This document shows, piece by piece, positions 1 to 64,000 of a stretch of DNA of 64,000 bases. Positions within the stretch are counted from its first letter, which is position 1, and every line of letters begins with the position of its first letter. Made by a program: the position numbers and the translations under genes. Under the pieces are notes generated by a model. That model was not told the DNA's origin. It made no database searches and saw nothing but the letters and a program-made list of their open reading frames with translations. Source of the DNA: Phycisphaerae bacterium (GTDB taxonomy: Bacteria; Planctomycetota; Phycisphaerae; UBA1845; UTPLA1); contig DATEMU010000004.1 in assembly GCA_035275405.1 (NCBI GenBank), positions 124,001 through 188,000 on the forward strand, in the 5' to 3' direction.

Positions 1-400
1 GCACCTCAATCGATTCGATCGTGCCGGCCCGCTCGGCCTTGATCTCGTTGAAGACCTTCATGGCCTCGATGATGCAGACCACGGTCTCGGGGCTGACCTT
101 GTCGCCGGTCTTGACGAAAGGCGGCGATTCGGGATTGGCGGCGGCGTAAAAGGTGCCGACCATCGGCGAGGCGATCGGTTGAAGTCCGGGATCGGCCACC
201 GGGCTCGTCGCCGCGACGACCGGCGGGTTTGCGGAAGCGGCCATCATGGGCGGCGGCGGCGCATGATGTAACGGCGAGTGAACGACGGGAGCGCTGCCGC
301 GGCGCAGGACAATCCGCTTTTCCCCGTCGCGGATCATGATCTCGGAAAGGTCGTTATCGACCATCAGGTCGGTAAGGGTCTTGATCTCTTCGATGTCCAT
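1..400 (-). CDS. accB: Biotin carboxyl carrier protein of acetyl-CoA carboxylase (3' end cut by window edge)
   Basis: BCCP carries biotin between the biotin carboxylase and carboxyltransferase halves of acetyl-CoA carboxylase, the first step of fatty acid synthesis. The translated part has the usual AccB plan: a short N-terminal domain (MDIEEIKTLTDLMVDNDLSE), a Pro/Ala-rich linker, then a biotinyl domain with SPMVGTFYAA and the EAMKVFNEI site in which Lys is biotinylated. About 133 residues are visible and only the last 20 to 30 are missing. The start is the ATG read leftward from position 400. It lies downstream of efp in the same direction, and efp and accB are near neighbours in many bacteria, with a hydrolase gene between them here. 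The family call is secure; accC probably follows outside the window. Confidence 0.95.
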   Translation of the reverse strand, partial: MDIEEIKTLTDLMVDNDLSEIMIRDGEKRIVLRRGSAPVVHSPLHHAPPPPMMAASANPPVVAATSPVADPGLQPIASPMVGTFYAAANPESPPFVKTGDKVSPETVVCIIEAMKVFNEIKAERAGTIESIEV

Positions 401-554
401 CCAGGTGCTCTCAAGTGCTAAGCCGCCGGACACGGGGCTCCTTGTTCAAGGGGGCGATTCTAGGGGTACAGCATATTCCACGCAACCGGATTATCGCGGT
501 TCACAAACCTCGTGCTGGTAAGATGATGATGAACGCACTAATTGTGGAGGCTGC

Positions 555-842
555 ATGTGGATGCGTAAACCCGTTCACTCGTCATTCCTATTGGTATTCG
601 CCTTCTTCTCCATGTCGACCGCGTTGATGTGTTCAACAGTAACGATAAGCAGAGGCGGCTACCGCGGAGTATTACTCGCGGCGATCGGCTTGATGCTACT
701 GGCCGACGCTATTTGCCTGAAGGAGATTCTCCGCAAGCATCCGGTCTGGATAGTTATTGCGGGTGCGATGATGCTGCCATCGCTATTCATTATTTGGGAT
801 TTTTGTTCGCGAGGACCGCATGTCTTTGGTCTCGTGAAGTGA
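555..842 (+). CDS. Small hydrophobic membrane protein, unknown function
   Basis: A 95-residue reading frame with three hydrophobic stretches (about residues 10-28, 36-52 and 64-80), consistent with a small inner-membrane protein. I do not recognise the family. It faces the hydrolase gene on the other strand and their 3' ends overlap by 53 bases. The region is less GC-rich than its neighbours, as are several other small orphan genes in this window, which may mean recent acquisition. No strong Shine-Dalgarno is visible (TGGAGG lies about five bases before the start). It may not be a real gene, but the hydrophobic pattern and position in an otherwise empty gap favour one. Confidence 0.45.
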   Translation: MWMRKPVHSSFLLVFAFFSMSTALMCSTVTISRGGYRGVLLAAIGLMLLADAICLKEILRKHPVWIVIAGAMMLPSLFIIWDFCSRGPHVFGLVK

Positions 843-1650
843 GCAGCGGCGCGACGACGTATTGGATTAACGCCTGTGAGGATGAAGAGGTGTGGTTGCT
901 GAAATAGCCGTATCGCAACCATCTAGGATGCCAGCGGACTTCGCGGAAGCCGGCCGGGTGATGGTGCCAGCCAATCCAGCCGGCGGAGGGTGAGTGGACG
1001 CGATTGGATGTGCCGAAGAGCGTCGTGCCGACGCCGAGAAAGAAGAAATCACCGGGACCGCCGATCGAGACGAGGCCGCTCGCGCATCGGGAGGTCGCGC
1101 AAGTAATGTCGTAATCCGGCGAAATCGACGGCGCGATGAGAACCGCGCTGTCAACGCGGATGTCCACGGGGAGCTGCTCCAGCGCCTTCAGCACGATCCA
1201 GCACCCGCCGGATTGCGCGAGCAGATTGACTGGGGCATCCGGGTAACGACACTTGTACGAAACGATCCGCTCGACGAGCCGCGCGGTCTGCCGCGCGTGG
1301 TGGCAGCGGCTCATCAGGTTGACCAGGCTGCGCAGGAAGGGAATGCCCCGGTTCCAGCCAAATCGCACGACCGCCCCGCGATACCGCGAGCGCAGCATGC
1401 CACACGCCATCGCGTGGTTATACGGGCTGGGGCCTTCAATGCCGCCTAATACCAGCAGCAGCCCGCGCTTTCGCCGCCTCGGCGTGTCCGCCTTCGCGGG
1501 CAGCCGGGGCCACCAAAATATGCTGGCGATCTTGACGAATACCCCCATGAGCGGATCGACCAGACCGCTCAGGATCGCGAAAGCGCTCCAGTAAACAGAG
1601 AAATGTCGCGGGGATGTGGGCAGCGGTGAACTGAGACTCAAATCCGCCAT
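790..1650 (-). CDS. Alpha/beta-hydrolase-like protein
   Basis: A 286-residue protein. After an N-terminal hydrophobic stretch (about 15-50) the sequence has a basic patch, then LLLVLGGIEG, which looks like the first core strand and oxyanion turn of an alpha/beta hydrolase, then a strand and LLAQSGGCWIV, where AQSGG sits at the position expected for the nucleophile elbow (Ser as nucleophile), followed by the strand SAVLIAPSISP. A clear catalytic Asp and His are not obvious; candidate His residues lie in the GWHHHPAG stretch. Substrate unknown. The gene lies 49 bases after efp on the same strand and before accB, so it may be co-transcribed with efp. Confidence 0.6.
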   Translation of the reverse strand: MADLSLSSPLPTSPRHFSVYWSAFAILSGLVDPLMGVFVKIASIFWWPRLPAKADTPRRRKRGLLLVLGGIEGPSPYNHAMACGMLRSRYRGAVVRFGWNRGIPFLRSLVNLMSRCHHARQTARLVERIVSYKCRYPDAPVNLLAQSGGCWIVLKALEQLPVDIRVDSAVLIAPSISPDYDITCATSRCASGLVSIGGPGDFFFLGVGTTLFGTSNRVHSPSAGWIGWHHHPAGFREVRWHPRWLRYGYFSNHTSSSSQALIQYVVAPLLTSRDQRHAVLANKNPK

Positions 1651-1699
1651 GCAGTCGAACCCTCACGCCAACCCTGTCCCTCGAAGGGAGAGGGAGCGG

Positions 1700-2257
1700 T
1701 CAGGCCCGTTCCATATACTCGCCGGTGCGCGTGTCGACGCGGACCACCTCGCCGTTGGTAATAAACGGCGGAACGCGAACGGTCAGACCGGTTTCGAGGA
1801 TGGCCTCTTTGCTTTGGTTCGTCGCCGTCGCGCCTTTGACGACCGGCGCGGCATCGGTAACGGTCAGTTCGACAATGTTGGGCAACTCGACGCCGACGAC
1901 CTGGCCGTCGACGAATTTGGCCATGAGCCGCTCATTGCCTTTGAGGTACTTGTCGGCATCGGGCATGATCTCGGCGGGGACGTTGATCTGGTCAAAGGTC
2001 GTGGTGTCCATGAGGACGAAACTGTCGCCCTCCTTGTAGAGATACTCGAACTGCTTGTCCTCGACGTGCGGGGATTCCAGCTCCTCATCCATGTTGAAGC
2101 GGTTGTCGATGACCTGGCCGGTCTTGAAGTTCTTGAGCTTGATCTGCATGTAGCTGCGCCAGTTGCCCTTGGCGACGCGCTGCGAGTCGTGGACGAACCA
2201 GAGCTTGCCCTCATAGATGACGGCCTGGCCTTTACGGATGTCGGTGGCTTTCGGCAT
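1700..2257 (-). CDS. efp: Elongation factor P, with Asn at the loop tip
   Basis: EF-P binds between the ribosomal P and E sites and helps form peptide bonds at polyproline stretches. The 185-residue product has the normal three-domain length, an N-terminal KOW-like domain, and the C-terminal domain with the RVPPFITNGE signature. The start is taken at the ATG at 2257, which follows GGGAAAACACC; an upstream ATG at 2287 would add ten residues. The domain I loop reads VAKGNWRSYMQIKLKN. Counting back from the conserved KLKN without gaps, Asn32 falls where E. coli EF-P has the beta-lysylated Lys34. Lys30 is nearby and could occupy the tip only if the loop shifts. No epmA or epmB-like modification gene is visible here. 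Confidence 0.95.
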   Translation of the reverse strand: MPKATDIRKGQAVIYEGKLWFVHDSQRVAKGNWRSYMQIKLKNFKTGQVIDNRFNMDEELESPHVEDKQFEYLYKEGDSFVLMDTTTFDQINVPAEIMPDADKYLKGNERLMAKFVDGQVVGVELPNIVELTVTDAAPVVKGATATNQSKEAILETGLTVRVPPFITNGEVVRVDTRTGEYMERA

Positions 2258-2455
2258 GGTGTTTTCCCGGTTGATCGTATTGGCCAACCGATCGGATTCG
2301 CCAGGACAGCGGCGTTCGATAGGCTAACCTACTGTGAATAAGGACTTTGCAGCTCCGACCGACCGATTGGGAACGTCCCACGCATGATTCCAAAGACGGC
2401 GGGGCTTTGTAGTCGCACCAGTGTACAAGGAAGTTATAGTTTAGACAAAGGGACA

Positions 2456-2554
2456 ATGGTCGGGCACATGTGGGAATTCATCATTGATCTGGCCGCGGAT
2501 GTGGCCTATCTCGTTGTCTCGTCCATCGTGGAGACCAGGCGGTGGCTGCGGTAA
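2456..2554 (+). CDS. Possible 32-residue membrane peptide at the head of the ESCRT-like locus
   Basis: A very short frame encoding MVGHMWEFIIDLAADVAYLV followed by VSSIVETRRWLR. It is hydrophobic in the middle with a basic tail, like a single-helix membrane peptide or a membrane-binding amphipathic helix. AAAGGGA stands just before the ATG, and the stop codon runs directly into AAAGGAG, the ribosome binding site of the next gene, so the two could be translationally coupled. It is too short for composition to prove coding. It may instead be leader sequence of the operon transcript. Confidence 0.4.
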   Translation: MVGHMWEFIIDLAADVAYLVVSSIVETRRWLR

Positions 2555-2566
2555 AAGGAGCCTGAT

Positions 2567-2989
2567 TTGTTTGCGGACATGGCCAAATTCGTCGGGGGGA
2601 AAATCGCCACGGCGCTCATTTTCCTCGCCGTCGCCGCCGGGGGTTATTGGTGCTACCAGAACCCCGAGGCGCTGAAGTCGATGGCACAAGTCGTGAAGCT
2701 GACGATCGTGTGGATCGTCATCGCCGCCGCCCTGCCGTGGTCCAGCTACCTCTTCATGCGGCCGCTCCTCGCGCGACAGGCCGCCATGCAGTCGGCCGGC
2801 AGCGCCGCCGCGACCTCCATCGCCGTCATCGGCGTATATAGCTTTGCGGATATCCTGTTGGCCTTGTGGATGGCCGGCTGGCAAGTTAACGGCGGGTTTA
2901 CCTGGCTCGTCCTGATTCTTGGTTTTGCCGCCGCAGCGGCGTATAATTTCGTGATCTGCGAGTCCCTGGCCAGGCAGGTGGACTCGTGA
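2567..2989 (+). CDS. Four-helix membrane protein, unknown function
   Basis: A 140-residue protein with four likely membrane helices (about residues 12-28, 45-66, 82-104 and 110-130) and a short charged C-terminus. The start is taken as TTG at 2567 because AAAGGAG stands about seven bases upstream; the ATG at 2579 is the alternative. I do not recognise the family. It ends 46 bases before the protein kinase start and shares its direction, so it probably belongs to the operon running through the ESCRT-like genes. A membrane partner or anchor for those proteins is a reasonable guess but only from position. Confidence 0.7.
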   Translation: MFADMAKFVGGKIATALIFLAVAAGGYWCYQNPEALKSMAQVVKLTIVWIVIAAALPWSSYLFMRPLLARQAAMQSAGSAAATSIAVIGVYSFADILLALWMAGWQVNGGFTWLVLILGFAAAAAYNFVICESLARQVDS

Positions 2990-3035
2990 TCCGTCTTTGC
3001 AGCCCCCGTTGTTCTTCAATGGGAAGGGGTTCGTC

Positions 3036-4097
3036 ATGACCGGGCCGCAGGTCGGTGAGCGCATCAGCGAATACGTCCTCGACGCGCTCGTCGGGGCGGG
3101 CAGCTTCGGCCAAGTCTGGAAGGCGCACCACCACGTCTGGAAGGACGAAGTTGTCGCCATAAAAGTCCCGACCGACTCCCAGTACGTTCGCAATCTTCAG
3201 AAGGAAGCCTGCACGATTCATGGCTTGCGCCATCCAAACATCGTCCGCGCCATCGGACTGGACCCCTACGCCGAGACGCCCTACCTCGTTATGGAATTCG
3301 TCGATGGCCAGTCGCTGGCCGGGCTGATCGCCGCCCATCGGCAAGGCTTGCCCATGCGATCGATCGAACAAATTCTGCGCGGCGTGCTCAGCGCCTTGGA
3401 ATGCGCCCATGCCGGCGGGGTGATCCACCGCGATATCAAACCCGCGAACATCCTCGTGGCCGGCGCCGGAAAGCGGCCCGTCGATCAAATCCGCGCCGAG
3501 GATGTAAAGGTCACGGATTTCGGCCTTGGCCGCGCCGGAGAACTGACCGCAAATAGTATTCTCCAATCCGGCAGCCTGCTCGCCGAGGACGGCAAGAGCA
3601 TTTCCGGCACGCTCGCTTACATGGCTCCTGAGCAGCGCGACGGCGGACAGACCGATGCCCGAAGCGACCTTTACTCCGTCGGCATCGTGCTGTTCGAGAT
3701 GATCTGCGGCGAGCGGCCCAGCGGAAGCGACCTGCCGTCCTCGCTGCGGGAGGGCCTTCCCGCGTGGGTCGATACGGTCTACACCCGGCTGCACACTCGC
3801 CATGATCGGCGCTTCGCGAGCGCCGCCGACGTACTCCGGGCGATGCATGTCACGGCATCACCCGTGTCGGTGTCGGGTCGTGTTGAGATGCCGCCCTTGC
3901 CCGGGCCGCGGGCGTTCCGCGCCTCTGGCTGTCCCGGGTGCGGTTACGCCGGAGAGCCCGACGATAACTTCTGCATCATGTGCGGCGAGCAAATAGCGAG
4001 CCGCGTTCGCCGCTGTCCGACCTGCGGCGGCTATCCCGGTTCGGAGGATCTCTATTGCATTTTGTGCGGCGCCGTACTGTCGGCGTCCCTGGGGTGA
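3036..4097 (+). CDS. Ser/Thr protein kinase with C-terminal double zinc ribbon
   Basis: A 353-residue Hanks-type kinase with all the standard catalytic landmarks: glycine loop GAGSFGQVW (20-28), VAIK with Lys43, HRDIKPANIL (131-140), DFG (161-163) and APE (197-199). It therefore looks catalytically active. After the kinase fold come two Cys4 zinc ribbons (Cys299/302/313/316 and Cys327/330/341/344). There is no membrane segment, so the kinase should be cytoplasmic, perhaps tethered by the ribbons. The start is the ATG at 3036 behind GGGAAGGGG; the frame is open further upstream. It opens a tight run of genes (six bases to the next) with ESCRT-III-like, PspC and Vps4-like proteins, so those are candidate substrates. 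That link is inferred from position. Confidence 0.9.
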   Translation: MTGPQVGERISEYVLDALVGAGSFGQVWKAHHHVWKDEVVAIKVPTDSQYVRNLQKEACTIHGLRHPNIVRAIGLDPYAETPYLVMEFVDGQSLAGLIAAHRQGLPMRSIEQILRGVLSALECAHAGGVIHRDIKPANILVAGAGKRPVDQIRAEDVKVTDFGLGRAGELTANSILQSGSLLAEDGKSISGTLAYMAPEQRDGGQTDARSDLYSVGIVLFEMICGERPSGSDLPSSLREGLPAWVDTVYTRLHTRHDRRFASAADVLRAMHVTASPVSVSGRVEMPPLPGPRAFRASGCPGCGYAGEPDDNFCIMCGEQIASRVRRCPTCGGYPGSEDLYCILCGAVLSASLG

Positions 4098-4103
4098 TGC
4101 GCG

Positions 4104-4370
4104 ATGTTCGTTTGGACGACTGGAATGTCGCTCTTTCCGCTGATCTTCTTCGTGGTGATCTTCGCCGTCGTGGTGTATTCCTTCTTCAGCGCCGTCCGCG
4201 GACAAGGTCTGGAGATCGAGGAAAACTTGGGCGGCGGTGCGAATCGGTCGAGGTCGCCGCGGCGTTTCGCTGCCGAGTGGGAGTGCGAACGGTCGACCTG
4301 CCGCGCGGCCAACCCCGGCCACGCTCGGTTCTGCCGAATGTGCGGTCGCCGGCGCGAAGCTCCCCGGTAG
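4104..4370 (+). CDS. One-TM protein with cytoplasmic zinc finger
   Basis: An 88-residue protein with one strong membrane helix (about 9-30, rich in Phe/Val/Ile) followed by a basic linker and a Cys4 zinc finger (CERSTC ... CRMC) near the C-terminus. The finger resembles the ribbons on the kinase just upstream, which hints at a shared partner or binding surface. It starts six bases after the kinase stop and ends 36 bases before the winged-helix/ESCRT-III-like gene. It might serve as a membrane recruiter for the soluble proteins around it; this is inference. Family not recognised. Confidence 0.75.
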   Translation: MFVWTTGMSLFPLIFFVVIFAVVVYSFFSAVRGQGLEIEENLGGGANRSRSPRRFAAEWECERSTCRAANPGHARFCRMCGRRREAPR

Positions 4371-4406
4371 CGTGTGGAGCGGCTTCAGGACTAGAATTGA
4401 GGTTGG

Positions 4407-5816
4407 ATGAGCACAGCGGCGGATCATGCCTGCGAAATCGAGTCTGCCTATCTGGCCGGGGTTCAGGCCAATCTGAAGGCGGCCGGTTCGCGCCTTATCC
4501 GCGGCACGACCTTCAAGCACGAGGAACACGACCGCGGCGAGAATGTCCGCGCCGCCATGATCGAGCGCCGCATCTATGACAAGTCGCGCTACGCGAAGAT
4601 GCCGCAGGGGCGCGGCTTCACCGTTCGCGGTTACGAACGCAGGTTCTTCTTCGGCCGGCGACTGCGAAGCGTCACGGCGGCGACCGTGATTGCCCCACCG
4701 GAGCCACTGCTCTCGTCGGATGAACCGCCCCCGCCGGTCACTGTTGGCCAGCTCAACGAGCATGTCCGCAGCCTCGTCCTGGACCACCGAACGCCGCACG
4801 TGATCGGCGTGTGCAGCCCCAGCGGGTTCGATCCCAGCGTGTGGGATTCTTTGCCGGAGTCCCCGAACGTCTCGCTCGTGTTGATCAGCCCCCGCGAAGG
4901 CGGCGGCTGGACAACGGGCGGCATCGGCCGGCAACTGGATGACCGGCTCCTGGCCTTGTTTGACCCGGAAGACGGCCGCCAGAAAATAGAACGCGTCCGC
5001 CGGGAAATACGAGATCGGAGCACCGACCTCTTGACCGGCGGGTTATCGGCCGGTGGACTGGCGGCTCGCTTGCAGCTCCCTCCGAAGGTCGTGCAGACCG
5101 CGTTTGAGGTGGAGTCCCGCGCCGATCCCGAGCTTCGCCTGGCAAAGCGATCGGGTGATTTCCTGCTGTATCGTGGAGCGCCTGCTATGGTAGGCGAGGA
5201 GGATTCGATGTCGTTGGCCCAATGGATCAAGAGCCTGTTTTTCAGCGCGGGTGAGGAGGGGAAGAAGATCGACGTCCTCGCCGAACGCCGGGCCTCGCTC
5301 GCCGACCGCCTGAACCGCATGTACGAGGACATCGGCAAGCTGGAAAAGAAGGAATCCGTGCTGATCGACGAGGGCAAGGCGGCGACGTCCAACGTGGTCA
5401 AACGGCGCGTGGCCTCGCAAATCAGCCACCTGCGAAAGGATATTTCCCGCTGCAACACCAGCGCGGCGATGCTGAGCAAGCAGATCAATATCATCAGCAC
5501 GCACATCCACAATCTGGAACTCGCACAGACCGGCAGCGTGGCCCAGCTTCCCAGCGGCGACGAACTGACCGAGGCGGCGGTCAATGCCGAGGAGATTCTG
5601 GAACAACTCGCGGCGAGTGATGAACTGGTCAGCGGAATGGAAGTCGGCATGGCCCAGTCGGCAATCTCGTCGGATGAGGCGGCGATCTTGAAGGAGCTGG
5701 AAGCATCGGTCGCGGAAAAATCGCCCGAAGGTGCGCCCTCCGAAGCAGCCCCGACACAAGTCGCCGAGGCGAAGTCCAAGTCGCGGCAGCAGCGAGACAA
5801 AGCGCAGGCGGAGTAG
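4407..5816 (+). CDS. Winged-helix + ESCRT-III-like fusion protein
   Basis: A 469-residue protein with two halves. Residues 1-200 are an unrecognised domain with an alpha/beta stretch around 130-190. Residues about 206-256 (LSAGGLAARLQLPPKVVQ, ending in a GDFLLYR wing) look like a winged helix. From Met268 the protein changes to MSLAQWIKSLFFS, an amphipathic start, then long charged helices (284-375) containing ISHLRKDISR and ISTHIHNLELAQTG, and an acidic tail with DEAAILKELEAS (423-434), which resembles an MIT-interacting motif. The basic helical core plus acidic tail is the ESCRT-III/Snf7 pattern. Known relatives that join winged helices to an ESCRT-III domain include CHMP7. The assignment rests on pattern, not on a profile search; a generic coiled-coil protein is the alternative. 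Confidence 0.6.
   Translation: MSTAADHACEIESAYLAGVQANLKAAGSRLIRGTTFKHEEHDRGENVRAAMIERRIYDKSRYAKMPQGRGFTVRGYERRFFFGRRLRSVTAATVIAPPEPLLSSDEPPPPVTVGQLNEHVRSLVLDHRTPHVIGVCSPSGFDPSVWDSLPESPNVSLVLISPREGGGWTTGGIGRQLDDRLLALFDPEDGRQKIERVRREIRDRSTDLLTGGLSAGGLAARLQLPPKVVQTAFEVESRADPELRLAKRSGDFLLYRGAPAMVGEEDSMSLAQWIKSLFFSAGEEGKKIDVLAERRASLADRLNRMYEDIGKLEKKESVLIDEGKAATSNVVKRRVASQISHLRKDISRCNTSAAMLSKQINIISTHIHNLELAQTGSVAQLPSGDELTEAAVNAEEILEQLAASDELVSGMEVGMAQSAISSDEAAILKELEASVAEKSPEGAPSEAAPTQVAEAKSKSRQQRDKAQAE
5194..5210 (+). promoter_or_regulatory. Internal ribosome binding site and ATG inside the winged-helix/ESCRT-III-like gene
   Basis: GCGAGGAGGATTCGATG occurs in frame at the domain boundary of the fusion gene: a strong Shine-Dalgarno (AGGAGGA) about five bases before the ATG at 5208. 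Initiation here would give a free 202-residue ESCRT-III-like protein (5208-5816), exactly as long as the two ESCRT-III-like proteins that follow. This suggests that one gene makes both a long and a short form. Strong Shine-Dalgarno matches do occur by chance in GC-rich coding sequence, so the site is a candidate. Confidence 0.45.
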
Positions 5817-5819
5817 TGA

Positions 5820-6428
5820 ATGGCCCTCTTTGACTGGTTGACCAAGAAAGGCAAACCCCTCTCCGCCATGACGCGGCAGGAGCTGCGCCGTCAGGAATTG
5901 CTCCTCGCCCGCGATCGCGAGCAGCTTCTGAAACGGATCACCGATGCCGCCGCAAAGAAACAAGACATCTTCGAGCGCGGTCGCCAGGAGAAATCGCCGG
6001 AGCTGCGCCGAATCCTTGCGCAGGAGTTCGATCTCAAGACGACCGAGCAGATGATGACAGGGCGGCAGCTCAACATCCGCAGCAAAGAGTTCCTGACGGT
6101 CTCGCGGATGCGGATGCTTCGCGAGAACGCCGAACGGGCCAAGGCCCGCGGGTCCAAGCTCGGCCTCATCAGCGAGCGGGATATCATCGTCCTCGAGAAG
6201 ATGATCGAGAACGACGCCATTACGGCGGACATGTACCAGGAGCGGCTGGATTCGATGCTTCAGGTCGGCGCCGACGACGGCGAGTCGATGCTCACGCCGG
6301 GCTCCAAGCAGGTGCTCGACGTGTGGGAGCAGATGGACACCGGACTGATGAAGGACGCGAATCAGGCGTTTGACGAGGCGGATCGCCGTGTGCGGGAGCG
6401 GCATCAGGCGCAGGCGGAGGGCGCGTAA
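5820..6428 (+). CDS. ESCRT-III-like helical protein (second copy)
   Basis: A 202-residue, almost entirely helical protein that begins MALFDWLTKKGK, similar to the short amphipathic N-terminus of many ESCRT-III proteins. Residues 16-120 are long, strongly basic helices with heptad character. From about 128 the protein turns acidic (EKMIENDAITADMY, later DVWEQMDTGLMKDA). It has no membrane helix and no Cys. It starts three bases after the stop of the fusion gene, with GGAG overlapping that stop, so the two are probably translated together. Sequence similarity to known Snf7 families is weak by eye. Assignment depends on architecture, the matching length of its neighbours, and the adjacent Vps4-like ATPase. 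Confidence 0.6.
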   Translation: MALFDWLTKKGKPLSAMTRQELRRQELLLARDREQLLKRITDAAAKKQDIFERGRQEKSPELRRILAQEFDLKTTEQMMTGRQLNIRSKEFLTVSRMRMLRENAERAKARGSKLGLISERDIIVLEKMIENDAITADMYQERLDSMLQVGADDGESMLTPGSKQVLDVWEQMDTGLMKDANQAFDEADRRVRERHQAQAEGA

Positions 6429-6470
6429 ATCGTGCCTGTAAAAAACCACTGGTCGGGCGGAGGACCCATC

Positions 6471-6668
6471 ATGCATGTGGCAAGACCGCTACGCCGTTCG
6501 CGGCGGCATCGGATGATCGCGGGCGTGGTCGGCGGGCTCGCCGAGTATTTCGGGATCGACCCCACGCTGGCCCGCGTGGCCTACGTCGTACTGTCGATTC
6601 TGTCGATCGCCTTCCCCGGCATCCTCGTCTATCTGGTCTGCTGGCTGATTATCCCGGATGAATGGTAG
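6471..6668 (+). CDS. PspC-domain membrane protein
   Basis: A 65-residue protein that is essentially one PspC domain: a basic N-terminus (RPLRRSRRHRMIAGVVGGLA), EYFGIDPTLARVAYV, then a membrane helix and the closing LVCWLIIPDEW. PspC is the inner-membrane partner of the phage-shock response, whose effector PspA belongs to the ESCRT-III superfamily. The start is the ATG at 6471 behind GGGCGGAGGACC; a GTG at 6432 is possible but has a worse site. Its place between two ESCRT-III-like genes suggests it ties the soluble proteins to the membrane or to membrane stress. The domain call is secure; its role here is inferred. Confidence 0.9.
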   Translation: MHVARPLRRSRRHRMIAGVVGGLAEYFGIDPTLARVAYVVLSILSIAFPGILVYLVCWLIIPDEW

Positions 6669-6682
6669 GATGAATGACGAGT

Positions 6683-6755
6683 GGCGAATAGCGAATAGCG
6701 AAAGTACGAAGAGGCGGCGGAATCCTTATTTCGCTATTCGCCATTCGCTATTCGC
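6683..6755. repeat. Inverted repeat of GCGAATAGC units between pspC-like and ESCRT-III-like genes
   Basis: GGCGAATAGCGAATAGCGAAA (6683-6703) is answered by its near-perfect complement at 6729-6755 (TTTCGCTATTCGCCATTCGC and on). The arms themselves consist of the tandem unit GCGAAT(A/G)GC. In RNA they would form a stem of about 20 pairs with a 25-base loop immediately upstream of the ribosome binding site at 6761-6769. It could be a dispersed repeat, an attenuator or an mRNA stabiliser that sets the dose of the downstream gene. Confidence 0.8.
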
Positions 6756-6773
6756 AATTGTCCGGAGGACCCA

Positions 6774-7382
6774 ATGAGCTTGTTCAAATCCGCCGAAGAG
6801 CGCCGCATCGAGCGCGACATCAAAATCCGCCAGGGCATCCGCCGCATCGAGAAATCGATCAGCGAGCAGAAGAAGTTCACCGACGACTTCGTCCGCAACG
6901 CCCGGCGGGCCAAGGAGATTGGCGACAACTCGCAGTACGTCTTCATCCGCAATTCCCTCAAGAAGACGGCGACCGTGCGGAAGATGCTGGAGCGGCAGCT
7001 TCTGGCGGTCAAGAACGCTCTCATCATCAAGCGGCAGGCGGAGGCCTCGTCGGATTTCGCGACCGCGATGGGCACGATGGCCTCGGAGATCAGCCGAATG
7101 TTCGGCGAGACCGACCTCGCTCGGACGCAGCTCGACTGGGAAAAGGCCATGGCCCAGAGCCAGAGCATGGAGGAGCGGATGACGATGTTCCTGGAGACAG
7201 TCGAGGACATTGCGGCGAGCGACACTGCGAATGTCCCCGCGGAGGTCGTGACCGATCAGGAGATCGACGCGCTGATCGAGGCAGAAGGCGAGGCGGAACA
7301 CGCGAAGGACATGGACGAACTGGACGCGCTGCGGGCGGAACTGAACGAAGTTAAGAACGCGGGGCAGAAGGAGACGAAGTAG
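6774..7382 (+). CDS. ESCRT-III-like protein (third copy; closest to the CHMP pattern)
   Basis: A 202-residue protein that best matches the Snf7/CHMP plan by eye. It begins MSLFKSAEERRIERDI, has a basic helical hairpin (residues 12-90: EKSISEQKKF ... QLLAVKNALIIKRQ), then FATAMGTMASEISRMFGETD (95-114) and a strongly acidic C-terminal part (134-190) with EVVTDQEIDALIEAEGEAE and a last helix DELDALRAELNEVK (181-194). That last helix resembles an MIM1 motif, the short helix that ESCRT-III proteins use to bind MIT domains. GGAGGA stands before the ATG. Its neighbour, one small gene downstream, is an MIT-like AAA ATPase, which fits a filament/disassembly pair. PspA-type proteins are the alternative, but they lack the acidic MIM-like tail. 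Confidence 0.7.
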   Translation: MSLFKSAEERRIERDIKIRQGIRRIEKSISEQKKFTDDFVRNARRAKEIGDNSQYVFIRNSLKKTATVRKMLERQLLAVKNALIIKRQAEASSDFATAMGTMASEISRMFGETDLARTQLDWEKAMAQSQSMEERMTMFLETVEDIAASDTANVPAEVVTDQEIDALIEAEGEAEHAKDMDELDALRAELNEVKNAGQKETK

Positions 7383-7397
7383 CTCTTGCTGTGATCG

Positions 7398-7832
7398 ATG
7401 GCTTTGCACTTCAACATTACGGGCATTCTTGTCGCCGGGCCACCAATGGCCCTCGGATACGTCATTGCAAAAAAATGCGGCGTCGAGGATTACGAGACAT
7501 TAGGAATGGTCATTGGAGGCCCGTTAACGGTCGGAGTCGACGCAATTTGGCGGCGTGTCTACGAGATCGATTTGTTTGAGCCGATTCGGGGTCCATCTAT
7601 TTGTTGGCTTCCTGTTTGGCTAATTGGCGCTACATGGGCCGCATTGGGCTTGGGGCGATTCCTGGGAATGTCGAAATCGGGTGAGATTGCCGTATTGATT
7701 TGTGCCGGCTTGGTAGCACTGCAGTGTTGGTACTTCGGGATAAATCGCTGGCGAAATGATCGTCGAGTAGCAAAATTGGCCCATGCCATGGACAACGGCG
7801 TAATCGACCCGAGTTCTGGGGCGGCGGAATAG
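7398..7832 (+). CDS. Small membrane protein of unknown function
   Basis: A 144-residue protein with a short N-terminal hydrophobic stretch (about 6-23) and two stronger membrane helices (about 68-88 and 95-113) followed by a basic tail. Family not recognised. Base composition is visibly poorer in GC than the genes on either side, so it may be a later insertion into the operon. It lies 15 bases after the third ESCRT-III-like gene and 15 before the ATPase gene, in the same direction, with only a weak ribosome binding site. A role in the ESCRT-like system is possible from position alone. Confidence 0.65.
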   Translation: MALHFNITGILVAGPPMALGYVIAKKCGVEDYETLGMVIGGPLTVGVDAIWRRVYEIDLFEPIRGPSICWLPVWLIGATWAALGLGRFLGMSKSGEIAVLICAGLVALQCWYFGINRWRNDRRVAKLAHAMDNGVIDPSSGAAE

Positions 7833-7847
7833 GCCCGCACTACGACC

Positions 7848-8969
7848 ATGAGCGTTTCCTACCCCACCTTCGAACGCCTCAAAGAACGCGGGCTCGCGGC
7901 CTATCAGGCTGGGAACTTCGCGGAGGCCAAGCCGTTTCTAATGCAGGCCGCCGACGCGATGATCAAAATCGCCGCCGAGACGGGCGATGCCGCGCGGCGG
8001 GCGCGGCGGAAGGCGATGGCCGCCGAACTCATCGAATTCGCCAAGCAGTGCGACGGCAAGGCGGCACACCGGCGGCAGGAGCGGCGGCGGGCGGCGAGCG
8101 GCGAAGGTGACGAGGCCGGGGCCGACGCGCAGGACTGGATCGTCCGCGACAAGCCGACCGTCAAGTTCGACGACATCGCCGGTCTCGACGACGTCAAGCA
8201 CGAGATCCGCCTCAAGATGATCTACCCCTTCGCGCACCCGGAACTCGCGGCGAAGTACCGGATCGCGACCGGCGGCGGCCTATTGCTTTACGGCCCGCCC
8301 GGCACGGGCAAGACGATGATCGCCAAGGCCGTGGCCTGCGAGATCGACGCGACAATGTTCGTCGTCTCGCCCGCGCAGGTCATGTCCAAGTGGGTCGGCG
8401 AGGCCGAGCAGAACGTCCGCAAGCTCTTCGAGGCAGCCAAGGCCGAGCCGCGCTCGATTATTTTCATCGACGAGATCGAGGCGATGGTGCCCAGCCGGCG
8501 GGATTCCTCCAGCAGCGTCATGACCCGCGTCGTGCCGCAGATTCTTCAAGAGCTGGAGGGCTTCGACCGCTCCTCGGCGTCGAAGCCGCTGCTCTTCGTG
8601 GGGGCGACGAACGAGCCGTGGGCCCTCGACAGCGCAGTCATGCGGCCGGGACGGTTCGACGCGAAGGTTTACGTGCCGTTGCCGGACGAGCCCGCCCGCC
8701 ACCGCTTACTGGAGATTTATCTGGGCAGCCGCCCGCTCGCCGATGACGTGGATTTTGCGGAACTTGTGGCGAAGCTGGAGGGCTACAGCGGCGCGGACAT
8801 CAAGGCCCTCGCCGAACGCGCGGCTACGATCCCGTTCATGGGGGCCGTCGGCGGCGAAACGGCGCGGCCGATCGCGATGGCGGACATTGTGATGGCGCTG
8901 GCGGAACTGACGCCGTCCGTGAAGAAAAAGGACCTGTTGCGTTTTGAACAGTTCCGGGATGCGAACTAA
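7848..8969 (+). CDS. Vps4-like AAA ATPase with N-terminal MIT-like domain
   Basis: A 373-residue protein. Residues 6-68 form three helices (FERLKERGLAAYQAGNFAEA and on) that fit an MIT domain. A linker then leads to one AAA module: FDDIAGLDDVK (107-117), Walker A GPPGTGKT (149-156), pore loop MSKWVGEAE (179-187), Walker B IIFIDEIEA (204-212), sensor GATN (252-255) and arginine finger RPGRF (266-270). The C-terminus (SVKKKDLLRFEQF) matches the last helix of the Vps4/katanin/spastin clade. One AAA module rather than two, plus MIT, sets it apart from Cdc48 and FtsH. Vps4 disassembles ESCRT-III filaments, and three ESCRT-III-like proteins with MIM-like tails are encoded just upstream. A TPR-like reading of the N-terminus is the main alternative. 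Confidence 0.8.
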   Translation: MSVSYPTFERLKERGLAAYQAGNFAEAKPFLMQAADAMIKIAAETGDAARRARRKAMAAELIEFAKQCDGKAAHRRQERRRAASGEGDEAGADAQDWIVRDKPTVKFDDIAGLDDVKHEIRLKMIYPFAHPELAAKYRIATGGGLLLYGPPGTGKTMIAKAVACEIDATMFVVSPAQVMSKWVGEAEQNVRKLFEAAKAEPRSIIFIDEIEAMVPSRRDSSSSVMTRVVPQILQELEGFDRSSASKPLLFVGATNEPWALDSAVMRPGRFDAKVYVPLPDEPARHRLLEIYLGSRPLADDVDFAELVAKLEGYSGADIKALAERAATIPFMGAVGGETARPIAMADIVMALAELTPSVKKKDLLRFEQFRDAN

Positions 8970-8970
8970 G

Positions 8971-9066
8971 AAAGCTCACGCAGAGGCGCAGAGCACGCAG
9001 AGAAAAGAAACAGCCTGATAAGATTTCTTTCCTGACTCTGCGATCTCTGCGCCTCTGCGTGAGACT
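8971..9066. repeat. Hairpin repeat of the CACGCAGAGGCGCAGAG type
   Basis: Left arm 8971-9010 (CTCACGCAGAGGCGCAGAGC and on) pairs with right arm 9022-9066 (CTCTGCGCCTCTGCGTGAGA at its end) around a loop of about a dozen bases. Near-identical hairpins of this wording occur as dispersed repeats in many unrelated environmental bacteria, as I remember it; their origin is unclear. It fills the gap between the ATPase gene and the propeller gene, begins two bases after the ATPase stop, and could act as a transcript end or stabiliser. Confidence 0.8.
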
Positions 9067-9086
9067 TTTCTGGGGTGGATGCAACC

Positions 9087-10841
9087 ATGATCTCCGGTGC
9101 GTTCAACATCGACCATTTCATGACGGACATGCAAACTGTCGCGTGCGTCGTCCGGCCGCAGGAGGTTTTTTCAATCCTCACGCGGCGCGTAACCGTTCCG
9201 CCGGAGTGCGTCGCCCTGGTCTGGGGCGAGTCGTCCTCGCCGGGCTTCGTCGCGTCCGGGCGCGAGATTGAAGCCGCGGACTGCCGCAAGCTGCTCTTCG
9301 TCCGCACGACCCCTTTCATGCTCAACTATGAACTCGGGGCCCTCACTTCGCAGGATAACTTCGCCATCCGTGTCAGTGTCGGTCTGTCCGTTTGTGCGGG
9401 CAACGACCGCCTAGACATGGTCGCCTTCCAGAAGAACCTGATGGCCGGGATCGAAACCCTGACGGCCGACCGCCTGCGACATTTCTGCGAGCCGCTCGTA
9501 CGCCGCACCGTCGAGAGGTTCGTCAAGCAGCGGCCCGCGGCGGACCTGCTCTCCACGGACGCCGCCGGCGCCTTCGACGATGGCCTCGCCGAGGAGTTTC
9601 AGTCGCTGGCCTTTGAGTCCGGGCTTTCACTGGCATCGGCCGCACGATTCGCCGCCCACTCGACGGATTATGTCGAGACGCAGTCGCTGCGCAAGGCGGC
9701 TACCACCCGTCAAGAACGTCTGGAGCAGCAAAAACAGCAGCGCGAGCGCGACCGGCAGTCGCAGGTCGAGCACTTGGCCCACCTCTCGTCAACACTGGAG
9801 CAGCTCGGCGCTCTCGCGGCCAAGTCGCCGGGGACCGCGGTCGTCGATCTCATCAAGACGTTTTCCCCCGCCGAGCGCGGTGGGCTGTACCAGGCCCTCC
9901 TATCCCGCGGCAGCGCTGCAACGCAGACCAGCGCGGTACTCATTGTGGCCGGCGACGAGCTGATTTCGCTCGATCCCCAAGCGCCTGATCAGCCGCTTCA
10001 ACGGCAACCTCTTGCACCCTCGCTCGGGCCACTTCGGTCGGTTCGAGTCTGCAACGATGGGACTCGACTCGTCGGAGCGCGCACGGGGGTCCACGTGCTG
10101 AAAGAGGGCAGCCAGGATGTCGAGTCCCTCGCGTTTGCACCCTCGCGCGAGCTGCGCGGTGGCGTCAATGCCGCGACGTTGGCCGGAGATCATCTGTTCG
10201 CGACGCATTCAGAGGTCGGCCTCATCCGCTGGAAGCTCGGCGAACCGCGACAAGTCGATATGCCGCTGGCGGACCGGCTGGCGGTCTGCAAGTCCGTTCG
10301 CGACGTGCAGACGGACGCGACGAGACGGATTTGGCTGGCTGCCGACCGCGAGGTGCTCGCTCTTGCTCCGGAATCGTGCGAAGGACTGATGTCGCTGACG
10401 GCCCCTGCAAACGTCACCGCCTTGCTCGTCGCGGAGGAGACGATTATTGCCGGTCTGGCCGACGGGCGGATCGCCCGCTGGCTCTTCGGGGCCTTTGATA
10501 CGGCGGAGACCATTCGGCCCGCGTGCGGCCGGGCGGTCGAATCGCTCGCGTGGCTACCGGGCGGCGGGGCCCCGCGCGTCGTCGTAGGAGACCGTCAGCC
10601 GCACCTGGAAATGCTCGTCCTCGGCGACGCCTTCAGCATCGAATACCGTTGCGGCCAGCCGATCCGCTGGGGCTACGCGGCGGCGGATTGGATCGTCGGT
10701 GTCAACGACCGCCGCGACCAGCTCATCCTCTGGCGACCCGACATGCCGCAGGAGCCGGAGCGAGTCGTGAACATAGGGCAACTTTGCGGGCATTCGATTC
10801 AGGATGTGGCCCTGATGGCGGCGACTACCGCCTTAGCTTAA
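9087..10841 (+). CDS. SPFH-like / coiled-coil / beta-propeller protein
   Basis: A 584-residue protein from the ATG at 9087 (GTG at 9075 adds four residues). Residues about 15-195 alternate strands and helices, with FAIRVSVGLSVCAGN and helices such as RLRHFCEPLVRRTVERFV, which resembles an SPFH (band 7) domain. Residues about 199-240 are a charged coiled coil (RQERLEQQKQQRERDRQ). From about 280 the protein is a series of short hydrophobic strands with repeated VxxxxDGTRLVGARTG-like blades, consistent with a WD40/PQQ-like propeller. No signal peptide or membrane helix. SPFH proteins scaffold membrane domains and propellers bind partners, so it would fit a recruiting factor for the ESCRT-like operon, though the repeat at 8971-9066 separates it from the ATPase. 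Domain calls are tentative. Confidence 0.5.
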   Translation: MISGAFNIDHFMTDMQTVACVVRPQEVFSILTRRVTVPPECVALVWGESSSPGFVASGREIEAADCRKLLFVRTTPFMLNYELGALTSQDNFAIRVSVGLSVCAGNDRLDMVAFQKNLMAGIETLTADRLRHFCEPLVRRTVERFVKQRPAADLLSTDAAGAFDDGLAEEFQSLAFESGLSLASAARFAAHSTDYVETQSLRKAATTRQERLEQQKQQRERDRQSQVEHLAHLSSTLEQLGALAAKSPGTAVVDLIKTFSPAERGGLYQALLSRGSAATQTSAVLIVAGDELISLDPQAPDQPLQRQPLAPSLGPLRSVRVCNDGTRLVGARTGVHVLKEGSQDVESLAFAPSRELRGGVNAATLAGDHLFATHSEVGLIRWKLGEPRQVDMPLADRLAVCKSVRDVQTDATRRIWLAADREVLALAPESCEGLMSLTAPANVTALLVAEETIIAGLADGRIARWLFGAFDTAETIRPACGRAVESLAWLPGGGAPRVVVGDRQPHLEMLVLGDAFSIEYRCGQPIRWGYAAADWIVGVNDRRDQLILWRPDMPQEPERVVNIGQLCGHSIQDVALMAATTALA

Positions 10842-10971
10842 TCGCGTCTTGGTGCGGTTTGCTTACAGAACCCCGACCGAAAGATCTGGCCGAGTGGCGC
10901 ACCCCTTGAGGGCGTCCGTCATTCGGCGCGAATCGTTCTCCGGCAGGTACTTGCGTGCCTGGTCCTGATTT

Positions 10972-10998
10972 TCGACATACTCGCTGGCTGGATAGAAT
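10972..10998 (+). promoter_or_regulatory. Candidate sigma-70-like promoter before ugd
   Basis: TCGACA at 10972-10977 (five of six to TTGACA) and TAGAAT at 10993-10998 (five of six to TATAAT) are separated by 15 bases, slightly short. It lies about 50 bases before the ugd start in a 208-base gap that otherwise shows nothing clear. Assigned by consensus matching only. Confidence 0.3.
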
Positions 10999-11049
10999 CC
11001 CCATTTTCACCGATAATCCAATTCGAAAACACGAGGAAGAGTACGCACC

Positions 11050-12360
11050 ATGCGAATTACTATCGTCGGGACGGGTTATGTCGGGTTGGTCACTGGCGTC
11101 TGCCTCGCGGACACGGGCAACGACGTCATCGGCCTGGATGTCGATGACGACAAAGTCGCCAAGCTTTCCCGCGGCGAGTGCACGATCTTCGAGCCGGGAC
11201 TGACCGACCTGCTCACGGCCAATCTCGCTGCCCGGCGCTTCCGCCTGACGACCAACCTCGTCGAGGCCGTCCAACACGCGGAGATTATCTTCATCGCCAT
11301 CGGTACGCCGCCGAATCACGACGGCTCGGCGGACTTGTCGGGGATCTTTGCCGCCGTGCAGGACATCGCCCGAGCCGTCACCAAACGGACCGTCCTGGTG
11401 ATGAAATCCACCGTTCCCGTCGGGACGTGCGCCCAGGTCGAGAAGCTGGTGACGCCGCTGGCCAAACATCCCATTGCCGTTGTCAGCAACCCGGAGTTCC
11501 TCAAGGAAGGTTCGGCGGTCGATGATTTCCAGCGGCCGGATCGCGTGGTCATCGGCTCGGAGGATGCGCAGGCGGCGGAAATCATGAAAGAACTTTACGC
11601 GCCGTTCGTGCGTAACCGCCACCCGATTCTGGTGGTCCGACGTGCCGCCGCGGAGATGGTCAAGTACGCGGCGAACTGCTACCTCTCCACGCGCATCAGC
11701 TTCATCAATCAGATCGCCAACATCTGCGAGGCGATGGCGATCGACGTGGACGAGGTCCGCGAGGGGATCGGCTACGACGCCCGGATCGGTTCGCACTTCC
11801 TCTACCCCGGTATCGGCTACGGTGGAAGCTGTTTCCCGAAGGACGTCCAGGCGCTCTGGCACGTCGCCAACGACGCGAACGTGCCCGCCGAAATGCTGCA
11901 CCAGGTCCACCTCCTCAACGAGCGGCAGAAAGGCCTGCTCGTCGAGCGGATCAAGTCACACTTCAAGGGGCAGCTCACCGGTCGGTCCTTCGCCATCTGG
12001 GGCGCGGCCTTTAAACCCAAGACCGACGACATCCGCGAGGCCCCCGCGCTCCGCGTCATCGAGGGTCTGCTCGACGCCGGGGCGAAGGTGCGGATCAGCG
12101 ACCCCAAGGCCCTGGACAACCTGCGCCGCGTCTTCAGCATGAAGATCGAATATTGCGCGGACGCCTATCAGGCCGCGCAGGGGGCCGATGCCCTGGTCAT
12201 CTGCACTGAGTGGAACGAATACCGCTCGCCGGACTTTGACCGCCTCAAGGCGATCCTCAAGCAGCCAGTCATCTTCGACGGCCGCAACCTCTACAAGCCC
12301 GATCAGATTCGCCGGCGAGGGTTTGCGTACTACTCGATCGGGCGGCCTCCGGTGGTGTAG
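11050..12360 (+). CDS. ugd: UDP-glucose 6-dehydrogenase
   Basis: Oxidises UDP-glucose to UDP-glucuronate with two NAD+, feeding capsule, exopolysaccharide or glycan synthesis. The 436-residue length is normal. The N-terminal Rossmann fold has GTGYVGLVTGVCLAD; FIAIGTPPNHDGSAD and SNPEFLKEGSAVDDF follow; the catalytic Cys lies in GIGYGGSCFPKD; and the C-terminal NAD/UDP domain has AFKPKTDDIREAP. GGAAGAG precedes the ATG. It stands alone, with a membrane protein gene after it. It is probably not part of the preceding ESCRT-like run, since a 208-base gap with a possible promoter separates them. Confidence 0.96.
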   Translation: MRITIVGTGYVGLVTGVCLADTGNDVIGLDVDDDKVAKLSRGECTIFEPGLTDLLTANLAARRFRLTTNLVEAVQHAEIIFIAIGTPPNHDGSADLSGIFAAVQDIARAVTKRTVLVMKSTVPVGTCAQVEKLVTPLAKHPIAVVSNPEFLKEGSAVDDFQRPDRVVIGSEDAQAAEIMKELYAPFVRNRHPILVVRRAAAEMVKYAANCYLSTRISFINQIANICEAMAIDVDEVREGIGYDARIGSHFLYPGIGYGGSCFPKDVQALWHVANDANVPAEMLHQVHLLNERQKGLLVERIKSHFKGQLTGRSFAIWGAAFKPKTDDIREAPALRVIEGLLDAGAKVRISDPKALDNLRRVFSMKIEYCADAYQAAQGADALVICTEWNEYRSPDFDRLKAILKQPVIFDGRNLYKPDQIRRRGFAYYSIGRPPVV

Positions 12361-12415
12361 CGGCAATTTCGAATGAAGAATTACGAGTGAAGAAAAGAAA
12401 GCCGAGGAGTCCCCT

Positions 12416-13099
12416 TTGGGTTACTTCAGGCGGATTGGCATTCTCTTGTCCGTCGTCATGTCAATTGGTGGAGCCGTCATTGGGGCGGCGAGCTACATCC
12501 ACCAAGTCCGGGGCGGATACCAGATTACGATTTGGCCGCTCGAATACGGAAGCGGGAAGATATCGGCATCGATCATTGGCGGATGTCTTTCGTTCAACCG
12601 ACAGGTGCGTTATTCCGGGACTTCATCGAGCAAAGATTTGCAGATCAGCGTGCCTGGTGTGTTTGAGTTTTCTGACTGTATCACGGACGGTGGGTTTGTC
12701 GTTCTATCAGGACGCCCGCCACTTTTCAGAGCATGGGACATCAGCGTCGACTTAATGGCGGTCGCAGCAATCGCCCTGGTTTATCCTGGGTTAGTTTCTC
12801 GTCGACTTCGTGGTATTTTAAAATGGGCCTTTCTGATAGCCTCGCTTGCCTGTTTCACTAACCTTTTCCTCAATTTGATGCCCGTATTGGGAGCCTTGCA
12901 CGGATCGGCGCAACAGGACACTTACGAGAAACTCGGGCGTCTTCTATTGTTTTCAGTTCTTGGTTCAATCTTCTACCTTCAGGCCCTTAAGGACACTCGA
13001 CAGCGACAACAAGCTTGCCCCGTGTGCGGTTACGACTTGATGGGCAACGTCAGCGGTATCTGTCCCGAGTGCGGAAGGCGTATGTCAGCACGTTCTTAA
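12416..13099 (+). CDS. Membrane protein with C-terminal zinc ribbon (planctomycete style)
   Basis: A 227-residue protein: one N-terminal membrane helix (about 7-27), an extracytoplasmic domain of about 80 residues, three more hydrophobic helices (about 110-126, 136-156 and 176-192), then CPVCGYDLMGNVSGICPECG at the end. Proteins ending with this Cys4 ribbon are frequent in Planctomycetota; the function is unknown. The start is TTG at 12416, following GAGGAG. The coding sequence is less GC-rich than ugd. It meets the antitoxin-like gene on the other strand, their ends overlapping by four bases. Confidence 0.75.
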   Translation: MGYFRRIGILLSVVMSIGGAVIGAASYIHQVRGGYQITIWPLEYGSGKISASIIGGCLSFNRQVRYSGTSSSKDLQISVPGVFEFSDCITDGGFVVLSGRPPLFRAWDISVDLMAVAAIALVYPGLVSRRLRGILKWAFLIASLACFTNLFLNLMPVLGALHGSAQQDTYEKLGRLLLFSVLGSIFYLQALKDTRQRQQACPVCGYDLMGNVSGICPECGRRMSARS

Positions 13100-13293
13100 G
13101 GGCGTGTATGTTTTGTCGTGTCGGGTTGCGGTGACTGACCCTTGATTCCCTCCCGACGGATGACGACACGATCGGGATGCTCGGCCTGTTCGCGGCGTAG
13201 GCGGTCGGCAATACGCCGGATATCTCCACCGCATTCTTCGGCAAGCCGCGCTCCGTTAGTTCTCATTTCCTCGACAACAGGATCAAAAAACAT
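13096..13293 (-). CDS. Small antitoxin-like partner of the PIN-domain protein
   Basis: A 65-residue protein beginning MFFDPVVEEMRTNGARLAEE, from the ATG at 13293, with GGGAG in the 3' end of the upstream PIN gene as its ribosome binding site. Short proteins starting with (D)PxVEEVRxxR are commonly coded beside PIN-domain genes of the kind found here, as I recall. The gene begins eight bases after the PIN stop codon, and a C-terminal basic tail could bind nucleic acid or the toxin. The order is toxin first, antitoxin second. An open frame continues upstream to 13428, but that part overlaps the PIN gene. Confidence 0.6.
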   Translation of the reverse strand: MFFDPVVEEMRTNGARLAEECGGDIRRIADRLRREQAEHPDRVVIRREGIKGQSPQPDTTKHTRP

Positions 13294-13301
13294 ATCCAGT
13301 T

Positions 13302-13784
13302 TTACTCCCGCGATTCCAGCATCAGTTCTTCGGGCGAACAAATGACCGGCGAGATCAATCGAAGCCGCTGGTTTAGGGTTTCGATGTGCTTCCTCTTGCT
13401 GGCATTGGCTAGATGAGCATAGTTCCACGTCAACAGATAGTCCACTTCGTAGACCGACGCGAAAGCGATGTGGAAAGCATCGCGGGCATCGCGCCGAGGC
13501 ATCGCAAAGTTGGCCATATAGAAGTCGGCGGCATCGATGACGGAGTCGCTGATATCTAGTGATGCAAACTGTTTGACGAGTTCGAGCCGCCGGGTCGCTC
13601 GAAGCGAATCCCCTTGCGCGAGTTCATCCAAAACATACTGAGAAATGCGCACTTCGAATCGCCCCAACTCCTCATCCCACCAACGACGAATAATCAAGTG
13701 GCGCGCACGGATGATGGGGTCATCGCTTGCCGGTTCCAGCCAGTAGCTCGGAACGGAAGAATCCAAATATACCGTGGGCTTCAT
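13302..13784 (-). CDS. PIN-domain protein, VapC-like toxin
   Basis: A 160-residue PIN-fold protein, predicted RNase of a type II toxin-antitoxin pair. It begins MKPTVYLDSSVPSYW, the first acidic residue of the PIN site, has VLDELAQGD in the middle (second acidic residue) and DARDAFHIAFASVYEVDYLLTWN near the end, the standard third/fourth acidic motif. All metal-binding acids seem present, so it should be active. RRWWDEELGRFEVRISQYVL matches a PIN subfamily often paired with short (D)PxVEEVR proteins, as here. Composition is poorer in GC than core genes nearby, consistent with a mobile module. Confidence 0.85.
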   Translation of the reverse strand: MKPTVYLDSSVPSYWLEPASDDPIIRARHLIIRRWWDEELGRFEVRISQYVLDELAQGDSLRATRRLELVKQFASLDISDSVIDAADFYMANFAMPRRDARDAFHIAFASVYEVDYLLTWNYAHLANASKRKHIETLNQRLRLISPVICSPEELMLESRE

Positions 13785-13847
13785 AGCTCCAAGCTATTCT
13801 AGCGTATTTCGAAAACGCCCCGTAGCCTGAGGCGGCGCAGAAAAGAA

Positions 13848-13961
13848 GCCTGTCGCAAGACAAGAGCCCACGCCGTGGCGCTCGGATGAGGGCGGAGTCT
13901 TACGACAGGCCAAAAAGCGGCGGAACCGGCGTCCGTTGCAACATCCTTGATCGGTTCCGCC
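13848..13961. repeat. Nested inverted repeats in a gene-free stretch
   Basis: The 301-base gap 13785-14085 has no convincing gene but several palindromes. GCCTGTCGCAAGAC (13848-13861) pairs with GTCTTACGACAGGC (13897-13910), and the spacer itself contains GAGCCCACGCC/GTGGCGCTC. Next, GGCGGAACCG (13919-13928) pairs with CGGTTCCGCC (13952-13961). Such nesting suggests a structured RNA, a terminator cluster or the remnant of a small mobile repeat. It lies between the start of the PIN gene and the 3' end of the ATP-cone gene. Confidence 0.6.
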
Positions 13962-14030
13962 TGCCGCGCTCACGCTGGAGCGCTCGTCTTTTGCCTGATC
14001 GTCCGTAATCAGACCAAATTCGACTTCTAC

Positions 14031-14075
14031 GGCCGGCAGGGACGCCGGCCGCAACACACCGGCTAAGAGCCGGTG
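14031..14075. repeat. Two tandem perfect hairpins after the nrdR operon
   Basis: GGCCGGC (14031-14037) pairs with GCCGGCC (14044-14050), and CACCGGCT (14057-14064) pairs with AGCCGGTG (14068-14075). They begin 11 bases beyond the stop of the ATP-cone gene (read leftward). Neither has a T-tract, so they are either factor-assisted terminators or a dispersed repeat. Confidence 0.55.
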
Positions 14076-14085
14076 CCACAAAGTT

Positions 14086-14715
14086 TCACGCGGACTCGGA
14101 TCGGTCCTCGACCCTTCGTGTGTCGCGCTCCTTCCGGGTCCTTTTGACGACCAGCGCCCCGGCCAGAAGGCCCCACGCCAGCATCTCGCTGCGGGCCAAC
14201 TCCCGGACGAGTCCGCCGGTCACCGAGCGGAGTCCGCATTCAAAAATCATCTGCTCGACACGACCGGCGATCATCCTTGAAGCCGGCGTATCGAGCAGGT
14301 GATGTCGTCGCAGGTGTCGGATCAGCAAAGTCTTGTCCCAGCGCTTCTGCACGAAGCGGCCGTCAGCCGGTCGCGGTGTCGCCACCGTCACGCGGCGCCG
14401 CTGCCGATCGCGGAAATGCGCGTGCTGGCGAATGGCCAGACCGGCGGCGGAGTGCCCCGTCTGGGAGAGCACGAGTTCCACCAGTTCCGCCAGGTGCTTC
14501 GAAGGGACCGGCGACTCGGGGTACGAGTTCTTGAGATACTCGTACACCGCCTCGGCCAGCCCCCCTGCCGCGCTGGTGTCGATGGCCAGGGGCTCGCCGC
14601 TGGCGGCCAGCCCGTTTTGCACGCAGTTCAAGATCTTGCCGATGACGAACGGTTCGACGGTCCCGTCGCGCTTGGCGACGGAAAGACCGCTATGGCTCAC
14701 TATCGGATCGTTCAT
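14086..14715 (-). CDS. ATP-cone domain protein overlapping nrdR
   Basis: A 209-residue protein from the ATG at 14715. Residues about 10-100 look like an ATP-cone: LSVAKRDGTVEPFVIGKILN, a helical middle, and LVELVLSQTGHSAAGLAIRQHA. ATP-cones sense dATP/ATP in ribonucleotide reductases and in NrdR. The rest (RRHHLLDTPASRMIAGRVEQ and after) is helical and unrecognised. The start lies 26 bases inside the 3' end of nrdR, with AGGA before it, so the two are coupled. No reductase domain follows, so this is a stand-alone nucleotide sensor. The same frame stays open upstream through nrdR to 15219, but nothing in that part resembles a protein family. Confidence 0.75.
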   Translation of the reverse strand: MNDPIVSHSGLSVAKRDGTVEPFVIGKILNCVQNGLAASGEPLAIDTSAAGGLAEAVYEYLKNSYPESPVPSKHLAELVELVLSQTGHSAAGLAIRQHAHFRDRQRRRVTVATPRPADGRFVQKRWDKTLLIRHLRRHHLLDTPASRMIAGRVEQMIFECGLRSVTGGLVRELARSEMLAWGLLAGALVVKRTRKERDTRRVEDRSESA

Positions 14716-15208
14716 GGAATAAATCCTGCTGGCCCGCGACCTCTCGTTGATCGCGGTCCAAAATCGCCTGGGCCTCCTCGATGAAATCATCGACCTGTTG
14801 GAATTCGTGATACATGCTGGCGAACCGCAGGTAGGCGATCTTGTCGAGCTTGGCGAGTCGTCGGGAGACGGCGCTACCGAGATAGGAGCTGGGCACTTCG
14901 CGATCGAATTCGCGGAAGACCTCTTCCTCGACTTCGTCGGCCAGCTTTTGAAGCGCTTCGATGCCGATGGGGCGCTTCCAGCAGGCGCGCTGCAATCCGC
15001 CGAGCAGTTTTTCCCGCTCGTAGGGCACGCGCTCGCCGCTCTTCTTGACGACCAGCAACTTGCCGGTCTCTTCCACTCGCTCATACGTCGTATATCGCTT
15101 GTTGCAGGACAGGCATTGGCGTCGCCGCCGAATGACCGTACCGCCTTCGGTCGCTCTGGAGTCGATGACCTTGTCGTTACGTTGTTCTTTGCAGTAGGGA
15201 CATTGCAT
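14690..15208 (-). CDS. nrdR: Transcriptional repressor of ribonucleotide reductase genes
   Basis: NrdR binds NrdR boxes upstream of ribonucleotide reductase genes and represses them when its ATP-cone carries dATP/ATP. The 172 residues have the full family layout: an N-terminal Cys4 zinc ribbon (MQCPYCKEQRNDKVIDSRAT, then CLSCNKRYTTYERVE) and the ATP-cone (LLVVKKSGERVPYEREKLLG to about residue 140). The C-terminal 30 residues are a hydrophilic tail. The gene heads a two-gene operon with the second ATP-cone protein, whose start it overlaps. No NrdR target gene is in the window. Confidence 0.96.
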   Translation of the reverse strand: MQCPYCKEQRNDKVIDSRATEGGTVIRRRRQCLSCNKRYTTYERVEETGKLLVVKKSGERVPYEREKLLGGLQRACWKRPIGIEALQKLADEVEEEVFREFDREVPSSYLGSAVSRRLAKLDKIAYLRFASMYHEFQQVDDFIEEAQAILDRDQREVAGQQDLFHERSDSEP

Positions 15209-15352
15209 CTTTCTGCCACGGACTCCTGCGGGCCGTCCCTGACCCCAACAGGTAGTATGAAGGGGAGGTTAAGGCCCTATAACCGGGGTGTCAAGCGAAA
15301 AATGCCGTCCTTCGTGATGGAGCCCTGTGAATTGTTCTGGATGCCAAGGTAA

Positions 15353-17506
15353 TCACGGGGTCTGAGCGGGCTGCGTACCCGCGCGATGGTTCATCTGTTC
15401 GGTGCGCAGCGCGTTTTTCCTCTGCCGGGCCGCAGCGTGATCGGGATGGTCGCGAAGGATGGCCTCATAGGCGCGAAGCGCTTCATCCGTACGGCCCCGC
15501 ACTTCCTCAAGACGCGCCAATCCAAATTTCGCCTCCAGGTAGTCCGGCTTGATCCGCAGGGCCTCGGAGAATTGCGCGGCCGACTCGTGGAACCGATTGA
15601 GGTTGGACAGGGCGACGCCGTAGTTGTAATGGGCCTGGGGATGGGACGGCAGGCGAAGGATCGCCTGCTCGTAATGCTGCACGGCGAGCGCGTACTTGCG
15701 TCGGGCGAAGAGGAGATTTGCCAGCTTCAAGTGCGCCTCTCCATATTCCGGCTTCAACGTGACCGCTCGCCAGTAATGCTCGACGGCCTCGTCCTTATTG
15801 CCGCTGGCTTCCAGCATCGCGGCGATGTTGTAATGCACGAGGGCCATTCTCGGCTCCTTGTGCTTGACGTCGAACCCTTCCAAAGCCGACTTGTAATGGG
15901 CCAGTGCGGCATCGACCTCCCCGCGCTGCTCCAGGAGTACAGCCAGGTTGTTATGGGCGTCCGGCAGGTCCGGCTTGGATTCCAGGGCGTGACGGTAATG
16001 TTCGATGGCCTTGTCCGTATTATTTCGCTTATCCGCGATCACGCCGAGCCAGAACTGGACCATGGCCAGACTGGGGTCCAACTGGCGCGCCTTTTCGAGA
16101 AAATCGGCGGCCTCGTCGAGACGATTCTGTCGGATCCGCGAATCGACCAGGCCAATGTAGCCTGGTGGGCCAAGGGGATTGAGTTCGATCGCGCGCTCAA
16201 AAGAACGGGCGGCTTCGTCCACTCGATCGGTCTCGTTAAGGACCACGCCGAGATTGTTGTGCGCCATCCAAGAGCTGTCGTTCTTTTTGATCGTGTCCCG
16301 CCACAGCGTTTCGAGATCGCGATAGACGTAACCCTGGCGCCACGTCAGGATCCCGAGCGGCAGCAGGAGGCAACCGGCGCCCGCCAAACGAACCGCCGCC
16401 GAGCGGATTCCCAAGCGCCCCGCGAGCAATGCGGAAATCAGAACGATCGGTCCGATGCTGGCGAGGTACTGAAAATGGTCGGCCACGAAGGAGAAGATCA
16501 TCGGAAAGACATCGAAGAACCCCAACGCAGGCAAAAGCGTCCCGCCGAAAAACAGCGCGGCGACGAGCGGCCCCTTGCCGACGCGCTTTCGCAGCGCCCA
16601 AAGCGCGGCCACCACGACCAGCGCCGCAATCGGAAATGCGTACTGCCACGCCTCGCTCGAATCGATTCGCCAGCGCGGATAGGTGAAGATCAACGGATGC
16701 GGCCAGAGTAGCTTGCCGACATAGAACCACACCGCCCGACCGGCGATCAGGATTCGGTCGATGGACGATAAGCCCCATTGGACCTTCGCCGCCCCGACGT
16801 GATGGCGTTCGAGCCATGCCGTCGTCAGCCCCATCACCAGGCCGAGGGCGAAAAACGGAACCAGCGGCAGCACATCCCGCAGCACCAGCCGGTCACGCTT
16901 CCACCAAAGGACAAGCAAGATCGCCGCCGGAAGCGACGCCGTTACGGTCTTGCTCAGCAGCGCCCCGCAAAAAAGCAGGAGGGCCGGTGCATACCATTTC
17001 CACGCCGGTCGTAGCGGGATTTTTTCGTCCGGAAGATGGGAAAACCGGAGATAACATGCGGCGGAGCAGAAATATAAGAGGCCGGATAGGACGTTCTTCC
17101 GCTCCGTGATCCAGGCGACGGACTCCACGTGAACCGGGTGAAGGGCGAAGATCAGCGCCGCAAGATAAGCGCCGGGCACCTTCAGACGCAGGAGGATCCG
17201 CCACAGGAAAATCGCGCTGCCAATATGAAGCAGCAGGTTGACGACGTGGTAGCCAAGGGGATTCAGGCCCCAGATGTGCCGCTCGACCCAGAACGTCGTG
17301 AAGACCAGCGGGTAATACTGCGGCGTGGCCTCAAACTTGGTCCATATTCGCCATAGGCCCTTGAGCGAGGTGAGCGTAGTGTTGAGGGTAACGTAGGCGT
17401 CGTCGTCCCAGATGAAATCGCCGCGCAGGGCAGGGACGTAGGCGATCGCTGTCACGACGAGAATCAATCCGCCGCCCAGGAGGAGGCGCTTTCGGGCCGG
17501 GTTCAT
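15353..17506 (-). CDS. TMTC-like membrane glycosyltransferase with C-terminal TPR repeats
   Basis: A 717-residue protein. Residues 1-395 carry about nine to eleven hydrophobic helices of the GT-C fold; the first loop has FIWDDDAYV, whose acidic residues fit the catalytic site of GT-C enzymes, and LHPVHVESVAWITERKNVLS is typical of bacterial TMTC-like proteins. Residues about 395-700 are at least eight TPR units (for example SWMAHNNLGVVLNETDRVDE and DAHNNLAVLLEQRGEVDAAL). Eukaryotic TMTCs O-mannosylate proteins; the bacterial acceptor is unknown. The gene is alone on its strand, with a 129-base divergent gap to the RNase Z-like gene. Confidence 0.88.
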   Translation of the reverse strand: MNPARKRLLLGGGLILVVTAIAYVPALRGDFIWDDDAYVTLNTTLTSLKGLWRIWTKFEATPQYYPLVFTTFWVERHIWGLNPLGYHVVNLLLHIGSAIFLWRILLRLKVPGAYLAALIFALHPVHVESVAWITERKNVLSGLLYFCSAACYLRFSHLPDEKIPLRPAWKWYAPALLLFCGALLSKTVTASLPAAILLVLWWKRDRLVLRDVLPLVPFFALGLVMGLTTAWLERHHVGAAKVQWGLSSIDRILIAGRAVWFYVGKLLWPHPLIFTYPRWRIDSSEAWQYAFPIAALVVVAALWALRKRVGKGPLVAALFFGGTLLPALGFFDVFPMIFSFVADHFQYLASIGPIVLISALLAGRLGIRSAAVRLAGAGCLLLPLGILTWRQGYVYRDLETLWRDTIKKNDSSWMAHNNLGVVLNETDRVDEAARSFERAIELNPLGPPGYIGLVDSRIRQNRLDEAADFLEKARQLDPSLAMVQFWLGVIADKRNNTDKAIEHYRHALESKPDLPDAHNNLAVLLEQRGEVDAALAHYKSALEGFDVKHKEPRMALVHYNIAAMLEASGNKDEAVEHYWRAVTLKPEYGEAHLKLANLLFARRKYALAVQHYEQAILRLPSHPQAHYNYGVALSNLNRFHESAAQFSEALRIKPDYLEAKFGLARLEEVRGRTDEALRAYEAILRDHPDHAAARQRKNALRTEQMNHRAGTQPAQTP

Positions 17507-17635
17507 GGACTTTCCCTTACCACAAAAAACGGCTGCGCAGAAGTCCCACGCCCTGTCTCGATGTTTCGACAGTCCGTCCCGGCACGACTAGACTTGGCCG
17601 AAGACGTGAGTCTATGTGATAGCGGGCGGCGTTAA

Positions 17636-18526
17636 ATGGCACGACTCGTCGAACACTTTATCGAGAACCTCCGCCTCCTCGGCTACAGCGTCGCCGGCGA
17701 GGAGACGGTCATCGCCGCGCCCGAACTCAACGTCTGCTTCGATGTCGGCAACGCCCCGGCGGAGATGCTGGCCATCGACCACGTTCTCCTTTCCCATGGC
17801 CACATGGATCACGCCGCTGGCCTGGCCTATTACTTCAGCCAACGAAATTTCGTCGGCAATGCCCCCGGCTGCGTCCTCGCCCCGCATCCGCTCGTGCAGC
17901 CGATCCGCGATCTGCTCAAGGTCTGGGCCCGGATCGAAGGCCATGAGTCGCCGGCGCGGATCATCGGAATGGCAGCAGGTGACAAGTTCGATATCCGGCG
18001 GGGCCTCGTCGCCCGCGCCTTCGACGTGAACCACCGCGTGGCCTCGCTGGGCTACAGCGTCGTCGCCGTCCGCCACAAGCTCCGCCCGGAGTTTGCCGCC
18101 AAGACCGGCCCGGAGCTGGTCGCGCTGAAGAAGCAGGGCATTCAGATTGAGCAGATCATCGAAGTCCCGCTCGTCACCTTCTGCGGCGACACGGCGGAGG
18201 GTCCCTGGATCGATCAGGAGGTCGTCACCAAGGCCAAGGTCGTGATCCTGGAGTGCTCCTTCTTCGAAGCCGACCACATCCACCGCGCCCGTGACGGCTA
18301 CCACCTCCACGTCCGCGACGTGGCCCGGATCATTCACCGCCTCGACGGCCCGCATTTTGTGTTGCACCACGTTTCCCGCCGAACGGGCCTCCGCGACGCC
18401 AAGGACACCCTCCTCAAACTGATCGGCCCCGACCAGATGGCCCGCGTGACGTTTCTCATGGACCGCCGCAAGGCCGCCGAGGCATTAAGCGAAATTAGTA
18501 GCCGATCTGTCGGGAAGCCGACGTGA
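17636..18526 (+). CDS. Metallo-beta-lactamase fold nuclease, RNase Z-like
   Basis: A 296-residue metallo-hydrolase. The metal site begins with HVLLSHGHMDHAAG (HxHxDH), continues with FDVNHRVASLGYSV (H in the fourth motif), then FCGDT (Asp ligand), CSFFEADH and a final HFVLHHVSRR. These motifs, and NHRVASLGYSV in particular, fit RNase Z-type enzymes that trim tRNA 3' ends. RNase Z is usually longer at the N-terminus or carries an exosite arm, which I cannot see clearly here, so it could be a relative with another substrate. The next gene begins 11 bases downstream. Confidence 0.8.
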   Translation: MARLVEHFIENLRLLGYSVAGEETVIAAPELNVCFDVGNAPAEMLAIDHVLLSHGHMDHAAGLAYYFSQRNFVGNAPGCVLAPHPLVQPIRDLLKVWARIEGHESPARIIGMAAGDKFDIRRGLVARAFDVNHRVASLGYSVVAVRHKLRPEFAAKTGPELVALKKQGIQIEQIIEVPLVTFCGDTAEGPWIDQEVVTKAKVVILECSFFEADHIHRARDGYHLHVRDVARIIHRLDGPHFVLHHVSRRTGLRDAKDTLLKLIGPDQMARVTFLMDRRKAAEALSEISSRSVGKPT

Positions 18527-18536
18527 GGATACCGGT

Positions 18537-19919
18537 ATGATCATGAATGGTCTGGCGTGCATTTTGGCTTGTCCCGCTTGCTTAATGAGTTGCGAGTCTC
18601 CGAAAGCGGGCGCGAAAAGCCCCGCTTGGCACAAATGCCAAGTCCTCTGTCACCCGTCGAATCCCAAGATCCAAAAGGACTCCGAGGCCACCCTCGAAGC
18701 GGCGTGGAAGGTCGCTGAGAAAATGCTCGGCGAAGTCCCGACGTCCAAGGGGGAGCCATCGTCGCTTCATCTTTATGAATCGATTGAAGAATATGAGAGT
18801 GCCGAACAAGATCTCACCGGAGGCCGTTTCAAAAGCAACTTGGCATTTACTCATGGGGATTCAAAAACCGCCCATGTCTTAATACAGCCGCCGTGCACCC
18901 GTGAGACATTACGAATGATCGGTCTTCCCGTAATGACGCGCCGGCTCATTGCGCACGAGGCTTTTCATCTTGTTGGGCATTCGCTGGGCCTGAACTACCG
19001 CGAGCTGCCACGCTGGATCAAAGATGGGGCCGCGTCCTACATCGATGAGAAGGTGCTAGTCGAGATCGCTTGGAGCGCCGGTCCGGAAATGGACCCGTTA
19101 ACATGCCGTTATGTCTGCATAACGGCCCGGCTTTTGAAGGACGGCAAGCTCCCCAAGATTCGCGAAATTATGCATCGTGAACTTGATGCACTTTCCCCAA
19201 CGGCGCGTTACGGGCTGCGCTGGCTGCTCTTCCGATTCCTGGAGGAAGGGCCGCGGCCGGGCTCGGGCAGCAAGTTGATTCGGAAAATGTTGCGAATCCT
19301 AAAGGAGTCTTCCGATTCCTCGAGTTCCAAGCCTTCGGCCAAGTTCGCCAAGCTGGAAGATGAGTTCATCGGCCTCGACGACGAATTCGCCGAGTTCATC
19401 CGGGGCTTGAAGCCCGAATGGGACGAAGAGTATCGGTCGCTCGATACGTCAAGAAAGCAGTGGTACCAACTTGCCTTTCCCGAGACAAACGCGGTTGCCT
19501 GGCGGTTCGCGCCGGTCGGCCAGGATCAATACAAGATATCCGGCCATGTGCGAATCCTGCCCGGCACCAAGCAACAGATGAACTTCTATCTCGGCCGCTC
19601 GGATGAGGGATTCGTTTCCGTCGCCTTCGTCGCAGGGTACGGCGTCACGGTCTTTCGGTATCGCACGGGCAAAGACGAGTGGGAGAACTTGGCGACGGCG
19701 AAGGCCCCCGGCGTGGAGTTGAACAAGGACATCGCCTTTCGCCTGGTGATTTCTCCCGGAGAGGTCAAAGTATCGGTTAACAAAAAGTCCGTCCTGACCG
19801 CAACGGTGGGCGACTTTTCTCTGCGGGGCCCCTGGGGACTCGGGGCTCAGGCCGGCGCCGCGGGAATCTGGACCAAAATCCGCCGTACGCCGTCCTCGAA
19901 ACCAATACCCACCGACTGA
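18537..19919 (+). CDS. Lipoprotein with gluzincin-like (HEAFH) peptidase domain
   Basis: A 460-residue protein with a short signal sequence ending LMSC (Cys19), a plausible lipobox, so it is probably anchored outside the cytoplasmic membrane. Residues 50-260 contain HEAFHLVGH (His140, Glu141, His144), an HExxH zinc motif, followed by LPRWIKDGAASYID (158-170), where the third ligand of peptidase-MA-like proteins is usually Glu; here KDGAASYIDE offers Asp163, Asp170 and Glu171. If Glu is absent at the right place, the protein may be inactive. A Ser-rich acidic linker (280-300) leads to a C-terminal beta-rich domain (about 310-450) resembling a concanavalin-like sheet sandwich. A terminator follows the stop directly. 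Confidence 0.65.
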   Translation: MIMNGLACILACPACLMSCESPKAGAKSPAWHKCQVLCHPSNPKIQKDSEATLEAAWKVAEKMLGEVPTSKGEPSSLHLYESIEEYESAEQDLTGGRFKSNLAFTHGDSKTAHVLIQPPCTRETLRMIGLPVMTRRLIAHEAFHLVGHSLGLNYRELPRWIKDGAASYIDEKVLVEIAWSAGPEMDPLTCRYVCITARLLKDGKLPKIREIMHRELDALSPTARYGLRWLLFRFLEEGPRPGSGSKLIRKMLRILKESSDSSSSKPSAKFAKLEDEFIGLDDEFAEFIRGLKPEWDEEYRSLDTSRKQWYQLAFPETNAVAWRFAPVGQDQYKISGHVRILPGTKQQMNFYLGRSDEGFVSVAFVAGYGVTVFRYRTGKDEWENLATAKAPGVELNKDIAFRLVISPGEVKVSVNKKSVLTATVGDFSLRGPWGLGAQAGAAGIWTKIRRTPSSKPIPTD

Positions 19920-19941
19920 CCCCATCGGGGCCTTTTTTTTT
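19920..19941 (+). terminator. Rho-independent terminator after the lipoprotein gene
   Basis: CCCCATCGGGG followed by CC and nine T residues directly after the stop codon. The stem is short (four GC pairs) but the T-tract is strong. Just beyond, TTCCGCATTCCGAATTCCGC forms another small palindrome. Confidence 0.65.
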
Positions 19942-20393
19942 CCGCATTCCGAATTCCGCATTCCTAAAAATTCGCCTCCTGTTAGGGTTGACGTTCGGTC
20001 GAAGTTAGGATATGCTTGCCGTGGCGGCAACGATTCGCGGCCTTTTTGGCCGGCTCTTCTCGATTTCCCGCGCCCCTATCCGGGTCGCGGCCGTCGAGCC
20101 CCGGGAGGGGAGGCCTGTGCCGGTCGATGGGGCGCTCTGCCGTTTCGGCCCCGGCGGCGCATATCGCGTCGATTGGACGCCGGGGCGGCCTGCGGTTCGT
20201 TGTGCGCCGTCGCCGAGCATGGTGGCTCGGCGAAGCGTCGAGTCCGCGCCCGCGTGGGACGATCTTGCCGCATCGCCCCACCCGGCCGCCCATGTGACCG
20301 CCCTGACCGGCGACGAGTCCGACTGGCCCTTACTCATCCTCGGGCCGGAGGGACTCGCCGGCCGGCCGTGGCCGTCCAAGAAGGAGAGTCGCC
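19942..20393. other. 452-base stretch before lexA without a confident gene
   Basis: This stretch is GC-rich and holds an open frame starting at 20012 that runs on into lexA in another frame. Its first 130 residues have coding-like composition but no recognisable family, and the overlap of about 280 bases with lexA argues against the full frame. It may hold the lexA promoter and operator. I could not identify a LexA box, and the box used in this phylum is not known to me. Confidence 0.4.
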
Positions 20394-21074
20394 ATGTCGT
20401 TGTATTACAGCAAGGGACGGCCCAGACGTGCCCGCCGCCCGCCCCCCCCGCGCGGTCGCTCGAAACAGACCCGCCCCGCGACCCCGCGCCAAGCCGAGAT
20501 CCTGACCTTCGTCCGGGACTACACCCACAGACATGGCTTTTCCCCGACCTACGACGAGATCGCCGCCGAGTTCGACATCTCCAAGGTGACCGTCTTCGAG
20601 CACCTCTCCATCCTCGAAGGGCGCGGACTGCTCCGGCGCGACAAGCACAAGGCTCGCTCTTTGCAATTGGCTGACCATCTGGAGCTGCCCGATGACCGTC
20701 CGAGCTGCCTGAAGCTCGTCGGCCGCATCGCCGCCGGCTCGCCGATCGAGGCCATCGAAAATCCCGAGGTCGTCGACCTCGAAGAGATTTTTTTCTCGCG
20801 CTACGGGGCCTACGTTCTTGAGGTGAAGGGCGACAGCATGATCAACGACCAGATCGCCGACGGCGACTACGTCGTGATCGAAAAGCGCTCCACCGCCAAC
20901 AACGGCGAGATCGTCGTCGCCCTGTTGGAGAACGGCGAGGCCACGCTCAAGCGGTTTTTCCGCGAAAAGCACCGCATCCGCCTCCAGCCCGCCAACGAAC
21001 GCTACGAGCCGATCTACACGACGCAGGTCGATATCCAGGGCGTCCTCATCGGCGTCATACGCCGCTCGCGCTGA
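20394..21074 (+). CDS. lexA: LexA repressor with a basic N-terminal extension
   Basis: LexA represses DNA-damage genes until RecA filaments trigger its self-cleavage. The 226 residues contain a winged-helix domain (30-95; TPRQAEILTFVRDYTHRHGF, then YDEIAAEFDISKVTVFEHLS), a cleavage site at Ala114-Gly115 (RIAAGSP) and the Ser/Lys dyad (Ser148 in GDSM, Lys186 in ATLKRF), so cleavage competence looks intact. Unlike most LexA proteins it carries about 29 extra residues at the N-terminus, very rich in Arg and Pro. The ATG at 20394 has a good site (AAGGAGAG) and a later start is not obvious, so the extension seems genuine. No SOS gene follows directly. Confidence 0.95.
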   Translation: MSLYYSKGRPRRARRPPPPRGRSKQTRPATPRQAEILTFVRDYTHRHGFSPTYDEIAAEFDISKVTVFEHLSILEGRGLLRRDKHKARSLQLADHLELPDDRPSCLKLVGRIAAGSPIEAIENPEVVDLEEIFFSRYGAYVLEVKGDSMINDQIADGDYVVIEKRSTANNGEIVVALLENGEATLKRFFREKHRIRLQPANERYEPIYTTQVDIQGVLIGVIRRSR

Positions 21075-21146
21075 CGCCCCGGCTCGCCTTGGTCCCTCGA
21101 TCGACCCGGGATACAATGTTATCTCGGGCGTTGGGAGGATTTCGTC

Positions 21147-24017
21147 ATGAGGCCGGCGAAGAAGGGTGCACACGTTGTGCCGGGCCCACCCGTCCCCATC
21201 TCGCCCGAGACCATCGGCCGGTCGGACCACTCTTTCCGGGCGGATTTTCCCGCCGGGTTTCTCGAATCGCCGGATTTTCATCGAATCCTCGATCTCGTCC
21301 CCGCCCTCATCTGGGTCGCCGCTCCCGACGCCAAGAGTATCTACTTGAACCGGCCCTGGTTGAGCTTTACCGGGCGCACCCTCGAACAGGAACTCGGCGA
21401 TGGTTGGGCGGATTGCGTCCACCCCGACGACGTCCGATCGTGCATGGACACCTACCTGGACGCCGTGCGCCGGCGCCGGACGTTTCATATCGAGTATCGC
21501 CTCCGCCGCCACGACGGCGTTTTTCGGTGGCTGCTCGATACCGGCGTTCCCCTCCACGATTCGGACGACCGATTTCTCGGCTACATCGGCTCGTGCGTTG
21601 ACATCACCGAGCACAAATACGCGGATCGCGCCCTTCGCGAGACCGAGGAGCGCTATCGCTCGGTCGTTGCGGCGATGGCCGAGGGCATCGTTCTGACCGA
21701 CGCGATCGGGATGATCTACTTTTGCAACGCCTCCGCCGAGCGGATCCTCGGACTCTCCGCCAAAGGCATCATCGGACGGGCCGTCAAAGACTCCCGCTGG
21801 GGCGCGATTCACGAGGACGGAAGCGTCTTTTCCCCCGAGGCCTTTCCGGTCGTCGTGACCCTCGCGACCGGTCAGCCCTGCTTCAACGTCGTCATGGGCC
21901 TGCCCAGGGCGGGCGGCGACGTGGCGTGGCTGTCCATCAACACCCAGCCGCTGATCGGCGAAGCCGGCCAGTCGCGCGGCGTGGTCGCCACCTTTGTTGA
22001 CATTACCGAGCGAAAGCGGGCGGAAATCGCGCTGCGCCGCGCGCACGAGAACCTCGAGCAGCGCGTCAAGGACCGCACGGCCGATCTTGAAAACGCCAAC
22101 CAGCGACTTCGGGTCGAGATCGAGCAGCGCCGCATCGCCGAACAAGAACTTAACGAGAGCGAGGAACGCCTTCGCGTCGTTCTCAGCCGCGCCCCCGACG
22201 CCATCTTCCTCCACGATGGTGAGCGGTTTCTCTTTGCCAACGACCAGGCCGCCGCGCTGTACGGTTTCGAACGATCGTCGGATCTTGTCGGGCGTCCCAT
22301 CTGGGACTTTATCCCGCTGGCGCGCCATCCGATTGTTCGCGAGCGGATCGCAAAGCTCATGGTCGACGGCGGCGTCTTGCCCAGCTATGAAACCGTGATG
22401 ATTCGCGCCGACGGCACCGAGCTTCCTATTGAAATTTCCGCGGCGGTCTGTCCATTTCACGGACGGTCCATCGTGCAAGCCATCGCCCGCGACATCACCT
22501 CCAGAAAAGAAGCGGAAAACGCTCTGCGGCGCTCCGCCGAGCAAATCAGCGACCTCTACAATCACGCCCCCTGCGGATACCACTCCCTTGACGCCGACGG
22601 CCTGGTCATCCGCATGAACGACACCGAACTCAATTGGCTCGGCTACCGCCGCGAAGAGGTCGTCGGCGTCAAACGCTTCGTTGAACTCATGGTCCCGATA
22701 TCCCGACACATTTTTTCGGCGAGCTTCTCCCGGCTGATCGATGCAGGATTCGTGCGTAATATCGAATTCGAGCTGCTGCGAAAAGACGGCTCACCTCTCC
22801 CCGTCGTACTGAACGCCACCGCCGTCCGCGACAACGACGGCGCCTTCGTGATGACCCGCTCCACGGTCTTCGATATGACCGAACTCAAACGGGCCGGTCA
22901 GGCCCTGCGCGAAAGCGAGGATCGTTTCCGCCAGCTCGCCGAGGCGACGTCCGAGGGCATTGCGATCCACGAAGGCGGCACGATTCTCGATGCCAACGAA
23001 ATCCTCGCGCGGATGTTCGGTTACGACCGCCGCGAATTAATCGGCAAGATCAAGTCCGAGCTGGTGGTGCCCGCCTCATTGACCGGAGAGGCCGCCGCTC
23101 TGGGAAACAAAAGTCATGGGGCCGGAGACAAACCCTACGAAACCCTCGGAGTTCGCCGCGACGGTTCCACGTTTCCCATCGAGGTCCGGGGAAAGGAAGT
23201 TCCTTACCAGGGCCTGATCGCCCATGTCACCGCCGTCCGCGATCTCACCGAGCGGAAACTGACCGAAGAACGCGCCCGCCAGCATCAGGAGCAGCTCGCC
23301 CACGTCCTGCGCCTCTCGACGATGGGCGAGATGGCCGCGGGGCTGGCCCACGAAATCAACCAGCCGCTCACCAGCATCGCCAATTACGCCAAGGGGTGCC
23401 TGCGCCGGATTCAATCCGGCGCCGACGCCCCCGCCGGGTTTAAGGAGATCCTCAATCAGGTGGCGCTGGAGGCCCAGCACGCCAGCGAAGTCATCCGCCG
23501 TCTGAGAAACTTTATCCGTAAGCAGGAGTCGCAGCCCTCAAAGGCGAATATCAACGATGTGGTTCGCGAAGCCGTCGCCTTTCTTGCTCCGGAGGCGTTG
23601 CAGTCCGGTCTGACCATCGATCTCGAGCTGGCCGACGGCCTTCAAAGGATTGAAATTGACGTCATCCAAATCGAGCAGGTACTTCTGAACCTGTTGCGCA
23701 ATGCCTGCCAGGCCCTTCACGAACCGCACACCGCGCCGCGCCGAATCGTCGTGTCCACCCATCTCGGCGAACGCGGGACCATCGAAGTCGCCGTCTGCGA
23801 CACCGGTCCCGGCGTCTCCCCCGCTGTCGCCGACCGGCTCTTCCAACCCTTCTTCACCACTAAGTCCGACGGCATGGGCCTGGGCCTGTCCATCAGCAAG
23901 TCCATCATCGAATCCCACGGCGGTCGCCTCTGGGCCACCGCCAACGCCGACCGCGGCATGACGTTTCGCTTTTCTCTCCCCGCCATCGGCCCCAACCCCC
24001 GCCCCGCCGCCCGGTAA
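21147..24017 (+). CDS. Multi-PAS sensor histidine kinase, soluble, orphan
   Basis: A 956-residue sensor kinase without membrane helices. It has about five PAS/PAC units: near 45-165, 170-290, 335-450, 460-580 and 590-705, each ending with DIT(E/S)(R/H)K-type linkers, and a coiled coil at 290-335. The HisKA box is STMGEMAAGLAHEINQPLTS with His735, the NtrB/FixL/DctB type, followed by an HATPase domain with N, G1 (CDTGPGVSP) and G2 (GMGLGLSISKS) boxes. Several PAS domains suggest redox, oxygen or ligand sensing; no heme-binding signature was identified with confidence. No response regulator lies nearby, so the partner is elsewhere. Confidence 0.93.
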   Translation: MRPAKKGAHVVPGPPVPISPETIGRSDHSFRADFPAGFLESPDFHRILDLVPALIWVAAPDAKSIYLNRPWLSFTGRTLEQELGDGWADCVHPDDVRSCMDTYLDAVRRRRTFHIEYRLRRHDGVFRWLLDTGVPLHDSDDRFLGYIGSCVDITEHKYADRALRETEERYRSVVAAMAEGIVLTDAIGMIYFCNASAERILGLSAKGIIGRAVKDSRWGAIHEDGSVFSPEAFPVVVTLATGQPCFNVVMGLPRAGGDVAWLSINTQPLIGEAGQSRGVVATFVDITERKRAEIALRRAHENLEQRVKDRTADLENANQRLRVEIEQRRIAEQELNESEERLRVVLSRAPDAIFLHDGERFLFANDQAAALYGFERSSDLVGRPIWDFIPLARHPIVRERIAKLMVDGGVLPSYETVMIRADGTELPIEISAAVCPFHGRSIVQAIARDITSRKEAENALRRSAEQISDLYNHAPCGYHSLDADGLVIRMNDTELNWLGYRREEVVGVKRFVELMVPISRHIFSASFSRLIDAGFVRNIEFELLRKDGSPLPVVLNATAVRDNDGAFVMTRSTVFDMTELKRAGQALRESEDRFRQLAEATSEGIAIHEGGTILDANEILARMFGYDRRELIGKIKSELVVPASLTGEAAALGNKSHGAGDKPYETLGVRRDGSTFPIEVRGKEVPYQGLIAHVTAVRDLTERKLTEERARQHQEQLAHVLRLSTMGEMAAGLAHEINQPLTSIANYAKGCLRRIQSGADAPAGFKEILNQVALEAQHASEVIRRLRNFIRKQESQPSKANINDVVREAVAFLAPEALQSGLTIDLELADGLQRIEIDVIQIEQVLLNLLRNACQALHEPHTAPRRIVVSTHLGERGTIEVAVCDTGPGVSPAVADRLFQPFFTTKSDGMGLGLSISKSIIESHGGRLWATANADRGMTFRFSLPAIGPNPRPAAR

Positions 24018-24073
24018 CGGCGGGTCACAGCGTGCGCGCGTGCCGCCTCCGCATCCGGTTTATTAGTGTCCGT

Positions 24074-25291
24074 TCAATTCCCGGTTGTATCCGCTCCAAA
24101 CCGGGCCTCCACTCCCTGGCCTTCTGCCACCGCCGTCAACTCCGCCTCCGGCGGACGGCGGAAGCCCAGCCACGGAACCAGCACGCCGGGAAGCGACCAC
24201 AGTATCTGGATCAGGCGCATGGACAGCGTCAGCGCCAGCATCTGCGAGGCGGTACACCAGCCGCCCTCCACCATGACCTTATAGAACACGGCCTCCAATA
24301 GACCAAATCCTTGAAACGTGATCGGCACGGAGGCGAACAGATACCCCACCACCGCCGACAGCAGGCACGTCCAATAGAGCATGGCCTCTGTCTGACCGCC
24401 CGTCGGATGAATTCCGAGCGCGTGCGCCGTGCAATAGACCGACGTGACAATGCAAAAATGGCTGACGATCGTCGTCGCCAGCGCGAACGCCGCCTGGGCA
24501 TGGTGATAGCGGAAGCTGAACGTCGTTTCGTCGATGCGCCGAATCTTGTCCGCCAGCGGTAGTTTCGTCAGCAGCGTGTCGTAGCGAATCAGCCGGCGGA
24601 ACCGCCGCGAGAAAAACAGGCAGCCACCGACAATGAATGCAACGAGCAGGTAACCGACGGCCTGACCGTATCCGCCGATCATCGACGACCGCCACGACGC
24701 GAGAATCGTCGCCGCCGCGAGGATGAGGAAGCTGATGAGGCCAACGGCGCGATCGAGAAGGACGATGGTGATGCCCTCGGTCCGCCGATGCGTCCGTTTG
24801 GCAATGTGATAGGCCTTGTAAATATCGCCGCCGGTCGTGCCGGGCATGGCGAAGTTGAAAAAATTGCCGGCGAAGGTGAGGAGCAGGCAGTCCCGATAGG
24901 AGAGGTGTATTTCTTGAGTCGCGAGGAGAATCTGCAACCGCCACGCCATGATGAAGGCGGTAGGGCCCAGGGTGAGGATGGCCCAGAACCCCCAGTTCCA
25001 GTCGGCCCCCCGGACAATGCTCTTCAGGCCAAGTTCAATGTCTCGCTCGCCTTTGCCGAGTTGGTCGGTCGTCGCCAGTTCCGATCTCAGCACCTCGCGC
25101 TCGCGTCCGGACTCGTCGGCGACGCGAAGGACATCGCCGGTGACGGCGATGAGGCGGAGCGTCTCATCGGGATTGGAGCGCAGTCGAACTCGATCGTTCC
25201 ACGTGACTTTGTCGCTCAAATACCACAATGCCCCCGCACAGACGGCGAGTTTGAGGAATCGGGACAGCCATTTCCTTGCGGATTTCGACAA
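24074..25291 (-). CDS. UPF0104/AglD-like integral membrane protein with an inserted N-terminal domain
   Basis: A 405-residue protein with a first membrane helix (about 12-26), a hydrophilic segment of some 75 residues (27-105), and about seven further helices. NFFNFAMPGTTGGDIYKAYH is the hallmark of the lysylphosphatidylglycerol synthetase transmembrane region/UPF0104 family, and PITFQGFGLLEAVF is the second conserved motif. The family includes flippase-like and glycolipid-related proteins; the lysyltransferase domain of MprF is absent. The 75-residue insertion after helix 1 is unusual and looks like a small beta domain outside the membrane. Single gene, facing the histidine kinase. Confidence 0.85.
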   Translation of the reverse strand: MSKSARKWLSRFLKLAVCAGALWYLSDKVTWNDRVRLRSNPDETLRLIAVTGDVLRVADESGREREVLRSELATTDQLGKGERDIELGLKSIVRGADWNWGFWAILTLGPTAFIMAWRLQILLATQEIHLSYRDCLLLTFAGNFFNFAMPGTTGGDIYKAYHIAKRTHRRTEGITIVLLDRAVGLISFLILAAATILASWRSSMIGGYGQAVGYLLVAFIVGGCLFFSRRFRRLIRYDTLLTKLPLADKIRRIDETTFSFRYHHAQAAFALATTIVSHFCIVTSVYCTAHALGIHPTGGQTEAMLYWTCLLSAVVGYLFASVPITFQGFGLLEAVFYKVMVEGGWCTASQMLALTLSMRLIQILWSLPGVLVPWLGFRRPPEAELTAVAEGQGVEARFGADTTGN

Positions 25292-25429
25292 TCAACCCTC
25301 ACCAAGAGGCGGTAAGCCTAACGATGGCATGGGTCCGTGACAACGAAGCCAAAGTTTCCGGATTGGGAAATCACATCGCGGGCTTTATCATTTATCGGAT
25401 GTAGCACCGCCGCCCCTGGGAGAATCGCA

Positions 25430-25867
25430 ATGGACCCATTCATGCAGGCAGCGATCGACGAAGCAAAGCTCGGCCTCGCCGAGGGAGGCATCCCCATCGG
25501 TTCCGTGCTGGTCATCGATGGGAAGATTGTCGGACGCGGGCATAACCGCCGCGTGCAAAAGGGCAGCGCGATTCTCCACGCCGAGATGGACTGCCTGGAG
25601 AACGCCGGCCGCCTGACCGCGCGTGATTACCAGCGGTCGGTCCTTTATTCCACGCTCTCCCCCTGCGACATGTGCAGCGGGACGGCCCTGCTTTACAAAA
25701 TTCCCAGGATTGTTATCGGCGAGAATCGAACATTTCAGGGACCGGAAAGCTACGTGCGCCAGCGCGGCGTCGAACTCGTCGTTCTGGATGATCCCAGCTG
25801 CATCGCCATGATGCGCGACTTTATCCGCGCCCGTCCCGAACTTTGGAACGAAGACATCGGGGTATAG
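25430..25867 (+). CDS. Cytosine deaminase, yeast FCY1 type
   Basis: A 145-residue zinc-dependent deaminase. The zinc site has HAEMDC (His50, catalytic Glu52) and PCDMC (Cys79, Cys82). DEAKLGLAEGGIPIGSVLV, LYSTLSPCDMCSGTALLYKI and RQRGVELVVLDDPSC closely follow the small yeast-like cytosine deaminases that turn cytosine into uracil, rather than the unrelated large bacterial CodA or the tRNA deaminase TadA. The start is ATG at 25430 behind GGGAG; an upstream start at 25337 would add an unlikely 31 residues. No pyrimidine genes adjoin it. Acquisition by transfer is possible but such genes are scattered in bacteria. Confidence 0.9.
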   Translation: MDPFMQAAIDEAKLGLAEGGIPIGSVLVIDGKIVGRGHNRRVQKGSAILHAEMDCLENAGRLTARDYQRSVLYSTLSPCDMCSGTALLYKIPRIVIGENRTFQGPESYVRQRGVELVVLDDPSCIAMMRDFIRARPELWNEDIGV

Positions 25868-26089
25868 GACCTTCGGTGGGCCTCGTTCCGAGTTTCCAAC
25901 GGGCAGACGCGACATATCGTATTGTCGTTAATTAAGAAGTAAGCGGCCCGGGCCGATTCGATACACAGTCAGGAATCCGCCCACGGGCTCGTTAGGGGCC
26001 CGCCGGCGTAATCGACCAGGACGGGGTGCAGCCGGCTCTACGGATGCACCGGCGAAAAAAAAGTTCATCGCTTCCGGAGGATGTGAATA

Positions 26090-26530
26090 ATGAGACGCAG
26101 CGCCTTTACCCTCGTCGAATTGTTGATCGTCGTGATCATTCTCGGCATTCTCGCGGCCGTAGTCATCCCACAGTTCACCGACTCTACCGCCGATGCCCGC
26201 ATGAGTTCCCTGGCCACCAACCTGCAGACGATCCGCGGCCAGATCGACCTCTACAAGCTCCAGCACAATGGGAGCTATCCGGGACAGGCGACTTTTTCTG
26301 ACCAGATGACCAAGAAGACCGACGCCGACGGCACGGTCAACGCCACGGGCAAGTACGGGCCGTACCTCCAGCGGATTCCGACGAATCCGTTCACGGTCGG
26401 CGGCACGGGCAACGACGTTACCAATACCGCGGCGGCGACGAACAAAGCGTGGTACTACGATGCGACCACTGGCACGTTTAAGGCCAACGACGCCGGAACG
26501 ACCGCCGGTGTGGCCCATGATTCGCTGTAA
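26090..26530 (+). CDS. Type II secretion / type IV pseudopilin, GspG-like
   Basis: A 146-residue pilin-like protein. It begins MRRSAFTLVELLIVVIILGI: a short basic leader, a FTLVE prepilin peptidase site with Glu at +5 of the mature protein, and a hydrophobic helix. The body (SLATNLQTIRGQIDLYKLQH, then GPYLQRIPTNPFT) is close to the GspG-like major pseudopilins that are numerous in Phycisphaerae-like planctomycetes. CGGAGGATG stands before the ATG. No other secretion gene is nearby, so it works with machinery coded elsewhere. A perfect hairpin terminator follows. Confidence 0.9.
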   Translation: MRRSAFTLVELLIVVIILGILAAVVIPQFTDSTADARMSSLATNLQTIRGQIDLYKLQHNGSYPGQATFSDQMTKKTDADGTVNATGKYGPYLQRIPTNPFTVGGTGNDVTNTAAATNKAWYYDATTGTFKANDAGTTAGVAHDSL

Positions 26531-26569
26531 CGCGTAGAAACACGAAGCCAGTACCTCCCGACGGAAGCA

Positions 26570-26610
26570 GCGGCCGGTCTTTGATCGAAGCATTCGATCG
26601 GACCGGCCGC
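26570..26610 (+). terminator. Long perfect hairpin after the pseudopilin gene
   Basis: GCGGCCGGTC (26570-26579) pairs perfectly with GACCGGCCGC (26601-26610), and the interior also pairs (GATCGAA with TTCGATC around GCA), giving a stem of 17 or more pairs. ATTATTTCT follows. It sits 40 bases beyond the pseudopilin stop and 30 before the end of the convergent polyketide synthase gene, so it may stop transcription both ways. Confidence 0.8.
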
Positions 26611-26640
26611 ATTATTTCTGCGGGCGGTGCGCCGTGCCGC

Positions 26641-27750
26641 CTAACGAAGCGACTCCATGATGAATGGGCCGCGGAGAATCTCTGTCGCGGGTCCGTCAAT
26701 CTCGACGAGCATCATTTCGATGGTCAATCCGGGGCCGAACGCCAGCAACTGGAATCGTCCCACCATGCCGGCCTCCAATGCGGCGCGCAGGATGAACAGA
26801 ATCGTTGGCGACGACATGTTTCCGTAATGGCGCAGGACCCGGCGTGAAAGGGTCAACGCTCCTCCGGGAAGTTCAAGCGCCGAGTTCACCGCATCGAGTA
26901 TTTGAGGTCCGCCCGGATGAACCAGCCAGTGATCGATCTGCGCCGCCGTCAGCCGCGCCTCTGCCAGAAAGCTCCGAACCGTGTCGGGCAGGTGCGCGGC
27001 CAGCGTCGCTGACAACTCGGGCGACAACGACAGGCGCAGACCGAAATCCCCCGCCCTCCAGACCATCTGTTCCGCAAAGGCGGGAATCGCCAGACAACGA
27101 GCCTGGACGATTCGAATCGGCGAGGGGCGCTCGTGCATCAGCACCGCCGCGGCGCCATCCGCAAAGAGCAGGTTGGCCGTCAATTGCTCCAGATCGGCCG
27201 AATATTGAAAGTGCAGCGATGAAAGCTCGCACGCCACCGCAAGCGCCGGCACGGCGATGTTCCGATGCGCGAGTCGCATCGCCGCCAGGGCCGCCGAACA
27301 ACCCATGAAACCGAGATTCCACCGTTCGACGCCATGGGGAACGGTCGTACCCTTGAACACCGCCTGCTCCAGGCCCGGCGAGGAGGCGTGCGTGCAACAT
27401 ACGGTAATCAGGCTCGCCACCGCGGAAAGTTCCTCCGACGCCATCGGGCGAAGCAATCGCGCGACCAGCCGATTCGACGCCTCGTCAAAGGCCTGCGAAC
27501 GCGCGTGCATGCCGGGACCTCGCAGCTGGTCGACCGCGCGGCGATAGAGACCGTCAGGTTCGTCGAGACTCGCCTGGGTCTCCAATGCGGCCAGGTGTCG
27601 GCGCTCGATGCCGGTGTGCGGGAGCAGTTTAGCCATGAGCCGAGCGGTGCGGGCATCCGGGCAAATGTCCGCGAGTAGCTTGGCTGCGTTCTGCGTGGTC
27701 AACGCGGCTTCGGGCACGGCCGTGGCGAGTGCGTGGATGTAAGTCGCCAT
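26641..27750 (-). CDS. Type III polyketide synthase (chalcone/stilbene synthase family)
   Basis: A 369-residue homodimer-type synthase that condenses a fatty acyl or other starter with malonyl-CoA into pyrone or resorcinol products. The catalytic triad is present: Cys151 in WNLGFMGCSAAL, His278 in WLVHPGGPQIL and Asn311 in RHYGNMSSPT. It is the last gene of a three-gene operon: its ATG at 27750 shares one base with the stop of the FAD oxidoreductase gene (TGATG). The same trio (synthase, flavoprotein, methyltransferase) makes methylated alkylresorcinol/quinone lipids in the Streptomyces srs operon, so a membrane phenolic lipid is the likely product. Starter identity cannot be read from the sequence. 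Confidence 0.93.
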   Translation of the reverse strand: MATYIHALATAVPEAALTTQNAAKLLADICPDARTARLMAKLLPHTGIERRHLAALETQASLDEPDGLYRRAVDQLRGPGMHARSQAFDEASNRLVARLLRPMASEELSAVASLITVCCTHASSPGLEQAVFKGTTVPHGVERWNLGFMGCSAALAAMRLAHRNIAVPALAVACELSSLHFQYSADLEQLTANLLFADGAAAVLMHERPSPIRIVQARCLAIPAFAEQMVWRAGDFGLRLSLSPELSATLAAHLPDTVRSFLAEARLTAAQIDHWLVHPGGPQILDAVNSALELPGGALTLSRRVLRHYGNMSSPTILFILRAALEAGMVGRFQLLAFGPGLTIEMMLVEIDGPATEILRGPFIMESLR

Positions 27751-28898
27751 CAGACTCCCTGCGCGAGAGGACGTATCCCCTGCTTTCCAGGTTTGACGTG
27801 CACGCCCATTAACACTCGCTCGATGAGTGTACCGGGGACCGGTAGGGGTAGTCTTGCCAAAGCGAACGCGGCCCGGCTCCGGAGCAGGCTGCCGAGCCAG
27901 CGCGTTCGGCGGCGAATTCGCCGATGGTCACGAAGTTGTTCCGAATAATTGCGCGCCACGTCATCGTTGGACCCGCCGGCGAGCACAGCATGCGCTGCGG
28001 CCATGCCGCTCCGCAAGGCCTGTCCGATCCCCTCGCCGCTGAACGGCTCTTCGAAGCCTGCGGCATCGCCGAGGAAGAGGAGGTTTCCGCGCCCCACGCA
28101 TCTCGGTCGAAGAGGGAACCCCGCTATTCCCAGTAATTGCGGTGAGGAAGGCGGATGGATGCCGTGGAGGATGCGGGCGTCCGTATTGGCTGACTGTAAT
28201 GCTACCCATGGCTTCCCGCCACGAAGTAAAGTTGCGTCAACTGCCGAGGCGATCAGGCACTTATCGTCCGAGACCGTGGCCAATCCCACGTAACCGCCTT
28301 GCAGCCAGTGCATGCTGACGCCCCCGATCGGCGGACAGACGTCGCCGCATCGAAGATCCGCCTCGCGCGGAACGACCGACCAGGCGTGCCCGATCAAGGC
28401 TCTGTTGCACGCTTTTGGTCTGTAGGACTCATCCTTTATCGCATTCAGCCCCGTCGCCCAAAGTATCCACCTTGGTCGCAGGGATTGGCCGCCCGCGCTT
28501 ATCCCCAACCGATCAGCGCACACCGGCTCGAGTTCGGCGCGAAGCCCCCAGCGCAAGTTGGCGCCCGCTTTTGCTGCGGCGGCCGCCAATTGCGTGTCCA
28601 GGATTTCACGCGGAATGATCCGGCATTGGCCACCGGAAGTCCCAAACGAGTGACGCCCGATTTCAAATGTGATGCGCGTCACGCGTGTGCCCAGTTCAAA
28701 ATCCTCCCCGCCGAGCAGTTCATCCAGCAGATTAACCGCATCGCCCGATAGACAACCTCCGCACACCTTGCGCCGCGGAAATATCGCCCGTTCGTAGACC
28801 GTTACCGCGACCCCCGCCCGGGCGAGCAGGATCGCCGCCGCCGAACCCGCCGGCCCGGCGCCGACGACCACGACATCGGATTGCGAGGAAGCGTTCAT
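27750..28898 (-). CDS. FAD-dependent oxidoreductase of the polyketide operon
   Basis: A 382-residue flavoprotein of the geranylgeranyl-reductase/aromatic-hydroxylase group. It opens with the dinucleotide motif DVVVVGAGPAGSAAAILL, has KVCGGCLSGDAV in the position of the CGG motif of this group, and a second FAD motif GNLLFLGDAAGFEEPFSGEG. Start ATG at 28898, sharing one base with the methyltransferase stop; the frame is open further upstream but inside the methyltransferase gene. In srs-type operons the flavoprotein hydroxylates the resorcinol ring to a quinol. A reductase acting on unsaturated side chains is the alternative. Confidence 0.9.
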   Translation of the reverse strand: MNASSQSDVVVVGAGPAGSAAAILLARAGVAVTVYERAIFPRRKVCGGCLSGDAVNLLDELLGGEDFELGTRVTRITFEIGRHSFGTSGGQCRIIPREILDTQLAAAAAKAGANLRWGLRAELEPVCADRLGISAGGQSLRPRWILWATGLNAIKDESYRPKACNRALIGHAWSVVPREADLRCGDVCPPIGGVSMHWLQGGYVGLATVSDDKCLIASAVDATLLRGGKPWVALQSANTDARILHGIHPPSSPQLLGIAGFPLRPRCVGRGNLLFLGDAAGFEEPFSGEGIGQALRSGMAAAHAVLAGGSNDDVARNYSEQLRDHRRIRRRTRWLGSLLRSRAAFALARLPLPVPGTLIERVLMGVHVKPGKQGIRPLAQGV

Positions 28899-29590
28899 CA
28901 GGGTTGCTCTCGTTGCCAGATCATGATCCACCGGAACGGGAAACTCGGCTGCACCGTCGCCATCCGCAGACCCGCGGCGTTCGTCAGCGCGCGCACCTCC
29001 TCCGGACGGTAGGCGGCACGGACGGAACGCGGTCCGTCCACGTGAAATATCCGCGAGCGGCTGGTGAGCCGCGTGAACAGCCAGGTCATTGCCCATGCGA
29101 GCCGGTTGCGATTCAGATCGCCGACGATCACTGCGCGGCAGGCGACACGGGCGGCTTCCTGAAGAAATCGAATCGCACCGTCGGAATCGAAATGATGGAG
29201 TAAGAGCGAGCAGACCACGACGTCGAGCGACCGATCGGCGAACGGTAGCCGCATTGCGTCCCCAGCGACAAATCTTGCAGACTGTACCGCGGCGAGATAC
29301 GCCCTGGCGTCGGTCAGCGCAAATGGCGAGCGATCCGTCCCGATCAGGAGGGGAGGTCGCGGCGACCCGTTGAATCGGAATCTCAGGGCTTCGAGCAGGC
29401 CCCCGCCTCCGGTCCCCAATTCGACGATCCGCGCGCCGTCGCCGGGAGCGACCTCGGCAACCGCACGCGCCAGATGAGCATCGAATTGCAGCAGACGGTT
29501 CGACCGGCGCAGCGCGGCAAGCGCCGCCCGATGCGCGCGCGGATCCACCTGGGGGTCATCCATCATTTCCGGTTCACATCGACGACGCAT
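28898..29590 (-). CDS. Class I SAM-dependent methyltransferase of the polyketide operon
   Basis: A 230-residue Rossmann methyltransferase. SAM motif I is RIVELGTGGGGLLEAL, followed by LIGTDRSPFAL and RFVAGDAMRLPFADRSLDVV, then CSLLLHHF (motif IV). The start is set at ATG 29590 (MRRRCEPEMMDDPQVDPRAH) because this N-terminal stretch looks like relatives; ATGs at 29566 and 29677 are alternatives, and no start has a strong ribosome site. It is the first gene of the operon. The expected role is methylation of the phenolic product, on oxygen or carbon. UbiE-like quinone methylation would look similar. Confidence 0.85.
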   Translation of the reverse strand: MRRRCEPEMMDDPQVDPRAHRAALAALRRSNRLLQFDAHLARAVAEVAPGDGARIVELGTGGGGLLEALRFRFNGSPRPPLLIGTDRSPFALTDARAYLAAVQSARFVAGDAMRLPFADRSLDVVVCSLLLHHFDSDGAIRFLQEAARVACRAVIVGDLNRNRLAWAMTWLFTRLTSRSRIFHVDGPRSVRAAYRPEEVRALTNAAGLRMATVQPSFPFRWIMIWQREQP

Positions 29591-29801
29591 GGTGAACAAA
29601 CTCGGAGGGTGGCGGCGTATTCTCGCAAGGCGGTCGAAGTCTACGAGGAACTCCGGCTTGCCGCCATTCGGCTCCACCGCTCACGTCTAATCATCGGGGG
29701 ACGCGTCCTGATCGCATTCTTCGACGCCGCTCTTGCCGGCCATTGACCCGCACCCTTGAGTTGTGGTCTATTACACCCTTGCCGACTGCCTGGAGGGGGC
29801 G

Positions 29802-31271
29802 ATGATCGATCGACAAAATCCAAAGTTGGAGCGGGGAATCCATCGCCGCCGTTTCGTCCTGATTGCCGGCCTCCTTCTGGTCGCGCTTATCGGCATGCCC
29901 ACACCGAGCGTTGCAATCTCCCTTCTTGTCGGCGCTTCGATGACCGCCGGGCCGTGCGAGCCCTGCGACGCGAACTGCGATTCGTTCCTCGATATTCTCG
30001 ACATCCCGCCCTTCGTGGATGCCCTGGTGCAGGAGACGTCAGGGTGTTCGTCCTGCGCGGGTGACGTGGACAACAACGGCACCTTTGATGGACGCGACGT
30101 CCAGCCTTTCATCGACTGCCTGCTGGGTCCTCCGCCCTCGATGGGGGCGTGTTGCACCGGCACGGACGCCTGCATCGTGACCCTGCAGGCCGGTTGTGCG
30201 GGAGTCTGGATGGGACCGGACAGTTCCTGTGATCCGAACCCCTGCGACTTTGGCTCCGTGACGGCGTACCGGCCGCAGCACGGCGCGGGGTATTTCCCGT
30301 TCGCGAAGACAGCCGTTGCCGAGGCAGACGAAGAAGATGCCGCCGCCGGGCCGGGTATTCGCATCAACGCCCCGGGTGACAGCGATCCGGCGGGCGAGGA
30401 TGACTTGATCGAGCTGTTGATCGAGAACGACCAGCCCGGAATCTCTCTCGCTTTGCGGCGGACCAATTCCGCACTCTCCGCATGGACCACGCGAACCAAA
30501 CTCTCCGGTTCGGAAATCCCTTTCACGAATGATCGGACGGATGCCCTGGTGCTGGGCGGCGGCGGAACGTCTCTGTCCATCTGGGTGGAAAGGGCCGCCG
30601 CTGCGCACGGCGACGGCGAGCTGCATCTCGAACCACTCTCCGGCGCCTATTCGTTGGACACGCTCCGCTTCCACACCTTCCGGAGCATCGTCATGTCGCT
30701 GGGCGGTGAAGGTCAGGTTCCCTCGGTCCCGGTCGATCCAAACCACGGCACCTTCGTCGTGGCGACCGCGCTTTACGAGCAGGGTTACGACGTCCATATC
30801 TATGACGAGGACAACGTCTCCGCCGATGGGAATGGCGCGGTCTACAATGAAGTAGTCACCGCGGTCGCCGATCGCCTGATCGATGAGGTGTCCATTTACG
30901 GCTACAGCCACGGGGGTGGTTCGACCTACGACCTTTCCGAGCGGTTGGACAATAACCGGCCCGGCATCGGCGTGTTCGAGATCGTGGCCACCTCCTACGT
31001 GGATGCGGTCGAGAATGACTCGGATATTGACGTCTCCCAGGAGCTGCGCCGCCCGCCCAGCACCGGCTATCACGCCAATCACTATCAGGTCGGCACCTTC
31101 AGCGACTTCTTTCTCGATGGGGGACCGGTGCCGAATTCCGATCCGGGTCCGTCCGGCCTGAATGTGGAAACGATCTTTTGGGGCGTCGGTGCGACGCACT
31201 ACGTCGTCGACGATTATTCGCAGGTCCGCGACTTCATCGAAATGGGCATCGCAACCCGGCTGACGCCGTAG
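29802..31271 (+). CDS. Secreted protein with dockerin-like calcium loops and hydrolase-like domain
   Basis: A 489-residue exported protein (signal segment about 17-39) starting at ATG 29802 behind GGAGGGGG. Residues about 48-110 contain two EF-hand-like loops (CDANCDSFLDILDIPPFVDA and GDVDNNGTFDGRDVQPFIDC), the dockerin-like style common in Phycisphaerae. A Cys-rich patch follows (GACCTGTDAC ...). The C-terminal half (about 230-489) has VSIYGYSHGGG, a GxSxG nucleophile elbow, and a His near the end (GVGATHYVVDDY), suggesting an alpha/beta-hydrolase fold. A cell-surface esterase or lipase is plausible; the substrate is unknown. The next gene follows after 15 bases. Confidence 0.75.
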   Translation: MIDRQNPKLERGIHRRRFVLIAGLLLVALIGMPTPSVAISLLVGASMTAGPCEPCDANCDSFLDILDIPPFVDALVQETSGCSSCAGDVDNNGTFDGRDVQPFIDCLLGPPPSMGACCTGTDACIVTLQAGCAGVWMGPDSSCDPNPCDFGSVTAYRPQHGAGYFPFAKTAVAEADEEDAAAGPGIRINAPGDSDPAGEDDLIELLIENDQPGISLALRRTNSALSAWTTRTKLSGSEIPFTNDRTDALVLGGGGTSLSIWVERAAAAHGDGELHLEPLSGAYSLDTLRFHTFRSIVMSLGGEGQVPSVPVDPNHGTFVVATALYEQGYDVHIYDEDNVSADGNGAVYNEVVTAVADRLIDEVSIYGYSHGGGSTYDLSERLDNNRPGIGVFEIVATSYVDAVENDSDIDVSQELRRPPSTGYHANHYQVGTFSDFFLDGGPVPNSDPGPSGLNVETIFWGVGATHYVVDDYSQVRDFIEMGIATRLTP

Positions 31272-31286
31272 TTAGAGGAGCAGGTC

Positions 31287-32231
31287 ATGGCAGGAAGAAA
31301 CACCGGTCGGCGTCCATGCGGGACTTCGCGAAGCGTGTCTTTGGGGTTCGTTCTTGGGCTCGCGATCTTCGGGGCAACGGCACAGGTCTCCAAATCCGAT
31401 CCGGCGGCCCCGATCGTGGCGACCAATACGCGCACCGTGGAAATCACGCCGGACGACACCTACCAGGTCGCCCTTTCGAAATTGTTCAACGCGCCGGACA
31501 AATCGTCGTTCAACGTGCAGGCCGATCAACTTCCGGCGCTGGGCGAGGGCGACGTGCAGAAGCTCATTCCCCAGCTCCTGTGGTTTGCCGCTCAGCATCA
31601 CCAGGATACGCGAACCCATGCGTTCGTGGGCAGGGTATTGTCCCGGCTCAGTGCACCCAAAGAGGTGATCGTGGACGCCTTGGCGCCGCAGTTGGACAAT
31701 CGCGACGATACCGTCACGGCGATGGTGCAGGACCTGCTCAGGGGTTATGAGGATCGCTCCGCCACGCGACCGCCGGACTTCTCCGCCTATCGGGCCCTGA
31801 TCGAAGCGGACGTCCGGGCAGGCCGGGAGCCACAGACGTCCCTGGTGAAATTCATGTACGAATCGGAGCCGGGAACCGCCCTTCAGACCATGGTCCGGGC
31901 CTGTCAACTCCGCAAACCAGAGGAAATCAAGCCCCTCCTCTGGGCCGAACATGTCGTCGCCGAACTACTCTGGAAACGTCAGTACGGCTTCGTGGAGCGA
32001 ACCGCCGCGGACGTGGCGGTCGTCCAGGAATTGGAAAAGCTCTCCCGTCAACCTCAATGGTGGGTCCGGCTTTACGTGGTAGAGATCGTCCTTGCATACC
32101 CAGAACTCGGTCCACCGGGGGTCGTGGAACGGCTACTGGAGGACGCCGACCCGCGAATTAGAGAATCGATGCAGCGCGCGGCTGCGAGGACCGACAGGGA
32201 ACCCGGAAAAAGTGACGCGTCACCGAAGTAG
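31287..32231 (+). CDS. Exported helical-repeat protein, unknown function
   Basis: A 314-residue protein with a signal-like N-terminus (GFVLGLAIFGATAQV, about 19-33) behind AGAGGAG. The mature part is mostly helical with pairs of helices of HEAT-like character (for example LPALGEGDVQKLIPQLLWFA, then LPQWWVRLYVVEIVLAYPEL-like segments near the end). No enzyme motif. It lies 15 bases after the dockerin-like protein, so both may be exported together. Its 3' end overlaps the convergent pxpA gene by 12 bases. Confidence 0.65.
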   Translation: MAGRNTGRRPCGTSRSVSLGFVLGLAIFGATAQVSKSDPAAPIVATNTRTVEITPDDTYQVALSKLFNAPDKSSFNVQADQLPALGEGDVQKLIPQLLWFAAQHHQDTRTHAFVGRVLSRLSAPKEVIVDALAPQLDNRDDTVTAMVQDLLRGYEDRSATRPPDFSAYRALIEADVRAGREPQTSLVKFMYESEPGTALQTMVRACQLRKPEEIKPLLWAEHVVAELLWKRQYGFVERTAADVAVVQELEKLSRQPQWWVRLYVVEIVLAYPELGPPGVVERLLEDADPRIRESMQRAAARTDREPGKSDASPK

Positions 32232-32987
32232 CGCCTCGACGCGTATTCCCGAATGGGTGAGAGCCGTGCGAACGGCCCGCGCGATATCGACCGCGTGGGG
32301 CGTGTCACTGTGCAGGCCAATGGTTTCCGCCTGTATATTCACAAATCCACCTTCCCGGGCCAAAAGGCCGGAGGCCATGGCGATGCCGACCGCCTGGGCT
32401 GCGGCCGCCTGGGGATCGTCGATCAATGCAGCCAACTCCTGGCGGTCGCGCAACGAACCATCTGATTCATAACAGCGGTCGGCAAACGCCTCCGCCGCGA
32501 CGCGGAATCCCATCGCTCGCCAGGCCTCGAGCGCCGGCGCACCCGCCAAACCGACCAGGATCACGGATTGGTCCAGACGCCCGATGCCCCGGGCTACGGC
32601 TTCCGCAATTTCCGGTTGCCGCATCGCCGCGTGGTACAGCGCGCCATGCAACTTCACGTGCGTGAGCGCGCCGCCCAGCCGGACAACGATCCGCTGAAGC
32701 GCCTGCACCTGAGCGGCCATCGCGTCATCGAGTTCCGCAAGGGCCATCGCGAAAGCCTCGCGGCCGAAATGCGCTCGATCCGGATAACCGGGGTGCGCGC
32801 CCAGGGCGACTCCGCGTTCCATGGCGGCGGCGACCGTGCGCACCATGCTGCGTTCGTCCCCGGCGTGGCCCCCACAGGCAATATTGGCGGAGGTGACGCA
32901 CTCCAGCAGCGCAAGGTCCGCGGCGATGCCGGCCGCATCCTCGCGCTCCCCCAGATCGCAGTTGAGGTCGATCGTCGCTGCCGTCAT
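32220..32987 (-). CDS. pxpA: 5-oxoprolinase subunit A (LamB/YcsF family)
   Basis: PxpA, with PxpB and PxpC, splits 5-oxoproline to glutamate using ATP. The 255 residues have the family features: IDLNCDLGE at the N-terminus, ITSANIACGGHAGDE-type motif (CVTSANIACGGHAGDERSM), GAHPGYPD, HVKLHGALYH and EAFADRCYESDGSL. It is the last gene of the operon and its ATG overlaps the stop of the transporter gene by four bases. Length and motifs suggest a working enzyme subunit. Confidence 0.95.
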   Translation of the reverse strand: MTAATIDLNCDLGEREDAAGIAADLALLECVTSANIACGGHAGDERSMVRTVAAAMERGVALGAHPGYPDRAHFGREAFAMALAELDDAMAAQVQALQRIVVRLGGALTHVKLHGALYHAAMRQPEIAEAVARGIGRLDQSVILVGLAGAPALEAWRAMGFRVAAEAFADRCYESDGSLRDRQELAALIDDPQAAAAQAVGIAMASGLLAREGGFVNIQAETIGLHSDTPHAVDIARAVRTALTHSGIRVEALLR

Positions 32988-34222
32988 TCAATCTCCTGGC
33001 CGCGCGTCTCCGGCAATAACAGAACCAGTCCGGCTCCGACCACATACAACACCGACGTGGCCGCCAATGCAAATCCCAGACCGCGCTCGTCCGCGAGCGC
33101 GCCGATCGCCCAGGGTGCCACCGCCCCGGCCGCACGGCCCACGTTGTAGCAGAACCCCTGCGCCGTGCCGCGCACCGCGGATGGAAACAACTCCGCCAGC
33201 ATCGCTCCGAAGAGGCTGAAGTACCCGTGTCCCAGAAAACCTACGAGAGGACCCAGGATCATCAGCGTTAGTTCACTTCGCGCGCTGGCTCCGTAAATCG
33301 GCACGATGGCCGCCGCTCCCAAAACAAAGGCGATAAACGTGGGTCGGCGTCCCAGCCGATCCGCCAGAAATCCGAAACTGATGTATCCAATGAACGCACC
33401 GATCTGCATGGGGATGATCCACCGCGTTGATTTCACGATCCCCAATCCGGCGCCGCCGGAATCCTGACTCGCCAAATAGGTCGGCACCCAGGTAAACAAA
33501 CCCCAATAAGAACAAAGCAGCGCGGCGGTCGTCGCGGTGGCGATGAGAACGCGCGACCGAAGGGGCGGCCGCAGCAACAACCTGACATGGCTCATGCCGC
33601 GTTCGGTGGAAACCTCCCGCTCCCTCCACACTTGTGGCTCGGGCACATGGCGGCGAACCCATATCGTCAGAAAGGCAGGCGCGAGACCGACCAGGAACAG
33701 CGCCCGCCAGCCCCATACCGGAAGAATCAGCGCGCCGAGCGTGGCGGCGAGGATGTAGCCGATGGCCCAACCCGATTGCATCAGTCCGATGGCCTTTCCG
33801 CGATGTCGGGCCGGGCAGGTCTCCGCGACCAACACCGCCCCCGCCGACCACTCGCCCCCCATCCCGAGTCCCACCAGTACCCGCCAGAACACGAGCTGTG
33901 ACAGACTTTGAGAAGTGGCCGTCATCGCAGTAAACACCGAATAGGTCAGCATCGAGACCATCAGCATCCTGACCCGCCCAAACCGGTCAGCCAGGACTCC
34001 GCTGGCAATGCCGCCAACCGCCGATGCCACCAGCGTTGCCGAGGCGACGGCCCCCGATTGGGCCCTGGTCAGATCAAACTCCTCGCCGATCGCGCCGAGG
34101 GCAATGACGTACAGCGTCACATCCATGGCGTCCAGCATCCAGCCCGCGCCCGCCGCCCCCAGTGCCCGCCAGGCGCGGCCGTCGATCTCCTGCCACCAAT
34201 AGGCGGCGCGCCGTTCGCTCAT
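32984..34222 (-). CDS. MFS transporter within the 5-oxoprolinase operon
   Basis: A 412-residue, 12-helix major facilitator protein. The loop 2-3 motif is GVLADRFGRVRML, with its repeat FGFLADRLGRRPT in the second half; GLGMGGEWSAGAVLVAE in helix 4 is the sugar/carboxylate-symporter style seen in ShiA/NanT-like and MhpT-like acid transporters. It overlaps pxpC upstream and pxpA downstream by four bases each, so it is locked into the operon. Import of 5-oxoproline or a related acid is the natural inference; export cannot be excluded. Confidence 0.9.
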   Translation of the reverse strand: MSERRAAYWWQEIDGRAWRALGAAGAGWMLDAMDVTLYVIALGAIGEEFDLTRAQSGAVASATLVASAVGGIASGVLADRFGRVRMLMVSMLTYSVFTAMTATSQSLSQLVFWRVLVGLGMGGEWSAGAVLVAETCPARHRGKAIGLMQSGWAIGYILAATLGALILPVWGWRALFLVGLAPAFLTIWVRRHVPEPQVWREREVSTERGMSHVRLLLRPPLRSRVLIATATTAALLCSYWGLFTWVPTYLASQDSGGAGLGIVKSTRWIIPMQIGAFIGYISFGFLADRLGRRPTFIAFVLGAAAIVPIYGASARSELTLMILGPLVGFLGHGYFSLFGAMLAELFPSAVRGTAQGFCYNVGRAAGAVAPWAIGALADERGLGFALAATSVLYVVGAGLVLLLPETRGQEIE

Positions 34223-35187
34223 GGCGGCGGCACCTCCGCATTGAGGGACTGCTCCTGCTCCGCGAACAGCGACCGCGACTCCGCAAGGCTCACGCGCTCG
34301 AACCGAAGCGTCTGGCGCGGCCTGACCTGGCCCAGCACTGGGAGGTCGACAGCGGCGACGCAGGCGATCACCGGATAGCCGCCCGTCGTGGGGTAATCGA
34401 CCATCAGCACGATCGGCTCACCGGAGGCCGGGACCTGCACGGCGCCGGGCATCATCCCCTCGCTCGGCATGCGCCCGCCCAACGTCGAAGGCCCAAGCCG
34501 TCCTTTCAGCCGCATGCCGGTGCGATCGGATTGCACGGAGACCTTGAACGAAGTAGTCCACAATCGCTCGATGGCCTGGAAGTCGAAAGTGTTCAGATGA
34601 GGACCATCGACCGCTCGAACGCTGCGCCGGCTCAGCCGTGATTCGCAGTAAGCGCGGGCCGCCGCAGCCAGGTGCGAATCACCGATGCGTCCAGTTTCGC
34701 CACCCACCTCCAGCAGGTCGCCAGAACGAAGTGCCCGGCCTTTCAGGCCGCCGAATGCCCCGACGAGATGGGTGGAGCGACTCCCGAGTCGTTGCGGAAC
34801 ATCGATGCCCCCTGACACGCACAAATAGGAGCGCACGCCCGATCGGATCGGCCCGGTCACTAACTTCTCTCCGGAGCGAATCTTGAAGGGCTTCCACTCG
34901 GCCGCGGGGCGTTTATCACGCCGTCCAATGATCTGTGCGGTAACCGCGCCGCCGCTCAATACAATGGTCGCGTCCCGTTCAAACTCAAACGTGCCGCCGA
35001 CCAGCGTCATTTCAAAGGCCGCCGCGCCGTCGTCATTGCCCACGAGCCGGTTGCCGACCCGTAGCGAGAGCGTGTCCGCCGCACCGCCGCGGCCCACGCC
35101 GATTCCACTCCATCCGACTCGTCCCAAATCCTGGACGGTCGTGAGCATCCCCGGATCGATAACCCGAATCACAGCAGGCTTACTCAT
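34219..35187 (-). CDS. pxpC: 5-oxoprolinase subunit C (biotin-dependent carboxyltransferase-like, KipA family)
   Basis: A 322-residue protein of the PxpC/KipA/AHS2 family. It has VIDPGMLTTVQDLGRVGWSG at the N-terminus, GAADTLSLRVGNRLVGN, SGGIDVPQRLGSRSTHLVGA in the middle and MLVDYPTTGGYPVIACV-like sequence near the end, all typical. The start is ATG at 35187, seven bases upstream of the pxpB stop end, giving an eight-base overlap. It forms the ATP-using complex with PxpB and PxpA. Confidence 0.95.
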   Translation of the reverse strand: MSKPAVIRVIDPGMLTTVQDLGRVGWSGIGVGRGGAADTLSLRVGNRLVGNDDGAAAFEMTLVGGTFEFERDATIVLSGGAVTAQIIGRRDKRPAAEWKPFKIRSGEKLVTGPIRSGVRSYLCVSGGIDVPQRLGSRSTHLVGAFGGLKGRALRSGDLLEVGGETGRIGDSHLAAAARAYCESRLSRRSVRAVDGPHLNTFDFQAIERLWTTSFKVSVQSDRTGMRLKGRLGPSTLGGRMPSEGMMPGAVQVPASGEPIVLMVDYPTTGGYPVIACVAAVDLPVLGQVRPRQTLRFERVSLAESRSLFAEQEQSLNAEVPPP

Positions 35188-35893
35188 GATCGCGATCGCC
35201 TCGCATTTGCGCGTCGAAGTCCGCCATGCGGATGGCTTTGAAACGCACGCGGTCGCCAGTAGACAACAGGGACGGACTCTCGCGTTTGGCGTCAAACATC
35301 ACCAGCGGCGTCCGGCCGATCAGCCGCCAGCCGCCGGCCGTCGCCGTGGGATAGACGCCGGTCTGCTGCTCTGCGATGCCGACGCTGCCGACCGGTACGC
35401 GAACGCGCGGCGTGGCCAGGCGCGGGGTGGCCAACTCACTCGGCAGCCCGCTCAGATAGGCGAACCCCGGTGCGAACCCGATGAATCCAACGGTGTAGAG
35501 CGGCTGAGTGTGCAATCGGACAAGGGCGGGAACATCGATGCCGAGAATTCGGGCAACGACCTCCGCATCCGGTGCGCAAGGCGGTTCGTAACATACGGGG
35601 ATTTCGATGATGGGCCGCGATGTTGGGACGGGGAAGTCTCCGGAATGCGCCACAGCGGCGCGGACAGCGTCCAGGACCTTCCGGTCGTCAAACTCCCCCA
35701 ATGCAAACTCCAGCAGAATGGTCGAATAGGCCGGCGTAATATCGAGGAGTCCGGGCGGGCGCGCTTTCTTGAGCGCTGCCACGGCCTGACGCACGCGCGC
35801 CAGCGTCGCCACCGAATCTCCCGTACCGAAAGAAACTCGCAGGTGCCGCTCGCTGGCCCAAGTCAAGTCAGGGAAGTGGCCTGGATCCATCAT
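35180..35893 (-). CDS. pxpB: 5-oxoprolinase subunit B (KipI family)
   Basis: A 237-residue protein of the PxpB/KipI/AHS1 family. The hallmark motif is VGFIGFAPGFAYLSGLP, followed by RLATPRVRVPVGSVGIAEQQTGVYP and GGWRLIGRTP. In Bacillus KipI also inhibits the sporulation kinase KinA, but with PxpA and PxpC beside it the 5-oxoprolinase role is much more likely. It is the first gene of the four-gene operon; 142 bases separate it from the end of the phosphoketolase gene region. No clear promoter was identified. Confidence 0.95.
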   Translation of the reverse strand: MMDPGHFPDLTWASERHLRVSFGTGDSVATLARVRQAVAALKKARPPGLLDITPAYSTILLEFALGEFDDRKVLDAVRAAVAHSGDFPVPTSRPIIEIPVCYEPPCAPDAEVVARILGIDVPALVRLHTQPLYTVGFIGFAPGFAYLSGLPSELATPRLATPRVRVPVGSVGIAEQQTGVYPTATAGGWRLIGRTPLVMFDAKRESPSLLSTGDRVRFKAIRMADFDAQMRGDRDHE

Positions 35894-36035
35894 GCCACAA
35901 TTCTACAGCCATAGCCCCTCCCGTACGGCCGCGAACCTGCCCTGCGGAAGATAAGGGGGCGCAGCGGGTCCGGTCACGCTGCATCTTGGAAAACGCGGCA
36001 AAGACAATCTATGCGCGCCATCGCCTCGTCTCCGG

Positions 36036-38477
36036 TCAGGTGTTGTCCGCCTCGGTCGATGTTCCCCGCCGGGGGACTTGCTTGCGAAGGCCCCATTGCC
36101 AATCCCGGATCTCGGGCATGTCGTCACCGTGCTCGGCGATGTAGTGCTTGTGGTCGATCAGTTTTTCCCGGATGGCCTGCTGGGCATAGGCCGCCCGCTC
36201 GCCCAGCTTCGGAACGCGATTAATGACATCGCTGACCAGCGTGAAGCGGTCGAGCTGATTACAAACGGCCATATCGAAGGGCGTCGTCGTGGTCCCCTCT
36301 TCGCGATAGCCGTGCACGTGGAGGTTCTCGTGGTTGGCTCGCCGATAGGTCAGGCGATGGATAAGCCACGGATAGCCGTGGAATGCGAAGATAACCGGCT
36401 TGTCGATGGTAAAGATCGCGTCGAAATCCGCGTCCGGCAATCCGTGCGGGTGGTCATCGGGCGACTGCAGCGTCATCAAGTTGACGACATTGACGACCCG
36501 CACCTTGAGCGACGGAACGTAACGGCGCATCAGGTCCACTGCCGCCAGGGTTTCCAGCGTCGGCACATCGCCGCAGCACGCCATCACCACGTCCGGCTCG
36601 ACGCCCTTGTCATTGCTGGCCCATTCCCAAATGCCCAGCCCGGCGGTGCAGTGCTTGACCGCCTGGTCCATTGTCAGCCACTGCGGCGACGGCTGCTTGC
36701 CGGCCACGACGACGTTGACGTAGTTGCGGCTGCGCAGGCAATGATCCGTGACGGAGAGCAGGCAATTAGCGTCGGGCGGCAGGTACACGCGGATGACCTC
36801 GGCCTTCTTATTGACGACGTGGTCGATGAAGCCCGGATCCTGATGGGAGAAGCCGTTGTGGTCCTGCCGCCAGACGTGGCTGGAGAGCAGGTAATTCAAC
36901 GACGCAATCGGACGCCGCCAGTTGATGTGATTGCAGACCTTCAGCCATTTGGCGTGCTGGTTGAACATCGAATCGACGATGTGGATAAAGGCTTCGTAAC
37001 ACGAGAAAAATCCGTGACGACCGGTGAGCAGGTATCCCTCCAGCCAGCCCTGGCATTGGTGCTCACTGAGCACCTCCATCACGCGGCCGTCAGGCGAGAG
37101 GTGGTCATCCTCCGGATAGATTTCCCCCATGAAGCAGCGGTCGGTCACGTCCAGCACGTCGTTCCAGCGATTGGAGTTGTTTTCGTCCGGGCTGAAGAGG
37201 CGGAAGTTTCGATTCACGAGATTCTGCTTCATGACATCGCGCAGGAATTTGCCCATGATGCGGGTTGCTTCGGCGGAGGTGGCGCCGGGCCGCGGCACCT
37301 TTACGGCGTAGTCGCGAAAGTCCGGAAGGCGCAGGTCCCTTAGCAGCAGACCGCCATTGGTATGAGGGCTGGCGCTCATGCGACGCTCCCCCACCGGCGC
37401 CAAGTCGGCCCATTCGGACTTGAACCGGCCGTCACGATCAAAGAGCTCCTGCGGCCGATAGCTTTTCATCCATTGTTCCAGGATCTTAACGTGCGCCCGC
37501 GTGCTCATGTCGCCCATGGGGACCTGGTGACTGCGCCAGTAGTCCTCGCACTTCTTGCCGTCGATCTTCGGCGGGCAGGTCCAGCCTTTGGGCGTCCGGA
37601 GGACGATCATGGGCCACGCCGGTCGGCGAACCAAACGCTTCGAGCGCGCCTCGGCGCGGATTTTCAAAATATCGCGCGTGCATTGATCCATTGCGGAAGC
37701 CATAGCCCCATGCATGCGCTCCGGTTCGTGGCCCTCTACGAAATAGGGCTGATAACCGTATCCCTCGAAGAGCTTGCGCAGCTCGTCATTGGGAATCCGG
37801 GCGAGGAAACAGGGATTGGCGATCTTGTAGCCGTTCAAATGCAGAATGGGCAGAACGCAGCCGTCCCGCTGCGGATTGAGAAACTTGTTGGAATGCCAAC
37901 TCGTGGCCAGCGGTCCGGTCTCGGCTTCTCCGTCGCCCACAACGCAGGCGACAATCAAGTCGGAGTTGTCGAACGCGGCGCCGTAAGCATGAGACAGGGC
38001 GTAACCCAGTTCTCCGCCTTCATGGATCGAGCCGGGCGTCTCTGGCGCAACGTGACTGGGAATGCCGCCGGGAAAACTGAACTGTTTGAAGAGCCGCTGC
38101 ATGCCGGCCTCATCCTGCGTGATATTCGAATAGACCTCGCTGTACGTCCCCTCCAGATACGCGTGGGCGACCAGACCGGGCCCGCCGTGCCCGGGGCCGA
38201 TGATGTAGATCATGTCGAGGTCGTGGGCCTTAATGATCCGGTTGAGGTGAACGTAGATGAAGTTCAGGCCGGGTGTTGTCCCCCAGTGGCCAAGCAGGCG
38301 CGGCTTGATGTGTTCGCGGCGGAGCGGTTTGCGAAGTAGGGGATTGTCCAGTAGATAAATCTGGCCGACGGAGAGGTAATTCGCGGCCCGCCAGTAGGCA
38401 TCGATCTTGCGGAGCGATTCACGATTGAGGGGATTTCCGGGTCGGACGCGGCGGCCCGAGGTATGAGTTTTTCTCAT
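36036..38477 (-). CDS. Xylulose-5-phosphate/fructose-6-phosphate phosphoketolase
   Basis: A TPP enzyme that cleaves xylulose 5-phosphate or fructose 6-phosphate with phosphate to acetyl phosphate plus glyceraldehyde 3-phosphate or erythrose 4-phosphate. The 813 residues match the family. Visible motifs are [19 protein letters not shown] near the N-terminus, [11 protein letters not shown], the TPP-binding [20 protein letters not shown], and [19 protein letters not shown]. It is the last gene of a leftward operon with rpiB and pfk, 38 bases after rpiB, and its acetyl phosphate can be used by the divergent pta and ackA genes. Confidence 0.96.
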
Positions 38478-38515
38478 CGGTTTCGGTCCTCTCGGCCGAT
38501 GGGGCCAATTAGCGT

Positions 38516-38968
38516 CTACCGGGTGAAGCGGCGCTCCAAGGCAAGCACCTTGTTGAGACGACGCTGGTGCCGTTCCTCGGCCGTGAAGCGCGCTTTGAGG
38601 AACTCCTCAACCAATTCCATCGCGAGGGCTTCTCCGACAATCCGTCCGCCGAGTACCAGCACGTTCATGTCGTCGTGCTCGACGCCCTGATGGGCCGAAT
38701 ACGAATCGTGACAGAGACCGGCGCGGACTCCCGGGACTTTGTTGGCGGCGATGGAGGCGCCCACACCGCTACCACACACCAGGATTCCGCGGTCCGCTCT
38801 ACGATCACGAACCGCCAGCGCCACCGCCTCCGCGAAGTCGGGGTAGTCCACCGGTTCGACTGAATTCGTCCCAAGGTCAGTCGCTTCGTGGCCGAGTTTC
38901 AGGACATGGTCCTTCACCCGCTGTTTGAGGTCGAAGCCGGCATGATCTGATCCGAGGGCGATTTTCAT
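38516..38968 (-). CDS. rpiB: Ribose-5-phosphate isomerase B
   Basis: Interconverts ribose 5-phosphate and ribulose 5-phosphate. The 150 residues have the RpiB motifs: [56 protein letters not shown] with the catalytic Cys, and [11 protein letters not shown]. Three bases separate it from the pfk stop upstream, so both are read together. It feeds the phosphoketolase downstream with pentose phosphate precursors. Full length and apparently active. Confidence 0.96.
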
Positions 38969-38971
38969 CAG

Positions 38972-40075
38972 TTACTCATCTCCAAAGGAGATTTCCAGGG
39001 CCCGCGCGGTAATGACCGCGTTTCCGTCGAGCGGCACAAGCCTGAGTTTGCTCACAGCCTGTTCGAGCGGAATATGTTCAATACGAGGAGGGTTCAGCGC
39101 GACCATGACGCCGCTCTTTCCCGCCGCCAGGGCGCGGACTGCGGCGGCGCCGAAGTTCAAGCCCAGCAGGCGGTCGAGCGAGGAAGGAGAGCCGCCTCTC
39201 AATAAGTGTCCGAGAACGACCGCGCGGGTTTCATTGCCCGTCAATGACTGCAATTGATCGGCGACGGTTTCTCCGATTCCGCCCAGACGTTCGACGTGGT
39301 CCGTACGCGCCTTCTCCTTGAGCGAAATCCCGCCACCCGCGGGTTTGGCCCCTTCGGCCACGACTACGATGGCGTACGACTTTTCTCCAGAGATCCTCCG
39401 GCGAAGGTGGTCCGCAACTTTTTGTATGTCGTAAGGGATCTCCGGAATGAGAATCGCGTCGGCGCGACCGGCGATCCCGGCGTGAATGGCGATCCAGCCC
39501 GCATAGCGTCCCATGACCTCGACGACCATGATCCGCCGATGCGACTCGGCCGTGGAATGGAGCCGATCGATGCACTCGGTGGCAAACGAAACGGCGCTAT
39601 CGAAGCCGAAGGTCACGACGGTCGATTGCAGGTCGTTATCAATCGTCTTCGGCACGCCGACGATGGGAAGGCCCTTTTGGCTGAGATGGTGCGCGATCGT
39701 AAGCGTGCCATCGCCTCCCACCGTAATCAGTGCATCGAGCTTGGCCGCGCGAAAGCGAGAGATCAGCTCATCGGTCCGGTCCTCCATGCGACCGCCGCTA
39801 TCGTTCGATTTGTGTTGGAGCGGATTGCCGCGATTCGTCGTCCCGAGGATGGTCCCGCCGAGGTGGGCGATATTGCGTACGGCTCGGCGATCTAACTTGA
39901 CGAGTCCTTCATTTCCACCGTCGGGCGCGAGGAGACCCTCGAAACCCTCGCGAATGCCATATACCTCCCAGCCCTGCGCCGTCGCGGCATAGACGGCCGC
40001 GTGGATGACCGCATTAAGTCCGGGCGCATCCCCCCCGCCGGTGGAGATGGCGATGCGATGAATCTTGCTCGACAT
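38972..40075 (-). CDS. pfkA: 6-phosphofructokinase with mixed donor motifs
   Basis: A 367-residue group-A phosphofructokinase. The donor site shows GGDG (120-123), Gly being the ATP-type residue at the E. coli 104 position where PPi enzymes have Asp. It also shows PKTIDND (142-148), with Lys at position 124, which most bacterial ATP enzymes have as Gly and PPi enzymes as Lys. The Gly/Lys combination occurs in actinobacterial ATP-PFKs, so ATP is the likelier donor. The catalytic Asp is present in TIDND, and the substrate loop EVMGRYAGWIA is normal. The gene lies between the beta-CASP gene (15-base gap) and rpiB. Confidence 0.92.
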   Translation of the reverse strand: MSSKIHRIAISTGGGDAPGLNAVIHAAVYAATAQGWEVYGIREGFEGLLAPDGGNEGLVKLDRRAVRNIAHLGGTILGTTNRGNPLQHKSNDSGGRMEDRTDELISRFRAAKLDALITVGGDGTLTIAHHLSQKGLPIVGVPKTIDNDLQSTVVTFGFDSAVSFATECIDRLHSTAESHRRIMVVEVMGRYAGWIAIHAGIAGRADAILIPEIPYDIQKVADHLRRRISGEKSYAIVVVAEGAKPAGGGISLKEKARTDHVERLGGIGETVADQLQSLTGNETRAVVLGHLLRGGSPSSLDRLLGLNFGAAAVRALAAGKSGVMVALNPPRIEHIPLEQAVSKLRLVPLDGNAVITARALEISFGDE

Positions 40076-40090
40076 GGCGCATTCCCATCA

Positions 40091-41482
40091 TCAGAAATCG
40101 ATGACATCTCCCATCGCGGGAAGCGTGCACTTCAGCTGGTAACGGCGCTGGATTTGCCGGGCGAGTTCCTGACGAGGGCCGTCTTCGCCGTGCGTCAGGA
40201 TGACGCGCGGCTTGCTGGGTGCGATCACGCCGAACCAGTTGAGCAGGTCGGTCTGACCCGCATGGGCGCTGAAGCCGCTCAGCGTATGCACCCGCGCCTT
40301 GACGGCGACCTTTTCGCCGTGGATGCGAACCTCCTTGACGCCATCGACCAGTTGGCGCCCCAGCGAACCCCGGCCCTGGTAGCCGACGATCAACACCTGG
40401 GTCTCGGGTTTCCACAAATTCTGCTTCAGATGGTGCAGCACGCGCCCGCCGTTGCACATCCCGGCGCCGGCCATGATCAGGCACGTCCCCGATACATCGT
40501 TAATCTTCTTGCTGTCGTCGGCGGTCGCGCACATTTTCATAGTGCGCAGTTCCTCGCGCAGCGGCTTCTCGCGAATAAACTTATCCATCTTCTCGTGAAA
40601 CAGCTCACGGTGCTGCGTGTAAATCTTCGTCGCCTCGATGGCCATGGGGCTGTCGAGGAAGATCGGGAAGGGCGAGATCTTTTTCTTGCGGGACATCCAC
40701 CCCAGCAGGCTCGTCAGCAGTTGCGCGCGGCCCACCGCAAAGGTAGGCACGATGATCTTCCCACCCGCTTTGACTGCTTTTTGGACGACCGCGACAAACT
40801 CCTCGACGGTTTGGAGAAAGTCGCGATGATCGCGATCGCCATAAGTGGATTCCAGAAACAGGAGGTCGGCGTGTTTGAAGGGATCGAAGTTTCGCAGAAG
40901 TGGAATGCTGCGCGGTCCCAGATCGCCGGAAAACACCACTTTCTTTTCTTTCCCATCTTCGCGAATCAGCAATTGAATGCTGGTCGATCCGAGCATGTGC
41001 CCCGCTTCGGCCCAGGTCGCCCGAATCCCCGGCGCCACGTCGACGGGCTTTTGATACGGGACGGTTTGCATCTGCCCGATGATCCCATCCGCCTCTTCCG
41101 GAGTGTAAAGCGGTTCGACCGGCGGCTTTCCCATGCGCAGGTTCTTTCGCGTTTGACGCTGGGCATCCCCCACCTGGAGCCGCGCCGAATCGCGAACGAT
41201 CAACGCCGCCATTTTCGCCGTGGCGGGAGTGGCGAAGACCGGCCCCCGCCATCCGAGCTTGGTGAGCAGCGGCAGGCGCCCGGTGTGGTCCAGATGCCCG
41301 TGGGTCAGCAGCACCGCGTCGAGTTTCATGTTCGGGTTCGCCGGCGGGCGGTTCAGCGCCTCGCTCCGTTTCCCGCCTTGGAACAGGCCGCAATCCACCA
41401 GGATGCGGGAACTTTTCGTTTCGACCACGTAAGCCGAGCCGGTCACTTCGCCGCCCGCCGCACCCACCACTTTGATCTTCAT
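40091..41482 (-). CDS. Beta-CASP metallo-beta-lactamase ribonuclease (YSH1/CPSF-like)
   Basis: A 463-residue protein of the KH-less beta-CASP family found in many bacteria. MBL motifs: LTHGHLDHTGRLP, GHMLGSTSIQL (AEAGHMLGS) and VFSGDLGPR. Beta-CASP motifs: FLESTYGDRDH, IIVPTFAVGRAQLL, DSPMAIEAT and the final SGFSAHAGQTDLL plus ILTHGE. All metal ligands seem present, so it should cleave RNA. Its ATG overlaps the stop of the LOG gene by four bases. Homologues often sit near acetate kinase and phosphoketolase genes in environmental bacteria, as I recall, for unknown reasons. Confidence 0.93.
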   Translation of the reverse strand: MKIKVVGAAGGEVTGSAYVVETKSSRILVDCGLFQGGKRSEALNRPPANPNMKLDAVLLTHGHLDHTGRLPLLTKLGWRGPVFATPATAKMAALIVRDSARLQVGDAQRQTRKNLRMGKPPVEPLYTPEEADGIIGQMQTVPYQKPVDVAPGIRATWAEAGHMLGSTSIQLLIREDGKEKKVVFSGDLGPRSIPLLRNFDPFKHADLLFLESTYGDRDHRDFLQTVEEFVAVVQKAVKAGGKIIVPTFAVGRAQLLTSLLGWMSRKKKISPFPIFLDSPMAIEATKIYTQHRELFHEKMDKFIREKPLREELRTMKMCATADDSKKINDVSGTCLIMAGAGMCNGGRVLHHLKQNLWKPETQVLIVGYQGRGSLGRQLVDGVKEVRIHGEKVAVKARVHTLSGFSAHAGQTDLLNWFGVIAPSKPRVILTHGEDGPRQELARQIQRRYQLKCTLPAMGDVIDF

Positions 41483-42297
41483 TTGCTCCTCTTCGGGGCT
41501 TGCGGGCGCCGGTCAGATGACCTCAATCGCGCGCGAACCGTCGGGGAAAGGCTGCGCCGAATGACGTCAACGGCCTCGGCGGGCGAATCGGTGACCCACC
41601 CAAAGCGCACTTCATCGTCCGTAAAGACACCTTGCTTCTTCATGAATTGGCCCCAGGCCCGCATCCCCGCCCAGAACGTCTCTCCCATGAGGATCACTGG
41701 AAACGGTCCAATTTTTTTGCACTGAATCAGCGTCGCCGCCTCGAAGAGCTCGTCCAGGGTGCCCAGCCCGCCGGGCATGATAATAAACGCACAGGAGTAT
41801 TTGACGAGCATTACCTTGCGCGTAAAGAAGTAATGAAACTCGACGCTCTTGTCGACGTACGGGTTGGCGCACTGCTCGTGTGGGAGAATGATGTTCAGTC
41901 CGTAGCTGACGCCGCCCGCCTCATGGGCCCCCCGATTGGCGGCCTCCATAATGCCCGGCCCGCCGCCCGTAAGCGTCGCGAAACCCGCCCGGGCCAGTTC
42001 GGACCCCACGGCCCGCGCCAGCTTGTAATAGCGATGATTTTCCTTGAAGCGCGCGGAACCAAAGACCGTGACAGCCGGGCCGAGCTGGTAGAGCCCTTTG
42101 AACCCGCGCACGAATTCACCCTGAATTCGCTTGAGCCGGGCGGCCTCCTTTTGCGGCGAGCGCGTTTCTGCGAGAAATGCGCGCTCACCATCGCCCTTGC
42201 CCGTGACGGGTAGTTCGTAGGCCGGACCGCCGGCCTTTTTCCATTGCGCCTTCCAATCCCGTTCCCACTCGTCGACCGTTCGCCGCTTGCGAGGCAT
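41479..42297 (-). CDS. LOG family protein (TIGR00730-like nucleotide phosphoribohydrolase)
   Basis: A 272-residue protein of the family annotated as lysine decarboxylase but shown in plants and bacteria to release cytokinin-like bases from nucleoside monophosphates or to cleave nucleotides. It has GGGPGIMEAANRGAHEAGG and PGGLGTLDELFEAATLIQ, the two signature motifs (PGGxGTxxE). About 70 residues precede the core, longer than minimal LOGs. It is the first gene of the leftward operon ending in phosphoketolase; upstream lies the 326-base divergent control region. Confidence 0.92.
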   Translation of the reverse strand: MPRKRRTVDEWERDWKAQWKKAGGPAYELPVTGKGDGERAFLAETRSPQKEAARLKRIQGEFVRGFKGLYQLGPAVTVFGSARFKENHRYYKLARAVGSELARAGFATLTGGGPGIMEAANRGAHEAGGVSYGLNIILPHEQCANPYVDKSVEFHYFFTRKVMLVKYSCAFIIMPGGLGTLDELFEAATLIQCKKIGPFPVILMGETFWAGMRAWGQFMKKQGVFTDDEVRFGWVTDSPAEAVDVIRRSLSPTVRARLRSSDRRPQAPKRSK

Positions 42298-42623
42298 GAA
42301 TGCTCAAACTTCCCTTCGGGCCCTTCGCGCCAGGAAACGTCCCCGCGGAAAGTGTAACAGAAAACGACCGTGAACCCGCGGAATCCCATTCGCGCGGCTG
42401 CGGCAACGTGCAAACAAGTGAACGAGCCGACAGAATCTGAACAAAATTACGACCGGCGACGACGCTCCGCGGACATGCCGCTATCCCGTTTAACCTTAAC
42501 TAGTTATGCTCCACCCACTGGCAAAGTGACCGACCTGGCATGGGAAATGCTAGTGACATAGATAACGCGGCTTATCCAAAGGGACGCTTGTGATATGCGC
42601 GCACTTCAACGAGGTTTTGAATC
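42298..42623. other. Divergent control region between the two acetyl-phosphate operons
   Basis: A 326-base gap without a convincing gene; a 63-residue frame at 42370-42561 has no family resemblance. It should carry the promoters of both operons. A strong sigma-54-like site is visible for the rightward operon (42536-42551). No matching site was found in the other direction, and I could not recognise an activator-binding palindrome. Confidence 0.6.
42536..42551 (+). promoter_or_regulatory. Sigma-54 (RpoN) -24/-12 promoter before the DUF3141-pta-fabI-ackA operon
   Basis: TGGCATGGGAAATGCT matches the sigma-54 consensus TGGCAYG-N4-TTGCW with the exact GG-to-GC spacing and one mismatch (A for the first T of TTGC). 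It lies 72 bases before the ATG of the DUF3141 gene, a normal leader length. A sigma-54 promoter needs an ATP-driven enhancer-binding activator, which is not in the window. Confidence 0.6.
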
Positions 42624-44789
42624 ATGAGTACTGCACCATTTACCGCCAAGCCGAATGCCTTTGATCCTGTCATCCACGGATTCGAATACGCGGTCGACGC
42701 GTTTCAGCGATCCATCCTGTTCTGGGATGTGCTGCGACAACGCGGCAACAACTACCTGGACCATAAAAAAAAGGGGCAACCCCCAATTCTTCAATTCGAA
42801 TACGAGACGATCATCGACGGGCGAACTCTCGAGCAGCCCGTCAACTACGCCCTGCTGCGGATCAAGCCCGAGCCGGGAAAGCCGACTGATCCGCGCAAGC
42901 GACCGTACGTCATCGTCGATCCGCGCGCGGGACATGGGCCGGGCATCGGCGGGTCGAAGCACGATTCGCAGGTCGGCGTGGCGTTGCGCGCGGGGCATCC
43001 CGTTTATTTTGTGACCTTCTTCCCGGAGCCGATGTCGGGACAGAAGCTGCGCGATGTCGCCGCGGCCGAGGCGCACTTCATCGAAGAGGTCGCGCGACGG
43101 CATCCGAATGCCCAGGGCAAGCCGTGTGTCGTCGGAAACTGCCAGGCCGGATGGGCCGTCGCGGCGCTGGCGGCAGTGCGACCGGACATCATGGGCCCGG
43201 TCATCCTCAACGGCGCGCCGCTTTCGTACTGGGGCGGGGCCTCGGGCCAGAACCCGATGCGCTATGCGGGCGGTCTCTTGGGCGGGAAGTGGCTGGAGTC
43301 AATGGCTTGCGACCTGGGCGACGGCCTGTTTGATGGCGCGCATCTGGTTTCAAACTTCGAGAACCTCGATCCGGCCAACACGTTTTGGAAGAAATACTAC
43401 AACCTCTATTCGAAGATCGACACGGAGGCCCCCCGGTTCCTGGGGTTTGAAACCTGGTGGGGCGGTTATTTCCTGATGAACCGGGAAGAAATCGACGCCA
43501 TCGTATCCGAACTGTTCATTGGGAATAAGCTGGCGACCGGGCGGATCGCGAGTCCCGACGGAAAGACGGTGGACCTCCGCAACATCCGTTCGCCCATCGT
43601 CGTGTTCGCTTCGCAGGGCGACAACATCACGCCGCCTCAGCAAGCACTGAACTGGATCGAAGATGTGTACGGCGACGAGCAGGCGATCATCGCCAATGAC
43701 CAGGTGATCGTGTACATGGTCCATGAGGACATCGGGCACCTGGGCATCTTCGTTTCGGGGCGCGTGGCGGCGAAAGAGCACAAGGAGATGGTCGAGACGC
43801 TGGAGATGATCGACGCCCTGCCGGCGGGACTTTACGAGATGATCATCGAGCGCAAGGATTCCTCTGCCAAGCGCGCTGACTTGGAACCCGGCGACTACCT
43901 CGTGCGGTTCGAGGCGCGGAAGATGGACGACATCCGCTCGCTGGAAGATACCCGCAAAGACGAGGAGGCCTTTCAGACCGTCGAGGCCGTCTCCGAAGTC
44001 AATGATCAGCTCTACAAGACATTCGTCAGCCCGTGGGTGCAGGCCATGTCACCGCCGTGGGCCGAGACGTTGCGAAATCTCCACCCGTTGCGCACTAAGT
44101 ATGAGTGGTTCTCCGATCGGAATCCGCTGTTGGCGCCGGTTTCGGCGACGGCCGATGTCGTGCGGGAAAACCGCCTCCCTGTGAAGGCGGACAATCCGTT
44201 CCTGGCGTTTGAAAAGATGGCTTCGGAGGCCATCACCTCCTCGCTCGATGCATTCCGCGACCTGCGTGACACGTGGAGCGAGGGCGTTTTCAAGATGATG
44301 TATGGGCCGTTGGGTTTCGGCGCAATCTACCCGCCCAAACCTCGCGCTACGACACCCGCCGCACCCACCGAGTCTTCAGCCGCGTTTCCGGACGAAGACT
44401 ATGAATCGGGCGGACCCCTGGCGGCCGTTCTCCGTATGATCGCAGCGGCGGTGATCGAAGTCGGCGTCTTCGATCGCCGATCTGCACGGGTGTTCCGCGC
44501 CTTACTGGAAAAAAGCCAGTTCAAAGACACCCAGCCGGAAGAGGTGCGGACGATCTTTAAGCAGCAGGCCCGGTTGTTGCGACAAAATCGGGACCGCGCC
44601 CTCGAGGCACTGGCGGTGATGCTCCCCACCCGGGAGGTGCGCCGCCTTGCTGTCGATGTTGTACGACAGATACTGCTTCTGGCCCCCGACGACATTCGCG
44701 TCGACCGCCCCTTGGCCAAAAAACTCTCAGACGTGCTGGATATGAACCTGCGGGAATTGCCCGAGTCGGCGGCCCTCGCCGCCGTATGA
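42624..44789 (+). CDS. DUF3141 alpha/beta-hydrolase-like protein with TerB-like C-terminus
   Basis: A 721-residue protein. The first 500 residues resemble a polyhydroxyalkanoate-synthase-like alpha/beta hydrolase (DUF3141): VDPRAGHGPGIGGSKHDSQV, VVGNCQAGWAVAALA as nucleophile elbow with Cys in GNCQAG (PHA synthases use Cys in this position), IVVFASQGDNITPPQQ (Asp) and VHEDIGHLGIFVSG (His). The catalytic triad seems present. Residues about 590-715 are helical and resemble TerB-like domains (LAAVLRMIAAAVIEVGVFDR). It leads the operon with pta, fabI and ackA. Relatives are found with phosphoketolase and PHB genes, but I know of no firm function. PHA binding or turnover is a guess. Confidence 0.85.
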   Translation: MSTAPFTAKPNAFDPVIHGFEYAVDAFQRSILFWDVLRQRGNNYLDHKKKGQPPILQFEYETIIDGRTLEQPVNYALLRIKPEPGKPTDPRKRPYVIVDPRAGHGPGIGGSKHDSQVGVALRAGHPVYFVTFFPEPMSGQKLRDVAAAEAHFIEEVARRHPNAQGKPCVVGNCQAGWAVAALAAVRPDIMGPVILNGAPLSYWGGASGQNPMRYAGGLLGGKWLESMACDLGDGLFDGAHLVSNFENLDPANTFWKKYYNLYSKIDTEAPRFLGFETWWGGYFLMNREEIDAIVSELFIGNKLATGRIASPDGKTVDLRNIRSPIVVFASQGDNITPPQQALNWIEDVYGDEQAIIANDQVIVYMVHEDIGHLGIFVSGRVAAKEHKEMVETLEMIDALPAGLYEMIIERKDSSAKRADLEPGDYLVRFEARKMDDIRSLEDTRKDEEAFQTVEAVSEVNDQLYKTFVSPWVQAMSPPWAETLRNLHPLRTKYEWFSDRNPLLAPVSATADVVRENRLPVKADNPFLAFEKMASEAITSSLDAFRDLRDTWSEGVFKMMYGPLGFGAIYPPKPRATTPAAPTESSAAFPDEDYESGGPLAAVLRMIAAAVIEVGVFDRRSARVFRALLEKSQFKDTQPEEVRTIFKQQARLLRQNRDRALEALAVMLPTREVRRLAVDVVRQILLLAPDDIRVDRPLAKKLSDVLDMNLRELPESAALAAV

Positions 44790-44809
44790 CGGATGCAAAG
44801 GTGAACATC

Positions 44810-45784
44810 ATGAGCGCAGCAGCAACGATGGACTCAAAAACCGAACGACGCCACGACGCCTACGAGAAATTACTTCAACGATGCCGGGCGCTCGAGCCGG
44901 TGGTGACGGCCGTGGCGTATCCGTGTGAGGAAACGGCGTTGACCGGTCCCGTGGAGGCGGCCGAAGCTCGGCTGATCAAGCCGATTCTGGTGGGTCCGCG
45001 GCAGAAGATCCGCGACGTCGCCAAGTCCGCGGGATTGACGATCGATTGCTACGAAATTGTGGATGTGCCCGACAGCCACGCGGCGGCGGCGAAGGCGGTC
45101 GAACTCGTCCGCTCGGCCCGCGCCGAGATTCTGATGAAGGGCAGCCTGCACACGGACGAATTTATGGGCGCCATCGTTGCTTCGGCCACGGGGCTGCGCA
45201 CCGGTCGGCGGATCAGCCACGCATTTGTCATGTCCGTCCCGACCTATTCCAAGGCTCTGATCATTACTGATTCGGCAATCAACATCGCCCCGACCCTCGA
45301 CGACAAGCGGGACATCTGCCAGAACGCGATCGACCTGGCCCATAGCCTGGGTCTGGAGTTGCCAAAGGTCGCCATTCTCTCCGCAGTCGAGACAGTTACC
45401 ACGAAAATTCCCTCGACGATCGACGCGGCGGCGCTGTGCAAAATGGCTGACCGCGGACAGATTACCGGCGCGTTGCTTGACGGGCCGCTGGCCATGGACA
45501 ACGCGATCAATCTCGAAGCGGCCCATACCAAGGGGATCGATTCGGCGGTCGCGGGCGACGCGGATATCCTCATCGCCCCCGATTTGGAGGCAGGGAACAT
45601 CCTGGCCAAACAGTTGACATTCCTGGCGAAGGCCGACGCCGCCGGATTGGTGCTAGGCGCGCGCGTTCCCATCATCCTCACGAGCCGCGCCGACAGCGTG
45701 CGCGTGCGCATGGCCTCCTGCGGTGTCGCGCTGCTGGTCGCGCACGCGCGGCGGACCGGCCAAGCCGTCGGCAACGCCTCTTGA
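44810..45784 (+). CDS. pta: Phosphate acetyl/butyryltransferase
   Basis: A 324-residue enzyme of the Pta/Ptb family that exchanges acetyl (or butyryl) between CoA and phosphate. ILMKGSLHTDEFMGAIV, RRISHAFVMSVPTYSKALIITD and DALIAPDLEAGNILAKQL-like motifs (DADILIAPDLEAGNILAKQL) are typical of the short Ptb/bifunctional type, which lacks the DRTGG regulatory domain of long Pta. The start is taken as ATG 44810 because AAAGGTGA precedes it; ATG 44786 overlaps the previous stop by four bases but has no ribosome site. With ackA and the phosphoketolase it handles acetyl phosphate. Confidence 0.92.
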   Translation: MSAAATMDSKTERRHDAYEKLLQRCRALEPVVTAVAYPCEETALTGPVEAAEARLIKPILVGPRQKIRDVAKSAGLTIDCYEIVDVPDSHAAAAKAVELVRSARAEILMKGSLHTDEFMGAIVASATGLRTGRRISHAFVMSVPTYSKALIITDSAINIAPTLDDKRDICQNAIDLAHSLGLELPKVAILSAVETVTTKIPSTIDAAALCKMADRGQITGALLDGPLAMDNAINLEAAHTKGIDSAVAGDADILIAPDLEAGNILAKQLTFLAKADAAGLVLGARVPIILTSRADSVRVRMASCGVALLVAHARRTGQAVGNAS

Positions 45785-45808
45785 CCCAGGCAACAAGGAG
45801 TATCGCCC

Positions 45809-46588
45809 ATGGCTGACATTTCCTCGCCACCGTTACTCGGGCGAAAGGCGCTGGTGCTCGGAGTGGCCAACGAGCACTCGATCGCCTTCGGTTGTGCCCG
45901 TGCCTTCCGGAAGGTCGGCGCCGAATTAGCCCTCACGTACCTGAACGAAAAGGCCAAGCCATTCGTCGAGCCGTTGGCCCGGCAGTTGGAGGCCGCCATC
46001 TTCGAACCTCTCGACGTGCAGAAGCCCGGACAACTCGAAGCAGTTTTCGAGCGCATTCGACAGACCTGGGGCCGACTGGACATCGCCCTCCACTCGATCG
46101 CCTTTGCGCCGAAGGAGGACCTCCAAGGCGGCCTGCTCAACTGTTCGCCGGAAGGATTCTCGCTGGCCATGGACGTGTCCTGCCATTCGTTCGTTCGGAT
46201 GGCACGATTAGCGGCCCCGCTCATGAACGACGGCGGGACGCTCCTTGCCATGAGTTACCACGGCGCGAACAAGGTCGTTCCCAACTACGCCGTAATGGGC
46301 CCGGTGAAGGCGGCGTTGGAGGCGGCTGTGCGCTACCTGGCCCATGAACTGGGGCCGAAAGGAATCCGCGTCCACGCCATCTCTCCCGGCCCGATTAAGA
46401 CGCGCGCCGCGTCCGGTCTCAAGGACTTCGACTTGTTATTGAACAATGCGGCGAATCGCGCGCCGGTCGGGGAACTGGTCGACATTGACGACGTCGGTAT
46501 GACTGCCGCATATCTGGCGACACCATACGCCCGCCGCGTCACTGGCAGCACGACCTACGTCGATGGCGGACTGAGCATAATGGGTTAG
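45809..46588 (+). CDS. fabI: Enoyl-[acyl-carrier-protein] reductase, FabI-like
   Basis: A 259-residue SDR-fold enzyme of the FabI group, reducing enoyl-ACP with NAD(P)H. LGVANEHSIAFGCARAFRK is the FabI-type nucleotide motif, IALHSIAFAP follows, and the catalytic VVPNYAVMGPVKAALEAAVR has Tyr-x6-Lys. ISPGPIKTRAASGL and YVDGGLSIMG close the family signature. It stands between pta and ackA, 24 bases after pta, behind AAGGAG. Such pta-fabI-ackA order is recurrent in environmental bacteria, where the FabI copy may be a second, specialised reductase and not the housekeeping one. Confidence 0.92.
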   Translation: MADISSPPLLGRKALVLGVANEHSIAFGCARAFRKVGAELALTYLNEKAKPFVEPLARQLEAAIFEPLDVQKPGQLEAVFERIRQTWGRLDIALHSIAFAPKEDLQGGLLNCSPEGFSLAMDVSCHSFVRMARLAAPLMNDGGTLLAMSYHGANKVVPNYAVMGPVKAALEAAVRYLAHELGPKGIRVHAISPGPIKTRAASGLKDFDLLLNNAANRAPVGELVDIDDVGMTAAYLATPYARRVTGSTTYVDGGLSIMG

Positions 46589-46633
46589 GGAACAGCGACG
46601 CACCAGACCAATGCTCATTGAAGGAATGATCCT

Positions 46634-47842
46634 ATGAATGATGCCATCATTGTTCTCAACGCCGGTTCGTCGAGCCTGAAGTTCTCGATTTATGCGATGG
46701 TCGATCAGCGACTGGACCTCAAAGCGCGGGGACAAATCGAGGGCCTCGGCACGGCGCCGCACTTCAAAGCCAAGGATTGCGACGGTCGGTCGTTGGCGGA
46801 CCACACCCTGGGAGAATCGTCTGCGAAGTTCGGTCATCCCGAGGCCTTCGCACATTTGGCGGAGTGGGTGCGGTCGGAGTTTGGCGGGCAATTGAGGGCT
46901 GTGGCCATCGGCCATCGCATTGCCCACGGCGGGCCGGATTTCGTCAAAGCGACGCGGATCGATGACGACGTCTTGTCGCGATTGGAGCAGCTCATCCCTC
47001 TGGTGCCCCTCCATCAACCGCACAACATCGCCGCCATCAAGGCCGTCGCCAAACTGCGACCCGACATGACTCAGGTCGCCTGCTTCGACACGGCCTTTCA
47101 CCAGGGTCGGGCAAAAGTGACCGAGCGATTGGGACTGCCCGACCAGATGTTTCGGCGGGGGGTGCGCCGCTGGGGCTTCCACGGCCTCTCCTACGAATCC
47201 ATTTCGCGGCAATTCCGGGAGATCGCCCCCGAAGTCGCGGCCGGCCGCGTGATCGTCGCACACCTGGGCAGCGGGGCGAGCCTGTGCGCGATGAATAATG
47301 GCCGCAGCGTGGAAACCACGATGGGTTTCTCCGCGCTGGACGGCGTGCCGATGGGGACGCGTTGCGGGAGCCTCGACCCCGGCGTCATCCTCTATCTCTT
47401 GCGGGAGGGCTGGGACCTCGAACGCCTCGAGGATCTGCTCTACAAGAAATCCGGGCTCCTGGGAATCTCGACCGTCAGTAATGATGTGCGCGTTCTACTC
47501 GATAACAGCAATCCGCTTGCAGCGGACGCGATTGAGTACTTCGTCTATCGCGTCGTACGCGAAATCGGATCGTTAGCAGCGGCGCTGGGCGGATTGGATG
47601 CGCTGATCTTCACGGCGGGTATTGGTGAGAATTCTCCCGTGATACGCGAGCGCGTGTGCCTGGGCGCGGCTTGGCTCGGAATTGACATCGATCGCGAGGC
47701 TAACCGGCAAAACAAACGGCGCATATCAATGCCCGGGCCGAAACCGTCCGTCTGGATGATCCCGACGGATGAGGAAGGCGTGATTGCCTCCCAAACGAAT
47801 GAAATCGTCTGCGCAATGGCGAACCGGACGAGAAACGATTAG
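46634..47842 (+). CDS. ackA: Acetate kinase
   Basis: Makes ATP and acetate from acetyl phosphate and ADP, and the reverse. The 402 residues show the acetate kinase signatures: IIVLNAGSSSLKFSIY at the start, GHRIAHGG, FDTAFHQ, RRWGFHGLSYE, VIVAHLGSGASLCA and ALIFTAGIGENSP. AGGAAUG-like sequence (AAGGAATGATCCT) precedes the ATG. It is the last gene of the sigma-54-type operon; 29 bases separate it from the next secreted-protein gene, so read-through is possible. Confidence 0.96.
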   Translation: MNDAIIVLNAGSSSLKFSIYAMVDQRLDLKARGQIEGLGTAPHFKAKDCDGRSLADHTLGESSAKFGHPEAFAHLAEWVRSEFGGQLRAVAIGHRIAHGGPDFVKATRIDDDVLSRLEQLIPLVPLHQPHNIAAIKAVAKLRPDMTQVACFDTAFHQGRAKVTERLGLPDQMFRRGVRRWGFHGLSYESISRQFREIAPEVAAGRVIVAHLGSGASLCAMNNGRSVETTMGFSALDGVPMGTRCGSLDPGVILYLLREGWDLERLEDLLYKKSGLLGISTVSNDVRVLLDNSNPLAADAIEYFVYRVVREIGSLAAALGGLDALIFTAGIGENSPVIRERVCLGAAWLGIDIDREANRQNKRRISMPGPKPSVWMIPTDEEGVIASQTNEIVCAMANRTRND

Positions 47843-47871
47843 AATCGTCGCCTTAGCCTCTGGAGGAACTT

Positions 47872-49380
47872 ATGTTCATCAGATCGTTTATCTCCTCGCT
47901 CGTAATTTCCCTCGTTTGTTTTCTGGTTTCACCGGACAATTCGCTCGGCGACGCCCCTGACCTCGTCAACCGCGTTCCTCCCGGCGCCAACGTCATCGCC
48001 TATGTCAACGTGGAGGCGATGCTCAATAGCAAGGTAGCGCGGCAGGAGAATTGGCGCAGCATGATGTCGAACGCCTACTCCGCCGGGCCGCTGATCGTGC
48101 CGCCCGACGCGAAACAAGTGATGATGGCCTCCTGGTTGGAGCCGACCACCGTGGAACCGATTTGGGAAGTCTCGGTCATTCAACTTTCCAAGCCCGTTTC
48201 CATGAAGCGCATCGCGAGTGATGCGAACGGTTTTACGGACGCCCTGGGCGGCAAGTTGGCCGCGTGGTCGCCGGCGAACGCCTACTACGTTCGACTCGAC
48301 AAACAGCTTCTCGGCGTCGTGTGTCCCGCGGATCGGCAATTCGCCGCGCGGTGGACCGCCGGAGCGGGCTCCAGCGCCGAGACGCTCTCACCATATCTGC
48401 GCGCGGCGGTGGACGAAATAAAGCAAGGAACGGGATATTTTTTCGCCCTCGATCTTCAGGACGCAGTCGGCGAAAAACGCGTCCGCCGCCGGTTAGACAT
48501 GGGCGAATTCGATTGCCTGGCAGACAAAAAGTTTGACGCCCGCAAAGTCAGCGAGATCATCGCCAGCGTGAAGGGATTGAAACTGACGGTTGAAGTTCAT
48601 GGCGATATTAGGGGCAAGTGTGCGATCGAATTCGGTCGCCCGGTCGCCGCCTTGTCCGCCTTTGCCCAGCCGTTGTTAATGGAGATTCTCGAAAAGGCCG
48701 GGGCCTCCATCGACGATATCGCGGGGTGGAAGTTCACAACGAGCGACACGTCAATCCTTGCCAGCGGTTCGCTTTCGACGGAGGGACTGCGCCTCCTGTG
48801 CAGCATTATCAATCCGCCCCACCCGACGGACACCGAGGAAACCGCCGACCAACCCGGCGACGAGGGCAAATCGAAGGGCGAATCGCCGAGTAACGCCCAA
48901 GTCGCTGCGTCAAAACAGTACTATCGGTCAGTTTCGAAAACCATTGATGGGTTCGGCGCGCGGGCGCGAACGGCCACGTCCCTGGCCAAGGGCGCCACCT
49001 ACGTGGGGCGCGACGCCCGCAATATCAGTCGCCTGCCGATTGTGAATGTCGACCCTGAATTGGTCCAATGGGGCGCCAGTGTGAGTTCGCAGTTGCTCCA
49101 GGTGGCCTCTACGCTCGGCGTAAGCGGCCTTCAGGCGCGCGCAAAGGCCGAGAGCATTCTGAATCCCTACGAAAGCGGCGGCTATCAGTCGGAACTGGAG
49201 ATTCGGTCCGACCCCAATGCGGAAATCGATCGCCAGAACGCCGCGCGCCAGCGGCGCGCCGCCGTCGCCGAAGAAAAAACGAAGGCGCTGGAACAGGCCA
49301 CTCAGATTCTGTTGCAGCTTGAAGCCGGGCGCTCGCAAATCCGGGCGGCGATGACGCAAAAATACAACGCGGAGTTCTAA
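47872..49380 (+). CDS. Exported protein of unknown function
   Basis: A 502-residue protein with a clear signal peptide (about 1-25: SSLVISLVCFLVSPDNSLGDA). The body has alternating strands, for example RVPPGANVIAYVNVEAMLNS, a phrase typical of a secreted family in planctomycetes that I can recognise only as hypothetical. Residues about 325-350 are an acidic, Glu/Asp/Ser-rich linker. The C-terminal 70 residues are a charged helix (DRQNAARQRRAAVAEEKTKA). GGAGGAAC precedes the ATG. Periplasmic or surface location is likely. Two more exported proteins follow. Confidence 0.75.
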   Translation: MFIRSFISSLVISLVCFLVSPDNSLGDAPDLVNRVPPGANVIAYVNVEAMLNSKVARQENWRSMMSNAYSAGPLIVPPDAKQVMMASWLEPTTVEPIWEVSVIQLSKPVSMKRIASDANGFTDALGGKLAAWSPANAYYVRLDKQLLGVVCPADRQFAARWTAGAGSSAETLSPYLRAAVDEIKQGTGYFFALDLQDAVGEKRVRRRLDMGEFDCLADKKFDARKVSEIIASVKGLKLTVEVHGDIRGKCAIEFGRPVAALSAFAQPLLMEILEKAGASIDDIAGWKFTTSDTSILASGSLSTEGLRLLCSIINPPHPTDTEETADQPGDEGKSKGESPSNAQVAASKQYYRSVSKTIDGFGARARTATSLAKGATYVGRDARNISRLPIVNVDPELVQWGASVSSQLLQVASTLGVSGLQARAKAESILNPYESGGYQSELEIRSDPNAEIDRQNAARQRRAAVAEEKTKALEQATQILLQLEAGRSQIRAAMTQKYNAEF

Positions 49381-49443
49381 TCATTGCAGCATGCCGGTTT
49401 GTTCGCGGACATTGAGCAACGCCGATTGCCGGGAGGAGCGCTG

Positions 49444-50223
49444 ATGACTCGTCTTCGCCAATTCCTATCGCCCGGAATGCGGTTGGGCGTCCTGACCGCG
49501 GCGATAGCGGCGGGATGCGCGGCGCCGGAGCCGTTGACCCGGGAAGTGGATTCGGATGCGGATTCGCACATCAAGAGCATGTGCAAACTCCTGGACAGTG
49601 CCAAGGCGTTTCGATTCCAGGTGCAAGCGACCATGGACCGACCGGTCGACACCGGGCAGCTTGCCCAATTCCATCGCACCAGTGATATTACGGTCGTGCG
49701 TCCCGATCGGCTCTTCGCCAATACAGAATCCGACGAAGGTTCGTGGTCGGTCTGGTATCGCGGCAAGTTACTGACGATTCTCGACCGGGACGAGAACACC
49801 TATGCGACCGAGACGGTGCCGGACCGCATCGGCGAGATGCTCGATTATCTGGCGGACGAACATGACATTGTCATGCCCATGGCCGACCTTCTGGTCGGGG
49901 GAACCTACGAATCACTGCTGGCGGAGGTAGAAGTCGGCGAATACGTCGGCCTTCATTCCGTGGCCGACACGCCGTGCCATCATCTCCTCTTTCACCAGGA
50001 AAACCTGGAATGGCAGATCTGGATCGACGCCGGCCAGCAGCCGCTGCCCCGAAAACTGGTGATCACTTACTTCGACGAGCCTGATGAGCCCCAATATGTC
50101 GCGACGATGGACAAATGGGAACTCGCGCCGACCTGGTCCGAAGAGACCTTCACCTTCACGCCTCCCAACGGCGCTGCCAGTGTTTCGTTGTCGGACTTGG
50201 TCGCCTCGACCGAGGAGGACTGA
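49444..50223 (+). CDS. DUF2092-family lipoprotein
   Basis: A 259-residue protein from ATG 49444 (GGGAGGAG upstream). The signal sequence ends with AIAAGC, a good lipobox, so it is probably a lipoprotein. The body follows DUF2092: KAFRFQVQATMDRP, VVRPDRLFANTES, a repeated beta pattern (LTILDRDENTYATETVPD), and LEWQIWIDAGQQPLPRKLVI. DUF2092 resembles the LolA/LolB lipoprotein-carrier half-barrel, so binding of a lipid or hydrophobic partner is possible. It ends one base before the start of a second DUF2092 gene, its paralogue. Confidence 0.85.
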   Translation: MTRLRQFLSPGMRLGVLTAAIAAGCAAPEPLTREVDSDADSHIKSMCKLLDSAKAFRFQVQATMDRPVDTGQLAQFHRTSDITVVRPDRLFANTESDEGSWSVWYRGKLLTILDRDENTYATETVPDRIGEMLDYLADEHDIVMPMADLLVGGTYESLLAEVEVGEYVGLHSVADTPCHHLLFHQENLEWQIWIDAGQQPLPRKLVITYFDEPDEPQYVATMDKWELAPTWSEETFTFTPPNGAASVSLSDLVASTEED

Positions 50224-50224
50224 T

Positions 50225-52081
50225 ATGACTCGGGGAAAATATCTTCGGCTTGCCATAATCGGAATACTCGCGATTGCACTCCTGGATTGTGCCGCCTATG
50301 CCTTCGGACGCGGCGGGCGTGGCGGTGGAGGTCGTGGAGGCGGCGGCTCCCGTGGGGGAGGTTCTCGGGGCGGCTATCGCAGCAGCGGAGGCGGCAGCCG
50401 GTCGTCCTATTCCAACCACGGCAGTATCCGCTATTCAGGTTCTTCTCGATCGGGGTCGCGATCCTCTTCGCCCTCATACTCGCGCGGCGGCTCATCGTAT
50501 GGAAGCGGGAGGTCATCGTATGGTGGGTCGTCATACTCCCGGTCGTCGACGCCCTCTTACTCCGGTTCCAGATCGTCAACCGGGGCGGGAAGGTCATACG
50601 GAAGCTCCTATTCGAGGTCTTCAACGCCATCCTTTCGGTCGAGCGGAAGCGGCTATGGGCAGCGATCTTATGGCGGGGCCTACGGAAGCCGGTCCTACTC
50701 GCGACCCGCAACTCCTTCCTACCGACCTTCGAACAGCGGATCAATCATTCACAGCGGATCCGCTACCGGACCGCGGGGCAACACGATCGCCGGCGCAGTC
50801 GGTCCGCGCGGTGGTACCGCGGTAGGAATCGAGGGCTCCCGAGGTGGCACGGCCGGCGCGATTCAGGGTCCGCGCGGCGGCGGCGCTGCACGCGTCGAAG
50901 GCCCGCGCGGCGGATCAGCCGGCGCTATCAAGGGCCCGCGCGGTGGCGGCGCTGCGGGCGTTCAAGGGCCCGGCGGCGGGACCGCCGGCGCGGTTCGTGG
51001 ACCACGCGGGGCCGGCGCGGCGGGAGTCAGCGGCCCGCGTGGAGGAACGGCGGGCGCGGTATGGGGGCCAAACGGTCGCGACATTGCCGCCGGTCAGGGA
51101 CCATACGGCAATCGCTTTGTCACCAATCTCCCCGCTGGCGCCATTAATTATCCGTGGCGCGGACAGGACTATTGGCACTCGGGCTATGGTTGGTGGCGGC
51201 CAAGTTGGGTCGGCGACAGCATGTACTACGGCTGGGCCTATCCGCCCATCGGATACTGGTACTCGTCGTTGCCTGACGACAACGAATCGGTCGTCATCAA
51301 CAACACGACCTATTACGAGTCCGAGGGGGTGTATTACCAGGAGGGTGAACAGGAGGGGCAGAAGGGATATGTCGTCGCCGAAGCGCCCGTCGCCGCGGAC
51401 GCCCCGGATGCTTCCGCCGCCGATGAGGTCGAAAACCCTTACAAGATCCTCAAGAACATGTGCATCTACGTGGCGAACCTCGATCGATTCACCGCTGACG
51501 CCAGTACGACGCACGATCAGGTGCGGGAAACAGGCGAAAAGGTCCAAGTCTCGTCCCGCCGCAAGATCAGCGTCAGCCGACCGGACAAGATCGCCGTGGA
51601 TGTGAAGGATGACAACGGTGAGCGACGGGTCGTGTACGACGGCCAGACGGTATCGATGCTCGATCGCACGAAAAACATCTACACGGCGGTGGAGGTACCC
51701 AATACCATCGACGGCGCGCTCGACAAACTCGCCCAGGATTACAACATCATCCTGCCCTTGGGAGATCTCCTCTACAAGGATCTCTACGATCGCATGGAAG
51801 CGAGAGCGGCGTCCGGGCAATACCTTGGAATCCATCAGGCGGGCGAATTCAAGTGCCACCACCTGGCCTTCACGACGGAATCCTCGAGCTGGCAAATCTG
51901 GATTGACGCCGGCAACGTTCCCATCCCACGGAGAATCACGATCGACTACGGCCAGGGTGCCGATCGCTCGCGTTATTCCGCGGACATCGTGGAGTGGACC
52001 CCGTGGACCACTTTTTCGGCGGAGACGTTTGCGTTTACGCTGCCGCCCGACGTCAATCGCTTTGAATTCGAGGCAAACTGA
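50225..52081 (+). CDS. Exported DUF2092 protein with Gly/Ser/Arg-rich and collagen-like repeat segments
   Basis: A 618-residue protein with a signal peptide (8-27). Residues about 28-181 are low complexity (GRGGRGGGGRGGGGSRGG, then Ser/Tyr/Gly stretches). Residues 182-291 are ten tandem 11-residue units of form GPRGGxAGAxx. A Trp/Tyr-rich stretch follows (YPWRGQDYWHSGYGWWRPSW), and residues about 415-618 are a DUF2092 domain (WQIWIDAGNVPIPRRITIDY), the paralogue of the gene just upstream. The repeats have Gly every few residues but not a strict GxxGxx triplet, so a collagen triple helix is uncertain. It looks like a DUF2092 carrier with a long extracellular or wall-spanning stalk. The start is ATG 50225, one base after the previous stop. 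Confidence 0.85.
   Translation: MTRGKYLRLAIIGILAIALLDCAAYAFGRGGRGGGGRGGGGSRGGGSRGGYRSSGGGSRSSYSNHGSIRYSGSSRSGSRSSSPSYSRGGSSYGSGRSSYGGSSYSRSSTPSYSGSRSSTGAGRSYGSSYSRSSTPSFRSSGSGYGQRSYGGAYGSRSYSRPATPSYRPSNSGSIIHSGSATGPRGNTIAGAVGPRGGTAVGIEGSRGGTAGAIQGPRGGGAARVEGPRGGSAGAIKGPRGGGAAGVQGPGGGTAGAVRGPRGAGAAGVSGPRGGTAGAVWGPNGRDIAAGQGPYGNRFVTNLPAGAINYPWRGQDYWHSGYGWWRPSWVGDSMYYGWAYPPIGYWYSSLPDDNESVVINNTTYYESEGVYYQEGEQEGQKGYVVAEAPVAADAPDASAADEVENPYKILKNMCIYVANLDRFTADASTTHDQVRETGEKVQVSSRRKISVSRPDKIAVDVKDDNGERRVVYDGQTVSMLDRTKNIYTAVEVPNTIDGALDKLAQDYNIILPLGDLLYKDLYDRMEARAASGQYLGIHQAGEFKCHHLAFTTESSSWQIWIDAGNVPIPRRITIDYGQGADRSRYSADIVEWTPWTTFSAETFAFTLPPDVNRFEFEAN
50768..51112 (+). repeat. Ten tandem 33-base coding repeats (GPRGGxAGAxx)
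   Basis: Ten in-frame units of 33 bases code for GPRGN/GGxAGAV-like 11-mers from residue 182 to 291, followed by a partial unit (GPYGN). Units differ by several bases each, so the array is old rather than freshly duplicated. Copy number may vary between strains. Confidence 0.85.
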
Positions 52082-52239
52082 CGTCACCGGCCATGCGGTG
52101 CAGTTGCCGCGACACCGACTTGGATTGATAATGGCTCATGGAGGGTGACCCGCGCATCGGATTCCTGCCGCAAAAGGCCTCGCGTGTCGATGCCATCGAC
52201 GCAGTCCGTTCTAGCTGATATTTGTTGCCATGTTTCCCT

Positions 52240-53061
52240 ATGCTCCCGGACGAACAGTTTGATCGGATACGGAGAATCGCCTTGAGTCTTGCGGGGATTG
52301 AGTTGTTTGAACGGCATCGCGATCTTCTGCTCCGCCGAAGCAGTCGGATCGGAATTGTTGATCCTATTGAATTGGATTCACTGCTGCAGCGAGTCGAGAA
52401 GGGAGACCCGGATGCGCAGCAAAAATTCTTTTGTCTGCTGACGACAAAGTTCACCGGGTTCTTCCGCCATCCCCGGCACTTCGCTATGGCCGCACAACAC
52501 GCAATGGAGGCGGTGCGCCGAAATGGTCGGGCGCGACTGTGGTCGGCGGGCGCGGCGACCGGCGAAGAGCCGTACTCACTGGCCATTGCCGTGATCGAAG
52601 TCTTCCAGCGTGACGACCTGCCCATTAACATCCTGGCCACGGATGTGGACGTGGAGGCGCTGGAAATCGGGCGGCGAGGCGAATATTCCGAAACAGCGCT
52701 ACGCGGACTCGAACCGTCTCGGCGGCAGCGATTTCTAGGCGAGGATCGCAACGCCCGCCGGTTCGTTGTCGCCGATGCCTTGAGGCAATTGGTGGATTTC
52801 CGGGCCCTTAACCTTGCCGATGAGAAGTGGCCAATTGACGGTCCGTTGGATGTGATCTTCTGCCGAAACGTGCTCATGTACCTGGAAACCGGTTTGCGAC
52901 ACACCGTGGTGGAGCGCATGGCGTCGCTGCTCGCTCCCGGTGGTTTGCTGATGCTCGATCCGACCGAGCATCTCGGCAAGGCGGGTCACCTTTTCGAATC
53001 GCGTGGGGACGGCGTTTATTCGCTCCGGGGCTCCTCCCCTACGCCGCGCGGCGGCGCTTGA
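52240..53061 (+). CDS. cheR: CheR-type chemoreceptor methyltransferase
   Basis: A 273-residue SAM-dependent methyltransferase that adds methyl groups to Glu of chemoreceptors or receptor-like signalling proteins. The N-terminal helical domain ends near residue 75; then [20 protein letters not shown] (SAM motif I), [23 protein letters not shown], and [13 protein letters not shown] (motif IV, FCRNVLIY type) follow. The start is ATG 52240; a TTG at 52222 would add six residues. Ten bases separate it from the hybrid kinase. No receptor or CheB is nearby, so it probably methylates the neighbouring kinase or distant receptors; this is inferred. Confidence 0.93.
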
Positions 53062-53071
53062 AAGCGGACTC

Positions 53072-56000
53072 ATGACCATCGCCAAACGCCTGATCATCTT
53101 GCTCGCCGTACCCCTTGTCGCGCTCGGCGGGCTCGGCGTTTTCATCGGTGTTCACCTGCGCGAGACAGAGTCCCGCGGCCGGTTTGTGTCGGAGTCCCAG
53201 ATTCCGAGTCTCGCCGTTCTCGGCAACCTATCGCGGAGTTTCGCCGAACTCCGGGTGAATGTGCGAGACTGTTTGCTCGCCACCGACCAGGCGCAACGAG
53301 ACGCGGCGAAGGCCGCGTTTGATGAGGATGAACGAGTCGTCACTGCCCTGCTTCAACAATATGGGGACAGCCTGATCACCGGCGAGCGGGACCGTCGTTT
53401 ATACAACGACTTCCGAGACCTGAGCCGGGAGTGGATTAACGGCGCCAGGCAGGGCTTTTCCCTTGCCGAGTCGGGCCGAAAGGATGACGCCATCGCCCAG
53501 TTCGGCACCACGCTTTCTGCAATAGGCGTCCGATTAAGCACGGTTTCGAACGAGTGGATCCAGCTTAATGAAGATCTGGCGACGGCGGCCGGCCGGGACG
53601 CTGTCGCGACAATCGAGAAAACCCAGCGCCGAATGCTTATCGCCAGTTCTGTCGCGCTCCTGCTGACCGCGGTTCTGGGCTACCTGACTTTCCGACGTAT
53701 CGTCCACCCCATTCAGGCGCTTGAAGCTTCGGTACAGCGAATAGCCGCCGGCGATTACGCGATCGACGTTCCCTTCACGCAGGCGACGGATGAGACCGGC
53801 GGACTGGCCCGATCGATTGACGTGCTTAAGAAAGGCGCCGCGGCGATGGACGAACAGCGCTGGGTCAAATCCGGCGCCGCCCAGATCACCCGGGAACTGC
53901 AGGCGGCGACAGACTTGGCCGAGTTTGGACAGCGGCTGGTCTCCGAGCTGGTTCCGATGCTCGGCGGAGGCATCGCGGGGTTCTATCTCCTCGAACAGTC
54001 GCCCGAGCGACTTCGGCGGATCGCTTCGTATGGCTTGGCCGCCGAGTCGAGTTCAGCGGAATCGCTGGGCCTCGGTGAGGGCCTGATCGGCCAATGCGCC
54101 CGCGAACGAAAGACCATTACGCTTACAAATCTCCCTCCGGACTATCTTCAGATCGCCTCCGGCCTGGGCTCGGCTACGCCGGTTCAGTCCGTGGCCCTGC
54201 CGCTGCTCTTCAAAGACGACCTCTTGGGCGTGTTCGAGATTGCCTCCTTCCGCACGTTCAACTCGTCGGAAAAAGCCCTGCTGGAAGAGTTGTTGCCGGT
54301 CGTCGCAATGAGCCTCGAAGTCCTGCAGCGCAATCTCCGCACGCAGGAGCTGCTCTCCCAGACGCAGGAACAAGCCCGACAGCTCGAGGAGCAGACCGAG
54401 GAATTGACCCAGTCCCAGGAAGAGCTGCTGGCCCAGAAAGAGGAATTGCTGACGCAGCAGCGCGAGCTGACCACGCAGCGCGAACAGCTGCAGAAGACGG
54501 AGTTGTTCTACCGCAGCGTCCTGGAATCCGCCCCGGACGGCATGATGGTGGTGGATGCCGGCGGGATTATCCGTCTGGCCAACGCGCAGGTGGAACAGTT
54601 GTTTGGCTACACGCGGGACGAACTCGTGGGGAGTCCCGTCGAAGTCCTCGTCCCCGATTCCATCCGCGATAAGCATGTCTCCCTTCGCAACTCGTACCTG
54701 GCCGATCCGAGCGCTCGAGACATGGGCAGCGGGATGGCGCTGACTGGCCGGCGCAAGGACGGGACCTTGTTCCCGGTCGAGATCGGCCTGAGCCCGGTCC
54801 AGGGCGGCGACCAGACGCAGATCGCCGTATCGATTCGTGACATCACCGAGCGCCGGCAGCAGCAGGAAGCGCTCCGTCAGGCGAAGGAAGCGGCCGAGGC
54901 GGCCACCCAGGCCAAGAGTACGTTTCTGGCGACGATGAGCCACGAAATCCGCACGCCGATGAATGCGATCATCAACATGAGCGGCCTGGCGCTGGAGACC
55001 GACCTGACGCCCAAGCAGCAGCAATACGTCAGCGTCGCCCACTCGTCGGCAAAGAATCTCCTCGGCATTATCAACGACATCCTCGATTTTTCGAAGATCG
55101 AGGCGGACAAGCTGGAACTGGAGACAATGCCGTTCAGCCTGCGGCATGAACTGGAACACGTCACCGAGACATTCCGCGCCAAGGTGATGGAAAAGCACGT
55201 GGAACTCATTGTGCACGTCCCGACCATCGTACCGGACCAATTGATAGGCGATGCGCTTCGATTTCGGCAAGTCCTGACCAACTTGATCGGCAACGCCTTC
55301 AAGTTCACCGAAAAGGGCGAGGTGGCCGTAAAAGTTGCAGTCGCTGACGCCGCTCCATCCGGCAAGGCTACGCCGACGGGCTATCTCGACTTGTTGGTCA
55401 GCATTCGCGATACCGGCATTGGCATGACGGAGGAACAACAAGGCCGGCTCTTTGCCGCCTTCAGCCAGGCCGATACGTCGACGACACGCAAGTACGGCGG
55501 CACCGGTCTGGGACTCGCCATCAGCCGGCGACTGGCACGGATGATGGAGGGGGACGTTACCCTCGAGAGCAAGCCGGGCGTCGGCACGACCTTCTACTTT
55601 ACGGCGCGCGTCGGGGTCGATGCGACCCAGCCGGCGCCGGCTCACACGCCGCCCACGCGAATACGCGAGCATCCGGTCCTTGTAGTGGATGACAGCGAGA
55701 CGAGCCGCGAGCTTCTGGAAACGCTCTTGAGCGGGTGGTCGATTCCCGTCGTCACCGTTGGGACGGCGGAGGAGGCTCTGGCGCTGCTCGATCAGCGAAA
55801 CAACAACGGCCACGATCCCTTCGGCCTCGTGATCCTCGATTGGATGCTGCCCGGTCTGGATGGAATCGAGGCCGCCGCTCGCATCCGGGCACGACCGGAG
55901 ACGAAATCGCTCCCGATCATCATCATCAGCGCCTATGCGGGGAGAGAGGAAGAAGCGCGCTGTGCCGAAATCGGGGTTAACGTCTTTCTTCCCAAGCCGC

Positions 56001-57139
56001 TTACCGCTTCGTCACTCTTTAACTCTCTGGTAGAGGCCCAGGGGGCGCGAGTTCACGCCGTCCGCCGCGGGTTGGACGCCCCGTTGGAGCGTGAATTTGT
56101 TGGTGTGCGCGCGCTCCTTGCGGAAGACAACGAAACCAACCAATTGGTGGCGCTGGAACTCTTTTCACGGCTGGGAATCGAGCTGGATATCGCTGAAAAC
56201 GGGCGCGTGGCGATCGATATGGCACGTCAAAACGCCGGCCGCTATTCGGCGATCCTGATGGACATGCAGATGCCGGAAATGGACGGCCTGGAGGCAACGC
56301 GCCTCCTGCGGAGCGACGCCGCCTTCCGGGAACTTCCGATTATTGCCATGACCGCCAATGCCATGAAACACGATCTCGACGCCTGTATTACGGCGGGCAT
56401 GAACGACCACATTACCAAGCCCATCGATCGAGCGGCGATGCTGAAGACGCTGCGAAAATGGTTGCCCCGCAATGTCTCGACAAGCGCCACGACCTCGGCA
56501 TCGCCTTCGCCCGCCACACCGTCCGGCGATGATGCTCCTCCAGTTCTGGAAGGCATCAACGTCGCGGATGCCCTGGCCCGTCTCGGCCTCGGCTTCAGCA
56601 GCCTGAAGAAGATGCTGCTGCGCTTCGCGGACGGACAGGGCAAAACCCTCGAAGAGTTGCGCGCCGCCGTCGCCGCGGGCGATAGTTCCGCCGCGGCGCG
56701 ACATGCGCACGCCATCGCCGGCGCCGCCGGAAATCTGGGGGCGGATACGCTCCGGGTAGCCGCCAAGGCGCTCGAGCAGGCGGGTCGGGATGGGCGCCGC
56801 GATCTCGAAAAGCTGCTCGGCGCGGTCAATGAACATGCCGCAATTGTCTTTCGCTCAATCGACCGGTTACGCGACGGATCGGCAAGCCCAACCGCAGAAG
56901 CGACCCGGCCGCTCGATGGCTTGAAGGCCCGCGCGGCGCTGGAAAGATTGTCGGCGGCACTTGACCAAGTCGACGTTTCCGCGTCCGGTGAAGCGCTCAC
57001 AGACTTGACTTCGCTTGGAGCGCAAACGGCGTGGGCTGGCGACGTCGCGCGGTTGCGTGAATTGACCGACGGTTACGAATTTGAAGAAGCGGCCGCGGCG
57101 GTCGCCACCCTTTTGAAACGGTTGGAGACCACGTCGTGA
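53072..57139 (+). CDS. Large hybrid histidine kinase (HAMP-GAF-PAS-HisKA-HATPase-REC-REC-HPt)
   Basis: A 1355-residue membrane kinase. Order: TM1 (about 9-28), a four-helix sensory bundle of MCP type (30-185), TM2 (about 190-208), HAMP (210-262), GAF (about 285-430), a long Gln/Glu-rich coiled coil (430-475), PAS (478-600), HisKA with His624 ([16 protein letters not shown]), HATPase (730-850), REC1 with Asp923 ([13 protein letters not shown]), REC2 with Asp1064 ([13 protein letters not shown]) and HPt with His1213 ([12 protein letters not shown]). All phospho-acceptors are present, a full phosphorelay in one chain. The MCP-like bundle fits the CheR next door. The stop overlaps the start of the REC-PP2C gene by four bases. 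Confidence 0.95.
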
Positions 57140-58278
57140 AAAACCTCTCGGAATGTCGCGTTCTGATCGTCGATGACGTCAAGGCCAATGTCGATGTGCT
57201 GGTAGAGGCCCTGCGCAGCGATCATAAGCTGAGCGTAGCGCTCGACGGCGAGTCCGCCCTGCGCAACATTGAGAAGAATCCGCCCGATCTCGTCCTGCTG
57301 GATATCGTCATGCCAGGGCTCGACGGTTACGAGGTGTGTCGCCGCCTGCGGGCCGCGCCGAATACGCAGGATATCCCCATCATGTTTCTCAGCTCGCTCG
57401 ACGAGGTGAAAAACAAGACGCAGGGTTTTGAAGTCGGCGGCAACGACTACCTGACCAAGCCGTTTGAGGTCCTGGAAGTCAAAGCCCGCGTGCGCTCGCT
57501 CCTGAAGGCCAAGGCCTATTCTGACGCGGTGAAGGAGAAGATCGCCGCGGAACTGGCCATTGCCCGCGAGATTCAGCTTGGCATCCTCCCCTCGAACATC
57601 CCCGCGCAGGTTGCGGGCACAAATTTCGAGATTTGCGCCGTATTGGAAGCGGCCCTAGAGGTGGGCGGCGACCTCTACGAGGTATTGCGCCTCGACAACG
57701 GACGCCTGCTCGTCGCTGTCGGCGATGTCTCCGGCAAGGGTATCCCGGCATCTCTCTTCATGGCGGTCACGACAACCCTCTTGCGAACGATGGCGCGACA
57801 GTATCGCAAGCCGGAAGAAATAGTGCTCCAGGTGAATGATGCGTTGGCCGTGCAGAATCCGCGCGGCATGTTTGTCACGCTCGCCTGCATGATCGTTGAC
57901 ACGGTCACGGCCAACGTAACATGCGCCAACGCCGGCCATCTCTCGGCCGTGCTCCTTCGCCCCGGCGCCGAACCCCGCCTCGTTTTGGAGTCGACCGCCA
58001 TGTTGGCGGGCGTCATGGAGGGGATCCCAGTCGAAAGCGAATCGCTCCAACTTCAACCGGGCGACACCCTGGCGCTCTACACGGACGGCGTGACCGAGGC
58101 CTTCAACGCAAAAGGAAAAATGTTCGAAGAGGCGGGCCTGCTCGAATGTCTGCGTGATGCCGCGGGCCGCCGCGCGGACGAAACGGTCAAGATTATCCTG
58201 GACGCGGTCCGTCGCCACGCTGCCGGGTTTCCCCAATCGGACGACCTTACTTTGGTTGCAGTCCGGAGGGTTGGCTGA
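57136..58278 (+). CDS. Response regulator with PP2C (SpoIIE/RsbU) phosphatase output
   Basis: A 380-residue protein: REC domain (1-120, phospho-acceptor Asp56 in [13 protein letters not shown], Lys in YLTKPF), a helical linker ([17 protein letters not shown], the usual RsbU-like phrase), and a PP2C-type phosphatase domain ([69 protein letters not shown]). Metal-binding Asp residues are present. Such proteins dephosphorylate anti-sigma antagonists in partner-switching. The start is GTG 57136, overlapping the kinase stop (GTGA), so the kinase most likely phosphorylates this protein. No antagonist or anti-sigma factor lies nearby. Confidence 0.93.
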
Positions 58279-58328
58279 CTTCAGGTGAGGCGGTCGCCAG
58301 CATCGTCGCCGCACCCATTCGCATCCGT

Positions 58329-61142
58329 CTAGGGAACCTTACGATTCGCCGGCACGGGCGTAGTTTTGCGCGGGATCGCGTCGGCGCTGGCGACGACGAT
58401 GTCTTCGGCCTTCATTCCGCTTCTTCGCTCGAAGGCCGACATTTTTCCGACTTCCAAAAACGTCTGTGGGTTCAGCGTGCCGAACAACTGGATCAGCGTC
58501 GCCACAACGCCCGTCCAGCCGGTCTGGTGGCTCGCGCCGATGCCGGCCCCGTTGTCGCCGTGGAAATATTCGTAGAAGAGCACATCGTCGCGCCAGTGGG
58601 GGTCGGATTGGAATTTTTCCGAATCGCCATAGACGGGTCGCCGGCCGTCCGAGTCGCGCAGGAAAATCCGCGTCAGCCGATCGGCAATTTCCTTGGCCAC
58701 CTCGAAGAGGTTCATCAGGCGGCCGGAACCCGTGGGGCATTCAATGCAGAATTTGTCGCCGTAATAAAGGTAGTAGCTGAGCAGCGACCGGATGATCAGG
58801 ACATTGACCGGCAGCCAGATCGGCCCGCGCCAGTTGGAATTCCCGCCGAATGCGCCGGTCGTGGACTCCGCCGGCGAGTAATCGACGCGGTGTTCTTGAC
58901 CATCTACGTGCACGACGTAGGGGTGTTTTTCGTGGAACTTGGAAAGGGATCGGATGCCATAGGGGCTGAGGAACTCCTGCTCGTCGAGCATCTTTGAAAG
59001 AACTCGACGGAGCCGCTCGGGGTTGAGTAGAGCGACGATCCCCCGATCGCCAACACCCAGGTGGCCCGGACCGGTGGGGTGAATATTCTTCATCAGGTCC
59101 GGCATTTGCCGGGCGCGCTCGCGCCAGTGGGCCGCCGATTTTGCGACGATATCGCGCTGCCAGGGTTCAACCACGGTGGCCGCACAGAGGGGGAGGAGCC
59201 CTACCATGGAGCGCACCTTAAGCCGTTGAGCTGTGCCGTCAGGGAGCCGCAATACGTCGTAGTAGAATCCGTCCTCCTCGTCCCACATCCCCTCTTCGCC
59301 GGGTCGGTTCATGCCTGCGGCAATCCACAGGAAGTGGTCCACGAACTTGGAGACGAGTTCCTCGTAGTTGGGGTCCTGCGTCGCCAGCCGGATGCCAAGC
59401 TCAATCATGTTCTGGCAGAAGAAGGCCATCCAGGCCGTGCCGTCCGCCTGTTCCAGATATCCGCCGGTCGGCAGCGGCGCGCTGCGATCAAAGACGCCGA
59501 TGTTGTCCAGGCCGAGGAACCCGCCTTCGAAGACATTTTTGCCTGACCGATCCTTGCGGTTCAGCCACCAGGTGAAATTGCACAGCAGCCGGTGGTAGAT
59601 CGACTTCAGAAACTCCGTGTCCAACTTGCCCGATTGCCCCAATTCGCTGCGGGCCAGGAAGAGCGTCGCCCAGGCGTGGACCGGAGGATTGACATCGCTG
59701 AAGTTCCATTCGTACGCGGGAATCTGGCCGCTGGGATGCAGATAGTGGTCGCTCAACATCAGCTCGAGTTGGTCTTTGGCAAAATCCGGGTCGACGGCTG
59801 CCAGGGCGACGGCGTGAAAGGCGAGGTCCCAGGCCGCGTACCACGGATACTCCCACTTGTCGGGCATGGAGATGATGTGGTCGTTGACCATGTGGACCCA
59901 TTCCCGGTTACGGGAGTGGCGGCTGTTGGGCTTTAGGGGATGGGCCTGGTGCTCGTCGAGCCATTGGTTCGCGTCCAGGTAGTAATACTGTTTGCCCCAG
60001 AGCATGCCGGCCAGGGCCTGTCGCATGACGTTGGCCGCGTCGGCATCGCAGCCGGGCGGAACAATGGCAGCGAAGAATTCGTCGGCCTCGCGGAGCCGCT
60101 CATCGAAGATCTGATCGAAGCGGCGGCCAAAAAGATCAACGGCGGCGGGGGTTTCCGTCTTGTTCAGCTTATCCGGCAAGACCTCCACCAGGCGCAATCG
60201 GATCTCTTTGAATTCACCGGCGCCAACGGTGATCTGGTAGTGAGCCGCTGCCTTGGTGCCGATTTGATTCGGGTTGACGAGGTCAACGCGCCCATGGACC
60301 ACGGCATTGTGGATGCCGTCTTTGACATACGGGTTGACGTTGGGCGTTCCGAAGAGGCGCTCGGTGTTCGACTCGTTCTCGGTGAACAAAAGCGGCACAT
60401 CCCCCTCGCAGTGGAGACAGAATACGCCGAGATTGGGATGGGCCGACGCGATTACCGCCGACTTGCCGCGCCCCTCGATCTGTTTAAGTTGGGGACGGGG
60501 CTGGGACAACTCACCGGACCAGGTGTTACGAAACCAGACCGTCGGCAGGACGTGCAGCGCGGCGGCCTCCGGTCCCCGGTTATGGATGCGGATGCGAATC
60601 AGCACGTCGTCCGGCGCGGCCTTGGCGTACTCGATAATCACATCGAAATAGCGATCTTCCTTGAAGACCCCGGTGTCGATCAGTTCGTATTCCGGTTCGT
60701 TGCGGTTGCGCCGGCGATTGGTATCCACGATGTCGCTGTAGGGGTAGGCTGCCTGGGGATACTTGTAGAGGTACTTCATGTAGGAATGCGTCGGCGTGCT
60801 GTCGAGGTAGTAGTAGTACTCCTTGACGTCCTCGCCGTGGTTACCCTCGCTGTTGGTCAGGCCGAACAGCCGCTCTTTAAGGATCGGGTCCTTTCCATTC
60901 CACAGCGCCAGGGCGAAACACAGCCGCTGATGGTCGTCCGAGACGCCGGCGATCCCGTCTTCACCCCAGCGGTACACGCGCGAACGAGCCTGATCGTGGC
61001 TGAAGTAGTCCCAGGCACTGCCATCGGCGCTGTAATCCTCCCGGACGGTGCCCCATTGCCGCTCGCTGAGGTAGGGCCCCCACTTTTTCCAAGGGGCAGT
61101 TCCTTCACGGGCTTCCTGAAGTCGAATTCGTTCTTTTGACAT
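58329..61142 (-). CDS. GH63-like glycoside hydrolase (MGH1-type glucosidase)
   Basis: A 937-residue protein resembling bacterial members of the GH63/mannosylglycerate-hydrolase-like (alpha/alpha)6 barrel family. It begins WGPYLSERQWGTVREDYS, a hallmark of a large bacterial subfamily, has a beta-sandwich N-terminal part (70-330) and a helical barrel (about 390-900) with WDLAFHAVALAAVDPDFAK, GFLGLDNIGVFDRS, GMWDEEDGFYYDVL and NSNWRGPIWLPVNVLIIRSL. Acidic residues in these stretches are the likely catalytic ones. No signal peptide, so probably cytoplasmic, acting on alpha-glucosides. The start is ATG 61142 behind AAAGGAG; a start at 61196 adds 18 residues. Confidence 0.88.
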   Translation of the reverse strand: MSKERIRLQEAREGTAPWKKWGPYLSERQWGTVREDYSADGSAWDYFSHDQARSRVYRWGEDGIAGVSDDHQRLCFALALWNGKDPILKERLFGLTNSEGNHGEDVKEYYYYLDSTPTHSYMKYLYKYPQAAYPYSDIVDTNRRRNRNEPEYELIDTGVFKEDRYFDVIIEYAKAAPDDVLIRIRIHNRGPEAAALHVLPTVWFRNTWSGELSQPRPQLKQIEGRGKSAVIASAHPNLGVFCLHCEGDVPLLFTENESNTERLFGTPNVNPYVKDGIHNAVVHGRVDLVNPNQIGTKAAAHYQITVGAGEFKEIRLRLVEVLPDKLNKTETPAAVDLFGRRFDQIFDERLREADEFFAAIVPPGCDADAANVMRQALAGMLWGKQYYYLDANQWLDEHQAHPLKPNSRHSRNREWVHMVNDHIISMPDKWEYPWYAAWDLAFHAVALAAVDPDFAKDQLELMLSDHYLHPSGQIPAYEWNFSDVNPPVHAWATLFLARSELGQSGKLDTEFLKSIYHRLLCNFTWWLNRKDRSGKNVFEGGFLGLDNIGVFDRSAPLPTGGYLEQADGTAWMAFFCQNMIELGIRLATQDPNYEELVSKFVDHFLWIAAGMNRPGEEGMWDEEDGFYYDVLRLPDGTAQRLKVRSMVGLLPLCAATVVEPWQRDIVAKSAAHWRERARQMPDLMKNIHPTGPGHLGVGDRGIVALLNPERLRRVLSKMLDEQEFLSPYGIRSLSKFHEKHPYVVHVDGQEHRVDYSPAESTTGAFGGNSNWRGPIWLPVNVLIIRSLLSYYLYYGDKFCIECPTGSGRLMNLFEVAKEIADRLTRIFLRDSDGRRPVYGDSEKFQSDPHWRDDVLFYEYFHGDNGAGIGASHQTGWTGVVATLIQLFGTLNPQTFLEVGKMSAFERRSGMKAEDIVVASADAIPRKTTPVPANRKVP

Positions 61143-61213
61143 GAGGCACTCCTTTGGGGCCGCGAGTGAACGCAGCATACCCTCGGAACCGGACATCGCA
61201 AGTCGCAGTTTTG

Positions 61214-61837
61214 CTAGGGAAACGCCTCGAACCTGCCGGTCATTGAATTAAAGGCCTCGACCTTGCCGGTGTGGATTTCGTAGACCCAGCCGTCGACGGA
61301 GATCCGCCCTTTCCGCAGGCCGTCGGCCACAGCGGGATGTGTTTCCAGGTTCTTTATCTGCAGGAGGACGTTGAGCCTGGTTATCGCAACGAGTCGGACG
61401 TCATCCGCGTCGTCCCTATGATCGCGATCCAGGGCTTCCAGCGCGGGCTCCGCAAAACTAAGCCATTGACGCACCGCCGGAAGCGCGGCGAGCTTTTCAG
61501 GGTGCATAAGCGCCTTCATGGCCCCGCAATTGGAATGACCGCAGATGATGATCTGGCGGACTTGCAGCACAGATAAGGCGTATTCGATGCTGGCCGAGAC
61601 CCCTACTCGCGACCGCTCGTCGTAGACGGGCACGAGGTTTCCGGGGTTTCGCTCGACGAAGATCTCGCCGGGGCCGCTACTGGTCAACAATTCTGGGTCG
61701 ATCCTGGAATCGCCGCATGTCAGGAAAAGGGCGCGCGGGCTTTGAGAAGCTGCCACTCCTTCGTAAAAGTGCCGCCTCTGCGGAAAAACCTCCATCTGGA
61801 ATCGCCGGACACCGTTACGAATCTCATCCATATTCAC
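61214..61837 (-). CDS. Beta-class carbonic anhydrase
   Basis: A 207-residue zinc enzyme interconverting CO2 and bicarbonate. Zinc ligands lie in LFLTCGDSRIDPELL (Cys, with the Asp-Arg dyad) and IICGHSNCGAMKAL (His, Cys); VERNPGNLVP and SIEYALSVLQV are typical too. All active-site residues are present. The start at 61837 (MNMDEI) could also be the second Met at 61831. It is separated by 71 bases from the GH63-like gene and by eight from the DUF4239-like gene, which is read first. Confidence 0.95.
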   Translation of the reverse strand: MNMDEIRNGVRRFQMEVFPQRRHFYEGVAASQSPRALFLTCGDSRIDPELLTSSGPGEIFVERNPGNLVPVYDERSRVGVSASIEYALSVLQVRQIIICGHSNCGAMKALMHPEKLAALPAVRQWLSFAEPALEALDRDHRDDADDVRLVAITRLNVLLQIKNLETHPAVADGLRKGRISVDGWVYEIHTGKVEAFNSMTGRFEAFP

Positions 61838-61845
61838 GCCTTCGC

Positions 61846-62601
61846 CTAACGCGGAGCACTCAGATTCAGTTCAATGAGCGGCGCGTCGCTCAGTTGAATC
61901 AGGCCCGACCGCGGTTTATCTAAATCCATGGTCGTCCACAGTGCGATCCCAATGAGCAGGGCCAGCGATCCGGCCATCAGCGCGGACCTTCGCCCCGCCA
62001 GACCGCAGCCGTATCCGATCATCGCCATCGATATCGCAGAACTGGCTACCAGCAGACCCAGGACGAGCGGGGGAAGATGTTTGCGGCCCGCGGCGACGCG
62101 AGTTGAATGCAAATCGATCACCTCATTCACCGGCACGAGTAGTGCCATGAGCGCGACAGGCTTGGCAGAAACACCATCGCGCGCCGCCTTCCAGATTAGT
62201 TCGTGCAGCCGGCTGATTTCAGCCCTGGCTTCATCCGCCAGCCCGTAACGCAGTGTTGTTGAGACCTGGAGTCGGTGCTTCACGTACTCTGCGAGGGCCG
62301 ATCGAAGTTCGGAGCGGTGTGGCTCGTCCAACAAGTCGGCCCTCAGGTAGGCCGTGCCGATCGCGTTGGCCTCCTCTACGATCAGGTCCTGGCGCTCCAT
62401 GAATCGGGAGGCCGCCCCTGCAAAACTGAAGCCCAGGAGCAAGGCCAGCAGTCCAAGCATGGCGCCCTGAATCGCGCCGAGATGTCCGCCCGCCTGGGCC
62501 TCGCGGGCGACGGTCGGGCGCCGGCCATAGCGGAATCCCAACTCCAGACTTGCTAATAGAAGGAAGAGGAGTGAGGCGGCTGTTGCGATCTCCCCGGTCA
62601 T
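61846..62601 (-). CDS. DUF4239-like (bestrophin-like) membrane protein
   Basis: A 251-residue protein with two membrane helices near the N-terminus (about 5-22 and 43-66), a helical loop of about 110 residues (MERQDLIVEEANAIGTAYLR, then YVKHRLQ...), and two more helices near the C-terminus (about 175-200 and 206-225). GFSFAGAASRFMERQDLIVEEANAIGTAYLR is the typical DUF4239 motif. Function unknown; such proteins are thought to resemble bestrophin channels. ATG 62601 is chosen; an open frame upstream to 62760 looks non-coding. The neighbouring carbonic anhydrase gene could share its message, and a link with bicarbonate or anion flux is a guess. Confidence 0.82.
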   Translation of the reverse strand: MTGEIATAASLLFLLLASLELGFRYGRRPTVAREAQAGGHLGAIQGAMLGLLALLLGFSFAGAASRFMERQDLIVEEANAIGTAYLRADLLDEPHRSELRSALAEYVKHRLQVSTTLRYGLADEARAEISRLHELIWKAARDGVSAKPVALMALLVPVNEVIDLHSTRVAAGRKHLPPLVLGLLVASSAISMAMIGYGCGLAGRRSALMAGSLALLIGIALWTTMDLDKPRSGLIQLSDAPLIELNLSAPR

Positions 62602-62809
62602 GTCAGGTCTCTCATGAGAATGCGTCTGAGTCGATCCGCAATATCGGATCGGAGGACTAGGGTTGCTGCTGCAATCGACCTCGCCCCTCGTCTCGCTCCA
62701 GGGCGAATGGCGCCCGCGGAAGTCGGTGCTTTGACCGCGTCCGGGCGCGCATGGTAGCATCGTTCGTCGAGAAGGGCACGACGCAGAATGCGACCGTGAT
62801 CAGCACACT

Positions 62810-64000
62810 ATGAATTGGCTACAGTGGTATCGCGTTCGAACCTACGTTCGGAGTTCCATCTGGATACTTCCGGTCTTCGGCCTCGTTGCGGCGGCGCTGA
62901 GCGGTCCGCTCGTCTTTTGGACCGACAAGTGGATTCCGTCGAAATCGACCTTTGATCCCGGCGCGACTCGTGAACTGCTGGAGACGCTGGCCGCGTCGAT
63001 GTTCACGCTGATCGTGTTTGTCTCGTCGGCGTTGTTACTCGCGATTCAGCTCGCCAGCGCCCAGTTAACCCCTCGCGTGATCTCGCTCTTTTTCAAGGAT
63101 CGGGTCACGAAATTGGCCCTGACGATCTTCGTATTCACTTTTGCCTTTTCACTCGCGGTCGCCGTTCGCATCAGCGACACCGTACCACTCTTTGCGGTGC
63201 GAGTGGCGGCGTACAGTTGCATGCTCAGTGTGGCCTTCTTCGTTTACATGATTGACCACGTGGGAAAATTCCTGCGGCCCAGCGGCGTCCTCCGCATCGT
63301 CGCCTCCCTGGGGCGTCAGGTCATACGAGACATCTATCCTCAACCTTTCGAAGAATCGGAAGCGAAGACATCGGAACCTGGCGGCGCAGGCGAAGCCACG
63401 CGGACGATCATCAGTACAAAGACTGGCGTGGTCCTCGCGGTCAACGTCCGCGGGCTTGTGTCGCTGGCCCAACGCCATAATTGCTTGATTGAACTCGTTC
63501 CGCAGGTCGGCGAATTCATCGCCCTTGAAGAGCCGCTCTTTCGCATTCTCCAAGGCGGCGCGGAATTGCCTGCGAGCGACTTGCACAATTCGATTGCCGT
63601 GGGGTCCGAGCGCACCATCGAACAGGACCCGGCCTTCGCATTCCGGATCATCGTCGACATCGCCTCCAAGGGCCTTTCGCCCGCCATCAACGACCCGACG
63701 ACCGCCGTGTTGGCGATTGACCAGATTCATCGCCTTCTGCGCATGGTCGGTCTGCGCCATCTCGACGAGGGGATTGTTCGAGATGCGCAGGGCTGCATTC
63801 GTCTCATGTACCGGACGCCGGACTGGGAGGATTTCGTCTATCTCGCCGTGACGGAAATCCGCAATTTCGGGGGCACAAGCATCCAGATCTCGCGACGCTT
63901 GCGAGCCATGCTCGATAATCTGATTCATACGTTGCCGCCGCAGCGCGCGCCGATACTTCGACAGGAACTGAACCGCCTGCAACGCTCCGCCGAACGCAAT
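62810..64000 (+). CDS. DUF2254-like membrane protein (3' end cut by window edge)
   Basis: The frame is open from ATG 62810 to the window end, giving 397 residues with no stop. It begins MNWLQWYRVRTYVRSSIWIL and has four membrane helices (about 17-36, 60-83, 104-122 and 129-148), with TLIVFVSSALLLAIQLASAQ and LTPRVI, both typical of DUF2254 predicted membrane proteins. The cytoplasmic part (150-397) holds DIASKGLSPAINDPTTAVLA, the strongest family motif. Expected total length is about 430, so little is missing. Function unknown. It faces away from the DUF4239-like gene across a 208-base gap. Confidence 0.9.
   Translation, partial: MNWLQWYRVRTYVRSSIWILPVFGLVAAALSGPLVFWTDKWIPSKSTFDPGATRELLETLAASMFTLIVFVSSALLLAIQLASAQLTPRVISLFFKDRVTKLALTIFVFTFAFSLAVAVRISDTVPLFAVRVAAYSCMLSVAFFVYMIDHVGKFLRPSGVLRIVASLGRQVIRDIYPQPFEESEAKTSEPGGAGEATRTIISTKTGVVLAVNVRGLVSLAQRHNCLIELVPQVGEFIALEEPLFRILQGGAELPASDLHNSIAVGSERTIEQDPAFAFRIIVDIASKGLSPAINDPTTAVLAIDQIHRLLRMVGLRHLDEGIVRDAQGCIRLMYRTPDWEDFVYLAVTEIRNFGGTSIQISRRLRAMLDNLIHTLPPQRAPILRQELNRLQRSAERN

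Follow-up and report, generated by a model that had tools for sequence, protein, structure and literature searches.

The pairing of ESCRT-III with the ATPase Vps4 is described in reviews as confined to archaea and eukaryotes, among them the Cdv system of Thermoproteota, in which CdvB is the ESCRT-III protein and CdvC the Vps4. According to a 2023 review, bacteria have no clear Vps4 homologue, and PspA normally lacks a Vps4 partner (PMC7615534). Ravi et al. (2024) reported VPS4-like AAA proteins in several bacterial lineages (for example ACB74714.1), in whose loci an unrelated TPR/6TM gene stands in place of snf7 (PMC11237479), and SPFH genes occur in ESCRT loci of archaea as well as in PspA loci of bacteria (PMC10936438). 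Our search of openly accessible journal papers found none that joins true ESCRT-III to Vps4 in a bacterium.

The window analyzed here, the whole stretch of 64,000 nucleotides from a Phycisphaerae bacterium, carries on its forward strand an ATPase gene (7848-8969) that a first-pass annotation had singled out as an MIT-AAA protein of the Vps4 group, and the main finding is what that annotation overlooked: the ESCRT-III genes directly upstream on the same strand, E3A (4407-5816), E3B (5820-6428) and E3C (6774-7382). Unlike the loci of Ravi et al., which share with it a VPS4-like AAA in bacteria, this cluster has ESCRT-III genes adjoining the ATPase, and we consider it very probable that it encodes a bacterial ESCRT-III/Vps4-type membrane-remodelling system. 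The first gene of the cluster is KIN (2997-4097), a Ser/Thr protein kinase with a C-terminal double zinc ribbon (Pkinase 1.3e-40, DZR 1.1e-5), followed by ZR (4104-4370), an 88-aa zinc ribbon protein (Zn_Ribbon_1 0.0063) whose N-terminus is hydrophobic by eye. Between E3C and the ATPase lies TM (7398-7832), a 144-aa hydrophobic protein, probably of the membrane, with no Pfam match and no tblastn match in the loci of 40 relatives. Downstream of the ATPase is SPFH (9075-10841), a 588-aa protein with an SPFH/Band-7-like N-terminus (Band_7 in 8/24 orthologues, best 9e-5) and a probable beta-propeller C-terminus (beta-propeller families weakly matched); it brings to mind the SPFH genes of the archaeal and bacterial loci cited above. 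Further downstream, on the reverse strand, an ORF at 13302-13784 resembles a PIN-domain protein on inspection by eye and is possibly the toxin of a toxin-antitoxin pair.

The order KIN, E3A, E3B, E3C, VPS4, SPFH is kept through the bacterial order, where it came up repeatedly among 40 loci, and in 31 of these 40 loci the ATPase gene stands in the same 8-17 kb stretch and on the same strand, so that the genomic association with ESCRT-III typical of Vps4/CdvC is present for the window ATPase. KIN accompanies the ESCRT-III genes in most relatives, and SPFH lies directly 3' of the ATPase in most of them, usually within 160 bases, while ZR is partly conserved, being present in the bacterium's own family and missing from many members of the order. 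Many genomes have extra genes between the cluster members, and the persistence of the linkage despite such insertions argues for selection. Nucleotidyltransferase/HEPN-type gene pairs were repeatedly seen inserted between the E3 and VPS4 genes (loci L086, L071, L088).

E3A, E3B and E3C are homologous to ESCRT-III by computation. Pfam and NCBIfam scans of the window E3 proteins returned nothing useful, searching PDB sequences with a profile of E3C yielded no match, and hhalign gave no match for E3C with low-diversity alignments from the order, which were too uniform, so that broader sampling was needed. E3C, a 202-aa protein and the most conserved gene of the cluster, matched Asgard ESCRT-III in hhalign with a probability of 95.9% (E 6.1e-9, score 62.6), and block shuffles of this comparison scored 15.6 +/- 1.9 with a null maximum of 21. 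E3A (469 aa) consists of an N-terminal region, a winged-helix-like segment (scattered weak matches to HTH families) and a C-terminal ESCRT-III-like domain at about residues 266-440, which matched archaeal ESCRT-III at 90.1% (E 1.6e-6, 168 columns) with a score of 48.6 against shuffles of at most 23. E3B (202 aa) had no direct match to archaeal ESCRT-III in hhalign and is linked to ESCRT-III only via E3A, whose ESCRT-III-like half it matched at 96.4% (E 1.3e-9, 158 columns). As a positive control, Asgard against TACK ESCRT-III gave 96.9% (E 1.5e-10), and the scores of reversed and block-shuffled controls were about 12-30.

Moreover, Snf7 was the Pfam family matched by the most E3C orthologues (10/35, best 0.0011), and one orthologue from elsewhere in the phylum, at locus L150, aligned with almost the whole Snf7 model at E 3.1e-5, where a CdvB control from archaea gave 7.4e-7. 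Single E3C proteins fell short of the curated Snf7 cut-off (best 24.1 bits vs 27.3), which is an annotation rule and no biological definition. An unbiased search with Snf7 in all six frames, covering 119 whole genomes of the phylum, returned 18 matches at E<=0.01, of which the best six, and 10 in all, were independently located E3C genes; none of the 18 exceeded the curated cut-off, and the archaeal control S. acidocaldarius was also below it in the same search.

The AlphaFold2 model of E3C is of moderate confidence (pLDDT 71.5, pTM 0.51), and its helices (residues 7-49, 52-91, 95-110, 115-128, 132-149 and 161-201) follow the ESCRT-III order of a long alpha1-alpha2 hairpin, shorter helices and a C-terminal helix. 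In Foldseek, S. islandicus CdvB took ranks 1-2 (probability 1.00/0.99) with weak E-values (0.03), and the top 35 also included CdvB2, Ist1, Vps24, CHMPs and Vipp1. The C-terminal helix (7254-7376, residues 161-201) carries a conserved LRAEL..LK motif in which L186, R187 and E189 are invariant in 35 E3C orthologues, and it is a candidate MIT-binding tail.

The ATPase is an intact ORF of 373 aa with an ATG start, and direct reading gave the Walker A motif GPPGTGKT, the Walker B motif IIFIDE, the pore loop SKWVGE, the sensor GATNEPW and, C-terminally, PSVKKKDLLRFEQF. Its AAA module lies at 8280-8681 (residues 145-278, Pfam AAA 6e-40), with an AAA_lid_3 match (9e-9), and its Vps4_C segment at 8865-8957 (residues 340-370, 2.5e-5, 24.6 bits against a cut-off of 21.3). 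The ATPase therefore combines a single AAA module with Vps4_C as in Vps4/CdvC, and its best NCBIfam model was cell_div_CdvC (1.1e-67, residues 18-369), below the 650-bit cut-off of that model. Its AlphaFold2 model (pLDDT 85.8) begins with three helices (5-20, 24-44 and 48-83), where pLDDT averaged over ten residues mostly exceeds 90; a disordered linker (84-94) leads from these to the one AAA module, and a C-terminal helix spans 360-372. Thus the single AAA module, KWVGE pore loop, GATN sensor and C-terminal helix that the first-pass annotation had listed are all there by ORF translation, Pfam and AlphaFold2. Orthologues with the same domains occur in 27 relatives at 56-82% identity, and Vps4_C is present in all 28 orthologues; such conservation with identical domains puts the observation far beyond chance. 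Vps4_C alone is a poor marker and no proof of Vps4, because Asgard proteins of Cdc48 size also exceed its Pfam cut-off. Structure alone likewise had no power to split Vps4 from p97 D2, since Foldseek placed p97 at rank 1 and Metallosphaera Vps4 at rank 47; in VIA-align, Metallosphaera Vps4 was at the top (Z 30.2, 267 residues, 2.6 A, 37% identity), but katanin, spastin, yeast Vps4 and p97 shared this place with it.

The three-helix N-terminus of the ATPase (7860-8096, residues 5-83) was also said earlier to look like an MIT domain, a view that stood in part. It matched the Asgard Vps4 MIT profile with a probability of 95.5% (E 1.5e-8, helix 3 included), and the predicted fold has the three helices expected, yet Pfam MIT was reached by none of the 22 bacterial N-termini tested, of which 15 weakly matched TPR_2. 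All eight archaeal MIT controls matched Pfam MIT, and most of these also weakly matched TPR. We therefore describe the N-terminus as MIT-like and favour MIT on the Asgard profile match and the three-helix model, though Pfam MIT was missed and TPR_2 weakly matched.

The cluster resembles the Cdv system in that its ESCRT-III genes directly precede the gene of an ATPase with an MIT-like domain, a single AAA module and Vps4_C, in the CdvC model being the best NCBIfam match of the ATPase and CdvB the top structural match of E3C, and in the absence of the eukaryotic beta-domain insert from the window ATPase. It differs from Cdv in its bacterial host, in its three E3 paralogues, in the linked kinase and SPFH/beta-propeller gene, in the CHMP7-like wH-ESCRT-III architecture of E3A, and in that no CdvA-like gene was identified and the ATPase, which has an RPGRFD motif, falls outside the CdvC clade in the best tree. 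The wH-ESCRT-III fusion of E3A recalls CHMP7. In profile comparison, both E3C and the MIT-like domain matched Asgard proteins best; unlike the Asgard and eukaryotic systems, the window cluster has no recognized ubiquitin or ESCRT-I/II genes nearby, and its ATPase is best placed as a sister of the Vps4 clade and not as a member of it.

This last point comes from a careful tree of 87 AAA domains (283 columns), in which FtsH and PAN served as the root and long branches were left out; a quick tree that included long branches did not separate a placement of the ATPase with Cdc48 from one with Vps4, and the careful tree resolved it. Of the query sequences, human VPS4B, katanin and spastin were checked against PDB chains, and Sulfolobus CdvC was used solely for retrieving PDB sequences. 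In the careful tree, Cdc48 D1 and D2 formed one clade (98/92), the ATPase and its bacterial kin, including that of a Chloroflexi MAG, formed their own clade (100/100), and Asgard, thermoproteotal and eukaryotic Vps4 with katanin and spastin formed another (99/96), to which the bacterial clade was sister (joint clade 99/89). The ATPase is thus best placed, on its sequence, as sister to the Vps4/katanin/spastin clade, and the earlier assignment to that clade itself was not supported. The best tree excludes a placement with FtsH or Cdc48, yet the AU test rejected neither a grouping with Cdc48 (p 0.32) nor one with thermoproteotal Vps4 (p 0.20). At the site of the RRF.KR of the meiotic clade, the bacterial clade keeps RPGRFD, as in Cdc48. 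Elsewhere in the phylum, a second MIT-like AAA gene lies directly upstream of E3C (L130, L139, L141 at 6097-7332, L153 and other loci). Separately, a cyanobacterial protein of Calothrix (L233:796-2160) joins TPR-like repeats to an AAA module that forms a long branch and is related to the bacterial Vps4-like clade.

Among the 61 genomes compared, those of the bacterium and its relatives, 49 had E3C; leaving aside one short extra match, the copies of the relatives were 61-89% identical to it. Of 294 genomes sampled evenly across the phylum, 56 had a match, which in two cases was short and weak, and the matches listed from this sample were all outside the bacterium's own class except that of its own genome. 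The cluster recurs with variations elsewhere in Planctomycetota: one Planctomycetota MAG (L208) has the full cluster, and its ATPase module and that at the locus of one relative are identical; a Phycisphaerae MAG (L199) has the ATPase and the SPFH gene. Beyond the phylum, the Chloroflexi MAG (L228) carries an E3C homologue and a Vps4-like ATPase on one contig (L228:240-842 and L228:4371-5504) and a second E3C gene elsewhere in its genome, so that E3C is present in 1 of 251 genomes of that phylum and in none of the other 250. This patchy distribution, together with the report that VPS4-like AAA moved from archaea to bacteria (Ravi et al. 2024, PMC11237479), speaks for an origin of the system by transfer from archaea rather than by deep descent. 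The second MIT-like AAA of the other lineages, unlike the window ATPase, has a module that nests within the archaeo-eukaryotic Vps4 clade (99/96), which also speaks for transfer. Against this, the clade of the window ATPase is sister to all of these and nested in no sampled archaeal group, with the thermoproteotal link at the p of 0.20 given above. We regard transfer as having an even chance, and it is compatible with an ESCRT-III/Vps4-type system in this bacterium. Indeed, the suggestion of the first-pass annotation that a bacterial MIT-like-AAA-Vps4_C protein would be either an old paralogue or a transfer, and would bear on the origin of ESCRT, is supported by these results.

FtsZ was found in none of the 61 genomes compared and in none of the 294 of the phylum above the cut-off, and the same search was positive in 13 of 14 control genomes. 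Ten genomes of the phylum had divergent FtsZ-family proteins below the cut-off (best E 3e-47), and none of the ten had an E3C match. The absence of FtsZ, the conservation of the cluster across the order and its resemblance to the cdvB-cdvC linkage could suggest that the cluster is mainly a cell-division machine of FtsZ-less bacteria, a Cdv-like contractile system. However, nearly the whole phylum is without FtsZ, so its absence cannot be correlated with the cluster, and about four fifths of the 294-genome sample have no E3C, which means that the system is no universal replacement of FtsZ. Most FtsZ-less planctomycetes outside the order have no E3C and would need another division solution, and the Cdv-like reading also lacks a CdvA-like gene. 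Therefore, a universal role in division is unlikely, and division as the main role of this cluster is, in our judgement, a minority possibility.

Still less probable is a protein-quality or scaffold system, rather than an ESCRT-like one, in which helical scaffold proteins of a BAR-like or generic coiled-coil type happen to adjoin an AAA disaggregase derived from Cdc48. The grouping with Cdc48 that the AU test tolerated would fit it, as would VIA-align of the E3C model, in which BAR and bMERB domains reached Z up to 9.9 and tied with ESCRT-III, so that the fold match of E3C is support and not proof. Yet the archaeal ESCRT-III profile matches are far above the shuffled and reversed controls, the unbiased Snf7 search recovers E3C, CdvB comes first in Foldseek, which also uses sequence, and the ATPase has an MIT-like N-terminus and Vps4_C; we judge the scaffold reading very unlikely. 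That the three genes are instead relatives of PspA/Vipp1, the known bacterial branch of the ESCRT-III superfamily (PMC8281802), here joined to an AAA protein, is the least credible reading: SPFH partners are known for both, but PF04012 (PspA_IM30) matches none of E3A, E3B and E3C, their profile probability against six planctomycete PspA proteins is below 1% where E3C reaches 96% against Asgard (a comparison limited by its control, in which archaeal ESCRT-III itself reaches only 2-5% against PspA), and the cluster has three paralogues with a dedicated ATPase.

The observations that carry the ESCRT-III/Vps4-type interpretation, namely the homology of the three E3 proteins to ESCRT-III, the Vps4-like architecture of the ATPase and the conserved linkage of these genes, are established by computation, and by analogy with the known systems we propose how the parts may work. 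E3A, with its added winged-helix-like region, E3B and E3C would join into composite filaments at the cytoplasmic face of a membrane, filaments which the SPFH/beta-propeller protein and E3A might anchor or position and which the linked Ser/Thr kinase may control. The MIT-like domain of the ATPase would bind the C-terminal helices of the ESCRT-III subunits, and a hexameric AAA ring would thread these subunits past the SKWVGE pore loop and extract them, an extraction that could drive constriction, fission or filament recycling; the membrane target would likewise follow from this analogy.

PspA is common in bacteria. It was present in 7 of 41 genomes searched here and absent from all 17 genomes of the bacterium's own family. 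Given relatives without FtsZ and an own family without PspA, we presume that membrane repair or vesicle formation is the most likely cellular role, with cell division a distinctly smaller possibility.

Planctomycetota have no FtsZ and their division is unexplained (PMC12283558), and the cluster therefore provides a concrete gene set for testing ESCRT-driven membrane scission in bacteria. It shows an ESCRT-III/Vps4-like pairing that is kept across a whole bacterial order and beyond, and it offers an independent lineage for rooting the evolution of ESCRT. Further, we put forward as a doubtful conjecture that ESCRT-III and the Vps4-like ATPase carry out division or fission in these FtsZ-less bacteria and that the ATPase branch is sister to all archaeal and eukaryotic Vps4; if true, a Vps4-driven ESCRT-III system would predate the archaeal lineage to which its origin is now ascribed, or have arisen independently of it.
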